From the NCBI GenBank assembly GCA_017882905.1, contig JADGOO010000088.1, positions 1 through 45,201 of the forward strand: a DNA stretch of 45,201 bases, given 5' to 3'. The position numbers and the translations under genes are program-made. Below, one piece after another: positions 1-45,201 of this stretch. Position 1 is the stretch's first letter, and the number at the start of each line of letters is the position of its first letter. The notes under the pieces are model-generated. The model worked only from the letters and a program-made list of their open reading frames with translations. It did no database searches and was not told where the DNA came from. The DNA is from Acidimicrobiia bacterium. GTDB lineage: Bacteria > Actinomycetota > Acidimicrobiia > IMCC26256 > PALSA-610.

Positions 1-533
1 AAGAAGATCTCGGTGGACGCGCACCACAACATGACCATCCGGTCGACGTTGTGCTCGTCGCGGAACCGGCCGATGTCTTCCCGAATGCCCTCGAGCATGG
101 CGCGCTTGTTCGCGCCGACCTTGATGTTCGGACCGTCGAGCCGCTTCACGTAGTTGTGGTCGAACGCGGCGGTCATCGGACGAACCGCACGCAGCACGTC
201 GGCGATCGGCTCGAGGTGGCGGCCGCTCTCGAGCACGCCGGCCCGCACGGCGGCCGTGTAGGCGTCGTCGGGGAAGGGATCCCACGCGCCGAAGACGAGG
301 TCGTCGATGCTCGCGAGCGGCACGACGTCCTTGATCAGCGGCGCGCGGTTCTCCGTGCGCCGACCCAGGCGCATCGTGCCCATCTGGGTGAGCGACCCGA
401 CCGGCGCGGCCATGCCCCGCCGGGCGAGCTCGACGCCGGCGATGAGGGTGCTCGCCACCGCGCCGAGCCCGACGGTGAGCACGCCGAGCCGCCCTTCAGG
501 GGGCGCGATCGTGGGTTGACTGGGTGTGGCCAT
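1..533 (-). CDS. ino1: myo-inositol-1-phosphate synthase, N-terminal part (runs off window)
   Basis: Makes 1L-myo-inositol 1-phosphate from glucose 6-phosphate with NAD, the entry to phosphatidylinositol and mycothiol-type compounds. The 177 visible codons start at ATG 533, preceded by AAAGG about 10 nt upstream. Near the N terminus is the NAD-binding stretch GVLTVGLGAVASTLIAGVE, followed by GSLTQMGTMRLG, NRAPLIKDVVPL and DLVFGAWDPFPDDAY, all characteristic of the family; VKRLDGPN and the segment ending MLWCASTEIF lie near the edge. The C-terminal half is missing only because the window ends. In Mycobacterium ino1 also lies just before the DUF5318 and rpsF-dnaB genes, and the same order here supports the assignment. 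It is divergent from the DUF5318 gene. Confidence 0.93.
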   Translation of the reverse strand, partial: MATPSQPTIAPPEGRLGVLTVGLGAVASTLIAGVELARRGMAAPVGSLTQMGTMRLGRRTENRAPLIKDVVPLASIDDLVFGAWDPFPDDAYTAAVRAGVLESGRHLEPIADVLRAVRPMTAAFDHNYVKRLDGPNIKVGANKRAMLEGIREDIGRFRDEHNVDRMVMLWCASTEIF

Positions 534-639
534 GGCCAGGTGCCTTTCGTACGCGACGTGGCGAACGGTACCGGTTCTCCCTCGCTGCGCAGCGCTCGCC
601 GAGGAACGCCCTTCGGTGCCGGCGCGCCGTTCCGGCCCG

Positions 640-645
640 TACACT
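640..645 (+). promoter_or_regulatory. -10 element of a probably leaderless promoter
   Basis: TACACT (TAnnnT type) ends 9 nt before the ATG at 655, so transcription would start at or within a few bases of the start codon. No ribosome binding site precedes this ATG. No convincing -35 hexamer is visible. Confidence 0.4.
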
Positions 646-654
646 TTCCGACCG

Positions 655-1017
655 ATGCGGCGCGAGATCGACTACGCGCTCGCCCGACGAGCCGTGCTGC
701 GCGACTTTCGCCGCGGCGCTCTCGACCGGCTCGACGTGTGCGATGCCCACCCCGAGCTGGTGCGCGCCGCCCGGAACCTCGGCGTCGAGACCGACGACGA
801 ATGCCCCATCTGCGGCGCCGGCTGCCTGCGCCAGGTGTCGTACGTGTACGGCGACAAGCTCAAGGCCCCGGGTGGTCGGGCCGTGGCCGACAGCGCCGAG
901 CTGCGCAAGCTCGACCGCGCCCACGACGAGCTCAAGTGCTACGTCGTGGAGGTCTGCATCGACTGCAGCTGGAACTACCTGCTGCGCTCGTACCTCCTGG
1001 GCCGCCGCGCGGTGTAA
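655..1017 (+). CDS. DUF5318 family protein (zinc-ribbon-like, actinobacterial)
   Basis: A 120-aa protein of unknown role found next to ino1 and rpsF in many actinobacteria (Rv0049 is the Mycobacterium relative I recall). It begins MRREIDYALARRAVLRDF, then has the pairs CPICGAGC (about residues 44-49) and VCIDCSWNYL (about 101-105), giving a CxxC...CxxC arrangement that may bind zinc. The C-terminal SWNYLLRSYLLG is typical of the family. ATG 655 was chosen because the family starts here and a -10 box sits 9 nt upstream; in-frame starts further upstream (526) add unrelated sequence. Family membership is recognised by pattern; function is unknown. Confidence 0.82.
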   Translation: MRREIDYALARRAVLRDFRRGALDRLDVCDAHPELVRAARNLGVETDDECPICGAGCLRQVSYVYGDKLKAPGGRAVADSAELRKLDRAHDELKCYVVEVCIDCSWNYLLRSYLLGRRAV

Positions 1018-1117
1018 CTGGCGCCTGCTTCGCCCAGCGCGGCGAGTGGCTTGCCACCCGTGTCGCTCCTTCGTCGCTCCCGGGCTGGCTGCGCCACCGC
1101 TGTGGCCCAATTCCCCT

Positions 1118-1146
1118 CCGGGGCGCGAGCGCAGCGAGCGGGGTGG
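1118..1146 (+). repeat. dispersed GC-rich repeat, copy 1
   Basis: This 29-base stretch matches 8553-8582 in inverted orientation, differing by a single extra G. It lies between the converging 3' ends of the DUF5318 gene and the 59-aa zinc-ribbon gene; copy 2 also lies between converging genes. The core GCGAGCGCAGCGAGC is nearly palindromic. It may act as a two-way terminator or be a small mobile repeat. Confidence 0.6.
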
Positions 1147-1182
1147 AGAACGCCCCGGACTCCGAGATTGCGGTGCGACCGA

Positions 1183-1362
1183 CTACCGAGGGCGGCAGGG
1201 GTATTGGGTGACGCACGAGACGCACCACCACTCGGGCACCTCGACCACGTCGACCCGATCAGGCCGGTCGTCGTCGCCGGGGTGCAGGTAGACCCGTTGC
1301 ACCTCGACCAGCTCGGCGTCGGAGTGGCCGCAGTTCTCGCACTCGGTGACTGGTGCCGCCAT
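1183..1362 (-). CDS. small zinc-ribbon protein, 59 aa
   Basis: Hypothetical protein of 59 aa with two CxxC pairs, CENC (residues 8-11) and CVSC (47-50), separated by an acidic, beta-prone middle part (QRVYLHPGDDDRPDRVDVVEVPEWW, residues 22-46, quoted only to show its composition is split here). The spacing suggests one zinc site. ATG 1362 has no ribosome site, but TACAGT lies 11 nt upstream on its strand, so a very short leader is likely. It is divergent from panB, with promoters sharing 1363-1455. I do not recognise a named family; a nucleic-acid or protein-binding role is only a guess. Confidence 0.6.
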   Translation of the reverse strand: MAAPVTECENCGHSDAELVEVQRVYLHPGDDDRPDRVDVVEVPEWWCVSCVTQYPCRPR

Positions 1363-1455
1363 GGTGCGCGCGGACTGTACCGGCCACCCGCGCCATGGGT
1401 ACATTGAACATGCCGCCGGGAGCCGCTCGAGCCCTGGACGGAGGAGGCAACAGCC

Positions 1456-2388
<933 letters not shown>

Positions 2389-2484
2389 CGCCGGGTCGTG
2401 GCCGTGTCCCAGGCGCCGTGTACCGTCGCCAGCGATAGGACCGGCGAAGGTCGGCCATGGCACTGCTGCTAACCTCCCTCGGCC

Positions 2485-2572
2485 CCACCGGCCGGTGGTG
2501 GCGCACAACACACGAACCCTGCCCCTGCGTCCGCTCGGCGGCCGCGCGGGGCCCGCAACCTCGACGTTGCGG
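2485..2572 (+). promoter_or_regulatory. structured leader of the rpsF operon (possible S6:S18 site)
   Basis: Between panB and rpsF two hairpins can be drawn: CCACC/GGTGG around 2485-2498 and a perfect 7-bp stem CCGCAAC/GTTGCGG with a 6-base loop at 2553-2572, just before the GAAGGAG ribosome site. The S6:S18 complex is known to repress rpsF operons by binding a CCG-containing leader structure; whether this one is such a site is inference. TAACCT at 2470-2475 is a possible -10 box. Confidence 0.3.
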
Positions 2573-2590
2573 TCCGAAGGAGCGTGGCCC

Positions 2591-2926
2591 ATGCGGGCCT
2601 ACGAAGTCATGGTCATCCTCGACGCCGACCTGGACGAGGACGCGATCCGAGCCGCAGTGCAGCGCTGGCTGGAGATCATCGAGAGCAACGGCGGTCAGCG
2701 TGGTCACGTCGACCACTGGGGCAAGCGCCGCCTGGCCTACGAGATCCGCAAGCGCACCGAGGGCTACTACGTCGTGGTGCAGGCCAAGTCGGAACCTGCG
2801 GCGATGGCCGAGCTCGGTCGGGTCCTGTCCCTGGCAGATGAAGTGATCCGCCACAAGGTGCTGCGCATCCCGGAGCAGGTCTACGGACCGCCGAAGGCCA
2901 GCGTCGCACCGGCGTCGGTGGAATAG
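2591..2926 (+). CDS. rpsF: 30S ribosomal protein bS6
   Basis: Small-subunit ribosomal protein that pairs with bS18 on the platform of the 30S particle. The 111-aa protein begins MRAYEVMVILDADLDE and carries the typical WGKRRLAYEIRKRTEGYYVV (residues about 44-63) and the helix ending LADEVIRHKVLRI. ATG 2591 is preceded by GAAGGAG at the right distance; upstream in-frame codons are not S6-like. It is the first gene of rpsF-ssb-rpsR-rplI, the usual bacterial order. Confidence 0.97.
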   Translation: MRAYEVMVILDADLDEDAIRAAVQRWLEIIESNGGQRGHVDHWGKRRLAYEIRKRTEGYYVVVQAKSEPAAMAELGRVLSLADEVIRHKVLRIPEQVYGPPKASVAPASVE

Positions 2927-2962
2927 GCGCCCCGGATCGACCGGAGCGCGAAAGGACAGACC

Positions 2963-3439
2963 ATGGCCAACGGCAACAACGTCACGATCGTCGGCAACCT
3001 CACACGCGACCCCGAGATGCGCTTCACGCCCAACGGCGCGGGCCAAGCCATCCTCGGCGTCGCGGTCAGCCGTCGCTACCAGGATCGCCAAGGTGAGTGG
3101 CAAGAGGAATCGGGCTTCTACAACGTGAAGTGCTGGGGCTCGCTCGCCGAGAACGCGCAGTCGCTCACCAAGGGCACGCGCGTCCTCGTCACCGGGCGCC
3201 TCGAGTGGCGCCAGTGGGAGAACCAGCAGGGCGAGAAGCGCACCACCATCGACATCGTCGCCGACGAGGTCGGCCCGAGCCTGCGCTGGGCGCGAGTCGA
3301 CGTGCACCGCAACGAGCGGCGCACGCCGGGCTTCGACAGCGACGGTGGCAGTGGTGGCGGTGGCGGCGCTGCCGCACCGGCACCGGCCGGTGGCGCGGGC
3401 GGCACCGGATACGACGACTTCGGCGAAGAGCCGTTCTGA
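2963..3439 (+). CDS. ssb: single-stranded DNA-binding protein
   Basis: Coats single-stranded DNA in replication, repair and recombination and recruits partners through its tail. The 158-aa protein has one OB fold (about residues 1-110): GNLTRDPEMRFTPNG, FYNVKCWGSLAENA, KGTRVLVTGRLEWRQWEN and a TTIDIVADEVGPSLRWA end. A Gly/Ala-rich linker (about 128-148) leads to the acidic tip DDFGEEPF, which fits the conserved partner-binding tail. ATG 2963 has GAAAGGA upstream. It sits 36 bp after rpsF in the ribosomal operon. Confidence 0.97.
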   Translation: MANGNNVTIVGNLTRDPEMRFTPNGAGQAILGVAVSRRYQDRQGEWQEESGFYNVKCWGSLAENAQSLTKGTRVLVTGRLEWRQWENQQGEKRTTIDIVADEVGPSLRWARVDVHRNERRTPGFDSDGGSGGGGGAAAPAPAGGAGGTGYDDFGEEPF

Positions 3440-3470
3440 TCTCGCGACAGCGACAGGAAGCGAAGGCGAC

Positions 3471-3935
3471 ATGCCCAAACCGATTCGCAGCAAGAAGGGC
3501 GCCGGCCCCGACAAGAAGCAGCACAAGAAGAAGACGTCGATCCTCACGAGCGAGAACATCAAGTGGGTCGACTACAAAGACGTCAACCTTCTGCGCCGGT
3601 TCATGTCGGAGCGAGCGAAGATCCGCGCCCGGCGCGTGAGTGGCAACGATCAACAGCAGCAGGCCGCGGTCGCGCGCGCGATCAAGGTCGCCCGCGAGAT
3701 GGCATTGCTGCCGTACAGCGTGCGCCAGGTGCAGCAGCGCTCGAAGGGCAAGGGTCGCGGCGACCGGGGTGAGCGCGATCGCGACATGGGTCCCATCGAC
3801 GCCGAGGTGACCGACACGGTCGATGCCGATGCCGAGGGCGCCGAGCTCGAGGGCTTGGAGCTGAACGGCAGCGGTGGCATCGAAGGCCTCGACGACGTCG
3901 AGACCGCCGAGGTCGGCGCGGGAGGTGACGAGTGA
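3471..3935 (+). CDS. rpsR: 30S ribosomal protein bS18, cysteine-free, with long acidic tail
   Basis: Binds bS6 on the 30S platform. The S18 core is at residues about 30-88: VDYKDVNLLRRFMSER, KIRARRVSG and REMALLPY. Two features are odd. There are no cysteines, so this is the zinc-independent type. At 154 aa it is about twice the usual length, because after residue ~90 come a basic KGKGRGDRGERDRD stretch and about 50 mostly acidic residues of low complexity. The ATG at 3471 gives a normal MPKPIRSKKG start. The stop overlaps the rplI start as TGATG, so the two are translationally coupled. Confidence 0.93.
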   Translation: MPKPIRSKKGAGPDKKQHKKKTSILTSENIKWVDYKDVNLLRRFMSERAKIRARRVSGNDQQQQAAVARAIKVAREMALLPYSVRQVQQRSKGKGRGDRGERDRDMGPIDAEVTDTVDADAEGAELEGLELNGSGGIEGLDDVETAEVGAGGDE

Positions 3936-4384
3936 TGCAGGTCGTACTGCGTGACGACGTGGAGAACCTCGGCCAGAAGGGTGACCTGGTCGACGTCAAG
4001 GACGGCTACGCCCGCAACTTCTTGGTTCCGCGCGGGCTGGCCATCTCGGCGACCCGCGGAGTGGTCCGCCAGTCCGAAGCGATGCGCCGCAACCGCGACG
4101 TGCGGGGTCGGCGCGAGCGTGAGGCCGCCCAGGCCATCGCCACGCTGCTCGATGGGCGCGTGCTCACGATCACCGCTCGGGCCGGCGAAGGCGGCAAGCT
4201 CTTCGGCTCGGTCGGCGCGGCCGATGTGGCCGAGGCGCTCGCCTCGCAGCTCGGCGCCGAGGTCGACCGCCGGTCGGTGGCACTGGCCGATCCCTGGAAG
4301 GAGATCGGCACCTACGAGGTCACGGTACGGCTCCACCCCGATGTGGTGCCGTCCATCACGGTCAACGTTGTCGGCGGCGGCTGA
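3935..4384 (+). CDS. rplI: 50S ribosomal protein bL9
   Basis: Large-subunit protein of the L1 stalk base. The 149-aa product starts MQVVLRDDVENLGQKGDLVD and contains VKDGYARNFLVPRGLA (about residues 21-36), the signature of the N-terminal RNA-binding domain. The long central helix and the C-terminal domain (GKLFGSVGAADVAEAL, then IGTYEVTVRLHPDV) follow. ATG 3935 overlaps the rpsR stop; a GTG one codon upstream (3932) is possible but the family begins MQV. A strong hairpin follows 23 bp downstream and closes the operon. Confidence 0.96.
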   Translation: MQVVLRDDVENLGQKGDLVDVKDGYARNFLVPRGLAISATRGVVRQSEAMRRNRDVRGRREREAAQAIATLLDGRVLTITARAGEGGKLFGSVGAADVAEALASQLGAEVDRRSVALADPWKEIGTYEVTVRLHPDVVPSITVNVVGGG

Positions 4385-4407
4385 GCCGCAACGACCATCG
4401 GTGAGCG

Positions 4408-4437
4408 CAACGGGCGGCCCAACAGGGCCGCCCGTTG
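4408..4437 (+). terminator. hairpin terminator after rplI
   Basis: A perfect 13-bp stem CAACGGGCGGCCC / GGGCCGCCCGTTG with the 4-base loop AACA. No T-run follows, as is common in high-GC actinobacteria, so termination may depend on the hairpin alone. It separates the ribosomal operon from dnaB. Confidence 0.75.
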
Positions 4438-4495
4438 TCGTCGCGCCCGAATTCGGTCGGCGCGTCGCTCTGTCACAGGCGCGGTGCACTGTGCT

Positions 4496-4532
4496 TGTGG
4501 ATGACTGGCCGCGACTCCACAGGTTGTACACA
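4496..4532 (+). promoter_or_regulatory. pair of DnaA-box-like sites upstream of dnaB
   Basis: TGTGGATGA at 4496-4504 is, on the other strand, TCATCCACA, one mismatch from TTATCCACA. TTGTACACA at 4524-4532 is one mismatch from TTGTCCACA, the form common in actinobacteria. A weaker CTCCACAG lies between. They stand 28 bp apart and about 80-120 bp before dnaB, so DnaA control of the helicase gene is plausible but unproven. Confidence 0.4.
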
Positions 4533-4614
4533 GGCAATCCCCTTGTCGTGCCCCTATCACCGCACAGGCCCGGCGTGCGACGGTGTCGCTTCGACGCAGG
4601 GGGCCTGAGCAAAC

Positions 4615-5991
4615 GTGGTGCACATCTTCGACGAGTCGCGCGCGGCGCGACCGAGCGGTACACCTGCGGGCCGGGTGCCCCCCAACAACCTCGAGGCCGA
4701 AGAGTCGCTGCTCGGGGCGATGATGCTGTCGCGCGACGCCATCACCGCGGCGATCGAGGCCCGGGTCGACTCCGGCGACTTCTACAAGCCGGCCCACGGC
4801 CACATCTTCCGGACCTGTCGCGACCTGCACGAACGTGGCGAGCCAGTGGATCCGGTGACCGTGGCCGAGGCACTGCGCCGCGAGGGGCTGCTCGAGCCCA
4901 TCGGTGGCCGTTCGGTGCTGCTGCGCATCCAGGCGCAGACGCCGGCGTCGGCGAACGCGGCGCACTACGCGCAGATCGTGCACGACCTCTCGCTGTTGCG
5001 CCGGCTGATCGCGGTCGGCAACGACATCGCCGAGATGGGCTACGACGGCACCGACGATGTCGACGACACGGTCGATCGCGCCGAATCGCTCGTGTTCGAG
5101 GTGGCTGAGCATCGGGTGGGGGATTCGCTCACGTCGCTGTATCCCGCGCTCGAGGCCACCATGGACCGCCTCGAACAGCTCTACGACCGTGAGAGCCAGG
5201 TCACCGGCGTGAGCACGAGCTACGCCGACCTCGACCGGATCCTGCTCGGCCTGCAGCCGTCGAACCTCGTGATCGTGGCGGCCCGCCCGGGCACCGGCAA
5301 GACGAGCTTCGCGCTCGGCGCGGCGCTGTCGGTGGCGGTCAAGGAGCGCCGGCCGGTGCTGTTCTTCTCGCTCGAGATGGACCGGCTCGATCTCGTGCGC
5401 CGTTTGCTCTCGGCCGAGGCGCTCATCGATGCCCGCAACCTGCAGACGGGCCGCCTCTCGGAGCACGAGTGGCCGAAGCTGAACCAAGCGGTCGGACGGC
5501 TCGCCGAGGCGCCCTTCTACATCGACGACGACCCGCGCTGCACCGTGATGGAGATGCGGGCCAAGTCGCGGCGCATCAAGGCCCAACACGGCGACCTCGG
5601 CCTCATCGTCGTCGACTACCTGCAGCTGATGTCGAGCCACAACCGCAAGATCGAGAACCGCCAGGTGGAGGTCTCCGAGATCTCGCGTGGCTTGAAGATC
5701 CTCGCTCGCGAGATGCAGACGCCGGTCATGGCACTGGCGCAGCTCAACCGTCAGGTCGAGTACCGCACCGACAAGCGACCGATGCTCGCAGACCTGCGTG
5801 AGTCGGGCTCCCTCGAACAAGACGCCGACGTCGTGATGTTCATCTACCGCGAAGACCAGTACAACGCGGAGACCGAGAGCAAAGGCATCGCCGAGATCAT
5901 CGTGGGCAAGCACCGTGGTGGCCCGACGGGCACGGCGCGCCTGGCCTTCGTGGAGCGCTACACGATGTTCAAGGACATGGCGACGCAGTGA
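4615..5991 (+). CDS. dnaB: replicative DNA helicase DnaB
   Basis: Ring helicase that unwinds DNA at the fork. The N-terminal domain (about 20-160) starts VPPNNLEAEESLLGAMML and helps hexamer and primase contacts. The RecA-like domain has Walker A ARPGTGKTS (223-231, K229), the FFSLEM motif (about 250), Walker B LIVVDYLQLM (330-339, D334), and MALAQLNRQVE with DLRESGSLEQDAD behind it. At 458 aa it is a plain family length, without the inteins often found in Mycobacterium dnaB. Start is GTG 4615 (GTG 4618 is equally possible). It overlaps the next gene by the GTGA at 5988-5991. Confidence 0.96.
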   Translation: MVHIFDESRAARPSGTPAGRVPPNNLEAEESLLGAMMLSRDAITAAIEARVDSGDFYKPAHGHIFRTCRDLHERGEPVDPVTVAEALRREGLLEPIGGRSVLLRIQAQTPASANAAHYAQIVHDLSLLRRLIAVGNDIAEMGYDGTDDVDDTVDRAESLVFEVAEHRVGDSLTSLYPALEATMDRLEQLYDRESQVTGVSTSYADLDRILLGLQPSNLVIVAARPGTGKTSFALGAALSVAVKERRPVLFFSLEMDRLDLVRRLLSAEALIDARNLQTGRLSEHEWPKLNQAVGRLAEAPFYIDDDPRCTVMEMRAKSRRIKAQHGDLGLIVVDYLQLMSSHNRKIENRQVEVSEISRGLKILAREMQTPVMALAQLNRQVEYRTDKRPMLADLRESGSLEQDADVVMFIYREDQYNAETESKGIAEIIVGKHRGGPTGTARLAFVERYTMFKDMATQ

Positions 5992-7190
5992 CGGCCGCCG
6001 TGCTCGCGCAGCCGGACGCCGCGATCGTGGGGATCGGCCAGACCCGCTTCGCCAAGAACATGGGTCGCGACGAGCTGGATCTGGCCTGCGAGGCGGTGCT
6101 CGCGGCCTGCGCCGACGCGGGGCTCGACGCACGCGAGATCGATGGTGTGGTCAGCTACCACGTGGAGCAGGTCGACGAGATCGATCTCGGCTCCACGCTC
6201 GGGCTCGACCGGCTCCGATTCATGGCGCGCACCCCGTCGGGCGGCGGCGGCGCGGCGAGCGTGATCGGTCTCGCGGCGGCCGCGCTGGAAGCCGGCGCCG
6301 CCGACTGCGTGGTTGCTTTCCGGGCCCGTAACCGCTCGAAGACGGCGTCGTACGGCGAGGGCATCAACCAGGGCGGGCGGCCGTGGGCGAAGGCCGGCAC
6401 GGTCCTGGCCGACTCGCGCCAGTGGCACCACCCGTTCGGTGTGGCCGCACCCGCGCAGGAGATGGCACTGATCGCGCGGCGCCACATGGCGGTGTTCGGC
6501 ACGCTCGCCGAGCACTTCGGTGCGCAGGCCGTCGCGCAGCGCTTCCACGCGAGCCGAAACCCTGCGGCGCTGATGCGCACCGAGGTCACGATCGAGGACT
6601 GGGCTGCGTCGCGACCGATCGCTGACCCGATCCGGTTGTTCGACTGCTCCCTCGAACACGATGCCGGCGTCGCGATCGTGCTGACGCGTCGCGACCGCGC
6701 GCGCGACCTGGCCCGCCGGCCGGTGCGCGTGCTCGCGCACGGCCAGTGCGACGGCCCGATCCATGTCGACCTGCCGACGTTCTTCGCCGAGACCGCGCTG
6801 TTCGGCGAGCGGGTGGCGGGCGCGCGCCTGCTCGCGCCCGACCTGTGGGGCGCCGCCGGCGTGCAGGCCGACGACGTGGATGTGGCGATGGTCTTCGACC
6901 ACTTCACGATGGCGGTGCCACTGTCACTCGAGCAGTACGGCTTCTGCGACCTGGGTGAGGGCGGACCATTCGTGGCGTCCGGCGCGACACGCTGGCCCGA
7001 CGGGTCGCTACCCGTGAACACCCACGGCGGATCGAACGGCGAAGCCTTCTTGCACGGTTTGAACCACCTGCCCGAAGCCGTCCGCCAGCTGCGCGGCGAG
7101 TCGACCAGCCAGGTCGCCGACGCGCAGGTTGCGTTTGTGTGCGGATCGATCACCGACCCAGCCGGCGCTGTCGTGCTGGGCCGCGACTGA
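5988..7190 (+). CDS. thiolase-fold lipid-transfer-type protein (Ltp2-like)
   Basis: A 400-aa thiolase-fold protein of the nonspecific lipid-transfer/SCP-x group. It starts PDAAIVGIGQTRFAKNMGR and has the late VNTHGGSNGEAFLHGLNH and CGSITDPAGAVVLGRD motifs. Where true thiolases carry the nucleophilic cysteine, it has PSGGGGAASVIGLAAAAL (about 86-103), so ordinary acyl transfer is unlikely. Ltp2 proteins of steroid side-chain breakdown also work as retro-aldolases in complex with a DUF35 partner, and a DUF35 gene follows 20 bp downstream. Known: thiolase/DUF35 pairing. Inferred: an aldol-type or lipid CoA reaction. GTG 5988 overlaps the dnaB stop, an unusual coupling. Confidence 0.85.
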   Translation: MTAAVLAQPDAAIVGIGQTRFAKNMGRDELDLACEAVLAACADAGLDAREIDGVVSYHVEQVDEIDLGSTLGLDRLRFMARTPSGGGGAASVIGLAAAALEAGAADCVVAFRARNRSKTASYGEGINQGGRPWAKAGTVLADSRQWHHPFGVAAPAQEMALIARRHMAVFGTLAEHFGAQAVAQRFHASRNPAALMRTEVTIEDWAASRPIADPIRLFDCSLEHDAGVAIVLTRRDRARDLARRPVRVLAHGQCDGPIHVDLPTFFAETALFGERVAGARLLAPDLWGAAGVQADDVDVAMVFDHFTMAVPLSLEQYGFCDLGEGGPFVASGATRWPDGSLPVNTHGGSNGEAFLHGLNHLPEAVRQLRGESTSQVADAQVAFVCGSITDPAGAVVLGRD

Positions 7191-7210
7191 GCAAGGGACC
7201 GACGAAAGGG

Positions 7211-7633
7211 ATGGATCCCGTGACCACTGCCGAGCACCCCCGTCCGGCACTCACTGGCGCTGCCGCGCCCTTCTGGGAGCATGTGCGCAGTGGCGTGCTG
7301 CATATCCAGGCCTGCGGCCAGTGCGGTGCGATGCGCCATCCTCCGCGGCCGCGCTGTGCGCGTTGCCACTCCGACGATCGTCGCTGGTTGCCGGTGTCGG
7401 GCCGGGGCGAGGTGTGGTCGTACACGGTGTGCCACCCGCCGGTGCTGTCGGCGTACGCCGAGCGAGTGCCCTACAACGCGGTCGTGGTGCGACTCGTCGA
7501 GGGGCCGTTCCTCGTGAGCAACCTCGTCGATGTGCCGCTCGACGAGATCGAGGTGGGCATGCCGGTGGAGCTGGCGGTCGAGCCCATCGACGCCGACGTG
7601 TCGCTCCCGCGGTTCCGCCGCGTCGCGCGCTGA
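7211..7633 (+). CDS. DUF35 OB-fold / zinc-ribbon acyl-CoA partner protein
   Basis: A 140-aa protein with a rubredoxin-like zinc ribbon, CGQCG (about 35-39) and CARCH (49-53), followed by an OB fold starting GRGEVWSYTV. Members of this family (DUF35) form complexes with thiolase-like enzymes and hold the acyl-CoA substrate. Its position directly after a cysteine-less thiolase matches that arrangement. ATG 7211 has GAAAGGG upstream at good spacing; longer in-frame versions from 7139 would overlap the previous gene. The pair probably makes one enzyme. Confidence 0.88.
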   Translation: MDPVTTAEHPRPALTGAAAPFWEHVRSGVLHIQACGQCGAMRHPPRPRCARCHSDDRRWLPVSGRGEVWSYTVCHPPVLSAYAERVPYNAVVVRLVEGPFLVSNLVDVPLDEIEVGMPVELAVEPIDADVSLPRFRRVAR

Positions 7634-7653
7634 CGGGGCGAGACTCGGCGGCG

Positions 7654-8502
7654 ATGCTCGCCGCCACGCTCCTTGCGCTCGCCGCGGCGGTGTTGCACGC
7701 AAGCTGGAACCTCGCGATCAAGACGAGTGGCGATCGAGCGGCGTTCGCGTGGGGCCAGTTCGTGTTCGGCGGCGTGCTGTTCAGCCCATTGCTGGTCTGG
7801 AGCGGTCTGCCCCATGGTGGTGCGTGGCCGTTCCTGGCCGCGTCTGCGGTCCTGCACCTCGGTTACGTCGAAGCGCTCGTGCTCGCGTACCACCACGGTG
7901 ACTTCTCGTTCGCGTACCCGTTGGCGCGTGGCGCGGGCGCCGTCACCGCCGCCGTGCTCGGTGTGCTCGCGCTCGGCGACACGCTGCCGGTGTTGGCGTG
8001 GTGCGCGATCGCGGTGGTCGCCGCGGGACTCGTCTCGCTCGTGCGCCCCTCTACATCGCGCGCGTCGTTGGGCTTTGCGCTCGTGACGGGCGCGGTGATC
8101 GGCAGCTACACGGTGATCGACACGGCGGGTGCGCGCCACGCGGGCGCGGCGGTAGCGCAACGTCTCGCCTACGGCATCGTGCTCACGGTGCTTGCGGGCG
8201 TCGTCCTCACGGTCGCCGGCCTGGCGCGCGGCCGCGGCGCCGAGGTGCGAGCGGCACTGCGCGCGCAGTGGCCCCGGATGGCCGTGTCGGGCGCCGCAGT
8301 CACCGCGGCCTACTCACTCGTGCTCGTGGCCGTGAGCATCCGCGGCGTGAGCGTGGGGTACGTGGCCACCCTGCGCGAGTCGTCGGTGGTGTTGGGTGCC
8401 CTGGCCGGCTGGCTCTTCTTGCACGAGCGCCTCGGACGCCCCCGCCTGCTGTCGTCGCTCGTGGTGCTCGGCGGGATGATCGGGCTCATCGTCGCCCGCT
8501 AG
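7654..8502 (+). CDS. EamA/DMT-family membrane transporter
   Basis: A 282-aa integral membrane protein with about ten hydrophobic segments, starting MLAATLLALAAAVLHASWNL. The LHASWN near residue 15 and the two-fold repeat (second half from about residue 145, GFALVTGAVIGSYTVIDT) are typical of drug/metabolite permeases. The last loop has the usual LHERLGRPRLL before the final helix. Substrate cannot be told. ATG 7654 lies 21 bp after the DUF35 stop, so it may be the last gene of the dnaB-led transcript. Confidence 0.85.
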   Translation: MLAATLLALAAAVLHASWNLAIKTSGDRAAFAWGQFVFGGVLFSPLLVWSGLPHGGAWPFLAASAVLHLGYVEALVLAYHHGDFSFAYPLARGAGAVTAAVLGVLALGDTLPVLAWCAIAVVAAGLVSLVRPSTSRASLGFALVTGAVIGSYTVIDTAGARHAGAAVAQRLAYGIVLTVLAGVVLTVAGLARGRGAEVRAALRAQWPRMAVSGAAVTAAYSLVLVAVSIRGVSVGYVATLRESSVVLGALAGWLFLHERLGRPRLLSSLVVLGGMIGLIVAR

Positions 8503-8552
8503 CCCGTCTCGCAACGCTTGTGGTGGCAAGTCCGTCGGAGCGGGGCTCTCGA

Positions 8553-8582
8553 CCACCCCCGCTCGCTGCGCTCGCGCCCCGG
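8553..8582 (-). repeat. dispersed GC-rich repeat, copy 2
   Basis: Inverted copy of 1118-1146 (30 bases here, one G longer). It fills the 91-bp gap between the converging EamA and nucS genes. The flanks beyond the core are only loosely similar. Confidence 0.6.
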
Positions 8583-8593
8583 CGGGGCTCCGC

Positions 8594-9256
8594 TCAGAAG
8601 AGGGTGAGGTGGTCGATGTCGCCGCGCAGCTCGGCGATGTCGACTTCGATGCAGCGCACGCCGCGGCTCTCCGCGAACACGCGTGCCTGTGGCTTGATGC
8701 GCTCGGCCACGAACATCCCCGCGGTGGGCGCAAAGCGCGAATCGCGCTCGAGGCGCTCGCAGTAGCGCAAGAGCTGCTCGACACCCGCGATCTCACCGAC
8801 GCGCTTCACCTCGACCACGATCGTGCGCCCCGAGCTGTCGCGGCACAGCAGGTCGACGGGCCCGATGTCGGTCGGGTACTCGCGGCGGATGAGCTCGAGG
8901 TCGTCACCGAGCGCAGCGACGCGCGCCGCCAACAGCTCCTGGAGCTCGGCCTCCACGCCGTCCTTGTCGAGGCCGGGATCGTCGCCGAGATCGAACGTCT
9001 GGTCGGAGAGCACCTCGTCGAGCTCGATCACGAGCGACTCGCCTTTGGCCGTCGTGGCGGTGATCTGCCGCTCGCGGTGCTCGATCACGCACGGTGGGCT
9101 CATCCAGTTGAGGGGCTTGTAGGCCTTCGTGTCGGAGTGGACCGCGATCGAGCCGTCGCGCTTGAGCACGAGCAGCCGCACGGCCGGCGCGAGCCGGGCC
9201 GCGAGCCGTCCCTTGTACTCCACCGAGCAACGGGCCACGATCAACCGCACGCGCAC
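8594..9256 (-). CDS. nucS: mismatch-specific endonuclease NucS/EndoMS
   Basis: Cuts both strands at mismatches and replaces MutS/MutL repair in actinobacteria. The 220-aa protein has the N-terminal dimerisation part (YKGRLAARLAPAVRLLVLK, about 14-32; KPLNWMSPP, 47-55) and a RecB-like nuclease domain with D125 (GPVDLLCRD), E139 and K141 (VVEVKR). The D-14-E-2-K spacing equals that of archaeal NucS. The C terminus ends DHLTLF, fitting the clamp-binding tail. Start is GTG 9256, which gives MRVRLIVARC as in relatives; the open frame further upstream is a shadow of the divergent gene. Confidence 0.95.
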   Translation of the reverse strand: MRVRLIVARCSVEYKGRLAARLAPAVRLLVLKRDGSIAVHSDTKAYKPLNWMSPPCVIEHRERQITATTAKGESLVIELDEVLSDQTFDLGDDPGLDKDGVEAELQELLAARVAALGDDLELIRREYPTDIGPVDLLCRDSSGRTIVVEVKRVGEIAGVEQLLRYCERLERDSRFAPTAGMFVAERIKPQARVFAESRGVRCIEVDIAELRGDIDHLTLF

Positions 9257-9313
9257 AGTCTCGCACGCGTCGCCGGACCGCCCGTTCGGCACGGCGCGTG
9301 TGGTTGGGCCGCC

Positions 9314-9319
9314 TACGGT
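9314..9319 (+). promoter_or_regulatory. -10 element of a probably leaderless promoter
   Basis: TACGGT ends 6 nt before GTG 9326. The same hexamer with the same spacing is found before the HTH/ClpN gene at 29474 on the other strand. Confidence 0.4.
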
Positions 9320-9325
9320 CGGGCC

Positions 9326-10018
9326 GTGCAGAGCGACCGGCGAGTGGCGCGCGTGTCGTTCGCGGTGGCGGCGGTCGCGATCGCCGCGGTCGTGGCGTTC
9401 GCTGGCGGTGACTCGAACACGATCGACGGGCCGCGCGTGGCGCGCGACCTCCTCGTGATCGCCAAGCGGGGTGACCTGGACACCTACCGCGCCGACTACA
9501 CCACCACGCGCCGGCGCGGTACGTCGCTGACCCTGCGCGCCGAGGTCCGGGTGTGGGTTCGCGCCCAGCCCGCCCTCGACGCCGAGCTCGCGGGCGGTCA
9601 GCTCACGGTCTCGACGGCGAGCGGCGCATGGATCTGCACGCAGGTGTCGGGCAAGCCCACGTGCTTGCAGCAGTCGGCGACGAGCGCCCTGCTGTCGGGC
9701 GCGACTCCGTACGCGGTGGCTCTGGCGAGCGGCCGATACACCGTGACCCGCGACGCCGACCGCCGCATCGCCGGCGAGACCGCCCGGTGCTTCTCGGTGC
9801 GGCTGCGTTCCACGGCCATCGAGCTGCAGGGTCTCGGGACGCGGCTCGACGCGTGCTTCGCGGCCGACGGCGTGCCCCTGTGGACACGGCTCGAGCACGA
9901 CGGGGTCGACGATGTGCGCGAGGCCCGGCAAGTGACCCGTGCGGTGCCCCCCGCCGACCTGGCGGCCGTGGCCCGCGCGTACACCGACGGCTCGGTGCCC
10001 GCGCTGGCGCGCCGGTAA
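9326..10018 (+). CDS. hypothetical membrane-anchored extracytoplasmic protein, 230 aa
   Basis: Not recognised. An N-terminal hydrophobic segment (about residues 8-26, VSFAVAAVAIAAVVAFAGG) looks like a signal anchor or signal peptide without a lipobox. The rest is beta-rich, with cysteines in WICTQVSGKPTCLQQ and later ARCFSVR and DACFAADG that could form two disulfides outside the cell. GTG 9326 is chosen for the leaderless promoter and because upstream codons overlap nucS. It ends 14 bp before a small membrane protein gene, probably its operon partner. Role unknown. Confidence 0.7.
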   Translation: MQSDRRVARVSFAVAAVAIAAVVAFAGGDSNTIDGPRVARDLLVIAKRGDLDTYRADYTTTRRRGTSLTLRAEVRVWVRAQPALDAELAGGQLTVSTASGAWICTQVSGKPTCLQQSATSALLSGATPYAVALASGRYTVTRDADRRIAGETARCFSVRLRSTAIELQGLGTRLDACFAADGVPLWTRLEHDGVDDVREARQVTRAVPPADLAAVARAYTDGSVPALARR

Positions 10019-10032
10019 CGTCGAAGTCGGAT

Positions 10033-10308
10033 ATGGACTTCTACGGCGAAGTGCTCCAGGAGCTGATCGTCGCGCTCGGCGGCGCCCTGTTCGTCGCCAA
10101 TGTGCTCGCGCTCTACCGGCGCCGTTCTGACGCGGCGGCCTCCACTCGCCGCACTGTCGCCCGGGCCCGCGCCGGCAGCCCCGTGCGCGGGTACGCGCGT
10201 ACCGGCGAGTCGTCCGACCTCCCGCAAGCGCCGGTGGCCCGGTCGGTCACCTACGCGATCGTCGGACTCGTCGTCATGGTGTGGGGCATCGCCTCGATCG
10301 TGCACTGA
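10033..10308 (+). CDS. small two-helix membrane protein, 91 aa
   Basis: Hypothetical protein with a transmembrane segment at residues about 8-26 (LQELIVALGGALFVANVLAL), a basic and Ser/Ala-rich loop of about 40 residues, and a second segment at about 70-90 (YAIVGLVVMVWGIASIVH) that ends the protein. Both ends would lie on the same side of the membrane. ATG 10033 is 14 bp after the preceding gene. No function can be read from the sequence. Confidence 0.7.
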   Translation: MDFYGEVLQELIVALGGALFVANVLALYRRRSDAAASTRRTVARARAGSPVRGYARTGESSDLPQAPVARSVTYAIVGLVVMVWGIASIVH

Positions 10309-10330
10309 ACAGGTCGGGAGGCGGGCGCCT

Positions 10331-10642
10331 TCACGTCTCGGCCCGTACGGCGGCTCGTTCGTTCGGGCGGCCGCGATCGGCATCGAGCAACGCGTGCAGC
10401 TTCGCGGTCGCGATCCGCAGCAGCGTGTTGAGCGACTCCACCGGGATGGCCAGACGCGACGCCATCGTGTCGCGATCGATGCCGGCGCCCGACATCGCGA
10501 GTGCTTCGGCATAGGCCACGGGGAGGCGCGGCGTGAACGGCACGACGGCGTCGAGCGGTTCGCTCGCGCGTGCCGGCCACGGCGGGTCGGCGTCGGGGTG
10601 CGATGCAGATCCCACGCGCGCCGACGGTACGGAATGTGGCAT
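10331..10642 (-). CDS. small protein with sigma-70 region-4-like helix-turn-helix
   Basis: A 103-aa protein whose last two thirds resemble the sigma-factor region 4 layout: LPVAYAEALAMSGAGIDRD, then MASRLAIPVESLNTLLRIA and TAKLHALLD (about 46-87). The turn with IPVESLNTLL is where DNA contact would occur. It lacks any region 2, so it is not a complete sigma factor. It is divergent from the large LuxR-type regulator, 50 bp apart, suggesting the two are functionally or regulatorily linked. The family is not recognised by name and the ATG at 10642 is the only good start. Confidence 0.6.
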   Translation of the reverse strand: MPHSVPSARVGSASHPDADPPWPARASEPLDAVVPFTPRLPVAYAEALAMSGAGIDRDTMASRLAIPVESLNTLLRIATAKLHALLDADRGRPNERAAVRAET

Positions 10643-10680
10643 CGGGCCGCATCCGTAGACGGCTACCGATTCTCACGCCG

Positions 10681-10686
10681 TACGAT
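10681..10686 (+). promoter_or_regulatory. -10 element of a probably leaderless promoter
   Basis: TACGAT ends 6 nt before GTG 10693 of the LuxR-family gene, which has no ribosome binding site. Confidence 0.4.
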
Positions 10687-10692
10687 CCGGGC

Positions 10693-13374
10693 GTGAGCGT
10701 GCCGGTCATCGGCCGTGATGAGGAGCGGCGGGTCCTCGCCGAGGCGCTGCAGGGTGGCGGCACGGTCGTGCTGGCCGGCGCGGCCGGAGTGGGCAAGACG
10801 CGCCTCGCCCGCGACGCGAGCACGGCGATCGGCGCCGCGCGCCACGTATGGATCAGCGCGACGGGCTCCGGGCGTGACCTTCCGTTCGCGGCGCTGGCAC
10901 CCCTGCTGTCCACCCTGTCCGCAGCGCCCGAGGCCGGCATCGCCGTGGCCGATCCGCTCGGCGTGGCGATGGCTGCGCTCGCAGCCGTTGCGGGCGCTCC
11001 GCCGCTGCTGGTGGTCGACGATGCGCACCTCCTCGACGACGCTTCGGCAACCCTCGTGCACCAGATCGTCGGATCGCGTGTGGCGCCCGTGCTGCTCACC
11101 GTGACGTCGGGGCGGCCCGCGCCCGATGCGGTGACGGCCATGTGGAAGGACGGGTGGGCGACGCGCGTGGAGCTGCAGCCACTCGCACGCGGCGAGACCG
11201 ACGAGCTCGTGGGAGCGCTGCTCGGCGCGCCCTGCTCGCCGCTGCTCCGCCACGACATCTGGGAGACCAGCCAAGGCAACGCGCTCGTGATCAGCGAGCT
11301 CGTGCACGCCGCTCGAGTGCACGGGGCCGTTCGGCTTGTCGACGGTCGCTTCGAACGGGTCGCGGCGTTGCCGCTCGGCGCGCGTCTCGCCGAGCTCGTC
11401 GGCGCGCGCATCGCCGAGCTGTCGCCCGCCGCGCGCGGAGCGGCCGAGATCGTTGCGGCGTCGGAGCCGGTGTCGTTGAGCGTGCTCGAGCACCTGGTCG
11501 AAGGCGATGCCCTCGCCGAGGTGGAGGAGCGCGGCATCGTGGTGGTCGACGCGGCGCGCGATGGCGCCAACGGCGGCGACGCGGTCGTGCGCGTCATGCA
11601 TCCCACATATGCCGAGCTGTTGCGGGCGCGCACGCCTGCGTCGCGTCGCCGGGCGATGGCGCGCCGCCTGGCCGACGCCGTCGAGGCGCGGGGCCGACAC
11701 GGCCGCGACGACGTGCTGCGCGTCGTCACGTGGCGGCTCGATGCAGGTGTCGCGGTACCGGTGGAACAGCTCGTCGATGCGGCCTGGTACGCATCGGAGG
11801 CGTTCGACGCCGCGCTGGCCGAACGGTGCGCGCGAGCGGCCGTCGAAGGCGAACCGGCGCATCCGCTGCATCACGCGGCGGCGCTGGCGCTCGCCGACGC
11901 CCTGTACCGGCAAGGTCACCACGACGAGGCGCTCGCAGCCTTGCCTGACTCGAGCGCGGCCGACGGCCGTGGCCGCGCCGAAGTGGCGGTGCTGCGCGCC
12001 AAGATCTTGATGACCGTCGGTCGGATCTCCGACGCGCAGCGCACGATCGACGACGTCCTTGCGGTGACCGCCGATCGTGAGCCGGCCGCGTGGCTGCGAG
12101 CCTTCGGGGCGACGATCCTCGTGAGCCAGGCTCGCTTCAGCGACGCGATCGAGCTCGCCGCGCCCGTGGCCGACGACGCCTCGAGTGGTGCGCGGGCCAC
12201 GCTGACCGCGCTGTCTGCGTTGGCGATGGCCTACGCCTTCTGCGGCCGTCGTGTCGATGCGCTCGACGCCGTGGAGCGCGGCCGCGATCCTCGGCTGCGG
12301 GCGGGTACGGATCTGCGCACTGCGCTCAGCTGGGCGCTGCCGGCGACGTGGGTGGCGCACTGGACGACCGGTGATCTCGACGGCACCGAGTCGATCGCGC
12401 GCGCGTTTCGAGACCTCGGCATGCAACGCCGCATCCCGGAGTGGGTCGGTGGAGGCACCGTCGGCATGGCGTGGGCGGCGATCGGCCGCGGCGACATCGA
12501 TGGCGCGCGGCGGCTGCTCGCGGAGGCGGCACCGTCGCCGGCGCTCGACCACTGGTTCCAACCCGGCACGCTCGGTCTCGGTGGTGTGCAGGTGCTCGCG
12601 GCGGCGGGCGCGATGTTGGCGGCCGCGCTCGGCGGCGACCCCGAAGCGGGTCGGGCTGCGGCGCGTGCGGTCGACAACGACGTGCGCGGCCCACGGTGGT
12701 TCGATGCGTGGTGCGGGATCGCGCGCGCGTGGGTGCACCTCGCGGAAGGCGACGAGCGCGGCGCGCGTGGGCTGCTCGACGACGCGGCGCGTGACGCTCG
12801 GGCGCGCGGTGATGCTCCCGCTGAGCTCCACGCGTTGCACGCCGCCGCGCGCATCGGGGGCGCACGCGAAGGGGTGGGCCGTGTCGTGGCGGTGGCCGAG
12901 ATGATGGACGGCCCGTTCGCGTCCTTGGTGGCCCGACACTGCGTGGCGTTGGCCGAAGGCCGGGGCGACGACCTTGATGCGATCGCCCGAGAGCTTGCTG
13001 TGCTCGAGATGAGCCTGCTCGCCGCCGAATGCGCGGCCGCAGCCGCATCGGCGCACGATCAGCAGGGCGCCGCCGCGTCGAGCGAAGCGTCGCGGGTTCG
13101 GGCCGCGTCGTGGTTGGAATCGTGCGCGGGCGCGCGACCGCCGACGCTCGCAGGCTGGCGCCTGCGGCCGTCGCTCACCCGTCGAGAGCTCGAGGTGGCC
13201 CGGCTCGCCGCGCTCGGTCGCACGACGAGCGAGATTGCGGCGCTGCTGTTCGTGTCGGTGCGCACCGTCGACAGCCACCTGGCCCACATCTACACGAAGC
13301 TCGGGATCGCCGGGCGCCACCAGCTTCCCGAGGCGCTCGGTGGCGAGGATGCGGCGCAAGGGCCCGCTCGGTAG
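10693..13374 (+). CDS. LuxR-family ATPase regulator (LAL/MalT-like)
   Basis: Large ATP-binding transcription regulator, 893 aa. It has an N-terminal STAND/AAA-type ATPase with Walker A AGAAGVGKTR (28-37) and Walker B LLVVDDAHLLDD (about 100-112), a long Ala-rich helical middle region (about 330-800) that probably forms TPR-like repeats, and a C-terminal LuxR HTH: LTRRELEVARLAALGRTTSE, then LFVSVRTVDSHLAHIYTKLG (about 825-885). Regulators of this type sense a ligand and activate catabolic or secondary-metabolism genes; the targets here are unknown. GTG 10693 gives the family start VPVIGRDEE; the longer frame overlaps the promoter. Confidence 0.9.
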   Translation: MSVPVIGRDEERRVLAEALQGGGTVVLAGAAGVGKTRLARDASTAIGAARHVWISATGSGRDLPFAALAPLLSTLSAAPEAGIAVADPLGVAMAALAAVAGAPPLLVVDDAHLLDDASATLVHQIVGSRVAPVLLTVTSGRPAPDAVTAMWKDGWATRVELQPLARGETDELVGALLGAPCSPLLRHDIWETSQGNALVISELVHAARVHGAVRLVDGRFERVAALPLGARLAELVGARIAELSPAARGAAEIVAASEPVSLSVLEHLVEGDALAEVEERGIVVVDAARDGANGGDAVVRVMHPTYAELLRARTPASRRRAMARRLADAVEARGRHGRDDVLRVVTWRLDAGVAVPVEQLVDAAWYASEAFDAALAERCARAAVEGEPAHPLHHAAALALADALYRQGHHDEALAALPDSSAADGRGRAEVAVLRAKILMTVGRISDAQRTIDDVLAVTADREPAAWLRAFGATILVSQARFSDAIELAAPVADDASSGARATLTALSALAMAYAFCGRRVDALDAVERGRDPRLRAGTDLRTALSWALPATWVAHWTTGDLDGTESIARAFRDLGMQRRIPEWVGGGTVGMAWAAIGRGDIDGARRLLAEAAPSPALDHWFQPGTLGLGGVQVLAAAGAMLAAALGGDPEAGRAAARAVDNDVRGPRWFDAWCGIARAWVHLAEGDERGARGLLDDAARDARARGDAPAELHALHAAARIGGAREGVGRVVAVAEMMDGPFASLVARHCVALAEGRGDDLDAIARELAVLEMSLLAAECAAAAASAHDQQGAAASSEASRVRAASWLESCAGARPPTLAGWRLRPSLTRRELEVARLAALGRTTSEIAALLFVSVRTVDSHLAHIYTKLGIAGRHQLPEALGGEDAAQGPAR

Positions 13375-13377
13375 GTT
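13372..13377 (+). promoter_or_regulatory. -10 element of a probably leaderless promoter
   Basis: TAGGTT ends 6 nt before the ATG at 13384 and overlaps the stop codon of the LuxR-family gene, so the SRPBCC gene may have its own start of transcription as well as read-through. Confidence 0.35.
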
Positions 13378-13383
13378 GCGGGC

Positions 13384-13893
13384 ATGGCCGACCCCGCAGC
13401 CCGCGAGCCCACCCGCACCGACGCGTCGAAGCGCGTCGTGACGCGCGAGCGGGTCGTGGCGGCCGACGCCGACCGGATCTTTGCCCTGCTCGCCGATCCA
13501 CGCCGCCATCCTGAGATCGACGGGTCTGGAACGGTGCGGGAGGCCGTGACCGACGCGCCCGAGCGGCTGGCGCTCGGCGCCAAGTTCGCGATGGGGATGC
13601 GCTACGTGATCCCGTACCGGATGGTGAACACGGTGATCGAGTTCGAAGAGGGCCGACGGATCGCCTGGGCGCCCCGTCCGGCGCTCCTCGGCCATGAGTT
13701 CGCCCAGGCGGCAGGCCGGGTGTGGCGCTACGAGCTCGAGCCCGTGGAGGGGGGCACGTTGGTGCGCGAGACCTGGGATGCCACCAAGGAGCAGGGTTTC
13801 GTGATCCAGCAGCTCATCGGGATGCCGGCGAAGGTGGCCCGCGACCTCGACGCGACCCTGGAGCGCATCGCCGGCCTGGTCGAGCCGGCCTGA
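13384..13893 (+). CDS. SRPBCC family protein (polyketide cyclase/START-like)
   Basis: A 169-aa protein with the helix-grip fold of the SRPBCC superfamily. After a 15-residue charged lead, RVVTRERVVAADADRIFALLADPRRHPEIDGSG is the usual first strand, helix and loop (split by positions 18-50). Later strands include RIAWAPRPA and GGTLVRETWD, and it ends with the long C-terminal helix MPAKVARDLDATLERIAGLV. Such proteins bind small lipophilic molecules or catalyse simple reactions in that cavity; the ligand here is unknown. It lies 9 bp after the LuxR-family gene. Confidence 0.82.
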   Translation: MADPAAREPTRTDASKRVVTRERVVAADADRIFALLADPRRHPEIDGSGTVREAVTDAPERLALGAKFAMGMRYVIPYRMVNTVIEFEEGRRIAWAPRPALLGHEFAQAAGRVWRYELEPVEGGTLVRETWDATKEQGFVIQQLIGMPAKVARDLDATLERIAGLVEPA

Positions 13894-13990
13894 CGCGGAA
13901 GCCTGAGGGAACCGGGCAGGCCTCAGCCCCGCCCGCCACCTACGCTGGTCGGCGCAGCAGCAGGCCCTTCGTGCCGGCTCGGCGCTCATC

Positions 13991-15577
13991 ATGATGGATC
14001 TTCAGCTCACCGATGTTCCGGCCCTGCGCGTTTCGCGCGGCCGCCTGCTCCTGGCCCCGGCGATCGCCGCCGCGCTGGCAGCGGTCGGTCTGGCCATGCA
14101 TTGGGACGGCCGCGACCTCGCCGGCCAGGTGTTCCGCGCCGATCTCATTCGCCACTACGGCTTCGTGCTGTGGAACAACCGCTGGTACGGCGGGCACGCA
14201 CTCTTCGACTACAGCGTGATCGCGCCGGCCCTCGGTGCGCTCGTCGGACCGCTCGTGCTCGGCGCGGCGAGCTGCGTGGCATCGGCCGCGCTCTTCGATC
14301 GCATCGTCGCGAACGCGTTCGGGCGCATGTCGTGGGCGGGTTCGTTGTGGTTCGCCGCGAGTGCCGTCACGAACCTTGCCGTGGGCCGCGTGACGTTCGC
14401 GGTCGGTGTCACGTTCGGGCTGGCGGCGGTGCTCTTCGTGCAGCAGCGCCACGCGTGGCCTGCCGCGGGCGCCGCCGCGCTGTGCTCGTTGGCGAGCCCT
14501 GTAGCGGGAGTGTTCGTCGCGATCGCGGCCGGCGCCGTCTTTTTGTCTCGCCGTGAAGATCGCGGGATCGCGGTGGCGACGGCGCTCGGTGCGTTGGTGC
14601 CGCTCGTCGTGGTGATGCTGGCGTTCCCGGGCGGCGGCTACTTCCCGTACGAGACCTGGGCTTATCTGTGGGATCTCGCAGTGTGCGCGATCGTCTTCGC
14701 GGCCGCGTCGCTCGCACCGAACCGGAGCGCGCTCACGGTGCGCTGGGGCGTGGCGCTGTACGCACTCGCGTCCACGATCGCGTTTGCGGCGCACACGGCG
14801 CTCGGCGAGAACATCAGCCGGCTCGGCCAGTACGTGGCGGGTCCGCTGCTCGCCTGCCTGCTGTGGCGGCGCCACCGCGTGGTGCTCGCGCTCGTGGCAC
14901 TGCCGTTGCTCTTCTGGCAGTGGTATCCCGCCTACGACGGCATCGCCACGGGCACGCACGATCCGTCGAGCCATGCCTCGTACTACCAACCGGTGGCGGC
15001 CTACCTGCACGGCCAGCCCGGCGTGCTCGGCCGCGTCGAGGTGCTGCCCACGTTCCGCCACTGGGAGTCCACGTACCTCGCGCTCGATGTCTCCATCGCG
15101 CGCGGCTGGCAGCGACAGCTCGACATGAGCTTCGACAAGGTGTTCTACGGCGATCTCACCACGGCCTCGTACCACCAGTGGCTCGACGAGAACGCGGTGC
15201 AGTACGTGGCGCTCCCCGACGTCTCGCTCGACTCGTCGGCCACGGCGGAACGTGCGCTCGTGCTGCGCGGGCTCCCGTACCTGCACGAGGTGCTGCACAC
15301 CGCACACTGGCGTGTGTGGAGCGTCGCCGACTACCACGGTTACGTGCAGGGCGCCGGGGCGATGGTGGCGCTCGGCCTCACCAACTTCAGCGTCAACGTG
15401 CGCCAAGCCGGCGATCTCGTGGTGCGCCTGCGGCCGTCGCCGCACTGGGCGATCCGCGGTGCCGGCCAGAGCGGCGCGTGCGTCGAGAGCACCTCCGACG
15501 GTTGGATCCGGCTGCGCCACCTGCAACCGGGCAGCGTGACGGTGGTGCAGGCGCTGATCGGGACGGGCTGCAGCTAG
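13991..15577 (+). CDS. polytopic membrane protein, GT-C-like, 528 aa
   Basis: About ten to eleven transmembrane segments occupy residues 20-310, followed by a ~200-residue extracytoplasmic C-terminal part. The first outer loop holds HWDGRDL and NNRWYGGHALFDYSV, the kind of acidic, aromatic loop seen in GT-C glycosyltransferases and related actinobacterial membrane proteins. The C-terminal part has HPD-like THDPSSHASYYQP and a beta-rich end. A mannosyl- or similar polyprenyl-sugar transferase activity is inference only. It converges on the GH26 gene with a 22-bp gap, at the end of the glycan region, which fits a role in the same surface polymer. Confidence 0.7.
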   Translation: MMDLQLTDVPALRVSRGRLLLAPAIAAALAAVGLAMHWDGRDLAGQVFRADLIRHYGFVLWNNRWYGGHALFDYSVIAPALGALVGPLVLGAASCVASAALFDRIVANAFGRMSWAGSLWFAASAVTNLAVGRVTFAVGVTFGLAAVLFVQQRHAWPAAGAAALCSLASPVAGVFVAIAAGAVFLSRREDRGIAVATALGALVPLVVVMLAFPGGGYFPYETWAYLWDLAVCAIVFAAASLAPNRSALTVRWGVALYALASTIAFAAHTALGENISRLGQYVAGPLLACLLWRRHRVVLALVALPLLFWQWYPAYDGIATGTHDPSSHASYYQPVAAYLHGQPGVLGRVEVLPTFRHWESTYLALDVSIARGWQRQLDMSFDKVFYGDLTTASYHQWLDENAVQYVALPDVSLDSSATAERALVLRGLPYLHEVLHTAHWRVWSVADYHGYVQGAGAMVALGLTNFSVNVRQAGDLVVRLRPSPHWAIRGAGQSGACVESTSDGWIRLRHLQPGSVTVVQALIGTGCS

Positions 15578-15599
15578 CGAACGCGCGCACAGTGTCGGG

Positions 15600-16682
15600 T
15601 CACCGACCGGCGAGTGCCACCAGCCATGATCGCGATGCCACGTCGGCTTTCATCGCGTGCGCGGCGACGGGAAACGACGTGAGCCGGTAGTCCTTGCCGT
15701 CGGACGGCCGCGCGTCGTAGTCGAAGTAGATCGCAGCCTTGACCGCGGGGTGGGCTTCGACCCAGCTCAGCTCCTCGTCGATCCAGTGCGGGTCATCACC
15801 CGTGGATCGGTTGTTGAGCCCCCATTCCGCCACCATCACCGGCTTGTGGTGCAGGCGCGCGAACGCCTCGATGCTGTCCATCCCTTGGTCGGCGTGCTGC
15901 ATGACGTCCCACGGGGCAGACCCGGGGTAGGCGTCCATGCCGATCCAGCCGACGACGTCATCGCCGGGGTAGTAGTCCCACATGCTGAGCCCGTGCCCGA
16001 CGGGAAGGGGCGCGAACAACGTCGGCGACCACACCAGCGTGACGTTGTCCACGCCGTGCAGCAGCGCGGCAACGTGGCGCCACGCGGCGACGAAGTCGCG
16101 CGGCGCGTTGCCGGGGCGAGGCGTGCCGGAGCAGTCGAACGTCGCCCACGGGTAGTAGCAGCCGTTGAACTCCCAGTTGATCCGGAGGAACACGGGTCGT
16201 CGGTACGTTCGCAGCTCGGTGACTCGGGCTCGTAGATAGGTGTCGACCGAGCCGTTCGCGATGGAAGCCTGCGATCCCGAGCCCGGGAGGTTCCAAGAGA
16301 TCATGAGCGCGACACCGGGCCGGCGCGCGACCTCGTGGAAGATCCAGTCGAAGCCGCCCATGGGTTGCGACCAGCGGTTGTAGATGGCGACGCTCGGGCG
16401 CCCGACGGCCGCGAGGAACGCGTCGAGGGCCCGGCCAGTTCCGTTTGTCGACACTCCGAGATAGCGCGAGCCGTCGGGTGGTTCGAATCGGGTCGGCGAC
16501 GTGCTCGCGGTGACGTGGCGCTCGGTGGCCGCGCCGACGGTGGCCAGCGGCGGCGCAACGCCGCGCCCGGCGCGCACCACCGCCGTTGCCGCCGTCGCCG
16601 CCAGCAGCGTCGCGAGCGCAATCGACGCGACTGCGACCGCGGGGTGACGGGCCAGGAAGCCACGGTCGGAAGGGGCGGACAG
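15600..16682 (-). CDS. secreted GH26-like glycoside hydrolase (probable CTG start)
   Basis: Retaining glycosidase of the GH26 (beta-mannanase-like) type. Counting from the GTG at 16580, the acid/base Glu is E137 in RINWEFNGCYYPW and the nucleophile E252 in KPVMVAEWG; DYYPGDDVVGWIGMDAYPG (202-220) is also typical. No ATG, GTG or TTG lies upstream of 16580, yet the frame there encodes a clear signal segment (HPAVAVASIALATLLAAT). A CTG at 16682 would give MSAPSDRGFLARHPAVAV and begins 5 nt after the stop of the preceding gene, which fits the packed operon. The product would be exported or membrane-anchored. It is the last gene of the glycan operon; the substrate is probably the polymer made by the GT2 synthase. 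Confidence 0.85.
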   Translation of the reverse strand: MSAPSDRGFLARHPAVAVASIALATLLAATAATAVVRAGRGVAPPLATVGAATERHVTASTSPTRFEPPDGSRYLGVSTNGTGRALDAFLAAVGRPSVAIYNRWSQPMGGFDWIFHEVARRPGVALMISWNLPGSGSQASIANGSVDTYLRARVTELRTYRRPVFLRINWEFNGCYYPWATFDCSGTPRPGNAPRDFVAAWRHVAALLHGVDNVTLVWSPTLFAPLPVGHGLSMWDYYPGDDVVGWIGMDAYPGSAPWDVMQHADQGMDSIEAFARLHHKPVMVAEWGLNNRSTGDDPHWIDEELSWVEAHPAVKAAIYFDYDARPSDGKDYRLTSFPVAAHAMKADVASRSWLVALAGR

Positions 16683-16687
16683 TGGCC

Positions 16688-19600
16688 CTATCCCAGCGTG
16701 ACGTTGATGTTGCTCACCGCGTGACGATCGGTCAGCGATCCGTTGCCGCCGCTGAACCCGACGAGGACCTGCGGGGGCGCAGCGATGGTGGTCGCCAGCA
16801 CCGCCTGTCCGTCCATGGCCACGGTCAGCGCGCCGCCGTTGAGGATCACGACGAAGTCGTGCGGCGTACCCCGCAGTGGCATGACGTTGGGGTTCGTCGC
16901 CGTCCAGCTCACCGAGCCGAAGGTTCCTGCGCTCCCGACGCCGACAAGGTTGCTCGATGGGTCAGTGGGTCCCTGGAAGGTCTGCAGACCGACGCACGTG
17001 CCGGGGATGCCGCTGTAGCCCAGACCGCCACCCGGCGACCCGAGCGCCGTCGGGAGGGCCTGCGACGCGTCGGCCAGCACGAGGCACAGACCGTCGGCAC
17101 CGGTCCCCGAATCGATCGTCGCTGTGAACGAGATCGTGATCCTCGTCGCGGTCGACACCGGGTGTATGGCGAAGGCCGAACCCGCTCCGTAGCCGGTCGC
17201 GGGCGTGAGCTGCAACGAGGTCGAACCGACCATCGACGCAAGACCGTTGAGCTGCCAACCCTTCGGCGGCGCGGCGGTCACCGACGGCCCGAGCGGCGGC
17301 GCTTGACCGGCGGCACCGATCTTGATCGCCACGGCCGACACCTTGTGCAGGTCCGTCAACGTTCCGGTCGAGCCCGTGAAGCCGAGACGGACCGTCGGAG
17401 GAAGGCTCACGATCGCCTGCACGGTGCGCGTCCCGTCGATTGCGACCGTGAGCACATTGCTCGTGACGGTCACATGGACGACGTGCGGTCGGCTGCGAAG
17501 GTTCGCGACGTTGGTCGACGACGTGATCCACTTCGGGCTCGTGCTCTTCAGCGCCGACGTGGCGATCGCGACGAAGTTGGCCGCCGGCGCCCCGGTGCTC
17601 TTGAACGTGTCGAGCACGACGGCTGTCGAAGGGATCCCCGCGAACCCGAGTGCGCCGGCGGCCGCGCCCACAGCGCTCGTACTCGTCGTCGGGTTTGCGA
17701 AGACGAGCGCGGTGCCGGTGCCGCCGGTGCCGCCGGTCATCGTCGAAGTGAAGGTGATGTCGAGACCGTCCGCGGTGACGGGCGTGGTGTACCAAGCCGA
17801 ACCCGCGGCCGATGTCGTCGCGGGCGTGAGCTGCACGACGTTGGTGTTGACCATCGTGGCCTTGCCGTTCAGCTTCCAGCCGGTCGGGGGCGCGGCGATC
17901 GTCTTCGGCGCCGGCGGCACGTAGGTGGCGATGTTGACGTTGCTCACGCTGTGGGCGTCGGTGAGGCCACCGGTGCTGGCGGTGAAGCCGACGAGCACGT
18001 TCGGAGGGAGCGTGACCTTCGTTCGCAGCACCAAGGTGCCGTCGATCCACGTCTGGAGCATCCCGGCGCTGACGGTGACGTGCACCGAGCGCGACACGCC
18101 GCGGAGACTGGGCATGTTCGTGTTGGCCGCGAGGAAGGTGAGCGCTGCGGGTGCCCCGCCCGGGGTGGTTTGTACGACGCCCACGAAGCTGGGCGCGTTG
18201 ATCGAGGCGTTGGGGTAGGTATCGATGGCCACGGCGACGCCGGGTAAGCCCGCGAAACCGAGGCCGCCACCGGCCGCGCCGAGTGCGGTCGCTCCGCTCG
18301 CCGGGTCGATGAACGCCAGCGTGAGACCGTCGGCACCGCTGCCACCGCCGATCGTCGATGTGAAGGCCACATCGAGATTGGCCGAGGTCACTGCGGTCGC
18401 AGAGAAGGCGGAACCGGCCTCGTCGGTCGCCGCGCCGGTGAGGTCGACGGTCGACGCGTTCATCGTGGCCGAACCGTTGAGCTGCCACCCGGGGCCGGGC
18501 GGTGGAAGCGTGGTGTACGGCACGCCGGTCCCGGTCATGTTGACGTCGTGCACTCCGGAGCCGTCGTCGGCGGTGATCGTCCATGGCACGGTCGAAGGTC
18601 CGACGGCTGTCGGCGTGAACGTGACGGTCTCGGTGAGTGAGGCGCCGGCCGGCACGACAGTTCCCTCGGCCAGCGTCGACGTCGCGGCGAAGCCCCCGAT
18701 GATGGGCGGCTTCGACTTGAGGATCGTCATCGGACTACCGCCGGTGTTCGCGACCAGGAAGCTCAGCGTCGCGGTGCTGTTCAGTCCGACGTTGCCGAAG
18801 GCCACGGTGGACGGGAGCACGAGATCCGCAGGCAACGCCGTGGTCGCAGCAAGCGGCACCGCCGCGGTCGCCTGGTCCGTCGTGATCGCGGTCGTGTCGG
18901 CGTACGGGGTCGGGCTCGTGCCCGACTGGTCGGGGGGAGTGAACGTGACCGTCATCGCGACGCTGGCCCCAGGGGCGATCGTGGCACCGGGAGGAGGGGC
19001 GCCTGCGACCGTGAACGGAGCGGCCGGCAGCTCAACCGACTGAACGGTCTGGGTGGTCGTGGCCGTGTTGGTGAATGTCACCGACCAGCCCACGGCTTGC
19101 GAGCCGCCGGGCACCGTCCCGAAGTCGACGCTCGCGGGTGACGTACTGATCGGATACGTGGGCGCTTGTCCGGTGCCGCTCACGGGGATGGTGGAGACGC
19201 CGCTGTCGGTGGTCACCGTGAGCGTGGCGGTGACGGGACCGAGCTGGGTCGGCGTGAACGTCATGGGCACGCTGATGGTGCCAGCCGGCGCCAGTGTCGC
19301 AGGCAGTGACGGCGTCGGCGTGCCCAAGGTGAAGGCGCTGTTGTCGATCGACATCGCGGTCACGTTCGTTGCGCTGCTCGCGGTGAGCGTCGCGGACGCG
19401 TGGGCGTTCGATCCGACTGTTGTCGGTGTGAAGGCGAGCGACGGCCCGGTCAGCGTTGGGCCGCTCCCAAGGACGCCGAACGCGAGGACGTGGCCATCGC
19501 GCGTGCCCACATAGACGCGGCCGTTGTCGACGACGGGCGGGGCGAACTTGCTCGCGGTTCCAATCGCGGCTTGGAAGCGCAGGGTGAGCGCGCCACCACT

Positions 19601-21070
19601 CGGCACCGCGTCGTACGCGCGTAGCTGCGCGTTGACGCCGCTGCCGTCCCAGGTGTGCACCACCCAGACGAGCGCCGTCCCGCTCGTCGTGCCATTCGAT
19701 GTCACGACCGGCGGGCTCGATCCGAAGCCGAAGATGTCGTTCGAGGTCGCGGCCAAGCTGAGTGCCGGGTTACCCGCGCCGTCGAGGACGCGCTGGTACA
19801 CGCGCAGCAAACCCGAGCTCCCGGCCGCGCCGCCGCCGGGGCTGGCGGTGGGGAGGTACACGTATCCGCCGTCACCCGGCCATACCGCCGGCTTGCTCCA
19901 CACGCCGCCGAACGGACCGAACTTGCCGAGGACGTTGTCGACGGTGGTGCCGCGCCCGCCGAGGTTGTCGCGGTCGAGCAGGTACACGTAGCCCTGCTTG
20001 CCGGCGATGACAGCGAGGTGCGGATGCGCGGCCGTCCCGAAGCTGTCGGGCAACCCGGTCGCGCCGCCCGAGCCGAAGTCCTGATCGTTGCCGTTCAAGG
20101 CGTTGGCGTCGAACGGCGCGAAGAAGTCGGTGGGCGCGAGCGATCCGTCGGCCTGGACCGTGAGCCGCACCACTGATTCGCCGAACCCGACGCTCGGCGT
20201 GGCCGCGAGTCCGGCGCCGGCCGGCGGCGAGAAGCCGTTGCCCGTGGCCAGGACGATCTGGTTGGGACCATCCGACATGAGACCCGCGCCCGACATCCAG
20301 ATGCCCGCGCCGGTCTGCGTCGCGTCTTCGGTGGACCACATCGTCGTCATGGCCCCGCTCGTGCCGATGCCGACGATGAGCCCGCGATACGGACCGACGT
20401 CGCAGTGCCCGCCGAACGCGGCGTACACCACCCCGTTCAACAGCAGCAGGCCGGGTCGTTGCAGCTCATACGTCGCGTCGAACGGAGCACCGGGCGCGTT
20501 GGTCGGGGTGCCGCCGACCACGACCGGCCAGCCGGACCGCTCGCTTCCCGTGACCACATCGACCGCGTGAGCGACGTATTGGCCGGATCCCGAAGTCCCG
20601 CTCGCGTACGTCTTGGCGAAGAAGTACGCGGTGCCGGTCGTCGGATCGACGACGGGCGTACCGGTGATGCCGACCGAGGGCGTGAGATCGCCGCAACCGA
20701 GGTCGAGCGGGTTCCACGGAACACCCACGTTGCGATGCCACCGAATCGCTCCGGTCGCCGGGTCGATGCCGTAGACGTCGTTGGTCTCGGTGGCGACGAG
20801 CAAGGTGTTGCTCGCGACGAGCGGTTGTGCGTACACCTGTCCCGTCACAGCGGTGGCGAACAGCTGGCCGAAGCTCGATCCACCGACCACGGCGGGCGTG
20901 AGTACTGGTTGGTCGGCGAACCAGCCGGTGCGCAGGTTGTCAGCCGCCGTCGTGACGGTGTCGGCGCGCGCGGGCGCGGTGCCTGCGATTGCGAGTGCGG
21001 GTACGACGAGCGAGATCGTGACGACGATCCGCGCGCCGCGCAGACGACGGGTCGTGCCGAGCGATCTCAT
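16688..21070 (-). CDS. secreted multidomain protein: PQQ-like propeller, Ig-like domains, three lectin-like repeats
   Basis: A 1460-aa exported protein. A signal peptide (1-36) ends at ARA-DTV. Residues about 40-530 form a PQQ/outer-membrane-type beta propeller, with repeated units such as GQVYAQPLVASNTLLVATE and GYVYLLDRDN. About 530-860 hold three Ig-like 'choice-of-anchor'/ASPM-like modules (VDFGTVPGGSQAVGW, VAFGNVGLNSTATLSF). The last 600 residues are three similar L-type-lectin-like domains of about 200 aa. It likely binds glycans at the cell surface. ATG 21070 has GGGAG upstream and overlaps the stop of the GT39 gene as ATGA, so the two are translationally coupled. Confidence 0.85.
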   Translation of the reverse strand: MRSLGTTRRLRGARIVVTISLVVPALAIAGTAPARADTVTTAADNLRTGWFADQPVLTPAVVGGSSFGQLFATAVTGQVYAQPLVASNTLLVATETNDVYGIDPATGAIRWHRNVGVPWNPLDLGCGDLTPSVGITGTPVVDPTTGTAYFFAKTYASGTSGSGQYVAHAVDVVTGSERSGWPVVVGGTPTNAPGAPFDATYELQRPGLLLLNGVVYAAFGGHCDVGPYRGLIVGIGTSGAMTTMWSTEDATQTGAGIWMSGAGLMSDGPNQIVLATGNGFSPPAGAGLAATPSVGFGESVVRLTVQADGSLAPTDFFAPFDANALNGNDQDFGSGGATGLPDSFGTAAHPHLAVIAGKQGYVYLLDRDNLGGRGTTVDNVLGKFGPFGGVWSKPAVWPGDGGYVYLPTASPGGGAAGSSGLLRVYQRVLDGAGNPALSLAATSNDIFGFGSSPPVVTSNGTTSGTALVWVVHTWDGSGVNAQLRAYDAVPSGGALTLRFQAAIGTASKFAPPVVDNGRVYVGTRDGHVLAFGVLGSGPTLTGPSLAFTPTTVGSNAHASATLTASSATNVTAMSIDNSAFTLGTPTPSLPATLAPAGTISVPMTFTPTQLGPVTATLTVTTDSGVSTIPVSGTGQAPTYPISTSPASVDFGTVPGGSQAVGWSVTFTNTATTTQTVQSVELPAAPFTVAGAPPPGATIAPGASVAMTVTFTPPDQSGTSPTPYADTTAITTDQATAAVPLAATTALPADLVLPSTVAFGNVGLNSTATLSFLVANTGGSPMTILKSKPPIIGGFAATSTLAEGTVVPAGASLTETVTFTPTAVGPSTVPWTITADDGSGVHDVNMTGTGVPYTTLPPPGPGWQLNGSATMNASTVDLTGAATDEAGSAFSATAVTSANLDVAFTSTIGGGSGADGLTLAFIDPASGATALGAAGGGLGFAGLPGVAVAIDTYPNASINAPSFVGVVQTTPGGAPAALTFLAANTNMPSLRGVSRSVHVTVSAGMLQTWIDGTLVLRTKVTLPPNVLVGFTASTGGLTDAHSVSNVNIATYVPPAPKTIAAPPTGWKLNGKATMVNTNVVQLTPATTSAAGSAWYTTPVTADGLDITFTSTMTGGTGGTGTALVFANPTTSTSAVGAAAGALGFAGIPSTAVVLDTFKSTGAPAANFVAIATSALKSTSPKWITSSTNVANLRSRPHVVHVTVTSNVLTVAIDGTRTVQAIVSLPPTVRLGFTGSTGTLTDLHKVSAVAIKIGAAGQAPPLGPSVTAAPPKGWQLNGLASMVGSTSLQLTPATGYGAGSAFAIHPVSTATRITISFTATIDSGTGADGLCLVLADASQALPTALGSPGGGLGYSGIPGTCVGLQTFQGPTDPSSNLVGVGSAGTFGSVSWTATNPNVMPLRGTPHDFVVILNGGALTVAMDGQAVLATTIAAPPQVLVGFSGGNGSLTDRHAVSNINVTLG
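16691..17270 (-). repeat. lectin-like repeat 3
   Basis: Third copy, starting GWQLNGLASM and ending HAVSNINVTLG at the protein's C terminus. All three copies share a GW-LNG-A-M opening, GTGADG- or GTGG-type loops, GALGFAGIP/GGLGYSGIPG, and a closing LTD-H-VS-(N/A)-(V/I). Boundaries are approximate. Confidence 0.7.
17325..17890 (-). repeat. lectin-like repeat 2
   Basis: Second copy, opening GWKLNGKATM and closing LTDLHKVSAVAIKIG. It is the most divergent in the GTGADG loop, which reads GTGGTGTALVF here, so ligand binding may differ. Confidence 0.7.
17930..18495 (-). repeat. lectin-like repeat 1
   Basis: First copy, opening GWQLNGSATM and closing LTDAHSVSNVNIATY. It follows the Ig-like modules. 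The DNA spacing between the openings of the three copies is about 606 and 623 bp. Confidence 0.7.
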
Positions 21071-22698
21071 GGAGCATCTCCCGCTCGTCCAACCGACGCG
21101 GATCCAGTCGACCGGCGCCACAGCGAGTACGCGCCACTTCCATAGCTGGTCTGGAACGGCAGCGTTGCGACCAGCTGGTAGCCGCCGGCCTGTGCGATGT
21201 CGTCTCGTATCGCGACCGCCGTCGCGGCGTCGGCTCCGTAGCGCAGCTCGATGACGTCGAAGTAGCCGTCGTCGATCGCAGCCCGGTACGCGTCGAGGCC
21301 GCTCAGGTGGGCCCCGCCGCGCGTCGTGTACTCGAACCAATGAAGGTCGGTCCACTGCCACGGTTGCAGTAGGTGACGCAACCGGTAACGGGGTACCTCG
21401 TCCTCCTCAGCGAGGACCCGGCCCGACACGGGTCGCACGAGCGACTTGAGCGTGGCCACGAGCCGGTCGCTGTTCGGCCATTCGCGCTCGAGGCGAACCG
21501 ACTGGGAGAGCCCGGTCCCAACGAGCACGAGACCAACCGCGACGGCGGCCGCGAAGCGGCGACCCGAAAGCCGTGCGGCGCGGCCGGCGAGTCGAACCAG
21601 CGCGAGGCCGACGAGCGGCGCCGCGAAGAAGAGCCCGAAGCCCACGTGCTTCGCGAGCGAGACCGGTTCGCCCTTGTAGAGGTGGTACGCGGGCGCGAGG
21701 AAGACGGTGCCGAACAGCAACGCGCCGAGCGCCCGCTGCCGGCGCGGCACCGCGAAGCACCCGGCCAGGGCGACAGCGGCGAAGCACCCCCCGAGCGACA
21801 GCGCGCGGCTCACGAGATACCACGCCGTCGCGGGCACCTCCACCGTGCGGTTGACGGTCGTGGATCGCAGACCGTCGAGGATCGCGGTGCCGAACACCGC
21901 GACCACCAGACCCACGACCGCGCTCGACGCGGCCAGCGCCGCGGCGAGCTTTCGCATCGCCGCCCACGAGTCGCGGTGGCGACGCGACTCAACGACGAGC
22001 ACGACGAGAATCGTCGGGACGTAGAGCGCGGCGGCGTACTTCGTCAACACCGCGAGCACCGCGAGTGCGCCGACGGCGCCGGCCCACCGCACGCTGGGCG
22101 CCTCGGCGGCCCGCACCGAGGCGTACGTTGCCAGCGCGAGCAGCCCGACGCACATCGCGTCCATGGTGGCGAGGTGGCCGATGAACAAGACGGGCGCCGA
22201 CAGTGCGAACGCGGCCGCGGCCGGCGCGGCCGCATGCACCCCGAACAGGCGCTTCGTGATTCGGTGCACGCAGAGGGTCGCGACCACCATCCATACGAGG
22301 CTCAAGGCGCGCGCGCCGGCGACGCCCCAGACGCTGTCGACCAACGATGCGATCACGGGGTAGAGGCCCGGGCTCCCGGAGAAGTACGTCGAGAAGTTCC
22401 CGTAGAGCGGTGTCCCGTGCTGGACGTGCGCCGTGATCTGATGGCCCGCCCAGATGTACAGCGCCTCGTCTTGGAAGACGGAGTTGCGCAGGCGCAGCGA
22501 AGCGATCGCCTGCGCGCCGATGATGCTCGCAACCACCCAGCGACCGGACCGAAGCCGGCGCGGCCTGAGCCACGCGGTCGCTTCGTCGTCGTCGGCCGTG
22601 ACGGCGTGCGGCGACGCGGGCGCCGGGACGGTGGCGATCGCCGCTTCGAGCTCGGCATCCTGGAGGCGGCCACCGGATGGGGCGAGGACGTCGGTCAC
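21067..22698 (-). CDS. GT39/PMT-type membrane glycosyltransferase
   Basis: A 543-aa integral membrane protein of the GT-C fold. After a soluble N-terminal tail of ~50 residues, a first transmembrane segment leads to the outer loop SVFQDEALYIWAGHQI with the Asp-Glu pair D77-E78, the site used by ArnT/PMT-like enzymes that transfer sugars from polyprenyl phosphate. About nine more membrane segments follow, with STYFSGSPGLYP in a later loop, then a soluble C-terminal part (about 420-543). Its start ATG 22698 overlaps the GT2 gene's stop as ATGA, and its own stop overlaps the next gene the same way. It probably decorates the glycan or the secreted protein; the sugar is unknown. Confidence 0.85.
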   Translation of the reverse strand: MTDVLAPSGGRLQDAELEAAIATVPAPASPHAVTADDDEATAWLRPRRLRSGRWVVASIIGAQAIASLRLRNSVFQDEALYIWAGHQITAHVQHGTPLYGNFSTYFSGSPGLYPVIASLVDSVWGVAGARALSLVWMVVATLCVHRITKRLFGVHAAAPAAAAFALSAPVLFIGHLATMDAMCVGLLALATYASVRAAEAPSVRWAGAVGALAVLAVLTKYAAALYVPTILVVLVVESRRHRDSWAAMRKLAAALAASSAVVGLVVAVFGTAILDGLRSTTVNRTVEVPATAWYLVSRALSLGGCFAAVALAGCFAVPRRQRALGALLFGTVFLAPAYHLYKGEPVSLAKHVGFGLFFAAPLVGLALVRLAGRAARLSGRRFAAAVAVGLVLVGTGLSQSVRLEREWPNSDRLVATLKSLVRPVSGRVLAEEDEVPRYRLRHLLQPWQWTDLHWFEYTTRGGAHLSGLDAYRAAIDDGYFDVIELRYGADAATAVAIRDDIAQAGGYQLVATLPFQTSYGSGAYSLWRRSTGSASVGRAGDAP

Positions 22699-25475
22699 CG
22701 CGCTTGGCCCTTCTCGACATCCGGCGCGACACGGTCGGCGCCGGCGCCCGGCGCAATGGTGCGGAATCCGCTCAGCTGATCCGCGGCGCGCGAGAACGCG
22801 GCGATCAGCCGCGGATCAGCGCTGAGCGACCACGCGGCCCGTTCCGCTGCTGTCCCGTCCGACGTCGGGCTCCCTTCGTGGTAGATCAGCGCCGCGATGT
22901 CGCTGCGTGCACGGATCGCCGACCCGAGGTGTTGGAGCCAGGCGATGCGCTGCTCCTCGGGTCCGGCCACGCTGGTCTCGATGAACAACGGATCGCGTGG
23001 GTGCTCGGCGCGAGTGCTGGCGATCACGTGTTGCGGATCCGGCCACGTCGTACCGGGAAACTCGATCAGGCTCAGCAGCACTGCGTCGTAGGTGCCGGCC
23101 GGCGGCGCATACGGGCCGTCGGCCGACGGATCCGCGGGCGCCCAGATCCACGTGAGGTTGTGTACGCCCTCGGAGCGGAACACGGAGCGCACGTGCGTCC
23201 ATGCCCGCGCGCTGTCTTGCGGGATGCCGCCGTTCGCGACCGCCGACGTGACGGCCCAGTCACGATCGACTTGTGGCAGCACGGTGAGGTCGACCGGCTT
23301 GCCCCACTCCCGGATCTCTCGCGCCCATCGCTGCAGCTCGCCGTCGTGGACTCCGTTGGCGACGGAGAGGAGGCTCGCCTCGAAGGCAGGTCGCCGCGGT
23401 GCGCTGAAGAGCAGCGTGACCCATGGGCGAGCTCCGTCGGCAACGACTGTCTGTGCCCATGTTCGATCGAAGTGATCGCTGATCTCCTGCGTACGACCGA
23501 CGACGCCGACGTGGTAACCCAACCGCGTGTCGATCGTCGGAAGCGCCGCGGCGAGCACACCCGTCGTGATGTCGAGGCCGACGCGTGGGTTCGCCGTGCC
23601 CGCCGCCGCGGCGCGTGCTTGATGATTGTTCGATGCCAAGGGCGCGACGGCGACGACGAGCGCGATCACAACGACGCCGAATGCCGCCGCGCTCTGCCAC
23701 GTGATCCGCGGCACGCTGAGCGTTCGCCGCCAGAGGAACGACCGCCCGCGCGCGAACATGCGGTCGGCCGCCGCCAGCCCGACGAACGCGGCCAGCAGCA
23801 GCCCTGTGTACGCGGCCCAGAGCGCACTGATCAGCACTGCGCCGCCGCCACCGCGCACGATGGCGGCGACGATCGCACCGACGCACGCAGCCAGGCACGC
23901 GATCTGGAACGCGATCGTGCGCAGCATCGAACCGCCGACTCGGCGCTTCGGAGTGACGACGAACGTACCGCCGCCGCGGATGAGACCGCGTAGGGCGGCG
24001 ACGGTCAGGACAGGGAAGGCGCCGAACCCGATCACGATGCCCCGCCAGCCCGCCTTGTCCTTGGTTGCGTGCCAGAAGGCGAGCTGCGTGAGGAGCGCGT
24101 ACGCGACGAAGTGGGCCAGGAACTGCTCGAGGTTCGCGCCCCGAACGGCGGCGATTCCGGTAGTGAGGAACACGATCGGCACGGCCACGTACACGAGGTC
24201 GCGCAGCCCGCACAGGTAATGCGTGCTCGCGAGTGCGTACTGCACGCGTTGCTCGTGGCGCAGTCCGCCGTGCCGCCGCGGCATGAAGATGTCTCGCCAG
24301 TGGCGGCGCAGGATCCCGAGCGAGCCGCGCGCCCAGCGGCGCTGCTGTCCGAAGTAGCTCCCGAGCTCGAGCGGGCCGAGGCCGTGTGCGAGCACGTCGG
24401 GCACGAACACGCTGCGCCAACGCTGGTGCAGCATGATGGAAGCCGCGAAGTCCTCCGTCACCGAGGTCTGCGGGAAGCCGCCGATCTCATCGAGCGCTTC
24501 GGCGCGCATGACGACGTTGGTTCCGCAGATGGAGGCCGCGTTGGTGGCCGACTTGCCCTGGCACAGCACCCGGTAGAAGACCGCCTGTTGGTCGTTCGCC
24601 CAGCGCGCGACCGGATTCTCGAGATTGCGGTAGTACTGGCCGGTCTGCACCCATGCCACGCCGGAGTCGCGCAGGTTGGGGATCGTGGCGAGGAGGAACC
24701 CGGGTTCTGCCACCTGATCGGCATCGAAGATGACGATCAGCGCGTCACCCGTCGCGCCGACCGCCCGACGTGCGTGCTCGAGGTTGCCGGCCTTGGCCCC
24801 GCCGCCAACGGCGCGTGTGATGCAACGAACGGCGAGCCGTCGACAGAGCGCTTCGATGTCGGCGGAACAGGTTGCGCCCGCCACCCCGCCGTCGTTGCAG
24901 ACCACGATCTCGACGCGTGCGTCCGAGTGCGCAGCGAGATAGATCTCGCGTGCCACGAGCGCCGCGTGCACGGTCTGGCTGACGATGTCGGCACCCTCGT
25001 CAACCGTCGGGATGAGGACGAAGACCGGGCGGGTCGTCGGGTCTTCGTCGTCGGACAACCTCACGGGTTCGCGAGGCCAGAGCGTGTAGTGGAACCCGAG
25101 GATCTGGAGCGCGGCGAACACCTCCGCCGCGTACAGCGGGATCGACAACCAGGGTGCTTGCCAGTTGATGACCCCGGCGCGCCAGACGAGGTAGTCGCAG
25201 ATGGTGGCCGCCACCATCGCGGTGAGGATGGCGGTCTGCTTGTCGTGGCGCGTCATCTTGCGACGCGCGACGAAGCCGAACGCGAGGACTCCGGCCGCGA
25301 GCGTGAGCAGCATCCCGGCTTGCAGCCGGGCCAGCCAGACCACCGCAGATCCGACCAACAGGGCGATGCCGAGGTCGACCCACGAGGAGGGGCGACGTGG
25401 TGGCCGACGGTCGATGAGCGCGCGCGGCACGTCGCCCGGATCCTTGTTCGATGACGTCCTTGTCGATCGGAACAC
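22695..25475 (-). CDS. GT2 cellulose-synthase-like transferase fused to a degenerate GH26-like domain
   Basis: Membrane beta-glycan synthase of 926 aa. Helices lie at about 33-100, then the GT2 domain: VCNDGG (D195), FDADQ (D251/D253), TED (D342) and QQRRW (377-381), the D,D,D,Q-x-x-RW set of processive synthases. Four or more helices follow to about 612. Residues 630-900 are an extracellular domain resembling GH26: RAWTHVRSVFRSEGVHNLTWIW, PLFIETS with the nucleophile-like E833, but VLPQVDRDW with Gln735 where the acid/base Glu is expected. So this domain is probably a binding or guiding part, not an active hydrolase. Start is GTG 25475 with AGGAGG 14 nt upstream. It is the first gene of the four-gene operon. 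Confidence 0.88.
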   Translation of the reverse strand: MFRSTRTSSNKDPGDVPRALIDRRPPRRPSSWVDLGIALLVGSAVVWLARLQAGMLLTLAAGVLAFGFVARRKMTRHDKQTAILTAMVAATICDYLVWRAGVINWQAPWLSIPLYAAEVFAALQILGFHYTLWPREPVRLSDDEDPTTRPVFVLIPTVDEGADIVSQTVHAALVAREIYLAAHSDARVEIVVCNDGGVAGATCSADIEALCRRLAVRCITRAVGGGAKAGNLEHARRAVGATGDALIVIFDADQVAEPGFLLATIPNLRDSGVAWVQTGQYYRNLENPVARWANDQQAVFYRVLCQGKSATNAASICGTNVVMRAEALDEIGGFPQTSVTEDFAASIMLHQRWRSVFVPDVLAHGLGPLELGSYFGQQRRWARGSLGILRRHWRDIFMPRRHGGLRHEQRVQYALASTHYLCGLRDLVYVAVPIVFLTTGIAAVRGANLEQFLAHFVAYALLTQLAFWHATKDKAGWRGIVIGFGAFPVLTVAALRGLIRGGGTFVVTPKRRVGGSMLRTIAFQIACLAACVGAIVAAIVRGGGGAVLISALWAAYTGLLLAAFVGLAAADRMFARGRSFLWRRTLSVPRITWQSAAAFGVVVIALVVAVAPLASNNHQARAAAAGTANPRVGLDITTGVLAAALPTIDTRLGYHVGVVGRTQEISDHFDRTWAQTVVADGARPWVTLLFSAPRRPAFEASLLSVANGVHDGELQRWAREIREWGKPVDLTVLPQVDRDWAVTSAVANGGIPQDSARAWTHVRSVFRSEGVHNLTWIWAPADPSADGPYAPPAGTYDAVLLSLIEFPGTTWPDPQHVIASTRAEHPRDPLFIETSVAGPEEQRIAWLQHLGSAIRARSDIAALIYHEGSPTSDGTAAERAAWSLSADPRLIAAFSRAADQLSGFRTIAPGAGADRVAPDVEKGQAR

Positions 25476-25603
25476 GTGGACCCGCCCCGCCTCCTGCTTG
25501 GATCTAGGACCTGGTGTCGCCGCGCAACCGCTCCGGTAGGCCGCGAGCTGGCGACCGACCGTCTTCCCGGGTCAACGCCCGCCCTAGGGTCGAAACCGGA
25601 ATA

Positions 25604-25633
25604 AACCTACTGAAAAATGCGGATACAGGGCAA
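25604..25633 (-). promoter_or_regulatory. candidate promoter of the glycan operon
   Basis: On the minus strand TTGCCC (25633-25628) and TAGGTT (25609-25604) are 18 bp apart in the only AT-rich stretch of the 306-bp gap between the GT2 gene and the tRNA. The leader would be about 120 nt. CCTAC (25606-25610) and GTAGG further on can pair, so the leader or the opposite strand may be structured. Apart from this and the tRNA -10 box, the gap holds nothing I recognise. Confidence 0.35.
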
Positions 25634-25721
25634 ACACGTCGAAATTGCGTAGGCTGTGTCACACTCGCGACGCCGGCGCGCGCGCCGCGGGGAGCCTCGG
25701 GAGCCACGAAGCGCCGTCTCC

Positions 25722-25727
25722 TATACT
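25722..25727 (+). promoter_or_regulatory. -10 box of the tRNA-Arg gene
   Basis: TATACT, one mismatch from TATAAT, lies 54 bp before the tRNA. No good -35 hexamer is seen. Confidence 0.45.
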
Positions 25728-25781
25728 TGGCGGTTCGACGGCCCGCGACCGGCAAAAGCCCAGGTCAACGGCCTAGAACCA

Positions 25782-25854
25782 GCGCTCGTAGCTCAATGGA
25801 TAGAGCATTTGACTACGGATCAAAAGGTTGGGGGTTCGAATCCCTCCGAGCGCG
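25782..25854 (+). tRNA. tRNA-Arg (anticodon ACG)
   Basis: A full cloverleaf: acceptor arms GCGCTCG / CGAGCGC, D arm GCTC-AATGGATA-GAGC, anticodon arm TTTGA-CTACGGA-TCAAA with anticodon ACG, a 5-base variable loop, T arm GGGGG-TTCGAAT-CCCTC (one G-U pair) and discriminator G. The CCA end is not encoded. It reads CGU/CGC/CGA codons once A34 becomes inosine. Its 3' end borders the integrase relic. Confidence 0.97.
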
Positions 25855-25875
25855 CTGAGGAAACTGCTGGTCAGA

Positions 25876-25980
25876 GGCGGGGATGCTGGCGTGACCGAGC
25901 ACCTTGGAGATCACCTCAAGTGGCACGCCGGTCTCCAGCAGCGTGGTCGCCGCCATCCTCGCGACTTGCGAATCATCCTG
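25876..25980 (-). pseudogene. tyrosine recombinase (integrase) relic
   Basis: On the minus strand the frame encodes ARMAATTLLETGVPLEVISK followed by VLGHASI, an excellent match to the C-terminal catalytic helix of phage-type integrases (R-x-x-x-AT-LLE-GV-L-x-x-I-x-x-LGH). Only about 35 residues survive. The catalytic Tyr and everything N-terminal are missing, and the text degenerates right after the LGH motif. It ends 22 bp from the tRNA-Arg 3' end, where an integrase gene of a tRNA-targeting element is expected. Confidence 0.8.
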
Positions 25981-26037
25981 AGGCCCCGGCTGGTCTGTGG
26001 TGCAGACCGCAGGGACCGGATTCCCGGTCGGCACGGG

Positions 26038-27921
26038 CTGCGCGCAGCGGGTAGGAAGGGTGTTGGGGTCGCTGTCGCGGTGCTCGTTGCTCTCGTCGCG
26101 GCAGCGTGTTCGGGAAGCGGCAGCGGCAGCACCAGCGGGAGCCATGCTCGCTCCGTGAAGGAGGGCGGGTTCCATCCGCCGGCGTCGCTTGTGTCCGATG
26201 TCGGCGCGCGGCACACGAGCCAACTTCTGGTCGGTGTCTCGGTGGATACGCACCGCGTCCTTCAAGGTGTGAGCGGTGCTTTTGGGTCATCGACGGCGCA
26301 GTTCACTGCGGGCATTCTCTTCGTCGGCATACCAAGCGGCGCGAACAGCACCATCACTTGGTCGCAGGAGACTCCACAGGGAGAGCGCACGCTCTTCACG
26401 CAACAAGCCGCGTTGCGCCCGCGGGGCATGCTGTACGTATCGGCGCGCGGCTCCGTCCGTGTCACACAGGGTCTGTATCGCGTGCACGCATCGATCGCCG
26501 GTGACGAGCACGACGCGGTGTTCGTAGTCGGCGCTACCGGCACACCCCCGGACCCTGTCACCGGCGGCTTCGGGAAGAGTCGAAGGTTTCAGGCGGACAC
26601 CCAAGCGCTTGCCAGCGCCGACCCCGCGCCCGGTACGACATCGGTCACGTCGACGCCCGACGCCTGCGCCGGCTACTCCGATTCTCAGCTGGTGCAGGAC
26701 TGCGCAGACTGGTGGGGCGAGAACTCGCCGAAGAGCAACGGGCCAACGACAACGTACGCATGTCCGTCATCGGTCAAGCCTGCGGTCTTCGTCGAGCAAC
26801 AACTCTCGGAGTTCGGCGGCAACGTCGCCATCAGCGCGAACGCGTCGCTGCCGGGCTGTCCGGACGTCGATCTCACACTCGCTGGTGGTGTGAGGGCCGC
26901 GGCACCGGCCACCATCGCGCACGGTGGCGGAAACCTCCGTTGGATCGGCAGCACCTGCAACCTCGCCGGCGCGTCTGACACCTTCGGCGATGTCGTCGAA
27001 GCGCGCGCCACTGAACCCGGCACGCCGCCCGTGACCAACTACACGCCCATGCGCGAATTTGGTCCAATCCCGGGCGTGCTGAACCCTTCTGCACCCGTCG
27101 GCAGCATCGTGAGACCGGGAACGAAGATCAGCCTGACCGTCGTCGCAGTCGTCTTGGCCGCCACGCACGGGATCAAGTCACTCGTGGTGCGCGCGCCCGA
27201 TGGCACCGACCTGGGACACGCCGGCCTCGCGCAACCAGCCGCACCGTGTGATCTCAGCTGGCCGAGATTCCGCCAATGGGTGACGGTCTCATACAAGGTT
27301 CCGAACAACCCACCGCCAGTCATCGAGTTGAACGTCTCCGCCGAAACCTTCGACGGATCACGAGCCGCGTTCCCAGTGAGATACGCGACGAAACCGACCT
27401 GGTCGGGAACCCTGAACCTGACCGTCGACCAGACAGTGCCGTCGAACGGTGGGCAGCAACACGAGGAGTACAAGGCCGATGTGGTCGTGACGGAAGCCGG
27501 TGTCAACAAGCTCGACGGTCACCTACGCGGCGAGTGGACGCAGACACTCATGCTCCCGCATTGCCCATCCGGGACGGTCACGCCCGGCTCGGTTGAGGCG
27601 CCACTGACCGGAACGTTCGACTCCACCGGGATGCACCTGACTGCCGGCGCGGCAACGTCGACACCGCCGGTGCAGACACCGTGCCTCGGACAGCAGCCGG
27701 GACTCATGGGCAATCCGCTCCTCTTCCCGGAACTCGCCCAACTCCTCGGCGACCTCGAACCGAAAGGCAACGGGCACTTCGCCGGATCACTCCAGCGCAC
27801 CGACCCAGGCGGCGGATACCCCTACACCGTCAGGGCAGATCTACAACTCCACCCTGGAGCGGACGTCTCCCCAGACTCGCCGGCAGTGTCGATCGATCTC
27901 GCCACGCCACCGACACACTGA
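26038..27921 (+). CDS. lipoprotein of unknown function
   Basis: About 627 aa. A basic n-region (GRKG) and hydrophobic core VGVAVAVLVALVAAAC end in the lipobox VAAAC, then a Ser/Gly linker, so it is a lipid-anchored outer-face protein. The mature part is beta-rich with many Cys (YACPS, LPGCPDVD, STCNLAG, APCDLSW, LPHCPSG, TPCLGQQ) that could form disulfides. No family recognised. The start is uncertain: the only canonical in-frame starts upstream of the signal are GTG 25891 and TTG 25966, both lying antisense to the integrase relic and giving an unlikely long leader. CTG 26038 fits the signal peptide best. Codon use is less GC-extreme than in the neighbours, suggesting transfer. Confidence 0.7.
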   Translation: MRAAGRKGVGVAVAVLVALVAAACSGSGSGSTSGSHARSVKEGGFHPPASLVSDVGARHTSQLLVGVSVDTHRVLQGVSGAFGSSTAQFTAGILFVGIPSGANSTITWSQETPQGERTLFTQQAALRPRGMLYVSARGSVRVTQGLYRVHASIAGDEHDAVFVVGATGTPPDPVTGGFGKSRRFQADTQALASADPAPGTTSVTSTPDACAGYSDSQLVQDCADWWGENSPKSNGPTTTYACPSSVKPAVFVEQQLSEFGGNVAISANASLPGCPDVDLTLAGGVRAAAPATIAHGGGNLRWIGSTCNLAGASDTFGDVVEARATEPGTPPVTNYTPMREFGPIPGVLNPSAPVGSIVRPGTKISLTVVAVVLAATHGIKSLVVRAPDGTDLGHAGLAQPAAPCDLSWPRFRQWVTVSYKVPNNPPPVIELNVSAETFDGSRAAFPVRYATKPTWSGTLNLTVDQTVPSNGGQQHEEYKADVVVTEAGVNKLDGHLRGEWTQTLMLPHCPSGTVTPGSVEAPLTGTFDSTGMHLTAGAATSTPPVQTPCLGQQPGLMGNPLLFPELAQLLGDLEPKGNGHFAGSLQRTDPGGGYPYTVRADLQLHPGADVSPDSPAVSIDLATPPTH

Positions 27922-28074
27922 GCCCGACATCGCCGAACGCGATCACCACGGCGTACCTCGAGTACAACGAGATCCTCCACCACGACCCGTTCGGCGGGAT
28001 CCTCGGCATCAACGTTGCCGGTCTCACGGGCCAGCAGTGCGTCGATCTCAAGTTCGTGTCCAATAGGTGCGCGG
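27922..28074 (+). other. 153-bp gap with a possible gene fragment
   Basis: One plus-strand frame here reads like a real protein piece (AYLEYNEILHHDPFGGILG, then NVAGLTGQQCVDLKF) but has no start of its own and runs into the GNAT gene from the opposite strand. It may be the remnant of a gene lost when the element at the tRNA decayed. Confidence 0.3.
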
Positions 28075-28704
28075 TCAGCGGCCGCTCTCGGTCAGTCGCG
28101 CGCTGAGGTGCTCGCGCACGGCCGGCCACTCGGCGGCCACGATCGAGTACATCGCCGAATCACGCAGACGGTCCTGCTCGCCCTCGACCTGCGATGGCTG
28201 CCAACCGCGCAGCACGCCTTCGAACGTCGCGCCCAAGGCGGCGATCGCCGCGCGCGACCGCTCGTTGCGGGCGTCGGTCTTGAAGTCGACCCGGCCCACG
28301 TTCCACACCGAGAAGGCGTGGGTGAGCAGCAGCAGCTTCGCCTCGACGTTGAGGCCGGTGCGCTGGGCCGCCGCCGCGAGCCAGGTGCCCCCGATCTCGA
28401 CCGCGTACGGCTCGATCTGGCCGGCTCGGCTGCGGATCGTCAAGAACCGAGTTACGCCGACGGCGGTGCCGTCGGCCGCGCGCACCTGTGCGAACGGGAT
28501 GGTCTCGCCGTCGCTCGCCGCGTCGAGGATCGCGCCCACGTAGCCGGTCACCTCGTCGCGTCCGTGCGGGACCGCCGTGTAGGCGAACGTGGCGCGGTCC
28601 TCGCTGGCGGCACGCACCAGACCTTCGATGTGGTCGAGCCCGAGCGGTTCGAGGCGCACGATGCGGCCGGTCAACGGGCCCACGACGAGCCGGATGGCGT
28701 CCAT
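28075..28704 (-). CDS. GNAT N-acetyltransferase (RimJ/RimL-like)
   Basis: A 209-aa acetyltransferase of the Gcn5-related type: [20 protein letters not shown] start, [20 protein letters not shown] (about 119-138) covering the acetyl-CoA binding loop, and [20 protein letters not shown], then [16 protein letters not shown], the usual C-terminal signature of RimJ/RimL and Yir-type enzymes. Such proteins acetylate protein N termini or small amines; the target is unknown. ATG 28704 is a good start; the longer frame toward 29481 is a shadow of the regulator gene. Confidence 0.85.
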
Positions 28705-28766
28705 CGGCGCATCATTGCCGACGGGCCGGTGCCCGGGCGCCAACAAATCCGCGGTCAGGGAGCGGG

Positions 28767-29474
28767 CTAGGAGAGCTGCGCCAGCTTGGCGACGACGCGG
28801 CCGCGCACGTCGTCGCGGCGGGCGCCGAGTGTGGCGAGCACCGTTGCGGCGTTGTCGTCGGCCCCGTCGAACAGCGCGATCAGGAGGTGCTCGGTGCCGA
28901 TGTAGTTGTGGCCGAATCTCAAGGGCTCGGAGACCGCGAGGCCGAGCGCCGACTTGGCTGCCGCGCCGAAGGGCGGGTCGGCGATGGTCTCCGTACCGCG
29001 GGGCGAGATTCGCACGATCTGGCCGACCACCTGGTCGCGCGCGATGCCGATCTCGCCGAGCACCTGCGCGGCGATGCCGCCGGATGGTTCGAAGAGCCCG
29101 AGCAGGAGATGTTCGCTGCCCACCTCGGCGTGCCCCAACGCCTTGGCTTCCTCGACGGCCGCCCGGAGCACCGAGCGGGCGCGCGGCGTGAAGCGCTCGA
29201 ATGTCGGCTCGGCGAAGCGCTCGAGTGCGGCGGCGCTCAGTGAGAAGCGCTTGTGCGCGGCCTGCTTCGTCACCCCGAGCGCGGTGCTGATCTGCGACCA
29301 CGACCGCCCGGCCCGGCGGCACTGATCGACGAAGTGCGCGAGCACGGCGTCGACCACGTCCTCGAGCTCGGCCATGGTGCGTGACGCGGTGGTCAGCTGG
29401 TCGAGTGCATCGGTGCTCTCGGCGTCGGCGCGCACCGACTCGATCAGCTCCTGCAGGTTGGGTGCGGGAGTCAT
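28767..29474 (-). CDS. helix-turn-helix regulator with ClpN-type double repeat
   Basis: A 235-aa protein with an HTH near residues 55-77 ([20 protein letters not shown]) and two Clp N-terminal repeats ([20 protein letters not shown] and [13 protein letters not shown] at about 94-130; then [14 protein letters not shown], about 190-205). ClpN domains bind substrates or small ligands for Clp proteases; here one is joined to a DNA-binding domain, so it may sense damaged proteins or a metabolite. Two matching palindromes cover its promoter, which argues for autoregulation, and its mRNA would start at the ATG. It is divergent from the ATP-grasp gene. Confidence 0.85.
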
Positions 29475-29476
29475 GC

Positions 29477-29493
29477 GTCAACCGTACATTGAC
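29477..29493 (+). promoter_or_regulatory. operator 1 (GTCAA-N7-TTGAC)
   Basis: A 17-bp inverted repeat, GTCAA/TTGAC arms (6 bp including outer C/G) around a 7-base centre. It covers the -10 box of the regulator gene. It is the same architecture and length as operator 2, with a different centre. Confidence 0.7.
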
Positions 29494-29509
29494 GATCCGG
29501 GCTCGTCAA
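29481..29509 (-). promoter_or_regulatory. promoter of the HTH/ClpN regulator gene
   Basis: On the minus strand TTGACG (29509-29504) and TACGGT (29486-29481) are exactly 17 bp apart, and the ATG begins 6 nt after the -10 box, so the mRNA is predicted to be leaderless. The -35 lies in operator 2 and the -10 in operator 1. Confidence 0.7.
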
Positions 29510-29521
29510 CTGAGAGTTGAC
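29505..29521 (+). promoter_or_regulatory. operator 2 (GTCAA-N7-TTGAC, 7-bp arms)
   Basis: A perfect 17-bp palindrome GTCAACT-GAG-AGTTGAC. Its centre is 28 bp from that of operator 1. Its right arm forms TTGACA (29517-29522), a consensus -35 for the plus-strand ATP-grasp gene, while the left arm gives TTGACG for the minus-strand regulator. One site could therefore control both directions. Confidence 0.7.
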
Positions 29522-29543
29522 ACAACGGCTCGCACCCGTGGAT

Positions 29544-29569
29544 CCCGCTGTCACGCAACCGACAGCGGG
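29544..29569 (+). promoter_or_regulatory. inverted repeat in the divergent promoter region
   Basis: A perfect 9-bp inverted repeat CCCGCTGTC / GACAGCGGG with an 8-base spacer. It lies around the expected -10/start of the plus-strand transcript and could be a hairpin in its 5' leader or a second binding site. Confidence 0.5.
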
Positions 29570-29630
29570 TGTGACCGCGCGGCAACGCGGCCGACGTCGG
29601 CGCGACACCGCCGTCGGCCACGCTGGCCCG

Positions 29631-31211
29631 GTGGGCGATCTCCTCGACCGATACGACCTCGCCGGGGCCTTCGACGAGATGTTCGCGGCCGCGGGCGAGC
29701 CGCGCACGCCGTACCTCGGTCTCGTCGCCCATCTCGAGACCTTGTCGCGCAGCGATCTCGACGACCGGTGCGCCATGCGCGACCGGGCCTTTCGCGATCA
29801 GGGCATCACCTTCGCGCTCGGTGGCGAGGAGGAACGGCCGTTCCCGCTCGATCTAGTTCCGAGGATCCTGGCCGCGCGCGACTGGACCACGATCGAGGCG
29901 GGCGTGCGCCAACGGGTGCTCGCGCTCGAGCGGTTCCTCGCCGACGTGTATGGCGAACGGGCGATCCTGCACGACCGCGTGATCCCGCACCGCATGGTCG
30001 TCACCTCGGCGCACTTCCACCGTGAAGCGGCCGGGATCGTTCCCGCCGGAGGCGTGCGCGTGCACGTGGCGGGGGTCGACCTCGTGCGCGATCGCGACGG
30101 TCGGTTCCGCGTGCTCGAGGACAACCTGCGTTGCCCGTCGGGGGTCTCGTACGTGGTCGAGAACCGCCGCGCCATGACGCGCGTGTTCCCCGAGATGTTC
30201 CAGAGCCACCACGTGCGGCCCGTCGCCGACTACCCGATGCGACTCCTCGCCGCGCTGCGGGCCACGGCGCCGCCCGCGGCGGGCAACAACCCGACGGTGG
30301 TCGTGCTCACACCGGGTGTGTACAACTCGGCGTACTTCGAGCACTCGTTCCTGGCGCGCCAGATGGGCGTCGAGCTCGTGGAAGGGCGCGACCTCGTGTG
30401 CCGCGACCAAGTGGTGTTCATGCGCACCACGAACGGCGAGCAGCGCGTCGACGTCGTGTATCGCCGCATCGACGACGAGTTCCTCGATCCGGTGCACTTC
30501 CGGCCCGATTCGATGGTCGGCTGTCCGGGACTGTTGAACGCGGCTCGGGCGGGCAACGTGACAGTCGCGAACATGGTGGGCAACGGCGTCGCCGACGACA
30601 AGGCGATCTACAGCTACGTGCCCGACATGATCGAGTACTACCTGGGCGAACGTCCGATCCTCGACAACGTGCAGACGTATCTGCTCGAAGATCCCGACGT
30701 TCTGGCCCACGCGCTCGCGCGTCTCGATCAACTCGTGTGGAAGCCCGTCGACGGGTCGGGCGGCTACGGCATCGTGATCGGGCCACGCGCCCGCGACCAC
30801 GAGCTCGACGCGCTGCGCACGCGTGTGCTCGCCGACCCGCGCGGCTGGATCGCGCAAGAGCCCATCGCGCTCTCCACCGCACCCACGTACATCGACGGCT
30901 CGCTCGCGCCGCGCCATCTCGATCTCCGCCCGTTCGCGGTGCACGACGGCGAGTCGGTGTGGGTCGCGCCGGGTGGCCTCACGCGTGTGGCGTTGCCCGA
31001 AGGCAGCTTGATCGTGAACTCCAGCCAAGGCGGTGGGTCGAAGGACACGTGGGTGATCGCCGACCCGTTGGCGCCGGCGTCGGTCGCGCCGTCGGAGCTG
31101 CCCGCGCCCGCGCCCGAAGCGATCGACTGCACACCGCTCGAACGGGGCCGCCAGGATCCCGGCCCGCTCGTCGCGCCGCTCGACCAGCAGCAACAGCAAC
31201 AGCAGCAATGA
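29631..31211 (+). CDS. circularly permuted ATP-grasp protein (CPATP-grasp type 2)
   Basis: A 526-aa ATP-grasp ligase-like protein. It contains the family landmarks RFRVLEDNLRCPSGVSYVVE (about 160-180), PTVVVLTPGVYNSAYFEH (about 222-239), DPVHFRPDSMVGCPGLLNA, VANMVGNGVADDKAIYSYVP, LVWKPVDGSGGYGIVIG and EPIALSTAPTYIDGSLAPRH. With the alpha-E and transglutaminase genes that follow, it forms a conserved set predicted to make or attach an amino-acid/peptide-type modification; that role comes from comparative genomics and is not proven. It ends in eight glutamines encoded by CAG/CAA repeats. GTG 29631 gives the family start; GTG 29571 is a possible longer start. Confidence 0.88.
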   Translation: MGDLLDRYDLAGAFDEMFAAAGEPRTPYLGLVAHLETLSRSDLDDRCAMRDRAFRDQGITFALGGEEERPFPLDLVPRILAARDWTTIEAGVRQRVLALERFLADVYGERAILHDRVIPHRMVVTSAHFHREAAGIVPAGGVRVHVAGVDLVRDRDGRFRVLEDNLRCPSGVSYVVENRRAMTRVFPEMFQSHHVRPVADYPMRLLAALRATAPPAAGNNPTVVVLTPGVYNSAYFEHSFLARQMGVELVEGRDLVCRDQVVFMRTTNGEQRVDVVYRRIDDEFLDPVHFRPDSMVGCPGLLNAARAGNVTVANMVGNGVADDKAIYSYVPDMIEYYLGERPILDNVQTYLLEDPDVLAHALARLDQLVWKPVDGSGGYGIVIGPRARDHELDALRTRVLADPRGWIAQEPIALSTAPTYIDGSLAPRHLDLRPFAVHDGESVWVAPGGLTRVALPEGSLIVNSSQGGGSKDTWVIADPLAPASVAPSELPAPAPEAIDCTPLERGRQDPGPLVAPLDQQQQQQQQ

Positions 31212-31233
31212 GCTCGGCGGGAGCGGGCGCGCC

Positions 31234-32151
31234 GTGCTGAGCCGCATCGCGGAGTCGCTCTACTGGATCGGTCGCTACGTGGAGCGGGCCGAAGACACCG
31301 CGCGCATCCTCGACGTGCACTTCCACCTGCTCGTCGAGGATCGTGGGGCCGAGGCCGCGGAGTCGTACCGCACGCTGTTGCGCGCGATGGGATTGCCGTC
31401 GGCGGTCGACGCGATGGACGGTCAGGCGGTCGCCGCGCTGCTCACCCACAACGACACGTTCTCCGGTTCGATCGCGACGTCGCTCACCTCGGCGTGGGAC
31501 AACGCACGCGGCGCCCGCGAGGTGATCTCGTCGGAGCTGTGGGAGTGCCTGAACGTCACGCATCGCAGCCTCGGTTCGTGGGATCGCTACGGCGCGGCAC
31601 CACACGAGTTCCTCCGCTGGGTGAAGGAACGTGCGGCGATGGCTGCCGGTCTCGTCGACACCACGATGAGCCGAGACGAGGGTTGGCGCTTCCTCGTGCT
31701 GGGCCGCAGTGTGGAGCGGGCCGACATGACGGTGCGGTTGCTCTCGGCGCGCTATGGGGAGCGTTGGGGTGCGGCGGGTTGGCGCGTGCTGCTGCGCTGC
31801 TGCTCTGCGCACGAGGCCTTCCTGCGCCGCCATCACGGCATGGTGCAGCCGTCGTTGGCCCTCGAGTTCCTGCTCACCGACAGCACCTTCCCGCGCTCGG
31901 TGCTGTTCGCACTGCGCGAGGCCGAGACGTGCGTGGTCGCGCTGAGCGCCGCCGCCGGCCCCGATCGAGGCGGCGACGCGGGGCGTGTGCTCGGCCGCGC
32001 CGCGGCCGAGCTCTCGTACGCGTCGATCGCAGAGATCGACCGGGAGCTCGGCGACCGGCTCGCCGAGCTCGAGGCCGCGTGCAACGCGGCCCACGAGGCC
32101 GTGACGCGACGCTTCTTCCGCGCGAGCGTGCCGATCGAATGGAGCGCGTGA
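31234..32151 (+). CDS. alpha-E domain protein (DUF403)
   Basis: A 305-aa all-helical protein: MLSRIAESLYWIGRYVERAEDTARILDV-type start (first 20 residues MLSRIAESLYWIGRYVERAE are diagnostic), LNVTHRSLGSWDRY, GRSVERADMTVRLL and EFLLTDSTFPRSVLFALREAE. This family almost always follows an ATP-grasp gene of the type just upstream, and its GR-ER-D motifs suggest an active site or phosphate-binding part. The GTG at 31234 is 22 bp after the ATP-grasp stop. Exact reaction unknown. Confidence 0.9.
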   Translation: MLSRIAESLYWIGRYVERAEDTARILDVHFHLLVEDRGAEAAESYRTLLRAMGLPSAVDAMDGQAVAALLTHNDTFSGSIATSLTSAWDNARGAREVISSELWECLNVTHRSLGSWDRYGAAPHEFLRWVKERAAMAAGLVDTTMSRDEGWRFLVLGRSVERADMTVRLLSARYGERWGAAGWRVLLRCCSAHEAFLRRHHGMVQPSLALEFLLTDSTFPRSVLFALREAETCVVALSAAAGPDRGGDAGRVLGRAAAELSYASIAEIDRELGDRLAELEAACNAAHEAVTRRFFRASVPIEWSA

Positions 32152-32155
32152 TCCC

Positions 32156-33001
32156 GTGACGATGCGGCTCGCCATCACGCACGTGACCGGCTACGAGTAC
32201 GAAGGCGAGGTTGTCGCGTCGTACAACCTGGCTCGCCTCACGCCGCGCTCCGTGGGCGGACAGCTCGTGCTCGATCACCGGATCGTGGTCGATCCCGGTG
32301 TCGCCACGTTCCCGTCGATCGACTACTGGGGCACGGTGGTGCACGCGTTCGACGTGCACGTGCCGCACCGCCGCCTCGAGGTCACCGGCCGCTCCGATGT
32401 CGTGACGGCCGACGCGGTGGGGCCGCCCGCCGACGCGCCCGGCTTCGACGTGCTCGAACGCGACGACGTGGTCGACCAGTTCGCCGAGCTGCTGGCGCCG
32501 TCGTCGATGACGGCCGCCGACGAGGTCGTGGCCGCGTTGGCCGGCGAGCTGCGGGCGGGGCAGTCGCCGGTCGAGACCGTGGAGCGGGTGATCGAGTGGG
32601 TTCGCGATCACGTGGGCTACGAACGGGGTGTCACGAGCGTGGCGACGCCCGCCACGGGCGTGCTGGCCGCGCGGCGGGGCGTGTGCCAGGACTTCGCCCA
32701 CCTCACGGTGGCGCTGCTGCGGGCGGCGCGGGTCCCGGCCCGGTACGTGTCGGGCTACCTGTACCCGCTCACCGACGGCGAGGTGGGCGTGTCGCTCGAC
32801 GGCGAGAGCCACGCCTGGGTCGATGCGTGGGCCGGCGGTTGGTGGTCGGTGGATCCCACGAGCGGCGAGACGGCCGGAGATCGCCACGTGCGAGTCGCCC
32901 ACGGCCGCGACTACCAAGATGTGGCGCCGCTGGCGGGGATCTACCACGGGGCGCCGAGCAAGTCGCTCATGGTGCATGTGGACCTGACGCGCCTGACCTG
33001 A
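32156..33001 (+). CDS. transglutaminase-like cysteine protease domain protein
   Basis: A 281-aa protein with a beta-rich N-terminal domain (starting RLAITHVTGYEYEGEV) and a transglutaminase/papain-fold domain. The catalytic triad is C177 in RGVCQDFAHL, H219 in ESHAWVDAW and D233 in SVDPTSG. Members paired with ATP-grasp/alpha-E proteins are thought to cleave or transfer an amide or peptide bond in the same pathway. GTG 32156 follows the alpha-E stop by 4 bp; ATG 32162 is equally good. Last gene of the trio. Confidence 0.92.
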   Translation: MTMRLAITHVTGYEYEGEVVASYNLARLTPRSVGGQLVLDHRIVVDPGVATFPSIDYWGTVVHAFDVHVPHRRLEVTGRSDVVTADAVGPPADAPGFDVLERDDVVDQFAELLAPSSMTAADEVVAALAGELRAGQSPVETVERVIEWVRDHVGYERGVTSVATPATGVLAARRGVCQDFAHLTVALLRAARVPARYVSGYLYPLTDGEVGVSLDGESHAWVDAWAGGWWSVDPTSGETAGDRHVRVAHGRDYQDVAPLAGIYHGAPSKSLMVHVDLTRLT

Positions 33002-33061
33002 TCACTTCGGTACCAATGGCCCGATTTGACGAGGGCGGGCGGCCCGTTGGCGCCCGATCCG

Positions 33062-33091
33062 CTCAAGAACAGGCCCTGGCGCGACCGAAAA
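33062..33091 (+). promoter_or_regulatory. possible WhiG/FliA-type promoter
   Basis: CTCAAG (33062-33067) and ACCGAAAA (33084-33091) resemble the TAAA / GCCGATAA boxes used by sigma factors of the FliA/WhiG type (6 of 8 bases in the -10; spacing 16-17 bp depending on the -35 register). The beta-helix gene starts 41 bp downstream. Weak but specific enough to note. Confidence 0.3.
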
Positions 33092-33131
33092 CCATGGCGG
33101 GAGCAGGGCTGGGTGGCCAACCGTCGAGGGA

Positions 33132-35417
33132 ATGGTCACCTTGAGTTACACCAAGAGCGTTCGCCGTTCGGCGACGTCGTCACGTTCACTGCGTGGCTGG
33201 CGGCGCCGGCGCTTTCTCGCCGCCATGACCGTTGCGGCGGTCGCCGCCAGCGGCGGCGTCGCCGGATTCATGTTCAGCTCGGGGGCCGCCACGGCGAGCG
33301 GCTACGAGCCGATCACTCTGGCCGACACCAGCTATGCGATCCCTGCGGGCGCGCTCTTCGTGAGCCCCGCCGGGAGCGACGCCAACGCCGGGACGCTGAG
33401 CGCGCCGTTCGCGACCGTGGGCAAGGCGCTGGCGGTCGCGCCGAGTGGCGCCACCATCGTGCTGCGCGGCGGTACCTACCGCGAGAGCCTCATGATGAAG
33501 CGGCCCGTCACACTGCAGGCCTACCCGCACGAGCAGCCGTGGATCGTCGGCAGCGACCTCGTCACCGGCTTCACGCCCAACGGCAGCACCTGGACGCGTG
33601 CTGTGGCGAAGACGCTCTGCGACACCTGCTTCCCCGCGCAGGTCATCGACCCGAACTACCCGGCCGCCGGCCTTCCCGAGCAGGTCTTCCTCGACGGTAC
33701 GCCGTTGCAGCAGGTGGTCTCGTCGAGCGCCGTCACGAGTGGCACGTTCTTCTACGACGCCGCGCACGGCCAGCTCGTGCTCGGCAGCGACCCCACGGGT
33801 CACGCGGTCGAGGTCACCACACGCGCCATGGCGCTCCTGGTCTCATCGAGCGCCGGCGGTGCTGCAGTCAAGGGCATCGGCTTCCAGCGCACCGGCTCCA
33901 CGTTCGACTCGACCGCCGCCGGCATGGTCGTGAGCAGCGCCCCGAGCGCCACGTTCGACCACGACACGTTCGCATGGAGCGCCAGCCGAGGGCTGATCGT
34001 GTACGGCGTGAACAACGTCGTGAGCAACAGCCTGTTCCTCTACAACGGCAGCAACGGGTTCCACGCGCACATGGCCGACGGACTCGTGTTCCAGAACAAC
34101 CGCGTGGGCTTCTCCGACGAGGAGCGGTTCAGCATCACGCCGTCGGCGTTCGCCTCAGAGGGCGGCGCCAAGATCACCCACACCTGGAACTCCGTGATCC
34201 AGGGCAACGTGTTCGACGACAACTACGCCAACGGCCTCTGGTTCGACGTCACGAGCACCAACGTGGTCATCGCCAACAACACCGTGGTGCGCAACCTCGG
34301 TCATGGCATCGCCTACGAGGTGTCGGGCAACGTGATCGTCGCCGGCAACGTGATCGCTCAGAACGGCCGGCTCGGCCTCAAGATCTCGGGCGTCTCGCAC
34401 GCCGAGGTGTGGAACAACACGATCGTCGGCAACGGCTGGGCGCAGCTCGGTGTGTACGAAGACCCGCGCACCGACACGAACCCGATCGACAACGCCGCCG
34501 GCATCACCTACGACACGGCGAACGTGCACGTGGTGAACAACGTGCTCGTCGCGTCGCCCACCTCGACGAAGCCGGTGTTCGAGAGCTTCGACATCTCCTC
34601 GCCCCGCCACCTCACCACGGCCCAGATGATCACGCTCGACGACCACAACCTCTGGTCACGACCGAGCATCCTGGCGCCGAAGATCCTCGTCAACTGGCAG
34701 ACATCGCTCACCGCGATGACCCGCTACAACACCCTCCCGTTGGCGCAGGTCGGTACCGGCCGTGAGACGTCGAGCATCTCGGCCGACAACGTGCCGTGGA
34801 CCACCTTGTTCAACAACCCGACGAGCGACGACTACTCGCCGGCCGCCGGGAGCCCGCTCACCCAGCCCGGTGCACCGCTGCCGGCTGCAGTGGCGGCAGC
34901 CATGGGTGTGGCCTCCTCGCCGGTCGGGCTCGGCGCGCCGAACCCGGCGCCGGTCGTTCCCCCGACCACGACGACCGTGGCGCCGACGACCGTGGCTCCG
35001 ACCACGATCCCGCCCACCACGGTGGCACCGACCACCACGATCCCGCCGACCACAACGACGACTGCTCCGGCAGTCGTGCTGCCGACCGTGTCGGTCGACA
35101 GCGTGGCGACGCTCGAAGGCGGGCCGGGCAAGGTCACGGCCTTGACCTTCACGATCACGCTCTCGCAACCCGCGACCAGCGATGTGGTCGTCGACTACGC
35201 GACGGCCGACGGCACGGCAACGGCCGGCAGCGACTACAGCAGTCGCAGCGGAACGGCCACGTTCCACCCCGGCGTGGTGACCCGCCACATCGTCGTCAAC
35301 GTGTTCGGCGACTCGGTGAAGGAAGCGAACGAGACGTTCACGGCCCGGGTGACCAACGCAGGCGGCGCCACGATCGCCGTGGGCCAGGGCGTCGGCACCG
35401 TCGTCAACGACGACTGA
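33132..35417 (+). CDS. secreted parallel beta-helix protein with C-terminal Calx-beta domain
   Basis: A 761-aa exported protein. A signal segment (about 24-55) is preceded by RRRRFLAAMT, close to the Tat pattern. DAN-GT-S-PFAT-KAL (about 79-98) is the usual entry to pectate-lyase-like right-handed beta helices; coils continue to about 480 with Asn ladders such as NNVVSNSLFLYNGSNGFHA and VVIANNTVVRNLGHGIAYE. A Thr/Pro/Val linker (612-648) leads to a Calx-beta domain (about 650-761) with ATADGTATAGSDYSS. Its role may be surface binding or carbohydrate cleavage; no catalytic residues are recognised. ATG 33132 is close to GAGGG. Confidence 0.85.
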   Translation: MVTLSYTKSVRRSATSSRSLRGWRRRRFLAAMTVAAVAASGGVAGFMFSSGAATASGYEPITLADTSYAIPAGALFVSPAGSDANAGTLSAPFATVGKALAVAPSGATIVLRGGTYRESLMMKRPVTLQAYPHEQPWIVGSDLVTGFTPNGSTWTRAVAKTLCDTCFPAQVIDPNYPAAGLPEQVFLDGTPLQQVVSSSAVTSGTFFYDAAHGQLVLGSDPTGHAVEVTTRAMALLVSSSAGGAAVKGIGFQRTGSTFDSTAAGMVVSSAPSATFDHDTFAWSASRGLIVYGVNNVVSNSLFLYNGSNGFHAHMADGLVFQNNRVGFSDEERFSITPSAFASEGGAKITHTWNSVIQGNVFDDNYANGLWFDVTSTNVVIANNTVVRNLGHGIAYEVSGNVIVAGNVIAQNGRLGLKISGVSHAEVWNNTIVGNGWAQLGVYEDPRTDTNPIDNAAGITYDTANVHVVNNVLVASPTSTKPVFESFDISSPRHLTTAQMITLDDHNLWSRPSILAPKILVNWQTSLTAMTRYNTLPLAQVGTGRETSSISADNVPWTTLFNNPTSDDYSPAAGSPLTQPGAPLPAAVAAAMGVASSPVGLGAPNPAPVVPPTTTTVAPTTVAPTTIPPTTVAPTTTIPPTTTTTAPAVVLPTVSVDSVATLEGGPGKVTALTFTITLSQPATSDVVVDYATADGTATAGSDYSSRSGTATFHPGVVTRHIVVNVFGDSVKEANETFTARVTNAGGATIAVGQGVGTVVNDD
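34966..35072 (+). repeat. Thr/Pro-rich linker repeat
   Basis: Imperfect tandem units of the TTVAPTT / TTIPPTT type inside the beta-helix gene, about 107 bp. Such linkers span cell-wall space; the DNA repeats could expand or contract by slippage. Confidence 0.6.
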
Positions 35418-35436
35418 TTCACGCAGCCGGGCTGCT

Positions 35437-35460
35437 GGTGCCCACTACTCGGTGGGCATC
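35437..35460. terminator. bidirectional hairpin between converging genes
   Basis: GGTGCCCAC-TACTCG-GTGGGCATC: a 9-bp stem (one G-U pair) with 6-base loop. The stop codon of the dioxygenase gene on the minus strand lies within it and the beta-helix gene ends 20 bp before it. Confidence 0.5.
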
Positions 35461-36281
35461 AGCGGCACCAGCTCGAAGAAGCGGTAGTGGTTCAACGACA
35501 CCCGACGGAACGTTCGGGGGGTGAGGCCCGTGACATCGTTGCGGCGATGTTGCAGGGCGAGGTTGTCCCACACGACCAGGTCGCCGAGTTCCCATCGGTG
35601 CTCGTACACGTTGGCCGGCGCGTAGAGATGCGCCAGGAGCGCCTCGAGGAGCGAGCCGTCGGCGTCGCCTTCGATCGACGCCGCGTGCAGGTCGGTGAGG
35701 TACAGCAGCGGTTCACCGGTTCGCGGATGCAGCATCGGGATCGGGTGCGTGGCACTCGGGTCGTGTTCGCCGATCGGGTGCTCGCGAGACTTCGATGCGC
35801 TGCTTCCGGTCGAGATGGCCGACAACGTGTGCAGCGCCGCGTGGCCCTCGACGGCTCGGCGCAGATCGGCGGGCAGCGTGCGCCACGCGTGGGCACTGCT
35901 CGCGAACCAGGTGGACGTGCCGGTCGCCGGTAGCTCCTGCGCACACAGCGAGATGCCGATCACGGGTGACGTCGTGAACGACAGGTCGGAGTGGAAGGGC
36001 AGCTCACCCGAACCGGCGGCGTCGGCGAGCACGTTCGAGATGAAGCCGGCGAAGCTGCCGTTGTTCATCTCGTCGATGAGTGGCCCGAACCGTGCGCTCA
36101 GATCGATCTGCGCCTGTTCCGACACCTCCTGGCCGCGGAACACCAGCAGGTGGTGGCGGTCGAACGCCGCGGCCAGCTCGGCGCCGGCGGCGTCGTCGAG
36201 TGGCCGCGTGAGGTCGATTCCCTCCACGCGGGCGCCGAGCGCATCGTGCAATGGAGTCACCTGCACCGCGGTTTCGCGCAT
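35445..36281 (-). CDS. TauD/TfdA-family 2-oxoglutarate dioxygenase
   Basis: Non-heme iron enzyme that oxidises a substrate with O2 and 2-oxoglutarate. The 278-aa protein has the iron triad H97-x-D99 in LPFHSDLSF and H245 in LALQHRRND, with the 2-oxoglutarate-binding arginine in RTFRRVS (256-262). GARVEGIDLTRPLDD (16-30) and HHLLVFRGQ (43-51) are typical TauD features. The substrate (taurine, herbicide-type or other carboxylate) is not clear. ATG 36281 has an excellent AGGAGGTG site; the frame above it is a shadow. Divergent from the phosphotransferase. Confidence 0.9.
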   Translation of the reverse strand: MRETAVQVTPLHDALGARVEGIDLTRPLDDAAGAELAAAFDRHHLLVFRGQEVSEQAQIDLSARFGPLIDEMNNGSFAGFISNVLADAAGSGELPFHSDLSFTTSPVIGISLCAQELPATGTSTWFASSAHAWRTLPADLRRAVEGHAALHTLSAISTGSSASKSREHPIGEHDPSATHPIPMLHPRTGEPLLYLTDLHAASIEGDADGSLLEALLAHLYAPANVYEHRWELGDLVVWDNLALQHRRNDVTGLTPRTFRRVSLNHYRFFELVPLMPTE

Positions 36282-36294
36282 CCGGCACCTCCTC

Positions 36295-36317
36295 GCGTGA
36301 GCCCGACGGGCTCGCGC
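36295..36317. promoter_or_regulatory. palindrome in the dioxygenase/phosphotransferase promoter region
   Basis: GCGTGAGCCCG-A-CGGGCTCGCGC: 11 bp arms with one wobble around a 1-base centre. It lies 14 bp from the dioxygenase start and 28 bp from the kinase start, so it may be an operator for both. Confidence 0.45.
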
Positions 36318-36345
36318 AGCGTAGGCCGCGTGGAAGGATGCGCGC

Positions 36346-37401
36346 ATGGCTCTCACGATCCCGCGCACGGTCGACGATCTGCACGCCGCCTGGCTTCGTG
36401 ACGTGCTCGCGCTCGACGTGACCAACGTCGAGCTGCTCGATGACCACTCGGGCACCAGTGGGCGCGCCCGGCTCGGTGTGCAGTACGCGCCCGGCGAGGA
36501 GGGCCCGGCCTCGGTGTTCGTCAAGCTCGCACCCCCCGACGAACGCCAGCGGGAGCGGCTGGCGCGCTGGGGCATCGGCGTGAACGAGACGCGCTTCTAC
36601 GAATCGGCGCGACCCGGCCTGCCCGTGCGCGCGCCCGAGGTGTACGCCACCGCCCGCGACGGCGACGAGTTCGTGATGGTGCTCGAAGACCTCGTGCCGC
36701 TCGGCTGCACCTTCCCGCATCCCCGCGACCCCGACGTGGTGGAGTTCACCGCGGCGTTCATCGAGACGCTCGCGGTGCTGCACGGCTCGATGTGGGAGTC
36801 ACCGCGATTCGACGACGACGACGACCTCGGTTGGGTACCCACACGCGCCGGAGGCGCGTCACGCGGCGCCACCGGCGGCGAGTTCATCCGCATGGCACTC
36901 GATGAGTTCGGCGAGGAGATGGGCCCGGCGTTTCGTCGGCTCGGCGAGCTGTACCTCGATCATGGCGACGAGCTGCTCGACCTCTACGACGAAGGCCCGA
37001 CCACGCTCGTGCACGGCGATGCGCACTCGGGCAACCTCTACAAGTCGCCCGACGGAAGTCCTGGTCTGCTCGATTGGGCGATGGTGTCGTACCAGCCCGG
37101 CATGCGCGACGTGGCGTACTACCTGTGCAACTCGTTCCCGTCGGCTCTGCGCAGGGAGCACGAGCACGAGCTGTTGGCGCGCTACCGCGCCGGCCTCGAT
37201 GCCTTCGGTGTGACGCTCGACGAGAGCCGCCAGTGGGAGCAGTACCGACTCTTCGCGATCACGTCCTGGGTGGCGGGTGCGTCCACTGCCGCCATGGGGA
37301 GCCGCTGGCAGCCGCGCCACGTCGGGCTGGGTGGCATGCGACGCGCGACGGGCGCCATCGAGGACCTCGACAGCGTCGGCTACTTCGAATCGCGCCTTTG
37401 A
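36346..37401 (+). CDS. aminoglycoside-phosphotransferase-fold kinase
   Basis: A 351-aa protein of the APH/ecdysteroid-kinase-like family. N-lobe: residues ~20-130 with VFVKLAPPDERQRERLARWG (ATP lysine K~65) and FVMVLEDLVPLG, the hinge. C-lobe: LVHGDAHSGNLY (H223, D225, N230) is the catalytic loop and GLLDWAMVSYQPGMRDVAYY holds the metal-binding Asp. It probably phosphorylates a small hydroxyl compound, maybe related to the dioxygenase next door; nothing proves a link to antibiotic resistance. ATG 36346 has GGAAGGA upstream. Confidence 0.88.
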   Translation: MALTIPRTVDDLHAAWLRDVLALDVTNVELLDDHSGTSGRARLGVQYAPGEEGPASVFVKLAPPDERQRERLARWGIGVNETRFYESARPGLPVRAPEVYATARDGDEFVMVLEDLVPLGCTFPHPRDPDVVEFTAAFIETLAVLHGSMWESPRFDDDDDLGWVPTRAGGASRGATGGEFIRMALDEFGEEMGPAFRRLGELYLDHGDELLDLYDEGPTTLVHGDAHSGNLYKSPDGSPGLLDWAMVSYQPGMRDVAYYLCNSFPSALRREHEHELLARYRAGLDAFGVTLDESRQWEQYRLFAITSWVAGASTAAMGSRWQPRHVGLGGMRRATGAIEDLDSVGYFESRL

Positions 37402-37442
37402 CGGCGGTGCGGTGGGGCAACCCCACCGCACCCGGTGCCGTC
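37400..37442. terminator. very strong hairpin between converging transcripts
   Basis: A perfect 12-bp inner stem GGTGCGGTGGGG / CCCCACCGCACC with loop CAA, extended by an outer GACGGC / GCCGTC stem after a 4-base bulge. It separates the phosphotransferase gene from the small ORFs coming from the other side. Confidence 0.8.
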
Positions 37443-37448
37443 ATCGGT

Positions 37449-37568
37449 TCATGGACTTCGACGGCCGCTGCGCAGGTGTCGCCGCAGCCGGTAGCTGGTG
37501 GCGTCGGCGATGCGGCGCCGCTGGTGCTCGCGCGCGAACTGCGCGACGGTCAAAGGATGAAGGTTCAT
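37449..37568 (-). CDS. small basic protein, 39 aa
   Basis: Starts MNLHPLTVAQFAREHQRRRI and ends RSGRRSP; about one residue in three is Arg, His or Lys and it is probably one or two helices. ATG 37568 stands 7 nt after a clean AAGGAG site, which is the main reason to believe the ORF. It lies 89 bp after the 18-aa ORF on the same strand and ends 6 bp before the strong hairpin, so both may be one short transcript. Function unknown. Confidence 0.55.
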   Translation of the reverse strand: MNLHPLTVAQFAREHQRRRIADATSYRLRRHLRSGRRSP

Positions 37569-37657
37569 GGTGAGACTCCTTGCGCGATGGCAGGAAGAGG
37601 AAAGGACAGGGAAGAACGCGCACGTGGTGCTGGATGCAGTGCGGACCGCGGTGGCGG

Positions 37658-37714
37658 TCAGTCGTTGCCGCGCGAGGGGACCGCGGCATCGAGAGCACAG
37701 TGCGTCATCGTCAT
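37658..37714 (-). CDS. 18-aa ORF with near-perfect ribosome site
   Basis: MTMTHCALDAAVPSRGND, preceded by AAGGAGGTGA at 5 nt from the ATG, which is about as complementary to 16S rRNA as possible. It is too short for a structured protein: it may be a leader peptide, a small signalling or toxin-like peptide, or a modified-peptide precursor (one Cys). GATACT, about 50 nt upstream, may be its -10. It precedes the 39-aa ORF on the same strand. Confidence 0.45.
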   Translation of the reverse strand: MTMTHCALDAAVPSRGND

Positions 37715-37824
37715 AGCGGTCACCTCCTTCGCGCAGTCGAACGGCAGCAATGAGTATCGCGCAGCCGAGCGCGTCGCGGCGAACGATTTAGCGACGACCT
37801 CGGCGAATGGCCGTGTCGCACGGA

Positions 37825-38823
37825 CTACTCGAGCTGGAAATAGCCAGGAACACTCGTGAACGGTGTGTCGAGGTACACCTTCGCTTCCGGCGCACCCTGA
37901 AGGCGGCCGTGACTCCAACGCACTTCGACATGCCCGCTGATCTCGACGACGCGCTTGCTCTCGCGTTCTGTGACGGCGGCGGACCATCCAACTTCCGGTT
38001 GGCCCGCTTGCCGTCGGGCGACGCTGAACGAACGCAGATCGAAGCGCTGTGTCCAGTCCCATGCCGAAGCGACTCGCAGCCGGACGTGCGATCGACCGTC
38101 TGCCCCGAGCACGAAGTAGGGCGCGTCACCGATTCGCAACAGCCTCCACAGGGTGCGAAGGCGCGACGTCGGAGTCGCAAGTGCGGCGTTCCAGCGGCGC
38201 GCCGACTCGGTTGACACTGCCACGCAAAGCGACGCCCACGCGACCTGGCTCGCCGATGGGAGCGAGCGGCCGCTCAGCGGCCCTTTGAGCGCAGCGCGAT
38301 CTCGCGGTGTCAGCAGATCGACGCGTTCCGGAAGCGCAAGGTCGAGGTGATCGCGAATCTGCTCGTAGAACGACTGATACTCGTCGGGCGCGACCGTGGC
38401 GAACCAGTCCTCGTTCGTCCGTCGCTCCCCGACCAGTAGGCGGTCGAAGAGGCGTGAGGGCCCGCAGTTCTGGGTGATCTTCGACAGGTACTTGCAGCTG
38501 ACTTGGTACACGTGATCGATGCGGATATCGGCAGGCACGACGTCGTCACCGGGGACCTTGTGATGGCCCTTCCACTCGACCAGTCGTGGTGGCCGGCGAC
38601 GGAGACCATCATCGGCACGCAGGAAGGCGACCCCGTTTTCGAACGCCGTCGCGAAGGTCGTGACGTTCGCTTCCATCCGAAACGCTTCGACGAGGCGTTC
38701 CCAAACTTCGTCGGTGACGTTGACAAGACGCTCGGGCCTTGTCCGCATCGCGAATTCGATGTCGGGGGCCAGTGTGCCGAGAGCAGTCGTGATCTCGGTG
38801 ATCTCGGTGAGTGATCCCGGCAT
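37825..38823 (-). CDS. probable type II restriction endonuclease
   Basis: A 332-aa protein not recognised by name. It lies 29 bp after a DNA methyltransferase gene on the same strand, the normal place for the partner nuclease. Two candidate PD-(D/E)xK-like stretches are seen: RLVEWKGHHK (E83/K85, with D71-D72 before it) and DIRIDHVYQVSCKY (D103, K111). The C-terminal half (about 225-325) is beta-rich and may bind DNA. ATG 38823 has GAAGA nearby. The function is inferred from position and these motifs. Confidence 0.65.
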   Translation of the reverse strand: MPGSLTEITEITTALGTLAPDIEFAMRTRPERLVNVTDEVWERLVEAFRMEANVTTFATAFENGVAFLRADDGLRRRPPRLVEWKGHHKVPGDDVVPADIRIDHVYQVSCKYLSKITQNCGPSRLFDRLLVGERRTNEDWFATVAPDEYQSFYEQIRDHLDLALPERVDLLTPRDRAALKGPLSGRSLPSASQVAWASLCVAVSTESARRWNAALATPTSRLRTLWRLLRIGDAPYFVLGADGRSHVRLRVASAWDWTQRFDLRSFSVARRQAGQPEVGWSAAVTERESKRVVEISGHVEVRWSHGRLQGAPEAKVYLDTPFTSVPGYFQLE

Positions 38824-38852
38824 CAGTCTTCGAACAATGGGATGAACTGCAT

Positions 38853-40340
38853 CTACTCGGCCCGGCGGTCGAGCTCCGCCTCGGCCCAGAAGCCGGGAGA
38901 AGGCGATCGCGTCATCCCGCCCCGCGCGTATGCCTCGAGGCGCGCGCGACCCGCGTCGGAGAGCATCTCGATCGCATCGAAGAACGCGTTGGGGCCGGCC
39001 GAACGCAGCGCAGTATCTCCTTCGCTGGGTCTACGAGGAAGGTTCGTCGTGAGGAAGACCAGCGGAACCTCGCTGTCCGGTCGCTCGATGCCGCGCAGCG
39101 CAGCCGCGCGACCGAGCGACTTCCAGACCGTGTCCGTGCGCAGCAGACCGCCGCGGTGGCTCGTGAACGCTCCCGAGACATCGAAGTACCACGTTGCGTC
39201 ATTTCGGTCCCGGCAGATGAAGTTGACGGTCACGCCGGTCTTCGGGACCTTCTTGTTCACCTCTTCAATCGTGAACCCGGCTGCTTCGAGGACTTCCTCC
39301 GCGAGCTTCTGAGCGCGCTTACCTTCGCGTGTGGCGCGGCTCTGGAAATCCTCGTTATCGACGTCGGTTGCATCGACACTCTTCGGGCCAGCATTCTGAT
39401 TGATCCGCCGTGGCGTCGCTTCGGCGTCACTCAACGCGTCGGTGACGCGATGGCGCGCGATATCCGTGTACTCATCGTCAAGGTCGTAACCGACGTAGCG
39501 GCGATCGAGGACGGCAGCGGCGACCAAGGTGGATCCGCTGCCCATGAACGGGTCGAGCACGAGATCATCCTTGAACGTGTACAGACGAATGAGCTGCTTC
39601 GGGAGCTCGACTGGGAACGGAGCGGGGTGGTTGACGCGCCGTGCGCTCTCCGGCGGGATCTGCCACACGTCGAGCGTGAGCGCCATGAAGTCGTCAGTCA
39701 TCAGTGTGCTCTCGTAGGGGAGCTCCGCGGCGGCGCGTTCCTTCACGGATCGCGCACGGTCGAAGCGGCCCTTGCTGGCGACAATCACTCGCTCGGTGAT
39801 GTCACGTAGCACGGGGTTGGTCGCGCTGCGAAACGAGCCCCACGCGCAGGAGCCGCTCGCCCCTTCGCCCTTTTGCCAGATGAGCTCGCCGCGCAGGAGC
39901 AGACCGAGATCGTCCTGCAAGATGCGGATGACGTCGGCAGAAAGGCTGCGATACGGCTTGCGCCCGAGGTTGGCGACGTTCACTGCGATACGGCCGCCCG
40001 GTTCGAGCTTCCTCACGCATTCCGCGAAGACGTCGGTGAGGAGTTGCAGATACTCGAGATAAGAAGCCGGTACGCCTTCGCGCTCGAGCTCCTCCTCGTA
40101 TTGCTTGCCAGCGAAGTAAGGCGGAGAGGTGACGACGAGCGCTACCGACCCATCGGCGACAGCGTCCATGTGGCGCGCGTCGCCATGTTGGAAGGGCTCC
40201 TCGATCGGCTTGGGTGGCAACACCGTCGCGTCGTCGGATACTTCGGGCGCGTGAAACCGTCCGTAGAAGCCGGAGGCATCGTGATTCTCGCGACGCGACA
40301 CTCCAAAGTTCGATGTCGCGGTGCGACGGCGGTCTTGCAT
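38853..40340 (-). CDS. DNA methyltransferase (beta class, N4-cytosine or N6-adenine) with extra C-terminal domain
   Basis: Uses S-adenosylmethionine to methylate its recognition site. The 495-aa protein has motif IV VTSPPYFAG (70-78) before motif I DPFMGSGST (263-271), the beta-class order; the SPPY form favours N4-cytosine. Between them are NLGRKPY and WQKGEGASGSCAWGSF. After residue ~330 an extra domain follows (VNFICRDRNDATWYFDVSGA at 371-390, TDTVWKSLGRAAAL) that is not needed for methylation and may help target recognition. ATG 40340 follows GAGGAGG at 6 nt. Paired with the nuclease gene. Confidence 0.88.
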   Translation of the reverse strand: MQDRRRTATSNFGVSRRENHDASGFYGRFHAPEVSDDATVLPPKPIEEPFQHGDARHMDAVADGSVALVVTSPPYFAGKQYEEELEREGVPASYLEYLQLLTDVFAECVRKLEPGGRIAVNVANLGRKPYRSLSADVIRILQDDLGLLLRGELIWQKGEGASGSCAWGSFRSATNPVLRDITERVIVASKGRFDRARSVKERAAAELPYESTLMTDDFMALTLDVWQIPPESARRVNHPAPFPVELPKQLIRLYTFKDDLVLDPFMGSGSTLVAAAVLDRRYVGYDLDDEYTDIARHRVTDALSDAEATPRRINQNAGPKSVDATDVDNEDFQSRATREGKRAQKLAEEVLEAAGFTIEEVNKKVPKTGVTVNFICRDRNDATWYFDVSGAFTSHRGGLLRTDTVWKSLGRAAALRGIERPDSEVPLVFLTTNLPRRPSEGDTALRSAGPNAFFDAIEMLSDAGRARLEAYARGGMTRSPSPGFWAEAELDRRAE

Positions 40341-40404
40341 GTCGCGCCTCCTCAGTGAAGGGAGTGTACGCGAGAGATGGGACAGCAATCGAACATACGC
40401 GCGT

Positions 40405-41505
40405 CTAACCGGCGACGTCGAGAACGGTGCGCAGGCCTCGGCCCGCCGCCATGTCGGCGAAGGCTTCGTTCGCCTCGCGGAGCGGCCGGCGCGCCGTGAT
40501 CATGCCCTCGAGATCGAGCCGTCCGGCGCGCCACAGACCGAGCAGGCGCGGGATCTCACGCTGGCCGTTGCTGCCACCGAGGAGTGTTCCGATCAGCTTG
40601 CGCTCGCTCGCCATGAACAGCACCGCGGGCACACTCACCGTGTGGTCGATCGGCGCGGCGCCCACGAGCACCGTGGTGCCCCCGGCCCGGCATGCCCACA
40701 TCCCGGCCTCGACGAGTGCGTGGTGGCCCACAGCATCGAACGCGTAGTCGACGCCACCGCCGGTGAGCGCGTGCGACGCGGCGACCACATCGTCGCTCCC
40801 GGGGTCGAGCACGTCGGTCGCGCCGAAGTGCGCGGCACCTTCGCGGCGTTCCCGGACCGGGTCGCTCACGATGATGCGCGACGCGCCCGCGATGCGGGCA
40901 CCCTGCACGATTGCGATCCCTACTCCACCGAGCCCCATCACGAGCACGGTCGCACCCGGTTCGACCTTCGCCGCGTTGAAGACCGCGCCCACTCCAGTCT
41001 GCACCGCACAGCCGATCACGCACGCGATGTCGAGCGGCGTGTCGTCGGCAACCTTCACGGCCGCCGCCGCGTCGACGAGAGCGAGCTCTCCGAAGCCGCC
41101 CACGCCCAAGCCTCGCAACACGGCCGACCCGTTCCGCGAGAGGCCGGTGGCCCCGTCGGCGAACGTGCCGGTCATGATCGCCGCCGCGTTCACGCACGTG
41201 CCGAACTCGCCGCGCACGCACGAATAGCAGCGTCCGCACGTGGCGATCGGAGTGAGCACGACCTTGTCGCCCGGCGCGAGGTGCGTCACGCCGGCGCCGA
41301 TCGCTTCCACCGTCCCGGCCGCCTCGTGACCCAACACGATCGGGCCCGAGGGCGGGAACGTGCCGTTCACGTTCGAGTAGTCGGAGTGGCACACACCGCA
41401 GTGCGCCACCCGCACGAGCACCTCGCCCGCCCCGGGGTCGGCGATCTCGATGTCGTCGACCAGCGACAACGGTTGCAGGGCAGCTTCGAGCAAGGCGGCG
41501 CGCAC
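40405..41505 (-). CDS. zinc-dependent alcohol dehydrogenase (MDR family)
   Basis: Oxidises an alcohol or reduces an aldehyde/ketone with NAD(P). The 366-aa protein has catalytic zinc ligands C36 (AHCGVCHSD, also C39) and H60-E61 (GHEAAG), structural-zinc cysteines C90, C93, C96 and C104, and the Rossmann motif VLVMGLGGVGIAIVQGA (about 187-203). SDPVRERREGA follows the second strand. The pattern is close to class III/NDMA-type long enzymes; the substrate is unknown. GTG 41505 has TAGGGT 7 nt upstream and no ribosome site. Divergent from the SRPBCC gene. Confidence 0.92.
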   Translation of the reverse strand: MRAALLEAALQPLSLVDDIEIADPGAGEVLVRVAHCGVCHSDYSNVNGTFPPSGPIVLGHEAAGTVEAIGAGVTHLAPGDKVVLTPIATCGRCYSCVRGEFGTCVNAAAIMTGTFADGATGLSRNGSAVLRGLGVGGFGELALVDAAAAVKVADDTPLDIACVIGCAVQTGVGAVFNAAKVEPGATVLVMGLGGVGIAIVQGARIAGASRIIVSDPVRERREGAAHFGATDVLDPGSDDVVAASHALTGGGVDYAFDAVGHHALVEAGMWACRAGGTTVLVGAAPIDHTVSVPAVLFMASERKLIGTLLGGSNGQREIPRLLGLWRAGRLDLEGMITARRPLREANEAFADMAAGRGLRTVLDVAG

Positions 41506-41512
41506 GAAGTCG

Positions 41513-41518
41513 ACCCTA
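41513..41518 (-). promoter_or_regulatory. -10 element of a probably leaderless promoter (dehydrogenase)
   Basis: On the minus strand TAGGGT ends 7 nt before GTG 41505. Confidence 0.4.
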
Positions 41519-41537
41519 TTGGGCCCGGGTCGGCGTT

Positions 41538-41549
41538 GTCACGTGTGAC
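41538..41549. promoter_or_regulatory. inverted repeat between divergent genes
   Basis: GTCAC-GT-GTGAC, 5-bp arms around 2 bases, in the 58-bp gap between the dehydrogenase and SRPBCC starts. It overlaps the expected -35/-10 region of both and is a candidate operator. Confidence 0.4.
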
Positions 41550-41550
41550 G

Positions 41551-41556
41551 TAGCGT
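41551..41556 (+). promoter_or_regulatory. -10 element of a probably leaderless promoter (SRPBCC)
   Basis: TAGCGT ends 7 nt before ATG 41564. Confidence 0.4.
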
Positions 41557-41563
41557 CGGTGCC

Positions 41564-42010
41564 ATGGCATACGCATGGGAGATCGTCGAGCACTCCGAGG
41601 CGCCGCCCGAGCGTGTGTGGGCTTTCCTCGCCGACGCACGCGGCTGGGCGCGGTGGGCCCGGTTCGCGAGCTCGACCCTCGATCGCGAGGGCACGCCCGC
41701 GCCCGACGGTGTCGGGGCGCAGCGCGTGTTCGGCACCGGACCGTTCAAGAGCCACGAGGAGGTGGTGGTCTTCGATCCGCCCGGCCACTTCGCGTACGAG
41801 CTGCGCAAGGGCATGCCGATCAAGGGCTACCGCGCCGACGTGACGCTGGTGCCCGACGGTCAGGGAACGCGCATCACCTGGGCGTCGAGCTTCGAGCGCG
41901 CGAGCGTCCCCGGAACGGGCGCGTTCTACCAATGGTTCCTGCGCACGTTCATCAAGGACACTGCCAAGCGACTCGCGCGCGCGGCCGCGGCCGAGGTCGA
42001 CGAGCCGTGA
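41564..42010 (+). CDS. SRPBCC family protein
   Basis: A 148-aa helix-grip protein: VEHSEAPPERVWAFLADARG start, WARFASSTLDREGTPAPDG loop, FDPPGHFAYELRKGMPIKGY middle and a C-terminal helix FIKDTAKRLARAAAAE. It probably binds a hydrophobic small molecule. Its stop overlaps the next gene's GTG (GTGA at 42007-42010), so both are co-translated. The second SRPBCC protein in the window (13384) is a different subgroup. Confidence 0.82.
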   Translation: MAYAWEIVEHSEAPPERVWAFLADARGWARWARFASSTLDREGTPAPDGVGAQRVFGTGPFKSHEEVVVFDPPGHFAYELRKGMPIKGYRADVTLVPDGQGTRITWASSFERASVPGTGAFYQWFLRTFIKDTAKRLARAAAAEVDEP

Positions 42011-43305
42011 GCGAGATGCTCGAGCGGTCGGCGCGCATCATCGACGGCCGCGAGCGGCTCGCCATGAACGGTCTGTACGGCGCGTCGGGCACACCCGCGG
42101 CCGAGGTCGGCGACGGCGTCGCGCTCGTCGAGGCGTTCTCCAACGTGGTGGCGTTCCGCACCGATGCCGGGCTGGCGCTCTTCGACGTGTCGCACGAGCT
42201 GTTCGCGCCCGACGCTCGGGCCCGCCTGCGCGGCTGGTGCGACGATCGCGTCGACACGGTCGTGTACACACACGGTCACGTGGATCATGTGACCGGTGCC
42301 GGCGTGTTCGACGCCGAGGCAACGGAGCGCAAGAGCGGAGCGATCCGCTTCGTCGCGCACGAGGCAGTTCCCGATCGCTTCGACCGGTACGTGCTCACCA
42401 ACGGCTACAACGGCGTGATCAACATGCGCCAGTTCCGCCTGCCGGAGCCGCGCTTCCCGAGCGAGTTCCGGCGTCCCGACGACGTGTACCGCGACCAGCT
42501 CACCCTCGACGTCGGCGGCACCGAGCTCGCACTGCACCACGCGCGCGGCGAGACCGACGACCACACGTGGGCGTGGGTGCCGCAGCACCGCGCGATCTGC
42601 GTCGGCGACCTGTTCATCTGGCAGTTCCCGAACGCCGGCAACCCGCAGAAGGTGCAGCGCTACGCGTGGGATTGGGCGGTCGCGCTGCGTGCGATGGCTG
42701 CGCTCGAACCCGAGCTGCTGCTGCCCGCCCATGGCGCTGCAGTCGGTGGCGCCGCGCTCGTCCAGACCGTGCTGATCGACACCGCGCGTGCACTCGAATC
42801 GCTCCACGAGCAGGTGCTGGCCTTGATGAACGCGGGCGCCCGTCTCGACGACGTGGTGCACACCGTTCGACTGCCCGACGACCTCGCCGCCAAGCCGTAC
42901 CTGCAACCCACCTACGACGAGCCCGAGTTCGTGGTGCGCAACATCTGGCGTCTCTACGGCGGCTGGTACGACGGCAACCCGGCGCACCTCAAGCCGGCGC
43001 CCGAGACCACCGTCGCCGCCGAGCTCGCGCAGCTCGCCGGCGGCGCGACCCGTCTCGCGGCGCGCGCCGAGGAGGTGGCAAGCGATGGTGACCTGCGAGT
43101 TGCCTGTGAGCTCGTCGAGATGGCCGCGCAAGCCGCGCCCGACAGCCCGGGCGTGCATGCGATCCGAGCCGCGATCTACGAAGCGCGCCGCGACGCCGAG
43201 CGTTCGTTCATGGCAACCGGCATCTATCGCAGCGCGGCGATGGATTCCCGCGACCGCGTCGATCAGCTCGGCACACCCGACGCCCAAGCTGACGCCACGA
43301 GCTGA
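42007..43305 (+). CDS. MBL-fold hydrolase, alkyl-sulfatase-like
   Basis: A 432-aa metallo-beta-lactamase-fold enzyme. THGHVDH (88-94) binds two metal ions; HHARGETDDHTWAWVP and ICVGDLFIW (about 175-205) supply the other ligands, and LLLPAHG the last His. Residues ~290-430 contain the YGGWYDGNPAHLKP motif, found in the dimerisation part of SdsA1/BDS1-type alkyl sulfatases, followed by an Ala-rich helical region. A sulfatase acting on long-chain sulfate esters is the best guess. GTG 42007 overlaps the preceding stop. Confidence 0.88.
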   Translation: MSEMLERSARIIDGRERLAMNGLYGASGTPAAEVGDGVALVEAFSNVVAFRTDAGLALFDVSHELFAPDARARLRGWCDDRVDTVVYTHGHVDHVTGAGVFDAEATERKSGAIRFVAHEAVPDRFDRYVLTNGYNGVINMRQFRLPEPRFPSEFRRPDDVYRDQLTLDVGGTELALHHARGETDDHTWAWVPQHRAICVGDLFIWQFPNAGNPQKVQRYAWDWAVALRAMAALEPELLLPAHGAAVGGAALVQTVLIDTARALESLHEQVLALMNAGARLDDVVHTVRLPDDLAAKPYLQPTYDEPEFVVRNIWRLYGGWYDGNPAHLKPAPETTVAAELAQLAGGATRLAARAEEVASDGDLRVACELVEMAAQAAPDSPGVHAIRAAIYEARRDAERSFMATGIYRSAAMDSRDRVDQLGTPDAQADATS

Positions 43306-43354
43306 CGGCTCGCGGCCAACGCCGCGGAACGTGCTTCATCGGCCTGGCGTCGCG

Positions 43355-43360
43355 TAGGTT
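43355..43360 (+). promoter_or_regulatory. -10 element of a probably leaderless promoter (oxidoreductase)
   Basis: TAGGTT ends 8 nt before ATG 43369. The same hexamer precedes the gene at 13384. Confidence 0.35.
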
Positions 43361-43368
43361 CGCCGTTC

Positions 43369-44511
43369 ATGGATCGCGTTCGTCTCGGCATCATCGGCAC
43401 CGGCAACATCGCGCAGCTCAACGTGGCCGGGTATCTCGAACACCCGCAATGCGACGTGGTCGCGGTGTGCGACAGTCGCCACGAGGTGGGCCAGGCGTTC
43501 GCCGACCGCTATGGCATCCCGCGCGTCTACACCGACATCGCCGACCTGCTCGCCGACGGCGAGATCGACGCCGTCGAGGTGCTCACTCCCACGATGCTGC
43601 ACAAGCAGCACGTGCTCGCGGCAATTGCGGCGGGCAAGCATGTGAGCTGCCAGAAGCCGATCGCGAACACCGTTGCCGACGGCCTGGAGATGACCGAGGC
43701 GGCACGCGCCGCGGGCGTCTTGTTTCGCGTCAGCGAGTGCTGCTTTGGCTACCCGCCGCTCGTCAAGGCCAAGGAGCTGATCGCGAGCGGCGCGATCGGT
43801 CATCCCACGATGTGTCGCATCAAGACCGTCGTGGCCAACACCGACACGGAGTTCCAGAACAACCTCGACCCGTCGGGTTACGTGTGGCGCTTCAACGCGC
43901 AGAGCCCCGGTGGGCATCTCTTCGACGACATGATCCACAAGTACGGCGCCGCGCTCTGGCTCTTCGACCAGGACGTGAACAGCGTGCAGGCGATCGTGCG
44001 TCAGGGCCCCGCCTTCTTCGAGGCACCGATGGCGGCGATCTGGGAGTACGAGCGCAACAGCCTCCTCGGGATGATGGAGGTCACCTACGCGCCGCGCATG
44101 AACATCCGCAGCAGCTTCTACGGCGCCGACGAGTTCTTCGAGATCCAGGGCACCGACGGCTTCATCTGGGTGACGCGCTGCACGGGCGAGATGCTCGACC
44201 TCGCGCCCGTGATCATCTACCACCCCGACGGGACGACCACGTCGTACGGCAACCTCGACGCCGATTGGCTGACCGGCTTCAAGAACATGTCGAAGGCGTT
44301 CGTGGATGCGCTGCTGGAGGAGCGCGCCGACTGCGAGATGTCGGGCGAGCTGGCCGTGAAGGCATTGCAGCTCTGCTTCGCCGTGTACCAGGCGAGTACC
44401 GAGCGCCGGCCCGTGGATCCTGCGAGCATCTCGCAGAGCGTGTCGCCGCCGTGGTGGCCGCCCGACCTGTCGACCTACTTCACCGACATGGAGGAGTACG
44501 GCACTCGCTGA
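43369..44511 (+). CDS. Gfo/Idh/MocA-family oxidoreductase
   Basis: A 380-aa NAD(P)-dependent dehydrogenase acting on sugars or cyclitols. Rossmann motif GIIGTGNIAQ (8-16), VAVCDSRHE, EVLTPTMLHKQH and CQKPIAN (residues 94-100; most relatives have EKP, here QKP). The second half has GHLFDDMIHKYGAALWLF, with a His and Asp that likely form the active site, and FYGADEFFEIQGTDGFIWV. The substrate is unknown. ATG 43369. Confidence 0.92.
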   Translation: MDRVRLGIIGTGNIAQLNVAGYLEHPQCDVVAVCDSRHEVGQAFADRYGIPRVYTDIADLLADGEIDAVEVLTPTMLHKQHVLAAIAAGKHVSCQKPIANTVADGLEMTEAARAAGVLFRVSECCFGYPPLVKAKELIASGAIGHPTMCRIKTVVANTDTEFQNNLDPSGYVWRFNAQSPGGHLFDDMIHKYGAALWLFDQDVNSVQAIVRQGPAFFEAPMAAIWEYERNSLLGMMEVTYAPRMNIRSSFYGADEFFEIQGTDGFIWVTRCTGEMLDLAPVIIYHPDGTTTSYGNLDADWLTGFKNMSKAFVDALLEERADCEMSGELAVKALQLCFAVYQASTERRPVDPASISQSVSPPWWPPDLSTYFTDMEEYGTR

Positions 44512-44523
44512 GCGCGGCCGGCG

Positions 44524-45201
44524 TCACTCGTCGGCTTTGGCGTCGGTCTCGGTCTCGTCGTCCGTCGCGCCCTCGGCTTCGGCGACGGAGTCGCTCATCG
44601 GGCGCGCGTTGCGAAACGCTCGCGAGAGCAACGGCGTGTCGGCGTCGAGCACGCCGTCGAGATCGTCGTTCGAAGCCAGGCGAGGCAGCCACGACGGTTG
44701 CTCGTGCGCGGGAGAGGTCGGCGCGACGGGGGCTGCCTCGGGGTCGTCGACCGACGGCGCTGCCGCTAGATCCGCGGTGACGGGTCCGGCCGCGGAGGGG
44801 GCGCTCGGTGCGGGCGACGCCGGTGCGGCGTACTGCTCGACGGCGAAGTCGTCGAGGCGCTCCGACTCGTCGAACTCGGAATCGTCCGATCCGTCGGCCG
44901 GATCGAAGAGCGACGGCACCTCGCTCCAGCGCTTGCGGCGCTTGCGGCGCTGCGGCAGCAGATCGTCGCCGCGCGCCGGCCCGGGCTGGACGGGTGCCTC
45001 GGGGATACCGGGTCCGGCCGTCGCGCCGGGGATCAGCGCCGTGGCCGTGAGCCGCGCGAGGTGGGGCGTGACCGGGCGGGTCGCCACCGGTGCGACGACA
45101 GGCGCCGGCTCGACCGGGGCGGCGTGTATCGGTGAGGCATCGATCACGGTGGCGCTCGGGCCGACGTCGGGCGTGATCGAGGTGCCCGGCGCGTCGGCTC
45201 C
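44524..45201 (-). CDS. C-terminal part of a disordered acidic/proline-rich protein
   Basis: The open frame runs off the right edge, so at least 225 residues are the end of a longer protein. It is rich in Ala, Pro, Asp and Glu, e.g. APVEPAPVVAPVATRPVTP, with one basic patch QRRKRRKRW (likely membrane-proximal or nucleic-acid contact) and an acidic tail GATDDETETDAKADE. No domain is recognised. GTG 45147 is in-frame but probably internal. Confidence 0.6.
   Translation of the reverse strand, partial: GADAPGTSITPDVGPSATVIDASPIHAAPVEPAPVVAPVATRPVTPHLARLTATALIPGATAGPGIPEAPVQPGPARGDDLLPQRRKRRKRWSEVPSLFDPADGSDDSEFDESERLDDFAVEQYAAPASPAPSAPSAAGPVTADLAAAPSVDDPEAAPVAPTSPAHEQPSWLPRLASNDDLDGVLDADTPLLSRAFRNARPMSDSVAEAEGATDDETETDAKADE

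Follow-up and report, generated by a model that had tools for sequence, protein, structure and literature searches.

Four genes on the minus strand of a soil actinobacterium

The window, a stretch of 45,201 nucleotides from a soil actinobacterium, had been proposed in an initial annotation to carry a module of four genes, encoding a GT2 synthase fused to a GH26-like domain, a GT39 enzyme, a lectin/propeller protein and a separate GH26. We located all four, each on the minus strand (Table 1). The genes had been described as joined by ATGA overlaps. This is true of the junction between the GT39 and lectin genes, where the lectin gene starts at 21070, but the fusion and GT39 genes meet in a GTGA overlap, and there is no overlap between the GH26 gene and its neighbor.

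Table 1. Positions of genes, domains and diagnostic residues in the window
Feature	Coordinates	Strand	Description
GT2-pseudo-GH26 fusion	22695..25475	-	926 aa; BcsA-like processive synthase with extracytoplasmic C-terminal pseudo-GH26
FxVTxK gating-loop motif	23946..23963	-	FVVTPK, residues 505-510; F505, T508 and K510 invariant in 17/17 fusions
Pseudo-GH26 (beta/alpha)8 domain	22779..23594	-	Residues 628-899; C-terminal, outward-facing
Q735 codon	23271..23273	-	GH26 acid/base Glu position, aligned by phmmer and hhalign
E833 codon	22977..22979	-	Strand beta7; nucleophile-like
GT39/PMT_2-like GT-C membrane glycosyltransferase	21067..22698	-	543 aa; DE catalytic-type motif (D77, E78)
Propeller/lectin protein	16688..21070	-	1460 aa; PQQ-type propeller, ASPM/HYDIN Ig-like, three L-type lectin stretches; secreted, accessory
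Separate GH26	15600..16580	-	Both catalytic Glu (E137, E252), numbered from GTG at 16580

The GT2 part of the fusion matched PF13641 (E 1.6e-25). It also matched the CelA/BcsA-like family TIGR03030 with an E value of 5e-57, but the score of 193.4 bits lies far below the equivalog cut-off of 699.1 (NCBIfam). The D,D,D,QxxRW signature that had been claimed for the synthase is present (D195, D251xD253, TED342 and QQRRW), and it is accompanied by an FxVTxK gating loop, a motif described for BcsA and RiGT2 (PMC10374906). The latter is a bacterial (1,3;1,4)-beta-glucan synthase of family GT2, and both enzymes share with the fusion these motifs and a membrane plus GT-A architecture. The model of the fusion aligned with E. 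coli BcsA with a Z of 33.4 (VIA-align), and this alignment stops at about residues 578-599. An extra hydrophobic segment (about residues 590-618) precedes the pseudo-GH26. Unlike BcsA and RiGT2, then, the fusion has an extra membrane segment, an outward pseudo-GH26 and a GT-C partner gene, and no PilZ domain was matched by Pfam after its gating loop.

The GT39 protein matched PF13231 (PMT_2; E 6e-16, 59.5 bits against a cut-off of 26.1). A PDB search with its sequence returned no match, and Foldseek assigned its model to the GT-C fold, with matches to AglB, ALG12 and ArnT, and also to OST, PMT and AftB.

The separate GH26 scored 24.9 bits against PF02156 (cut-off 20.2), and its E137 and E252 align with the catalytic Glu residues of the lichenase CtLic26A. 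This lichenase was also its best PDB match (E 2.6e-18), followed by AlXyn26A and 4zxo; no chain named as a mannanase was returned at E values up to 0.1. The enzyme had been described as secreted, with both glutamates. The glutamates are there, but secretion is conditional: a signal-like stretch lies upstream of the gene with no ATG, GTG or TTG before it, so secretion requires a non-standard start such as CTG. The true start is probably the CTG at 16682 or 16655, which would take in the signal-like stretch.

A GH26 barrel without the GH26 catalytic residues

By itself, the C-terminal domain of the fusion has no match in Pfam. However, phmmer matched it to 2vi0 (E 3.5e-4), and hhalign aligned it with GH26 at a probability of 100. 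The AlphaFold2 model, built on a shallow alignment of 14 rows and with a pLDDT below 50 in loop 736-750, matched CtLic26A in Foldseek (E 3.4e-12), and VIA-align superposed residues 628-908 on this lichenase with a Z of 22.6 (260 residues, rmsd 3.5). The predicted structure thus bears out the suggestion of a GH26-like domain: it is a clan GH-A (beta/alpha)8 barrel that closely resembles GH26 structures, and among solved structures CtLic26A comes nearest to the fused domain and to the free GH26 alike.

Active GH26 enzymes have an acid/base Glu, usually within an HE motif (PMC6556568), and a nucleophile Glu at the end of strand beta7. Unlike CtLic26A, the fused domain has neither the HE motif nor the acid/base Glu. 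Relative to the usual nucleophile, E833 is shifted by one residue toward the preceding Pro, and the two can be aligned only through a one-residue gap.

We found the same fusion in 17 proteins from three phyla (Actinomycetota, Chloroflexota and Dormiibacterota). At the acid/base position, 11 of the 17 carry His and the other 6 Gln, and none carries Glu, whereas Glu occupies it in 84/86 matches among free GH26 relatives (some ORFs are counted twice). The loss of this residue, first claimed from Gln735 in the window, is therefore common to all of the fusions. The companion claim, that E833 remains as a nucleophile, fails: this position is E in 11, K in 3, Q in 2 and D in 1. In spite of these losses the domain itself is conserved. 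The whole barrel is retained in 17/17 fusions, with 37 invariant positions that are modestly enriched on its catalytic face (p 0.01) and include Asp at 737, 782 and 786. Mean pairwise identity is 49% in the pseudo-GH26, compared to 59% in the GT2 part. In a quick tree, 16/16 pseudo-GH26 rows formed one clade (SH-aLRT 100) on a long branch. Because the dead domain is itself conserved, the fused domain is, as judged from sequence, a maintained pseudoenzyme.

Variation at both catalytic positions would also be expected if the domain were a decaying GT2-GH26 remnant with no present role. Decay is extremely improbable, however, given the intact barrel, its invariant positions, an identity of about 49% over three phyla and an acid/base site that is limited to His or Gln. 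That same limitation, together with the invariant Asp residues, could alternatively point to altered chemistry, such as transfer from an activated lipid-linked donor, which would need no acid catalyst. Myrosinase, a GH1 enzyme whose acid/base residue is Gln, provides a precedent. We nevertheless consider altered chemistry very improbable: since the nucleophile position can be E, K, Q or D, no common retaining mechanism could serve all of the fusions.

The conserved gene pair and its variable neighbors

A GT39 gene adjoins the fusion at every fusion locus. The four genes of the window do not occur together in most relatives, and these gene neighborhoods rule out the four-gene module as the unit; what is conserved is a pair, the fusion and its GT-C gene. 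The lectin/propeller gene is special to this window; its product may, as the initial annotation suggested, retain the chain at the cell surface. A secreted glycosidase is found near the fusion at 8/16 loci, and this partner is swapped between families: GH26, GH12, GH16 or a GH5/39-like protein (the last, in L066, had no PDB match by sequence). At the other 8/16 no hydrolase lies within the stretch seen.

Some relatives carry further genes for glycosyl transfer. A GT2 resembling polyprenyl-phosphate-sugar synthases (GtrB/DPMS-like) adjoins the core in L053, L069 and L070 and is fused N-terminally in L059, L063, L068 and L122, while a GtrA gene stands beside the core only in L069. The presence of these genes in some relatives suggests that the GT-C enzyme adds sugars from a lipid carrier. 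Three-component GT-C systems work outside the membrane (PMC11127046), and both the GtrA/GtrB/GT-C systems and the GT136 system (PMC11127046) resemble our loci in the GT-C fold, in the adjoining DPMS/GtrB-like GT2 of relatives and, once, in GtrA. They differ in that the acceptor here would be the chain of the fused synthase, and in that donor genes are unlinked in the window. No GtrA/GtrB-like gene adjoins the window core, though such genes occur elsewhere in the same genome (C97). That they are absent here and stand beside the core in only some relatives counts against a model of decoration.

At 30 loci of another actinobacterial family, GT2, GH26 and GT39 are individual genes, with order and strand unchanged. 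These clusters differ from the fusion: their GH26 is catalytically intact (E/E in 30/30), and their GT2 has FxVTxK in 0/30. With this motif missing and the pseudo-GH26 on its long branch, derivation of the fusion from such clusters is unsupported. Degenerate GH26 domains also occur in other settings: as a separate gene between GT2 and GT39 (L141, genome G246) and, in a Bacteroidetes MAG (L078), between the GT2 and GH2-like parts of a triple fusion. We tentatively entertain, as a possibility on the doubtful side, a broader pattern: cellulose-synthase-like enzymes would have taken on GH26 barrels to handle their chains, and these barrels would have lost catalysis independently and would pass the nascent chain straight to a GT-C decorator. 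If true, decoration would be coupled to extrusion.

A proposed chain-handling domain at the synthase exit

The initial annotation gave beta-mannans and related glycans as the substrates of GH26. A mannan product is unlikely here: the separate GH26 is closest to a lichenase, its PDB matches include no chain named as a mannanase, and the partner hydrolases elsewhere include GH12 and GH16 glucanases. With the neighboring hydrolase family changing in this way, we infer a beta-glucan rather than a mannan, which we dropped as the first-choice product. The GH16 and GH5/39-like enzymes could have substrates other than beta-glucan, and this counts against a beta-glucan reading.

We propose, with about even confidence, that the pseudo-GH26 is a nonhydrolytic domain that handles the chain where it leaves a synthase for a decorated beta-glucan. 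The GT2 part would make a cellulose-like, probably beta-1,4-containing glucan and extrude it through its own membrane channel. On the outer face, at the channel exit, the pseudo-GH26 would no longer hydrolyze, because its acid/base Glu is gone and its nucleophile is not conserved; most likely it binds the emerging chain, holding or steering it. A role in binding or guiding had been suggested earlier, and fits the modeled GH26 fold, the loss of the acid/base Glu in 17/17 and the conservation of the domain. GT39 would act on this face as well, where it probably adds sugars from polyprenyl-phosphate donors to the chain. A secreted glucanase encoded by its own gene (GH26 in the window, elsewhere GH12, GH16 or GH5/39-like) may trim or release the product, much as BcsZ acts on cellulose.

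The pseudo-GH26 could instead be a structural or regulatory domain that stabilizes or gates the synthase in place of PilZ or BcsB and does not itself hold the glycan. Pfam found no PilZ where BcsA carries one, the pseudo-GH26 is attached directly to the extra membrane segment, and RiGT2 is inactive when PilZ is removed even though its PilZ binds no c-di-GMP (PMC10374906). The slight enrichment of invariant residues on the catalytic face, however, is what one would see in a ligand groove and not in a scaffold, and we judge this substitution unlikely. A GT-C enzyme could also act on protein or lipid, which counts against chain decoration. The operon might then build a glycoprotein or an anchored surface glycan, with polysaccharide as one product of several; the PMT_2 match is consistent with this, as is a fold that resembles OST, AglB and PMT as well as ArnT and AftB, and the third gene of the window encodes a large secreted protein that is a possible substrate. 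Yet GT39 is conserved and that gene is not, and across the loci examined we saw no recurrent protein-substrate gene next to the pair, so that such an operon seems improbable as well.

Synthase-dependent exopolysaccharide systems with BcsZ, PgaB or PelA likewise pair, within one locus, a processive synthase with a glycoside hydrolase that acts outside. In the loci described here, unlike in those systems, the inactive hydrolase forms part of the synthase itself, and the active one has its own gene, which is exchangeable. A GH26 has been reported in a different, Wzx/Wzy-type cluster, and a search of the open literature found no paper on GT2-GH26 fusions. Polysaccharide export by synthase-dependent routes repeatedly calls for a hydrolase, and in many cases one cannot say whether its cutting or its binding counts. 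A synthase with a dead hydrolase in cis, alongside separate live hydrolases of varying family, offers a way to study these two roles independently. The fusion marks a polysaccharide pathway of Actinomycetota and Chloroflexota that is not described in the papers found, and a GT2-pseudo-GH26 gene followed by GT39 provides a signature by which this pathway can be recognized.

Fold and residue loss of the fused domain

We found the window synthase to be closest to BcsA by sequence, and the AlphaFold2 model of the fusion (mean pLDDT 76.7) agrees, its synthase part matching BcsA at Foldseek E 5.7e-26 and VIA-align Z 33.4. The D,D,D,QxxRW residues are present in the synthase, as is FxVTxK, the gating motif that PMC10374906 describes in BcsA and in the mixed-linkage glucan synthase of Romboutsia; no PilZ domain was found in it. 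Two hydrophobic segments follow the gating loop, then one further segment (about residues 590-618) and an extra domain, for which BcsA topology and the segment count predict an extracellular location.

This extra domain had no match in Pfam. In the AlphaFold2 model it folds as a (beta/alpha)8 barrel, the top structural hit being CtLic26A, a GH26 lichenase (Foldseek E 3.4e-12, TM 0.75 on target; VIA-align Z 22.6 over 260 residues), and a profile comparison with free GH26s, those encoded as their own genes, gave probability 100 and placed Q735 on the acid/base Glu. These results bear out the initial annotation, which had proposed a GH26-like domain with Gln735 in place of that Glu: none of 17 fusions compared (16 distinct, since two are identical) has Glu there, 11 having His and 6 Gln. 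The nucleophile-like E833 it had also pointed out is not conserved, with Glu in 11 fusions and K, Q or D in 3, 2 and 1. Judged against the GH26 positions given in PMC6556568, the window domain also has other residues in place of the catalytic-site Arg, His and Gly; the +1-type Trp (740) is retained in 15 of the 17. Among 86 free GH26 matches, some ORFs being counted twice, 84 have the acid/base Glu and 83 the nucleophile. We regard GH26-type hydrolysis by the fused domain as very improbable.

The pattern of conservation indicates that this dead domain is maintained and not decaying, because the mean pairwise identity of the 17 pseudo-GH26s is 49% (59% for the GT2 parts) and 37 positions are invariant. 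Twenty of those 37 lie on the catalytic face, against 76 of 234 other positions, a moderate enrichment (p 0.01). In a quick tree, the pseudo-GH26s form a single clade (SH-aLRT 100).

The GT39 partner and the gene cluster

At every fusion locus a GT39 gene follows the fusion immediately, or one gene later in locus L053; in L059 and L121 it is seen in two frames. No other neighbour is constant, so that of the four-gene unit proposed earlier, the fusion/GT39 pair stands. ATGA overlaps had been described for these genes; the GT39/lectin junction is indeed ATGA, and the GT2/GT39 junction is GTGA. The signal-like stretch of the window GH26 gene has no ATG, GTG or TTG before it, and all standard starts lie downstream, which makes a CTG at 16682 or 16655 the probable point of initiation.

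Coordinates of the features discussed, in the window and in related loci
Feature	Location	Strand	Remarks
GT2 synthase with C-terminal extension	window 25475-22695	minus	first gene
GT39/PMT_2-like enzyme	window 22698-21067	minus	second gene
Secreted propeller/Ig-like/L-type-lectin protein	window 21070-16688	minus	third gene
GH26	window 15600-16580	minus	fourth gene, as called
Region upstream of the called GH26 start, with signal-like stretch	window 16580-16690
Membrane ORF, 528 aa	window 13991-15577		convergent with GH26 gene; no Pfam match
tRNA-Arg (ACG)	window 25782-25855		about 300 bp upstream of operon head
CP_ATPgrasp and Alpha-E gene pair	window 29517-32151
Degenerate GH26 of genome G246	L141:6336-7325		between GT2 and GT39; lipoprotein-like start
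GT2, degenerate GH26 and GH2-like TIM barrel in one chain	L078:8048-11836		Bacteroidetes MAG
GT2-GH26 fusion, both Glu intact, and adjoining separate GH26	L076:677-4622		Roizmanbacteria (CPR) MAG

The GT39 has a GT-C fold with a conserved DE motif. Small GT2 genes resembling dolichol-P-mannose synthase (DPMS) or ArnC adjoin the pair at three loci (L053, L069 and L070, the second with GtrA in addition), and in four Ktedonobacteria loci (L059, L063, L068 and L122) a DPMS/GtrB-like GT2 is fused to the synthase N terminus, giving GT2-GT2-pseudoGH26. The window genome has a GtrA/DPMS-like ORF on a different contig. In known three-component systems, DPMS/GtrB and GtrA-type sets supply GT-C enzymes (PMC11127046).

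Distribution and parallel arrangements

Fusion relatives occur in Actinospica, an Acidimicrobiia MAG, Dictyobacter and other Ktedonobacteria, other Chloroflexota and a Dormiibacterota MAG, and in genomes G553, G970, G1010 and G1022. The fusion occurs patchily, in 2 of 58 genomes from the window's order and in none of the 13 other genomes from its family. In a set of 400 genomes sampled around Dictyobacter, the two kinds of match are far apart: fusions have E 1e-112 or better and free GH26s E 2.6e-20 or weaker. In the quick tree the window pseudo-GH26 clusters with Actinospica (98), as does the window's separate GH26 (94), and G361, a genome of the window's order, falls elsewhere; this grouping suggests a horizontal transfer in which the two genes may have travelled together. 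The tRNA-Arg gene near the operon head may bear on the patchy distribution; tRNA genes are common integration points.

In another actinobacterial family, GT2, GH26 and GT39 are separate genes, on the same strand and in that order, at all 30 loci examined (the best-scoring; related GH26s occur in 93 of 200 genomes), and every one of these GH26s has both Glu intact. These clusters do not appear to be simply the unfused ancestor of the fusion, because FxVTxK occurs in none of their 30 GT2s. Genome G246 keeps the same gene order with a separate but degenerate GH26, which has Gly at both catalytic sites. The table lists two further single-chain arrangements: in the Bacteroidetes MAG, GH26 degeneracy is read from one alignment, and in the Roizmanbacteria MAG a separate GH26 adjoins the fusion.

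Nearby hydrolases and the likely polymer

A hydrolase lies near the fusion at 8 of 16 loci, and its family varies: GH26 in the window and L061; GH12, joined to a PQQ propeller in L061 (PDB E 4e-6) and alone in L053 (34% identical to that of L061); GH16 in L067 (E 1.5e-61 to an endo-1,3-beta-glucanase); and a GH5/39-like family in L059, L068, L065 and L066, which was grouped by BLAST, with only L068 passing the Pfam cut-off and the L065 gene on the opposite strand. Because these are mostly beta-glucanase families, we infer, as to sugar identity, that the product is more likely a beta-glucan than a mannan.

In the simplest account, to which we give about an even chance, the pseudo-GH26 at the synthase exit would bind and handle the chain without hydrolysing it, the GT-C partner would decorate it by adding sugar outside, and the separate, exchangeable glucanase would trim it.
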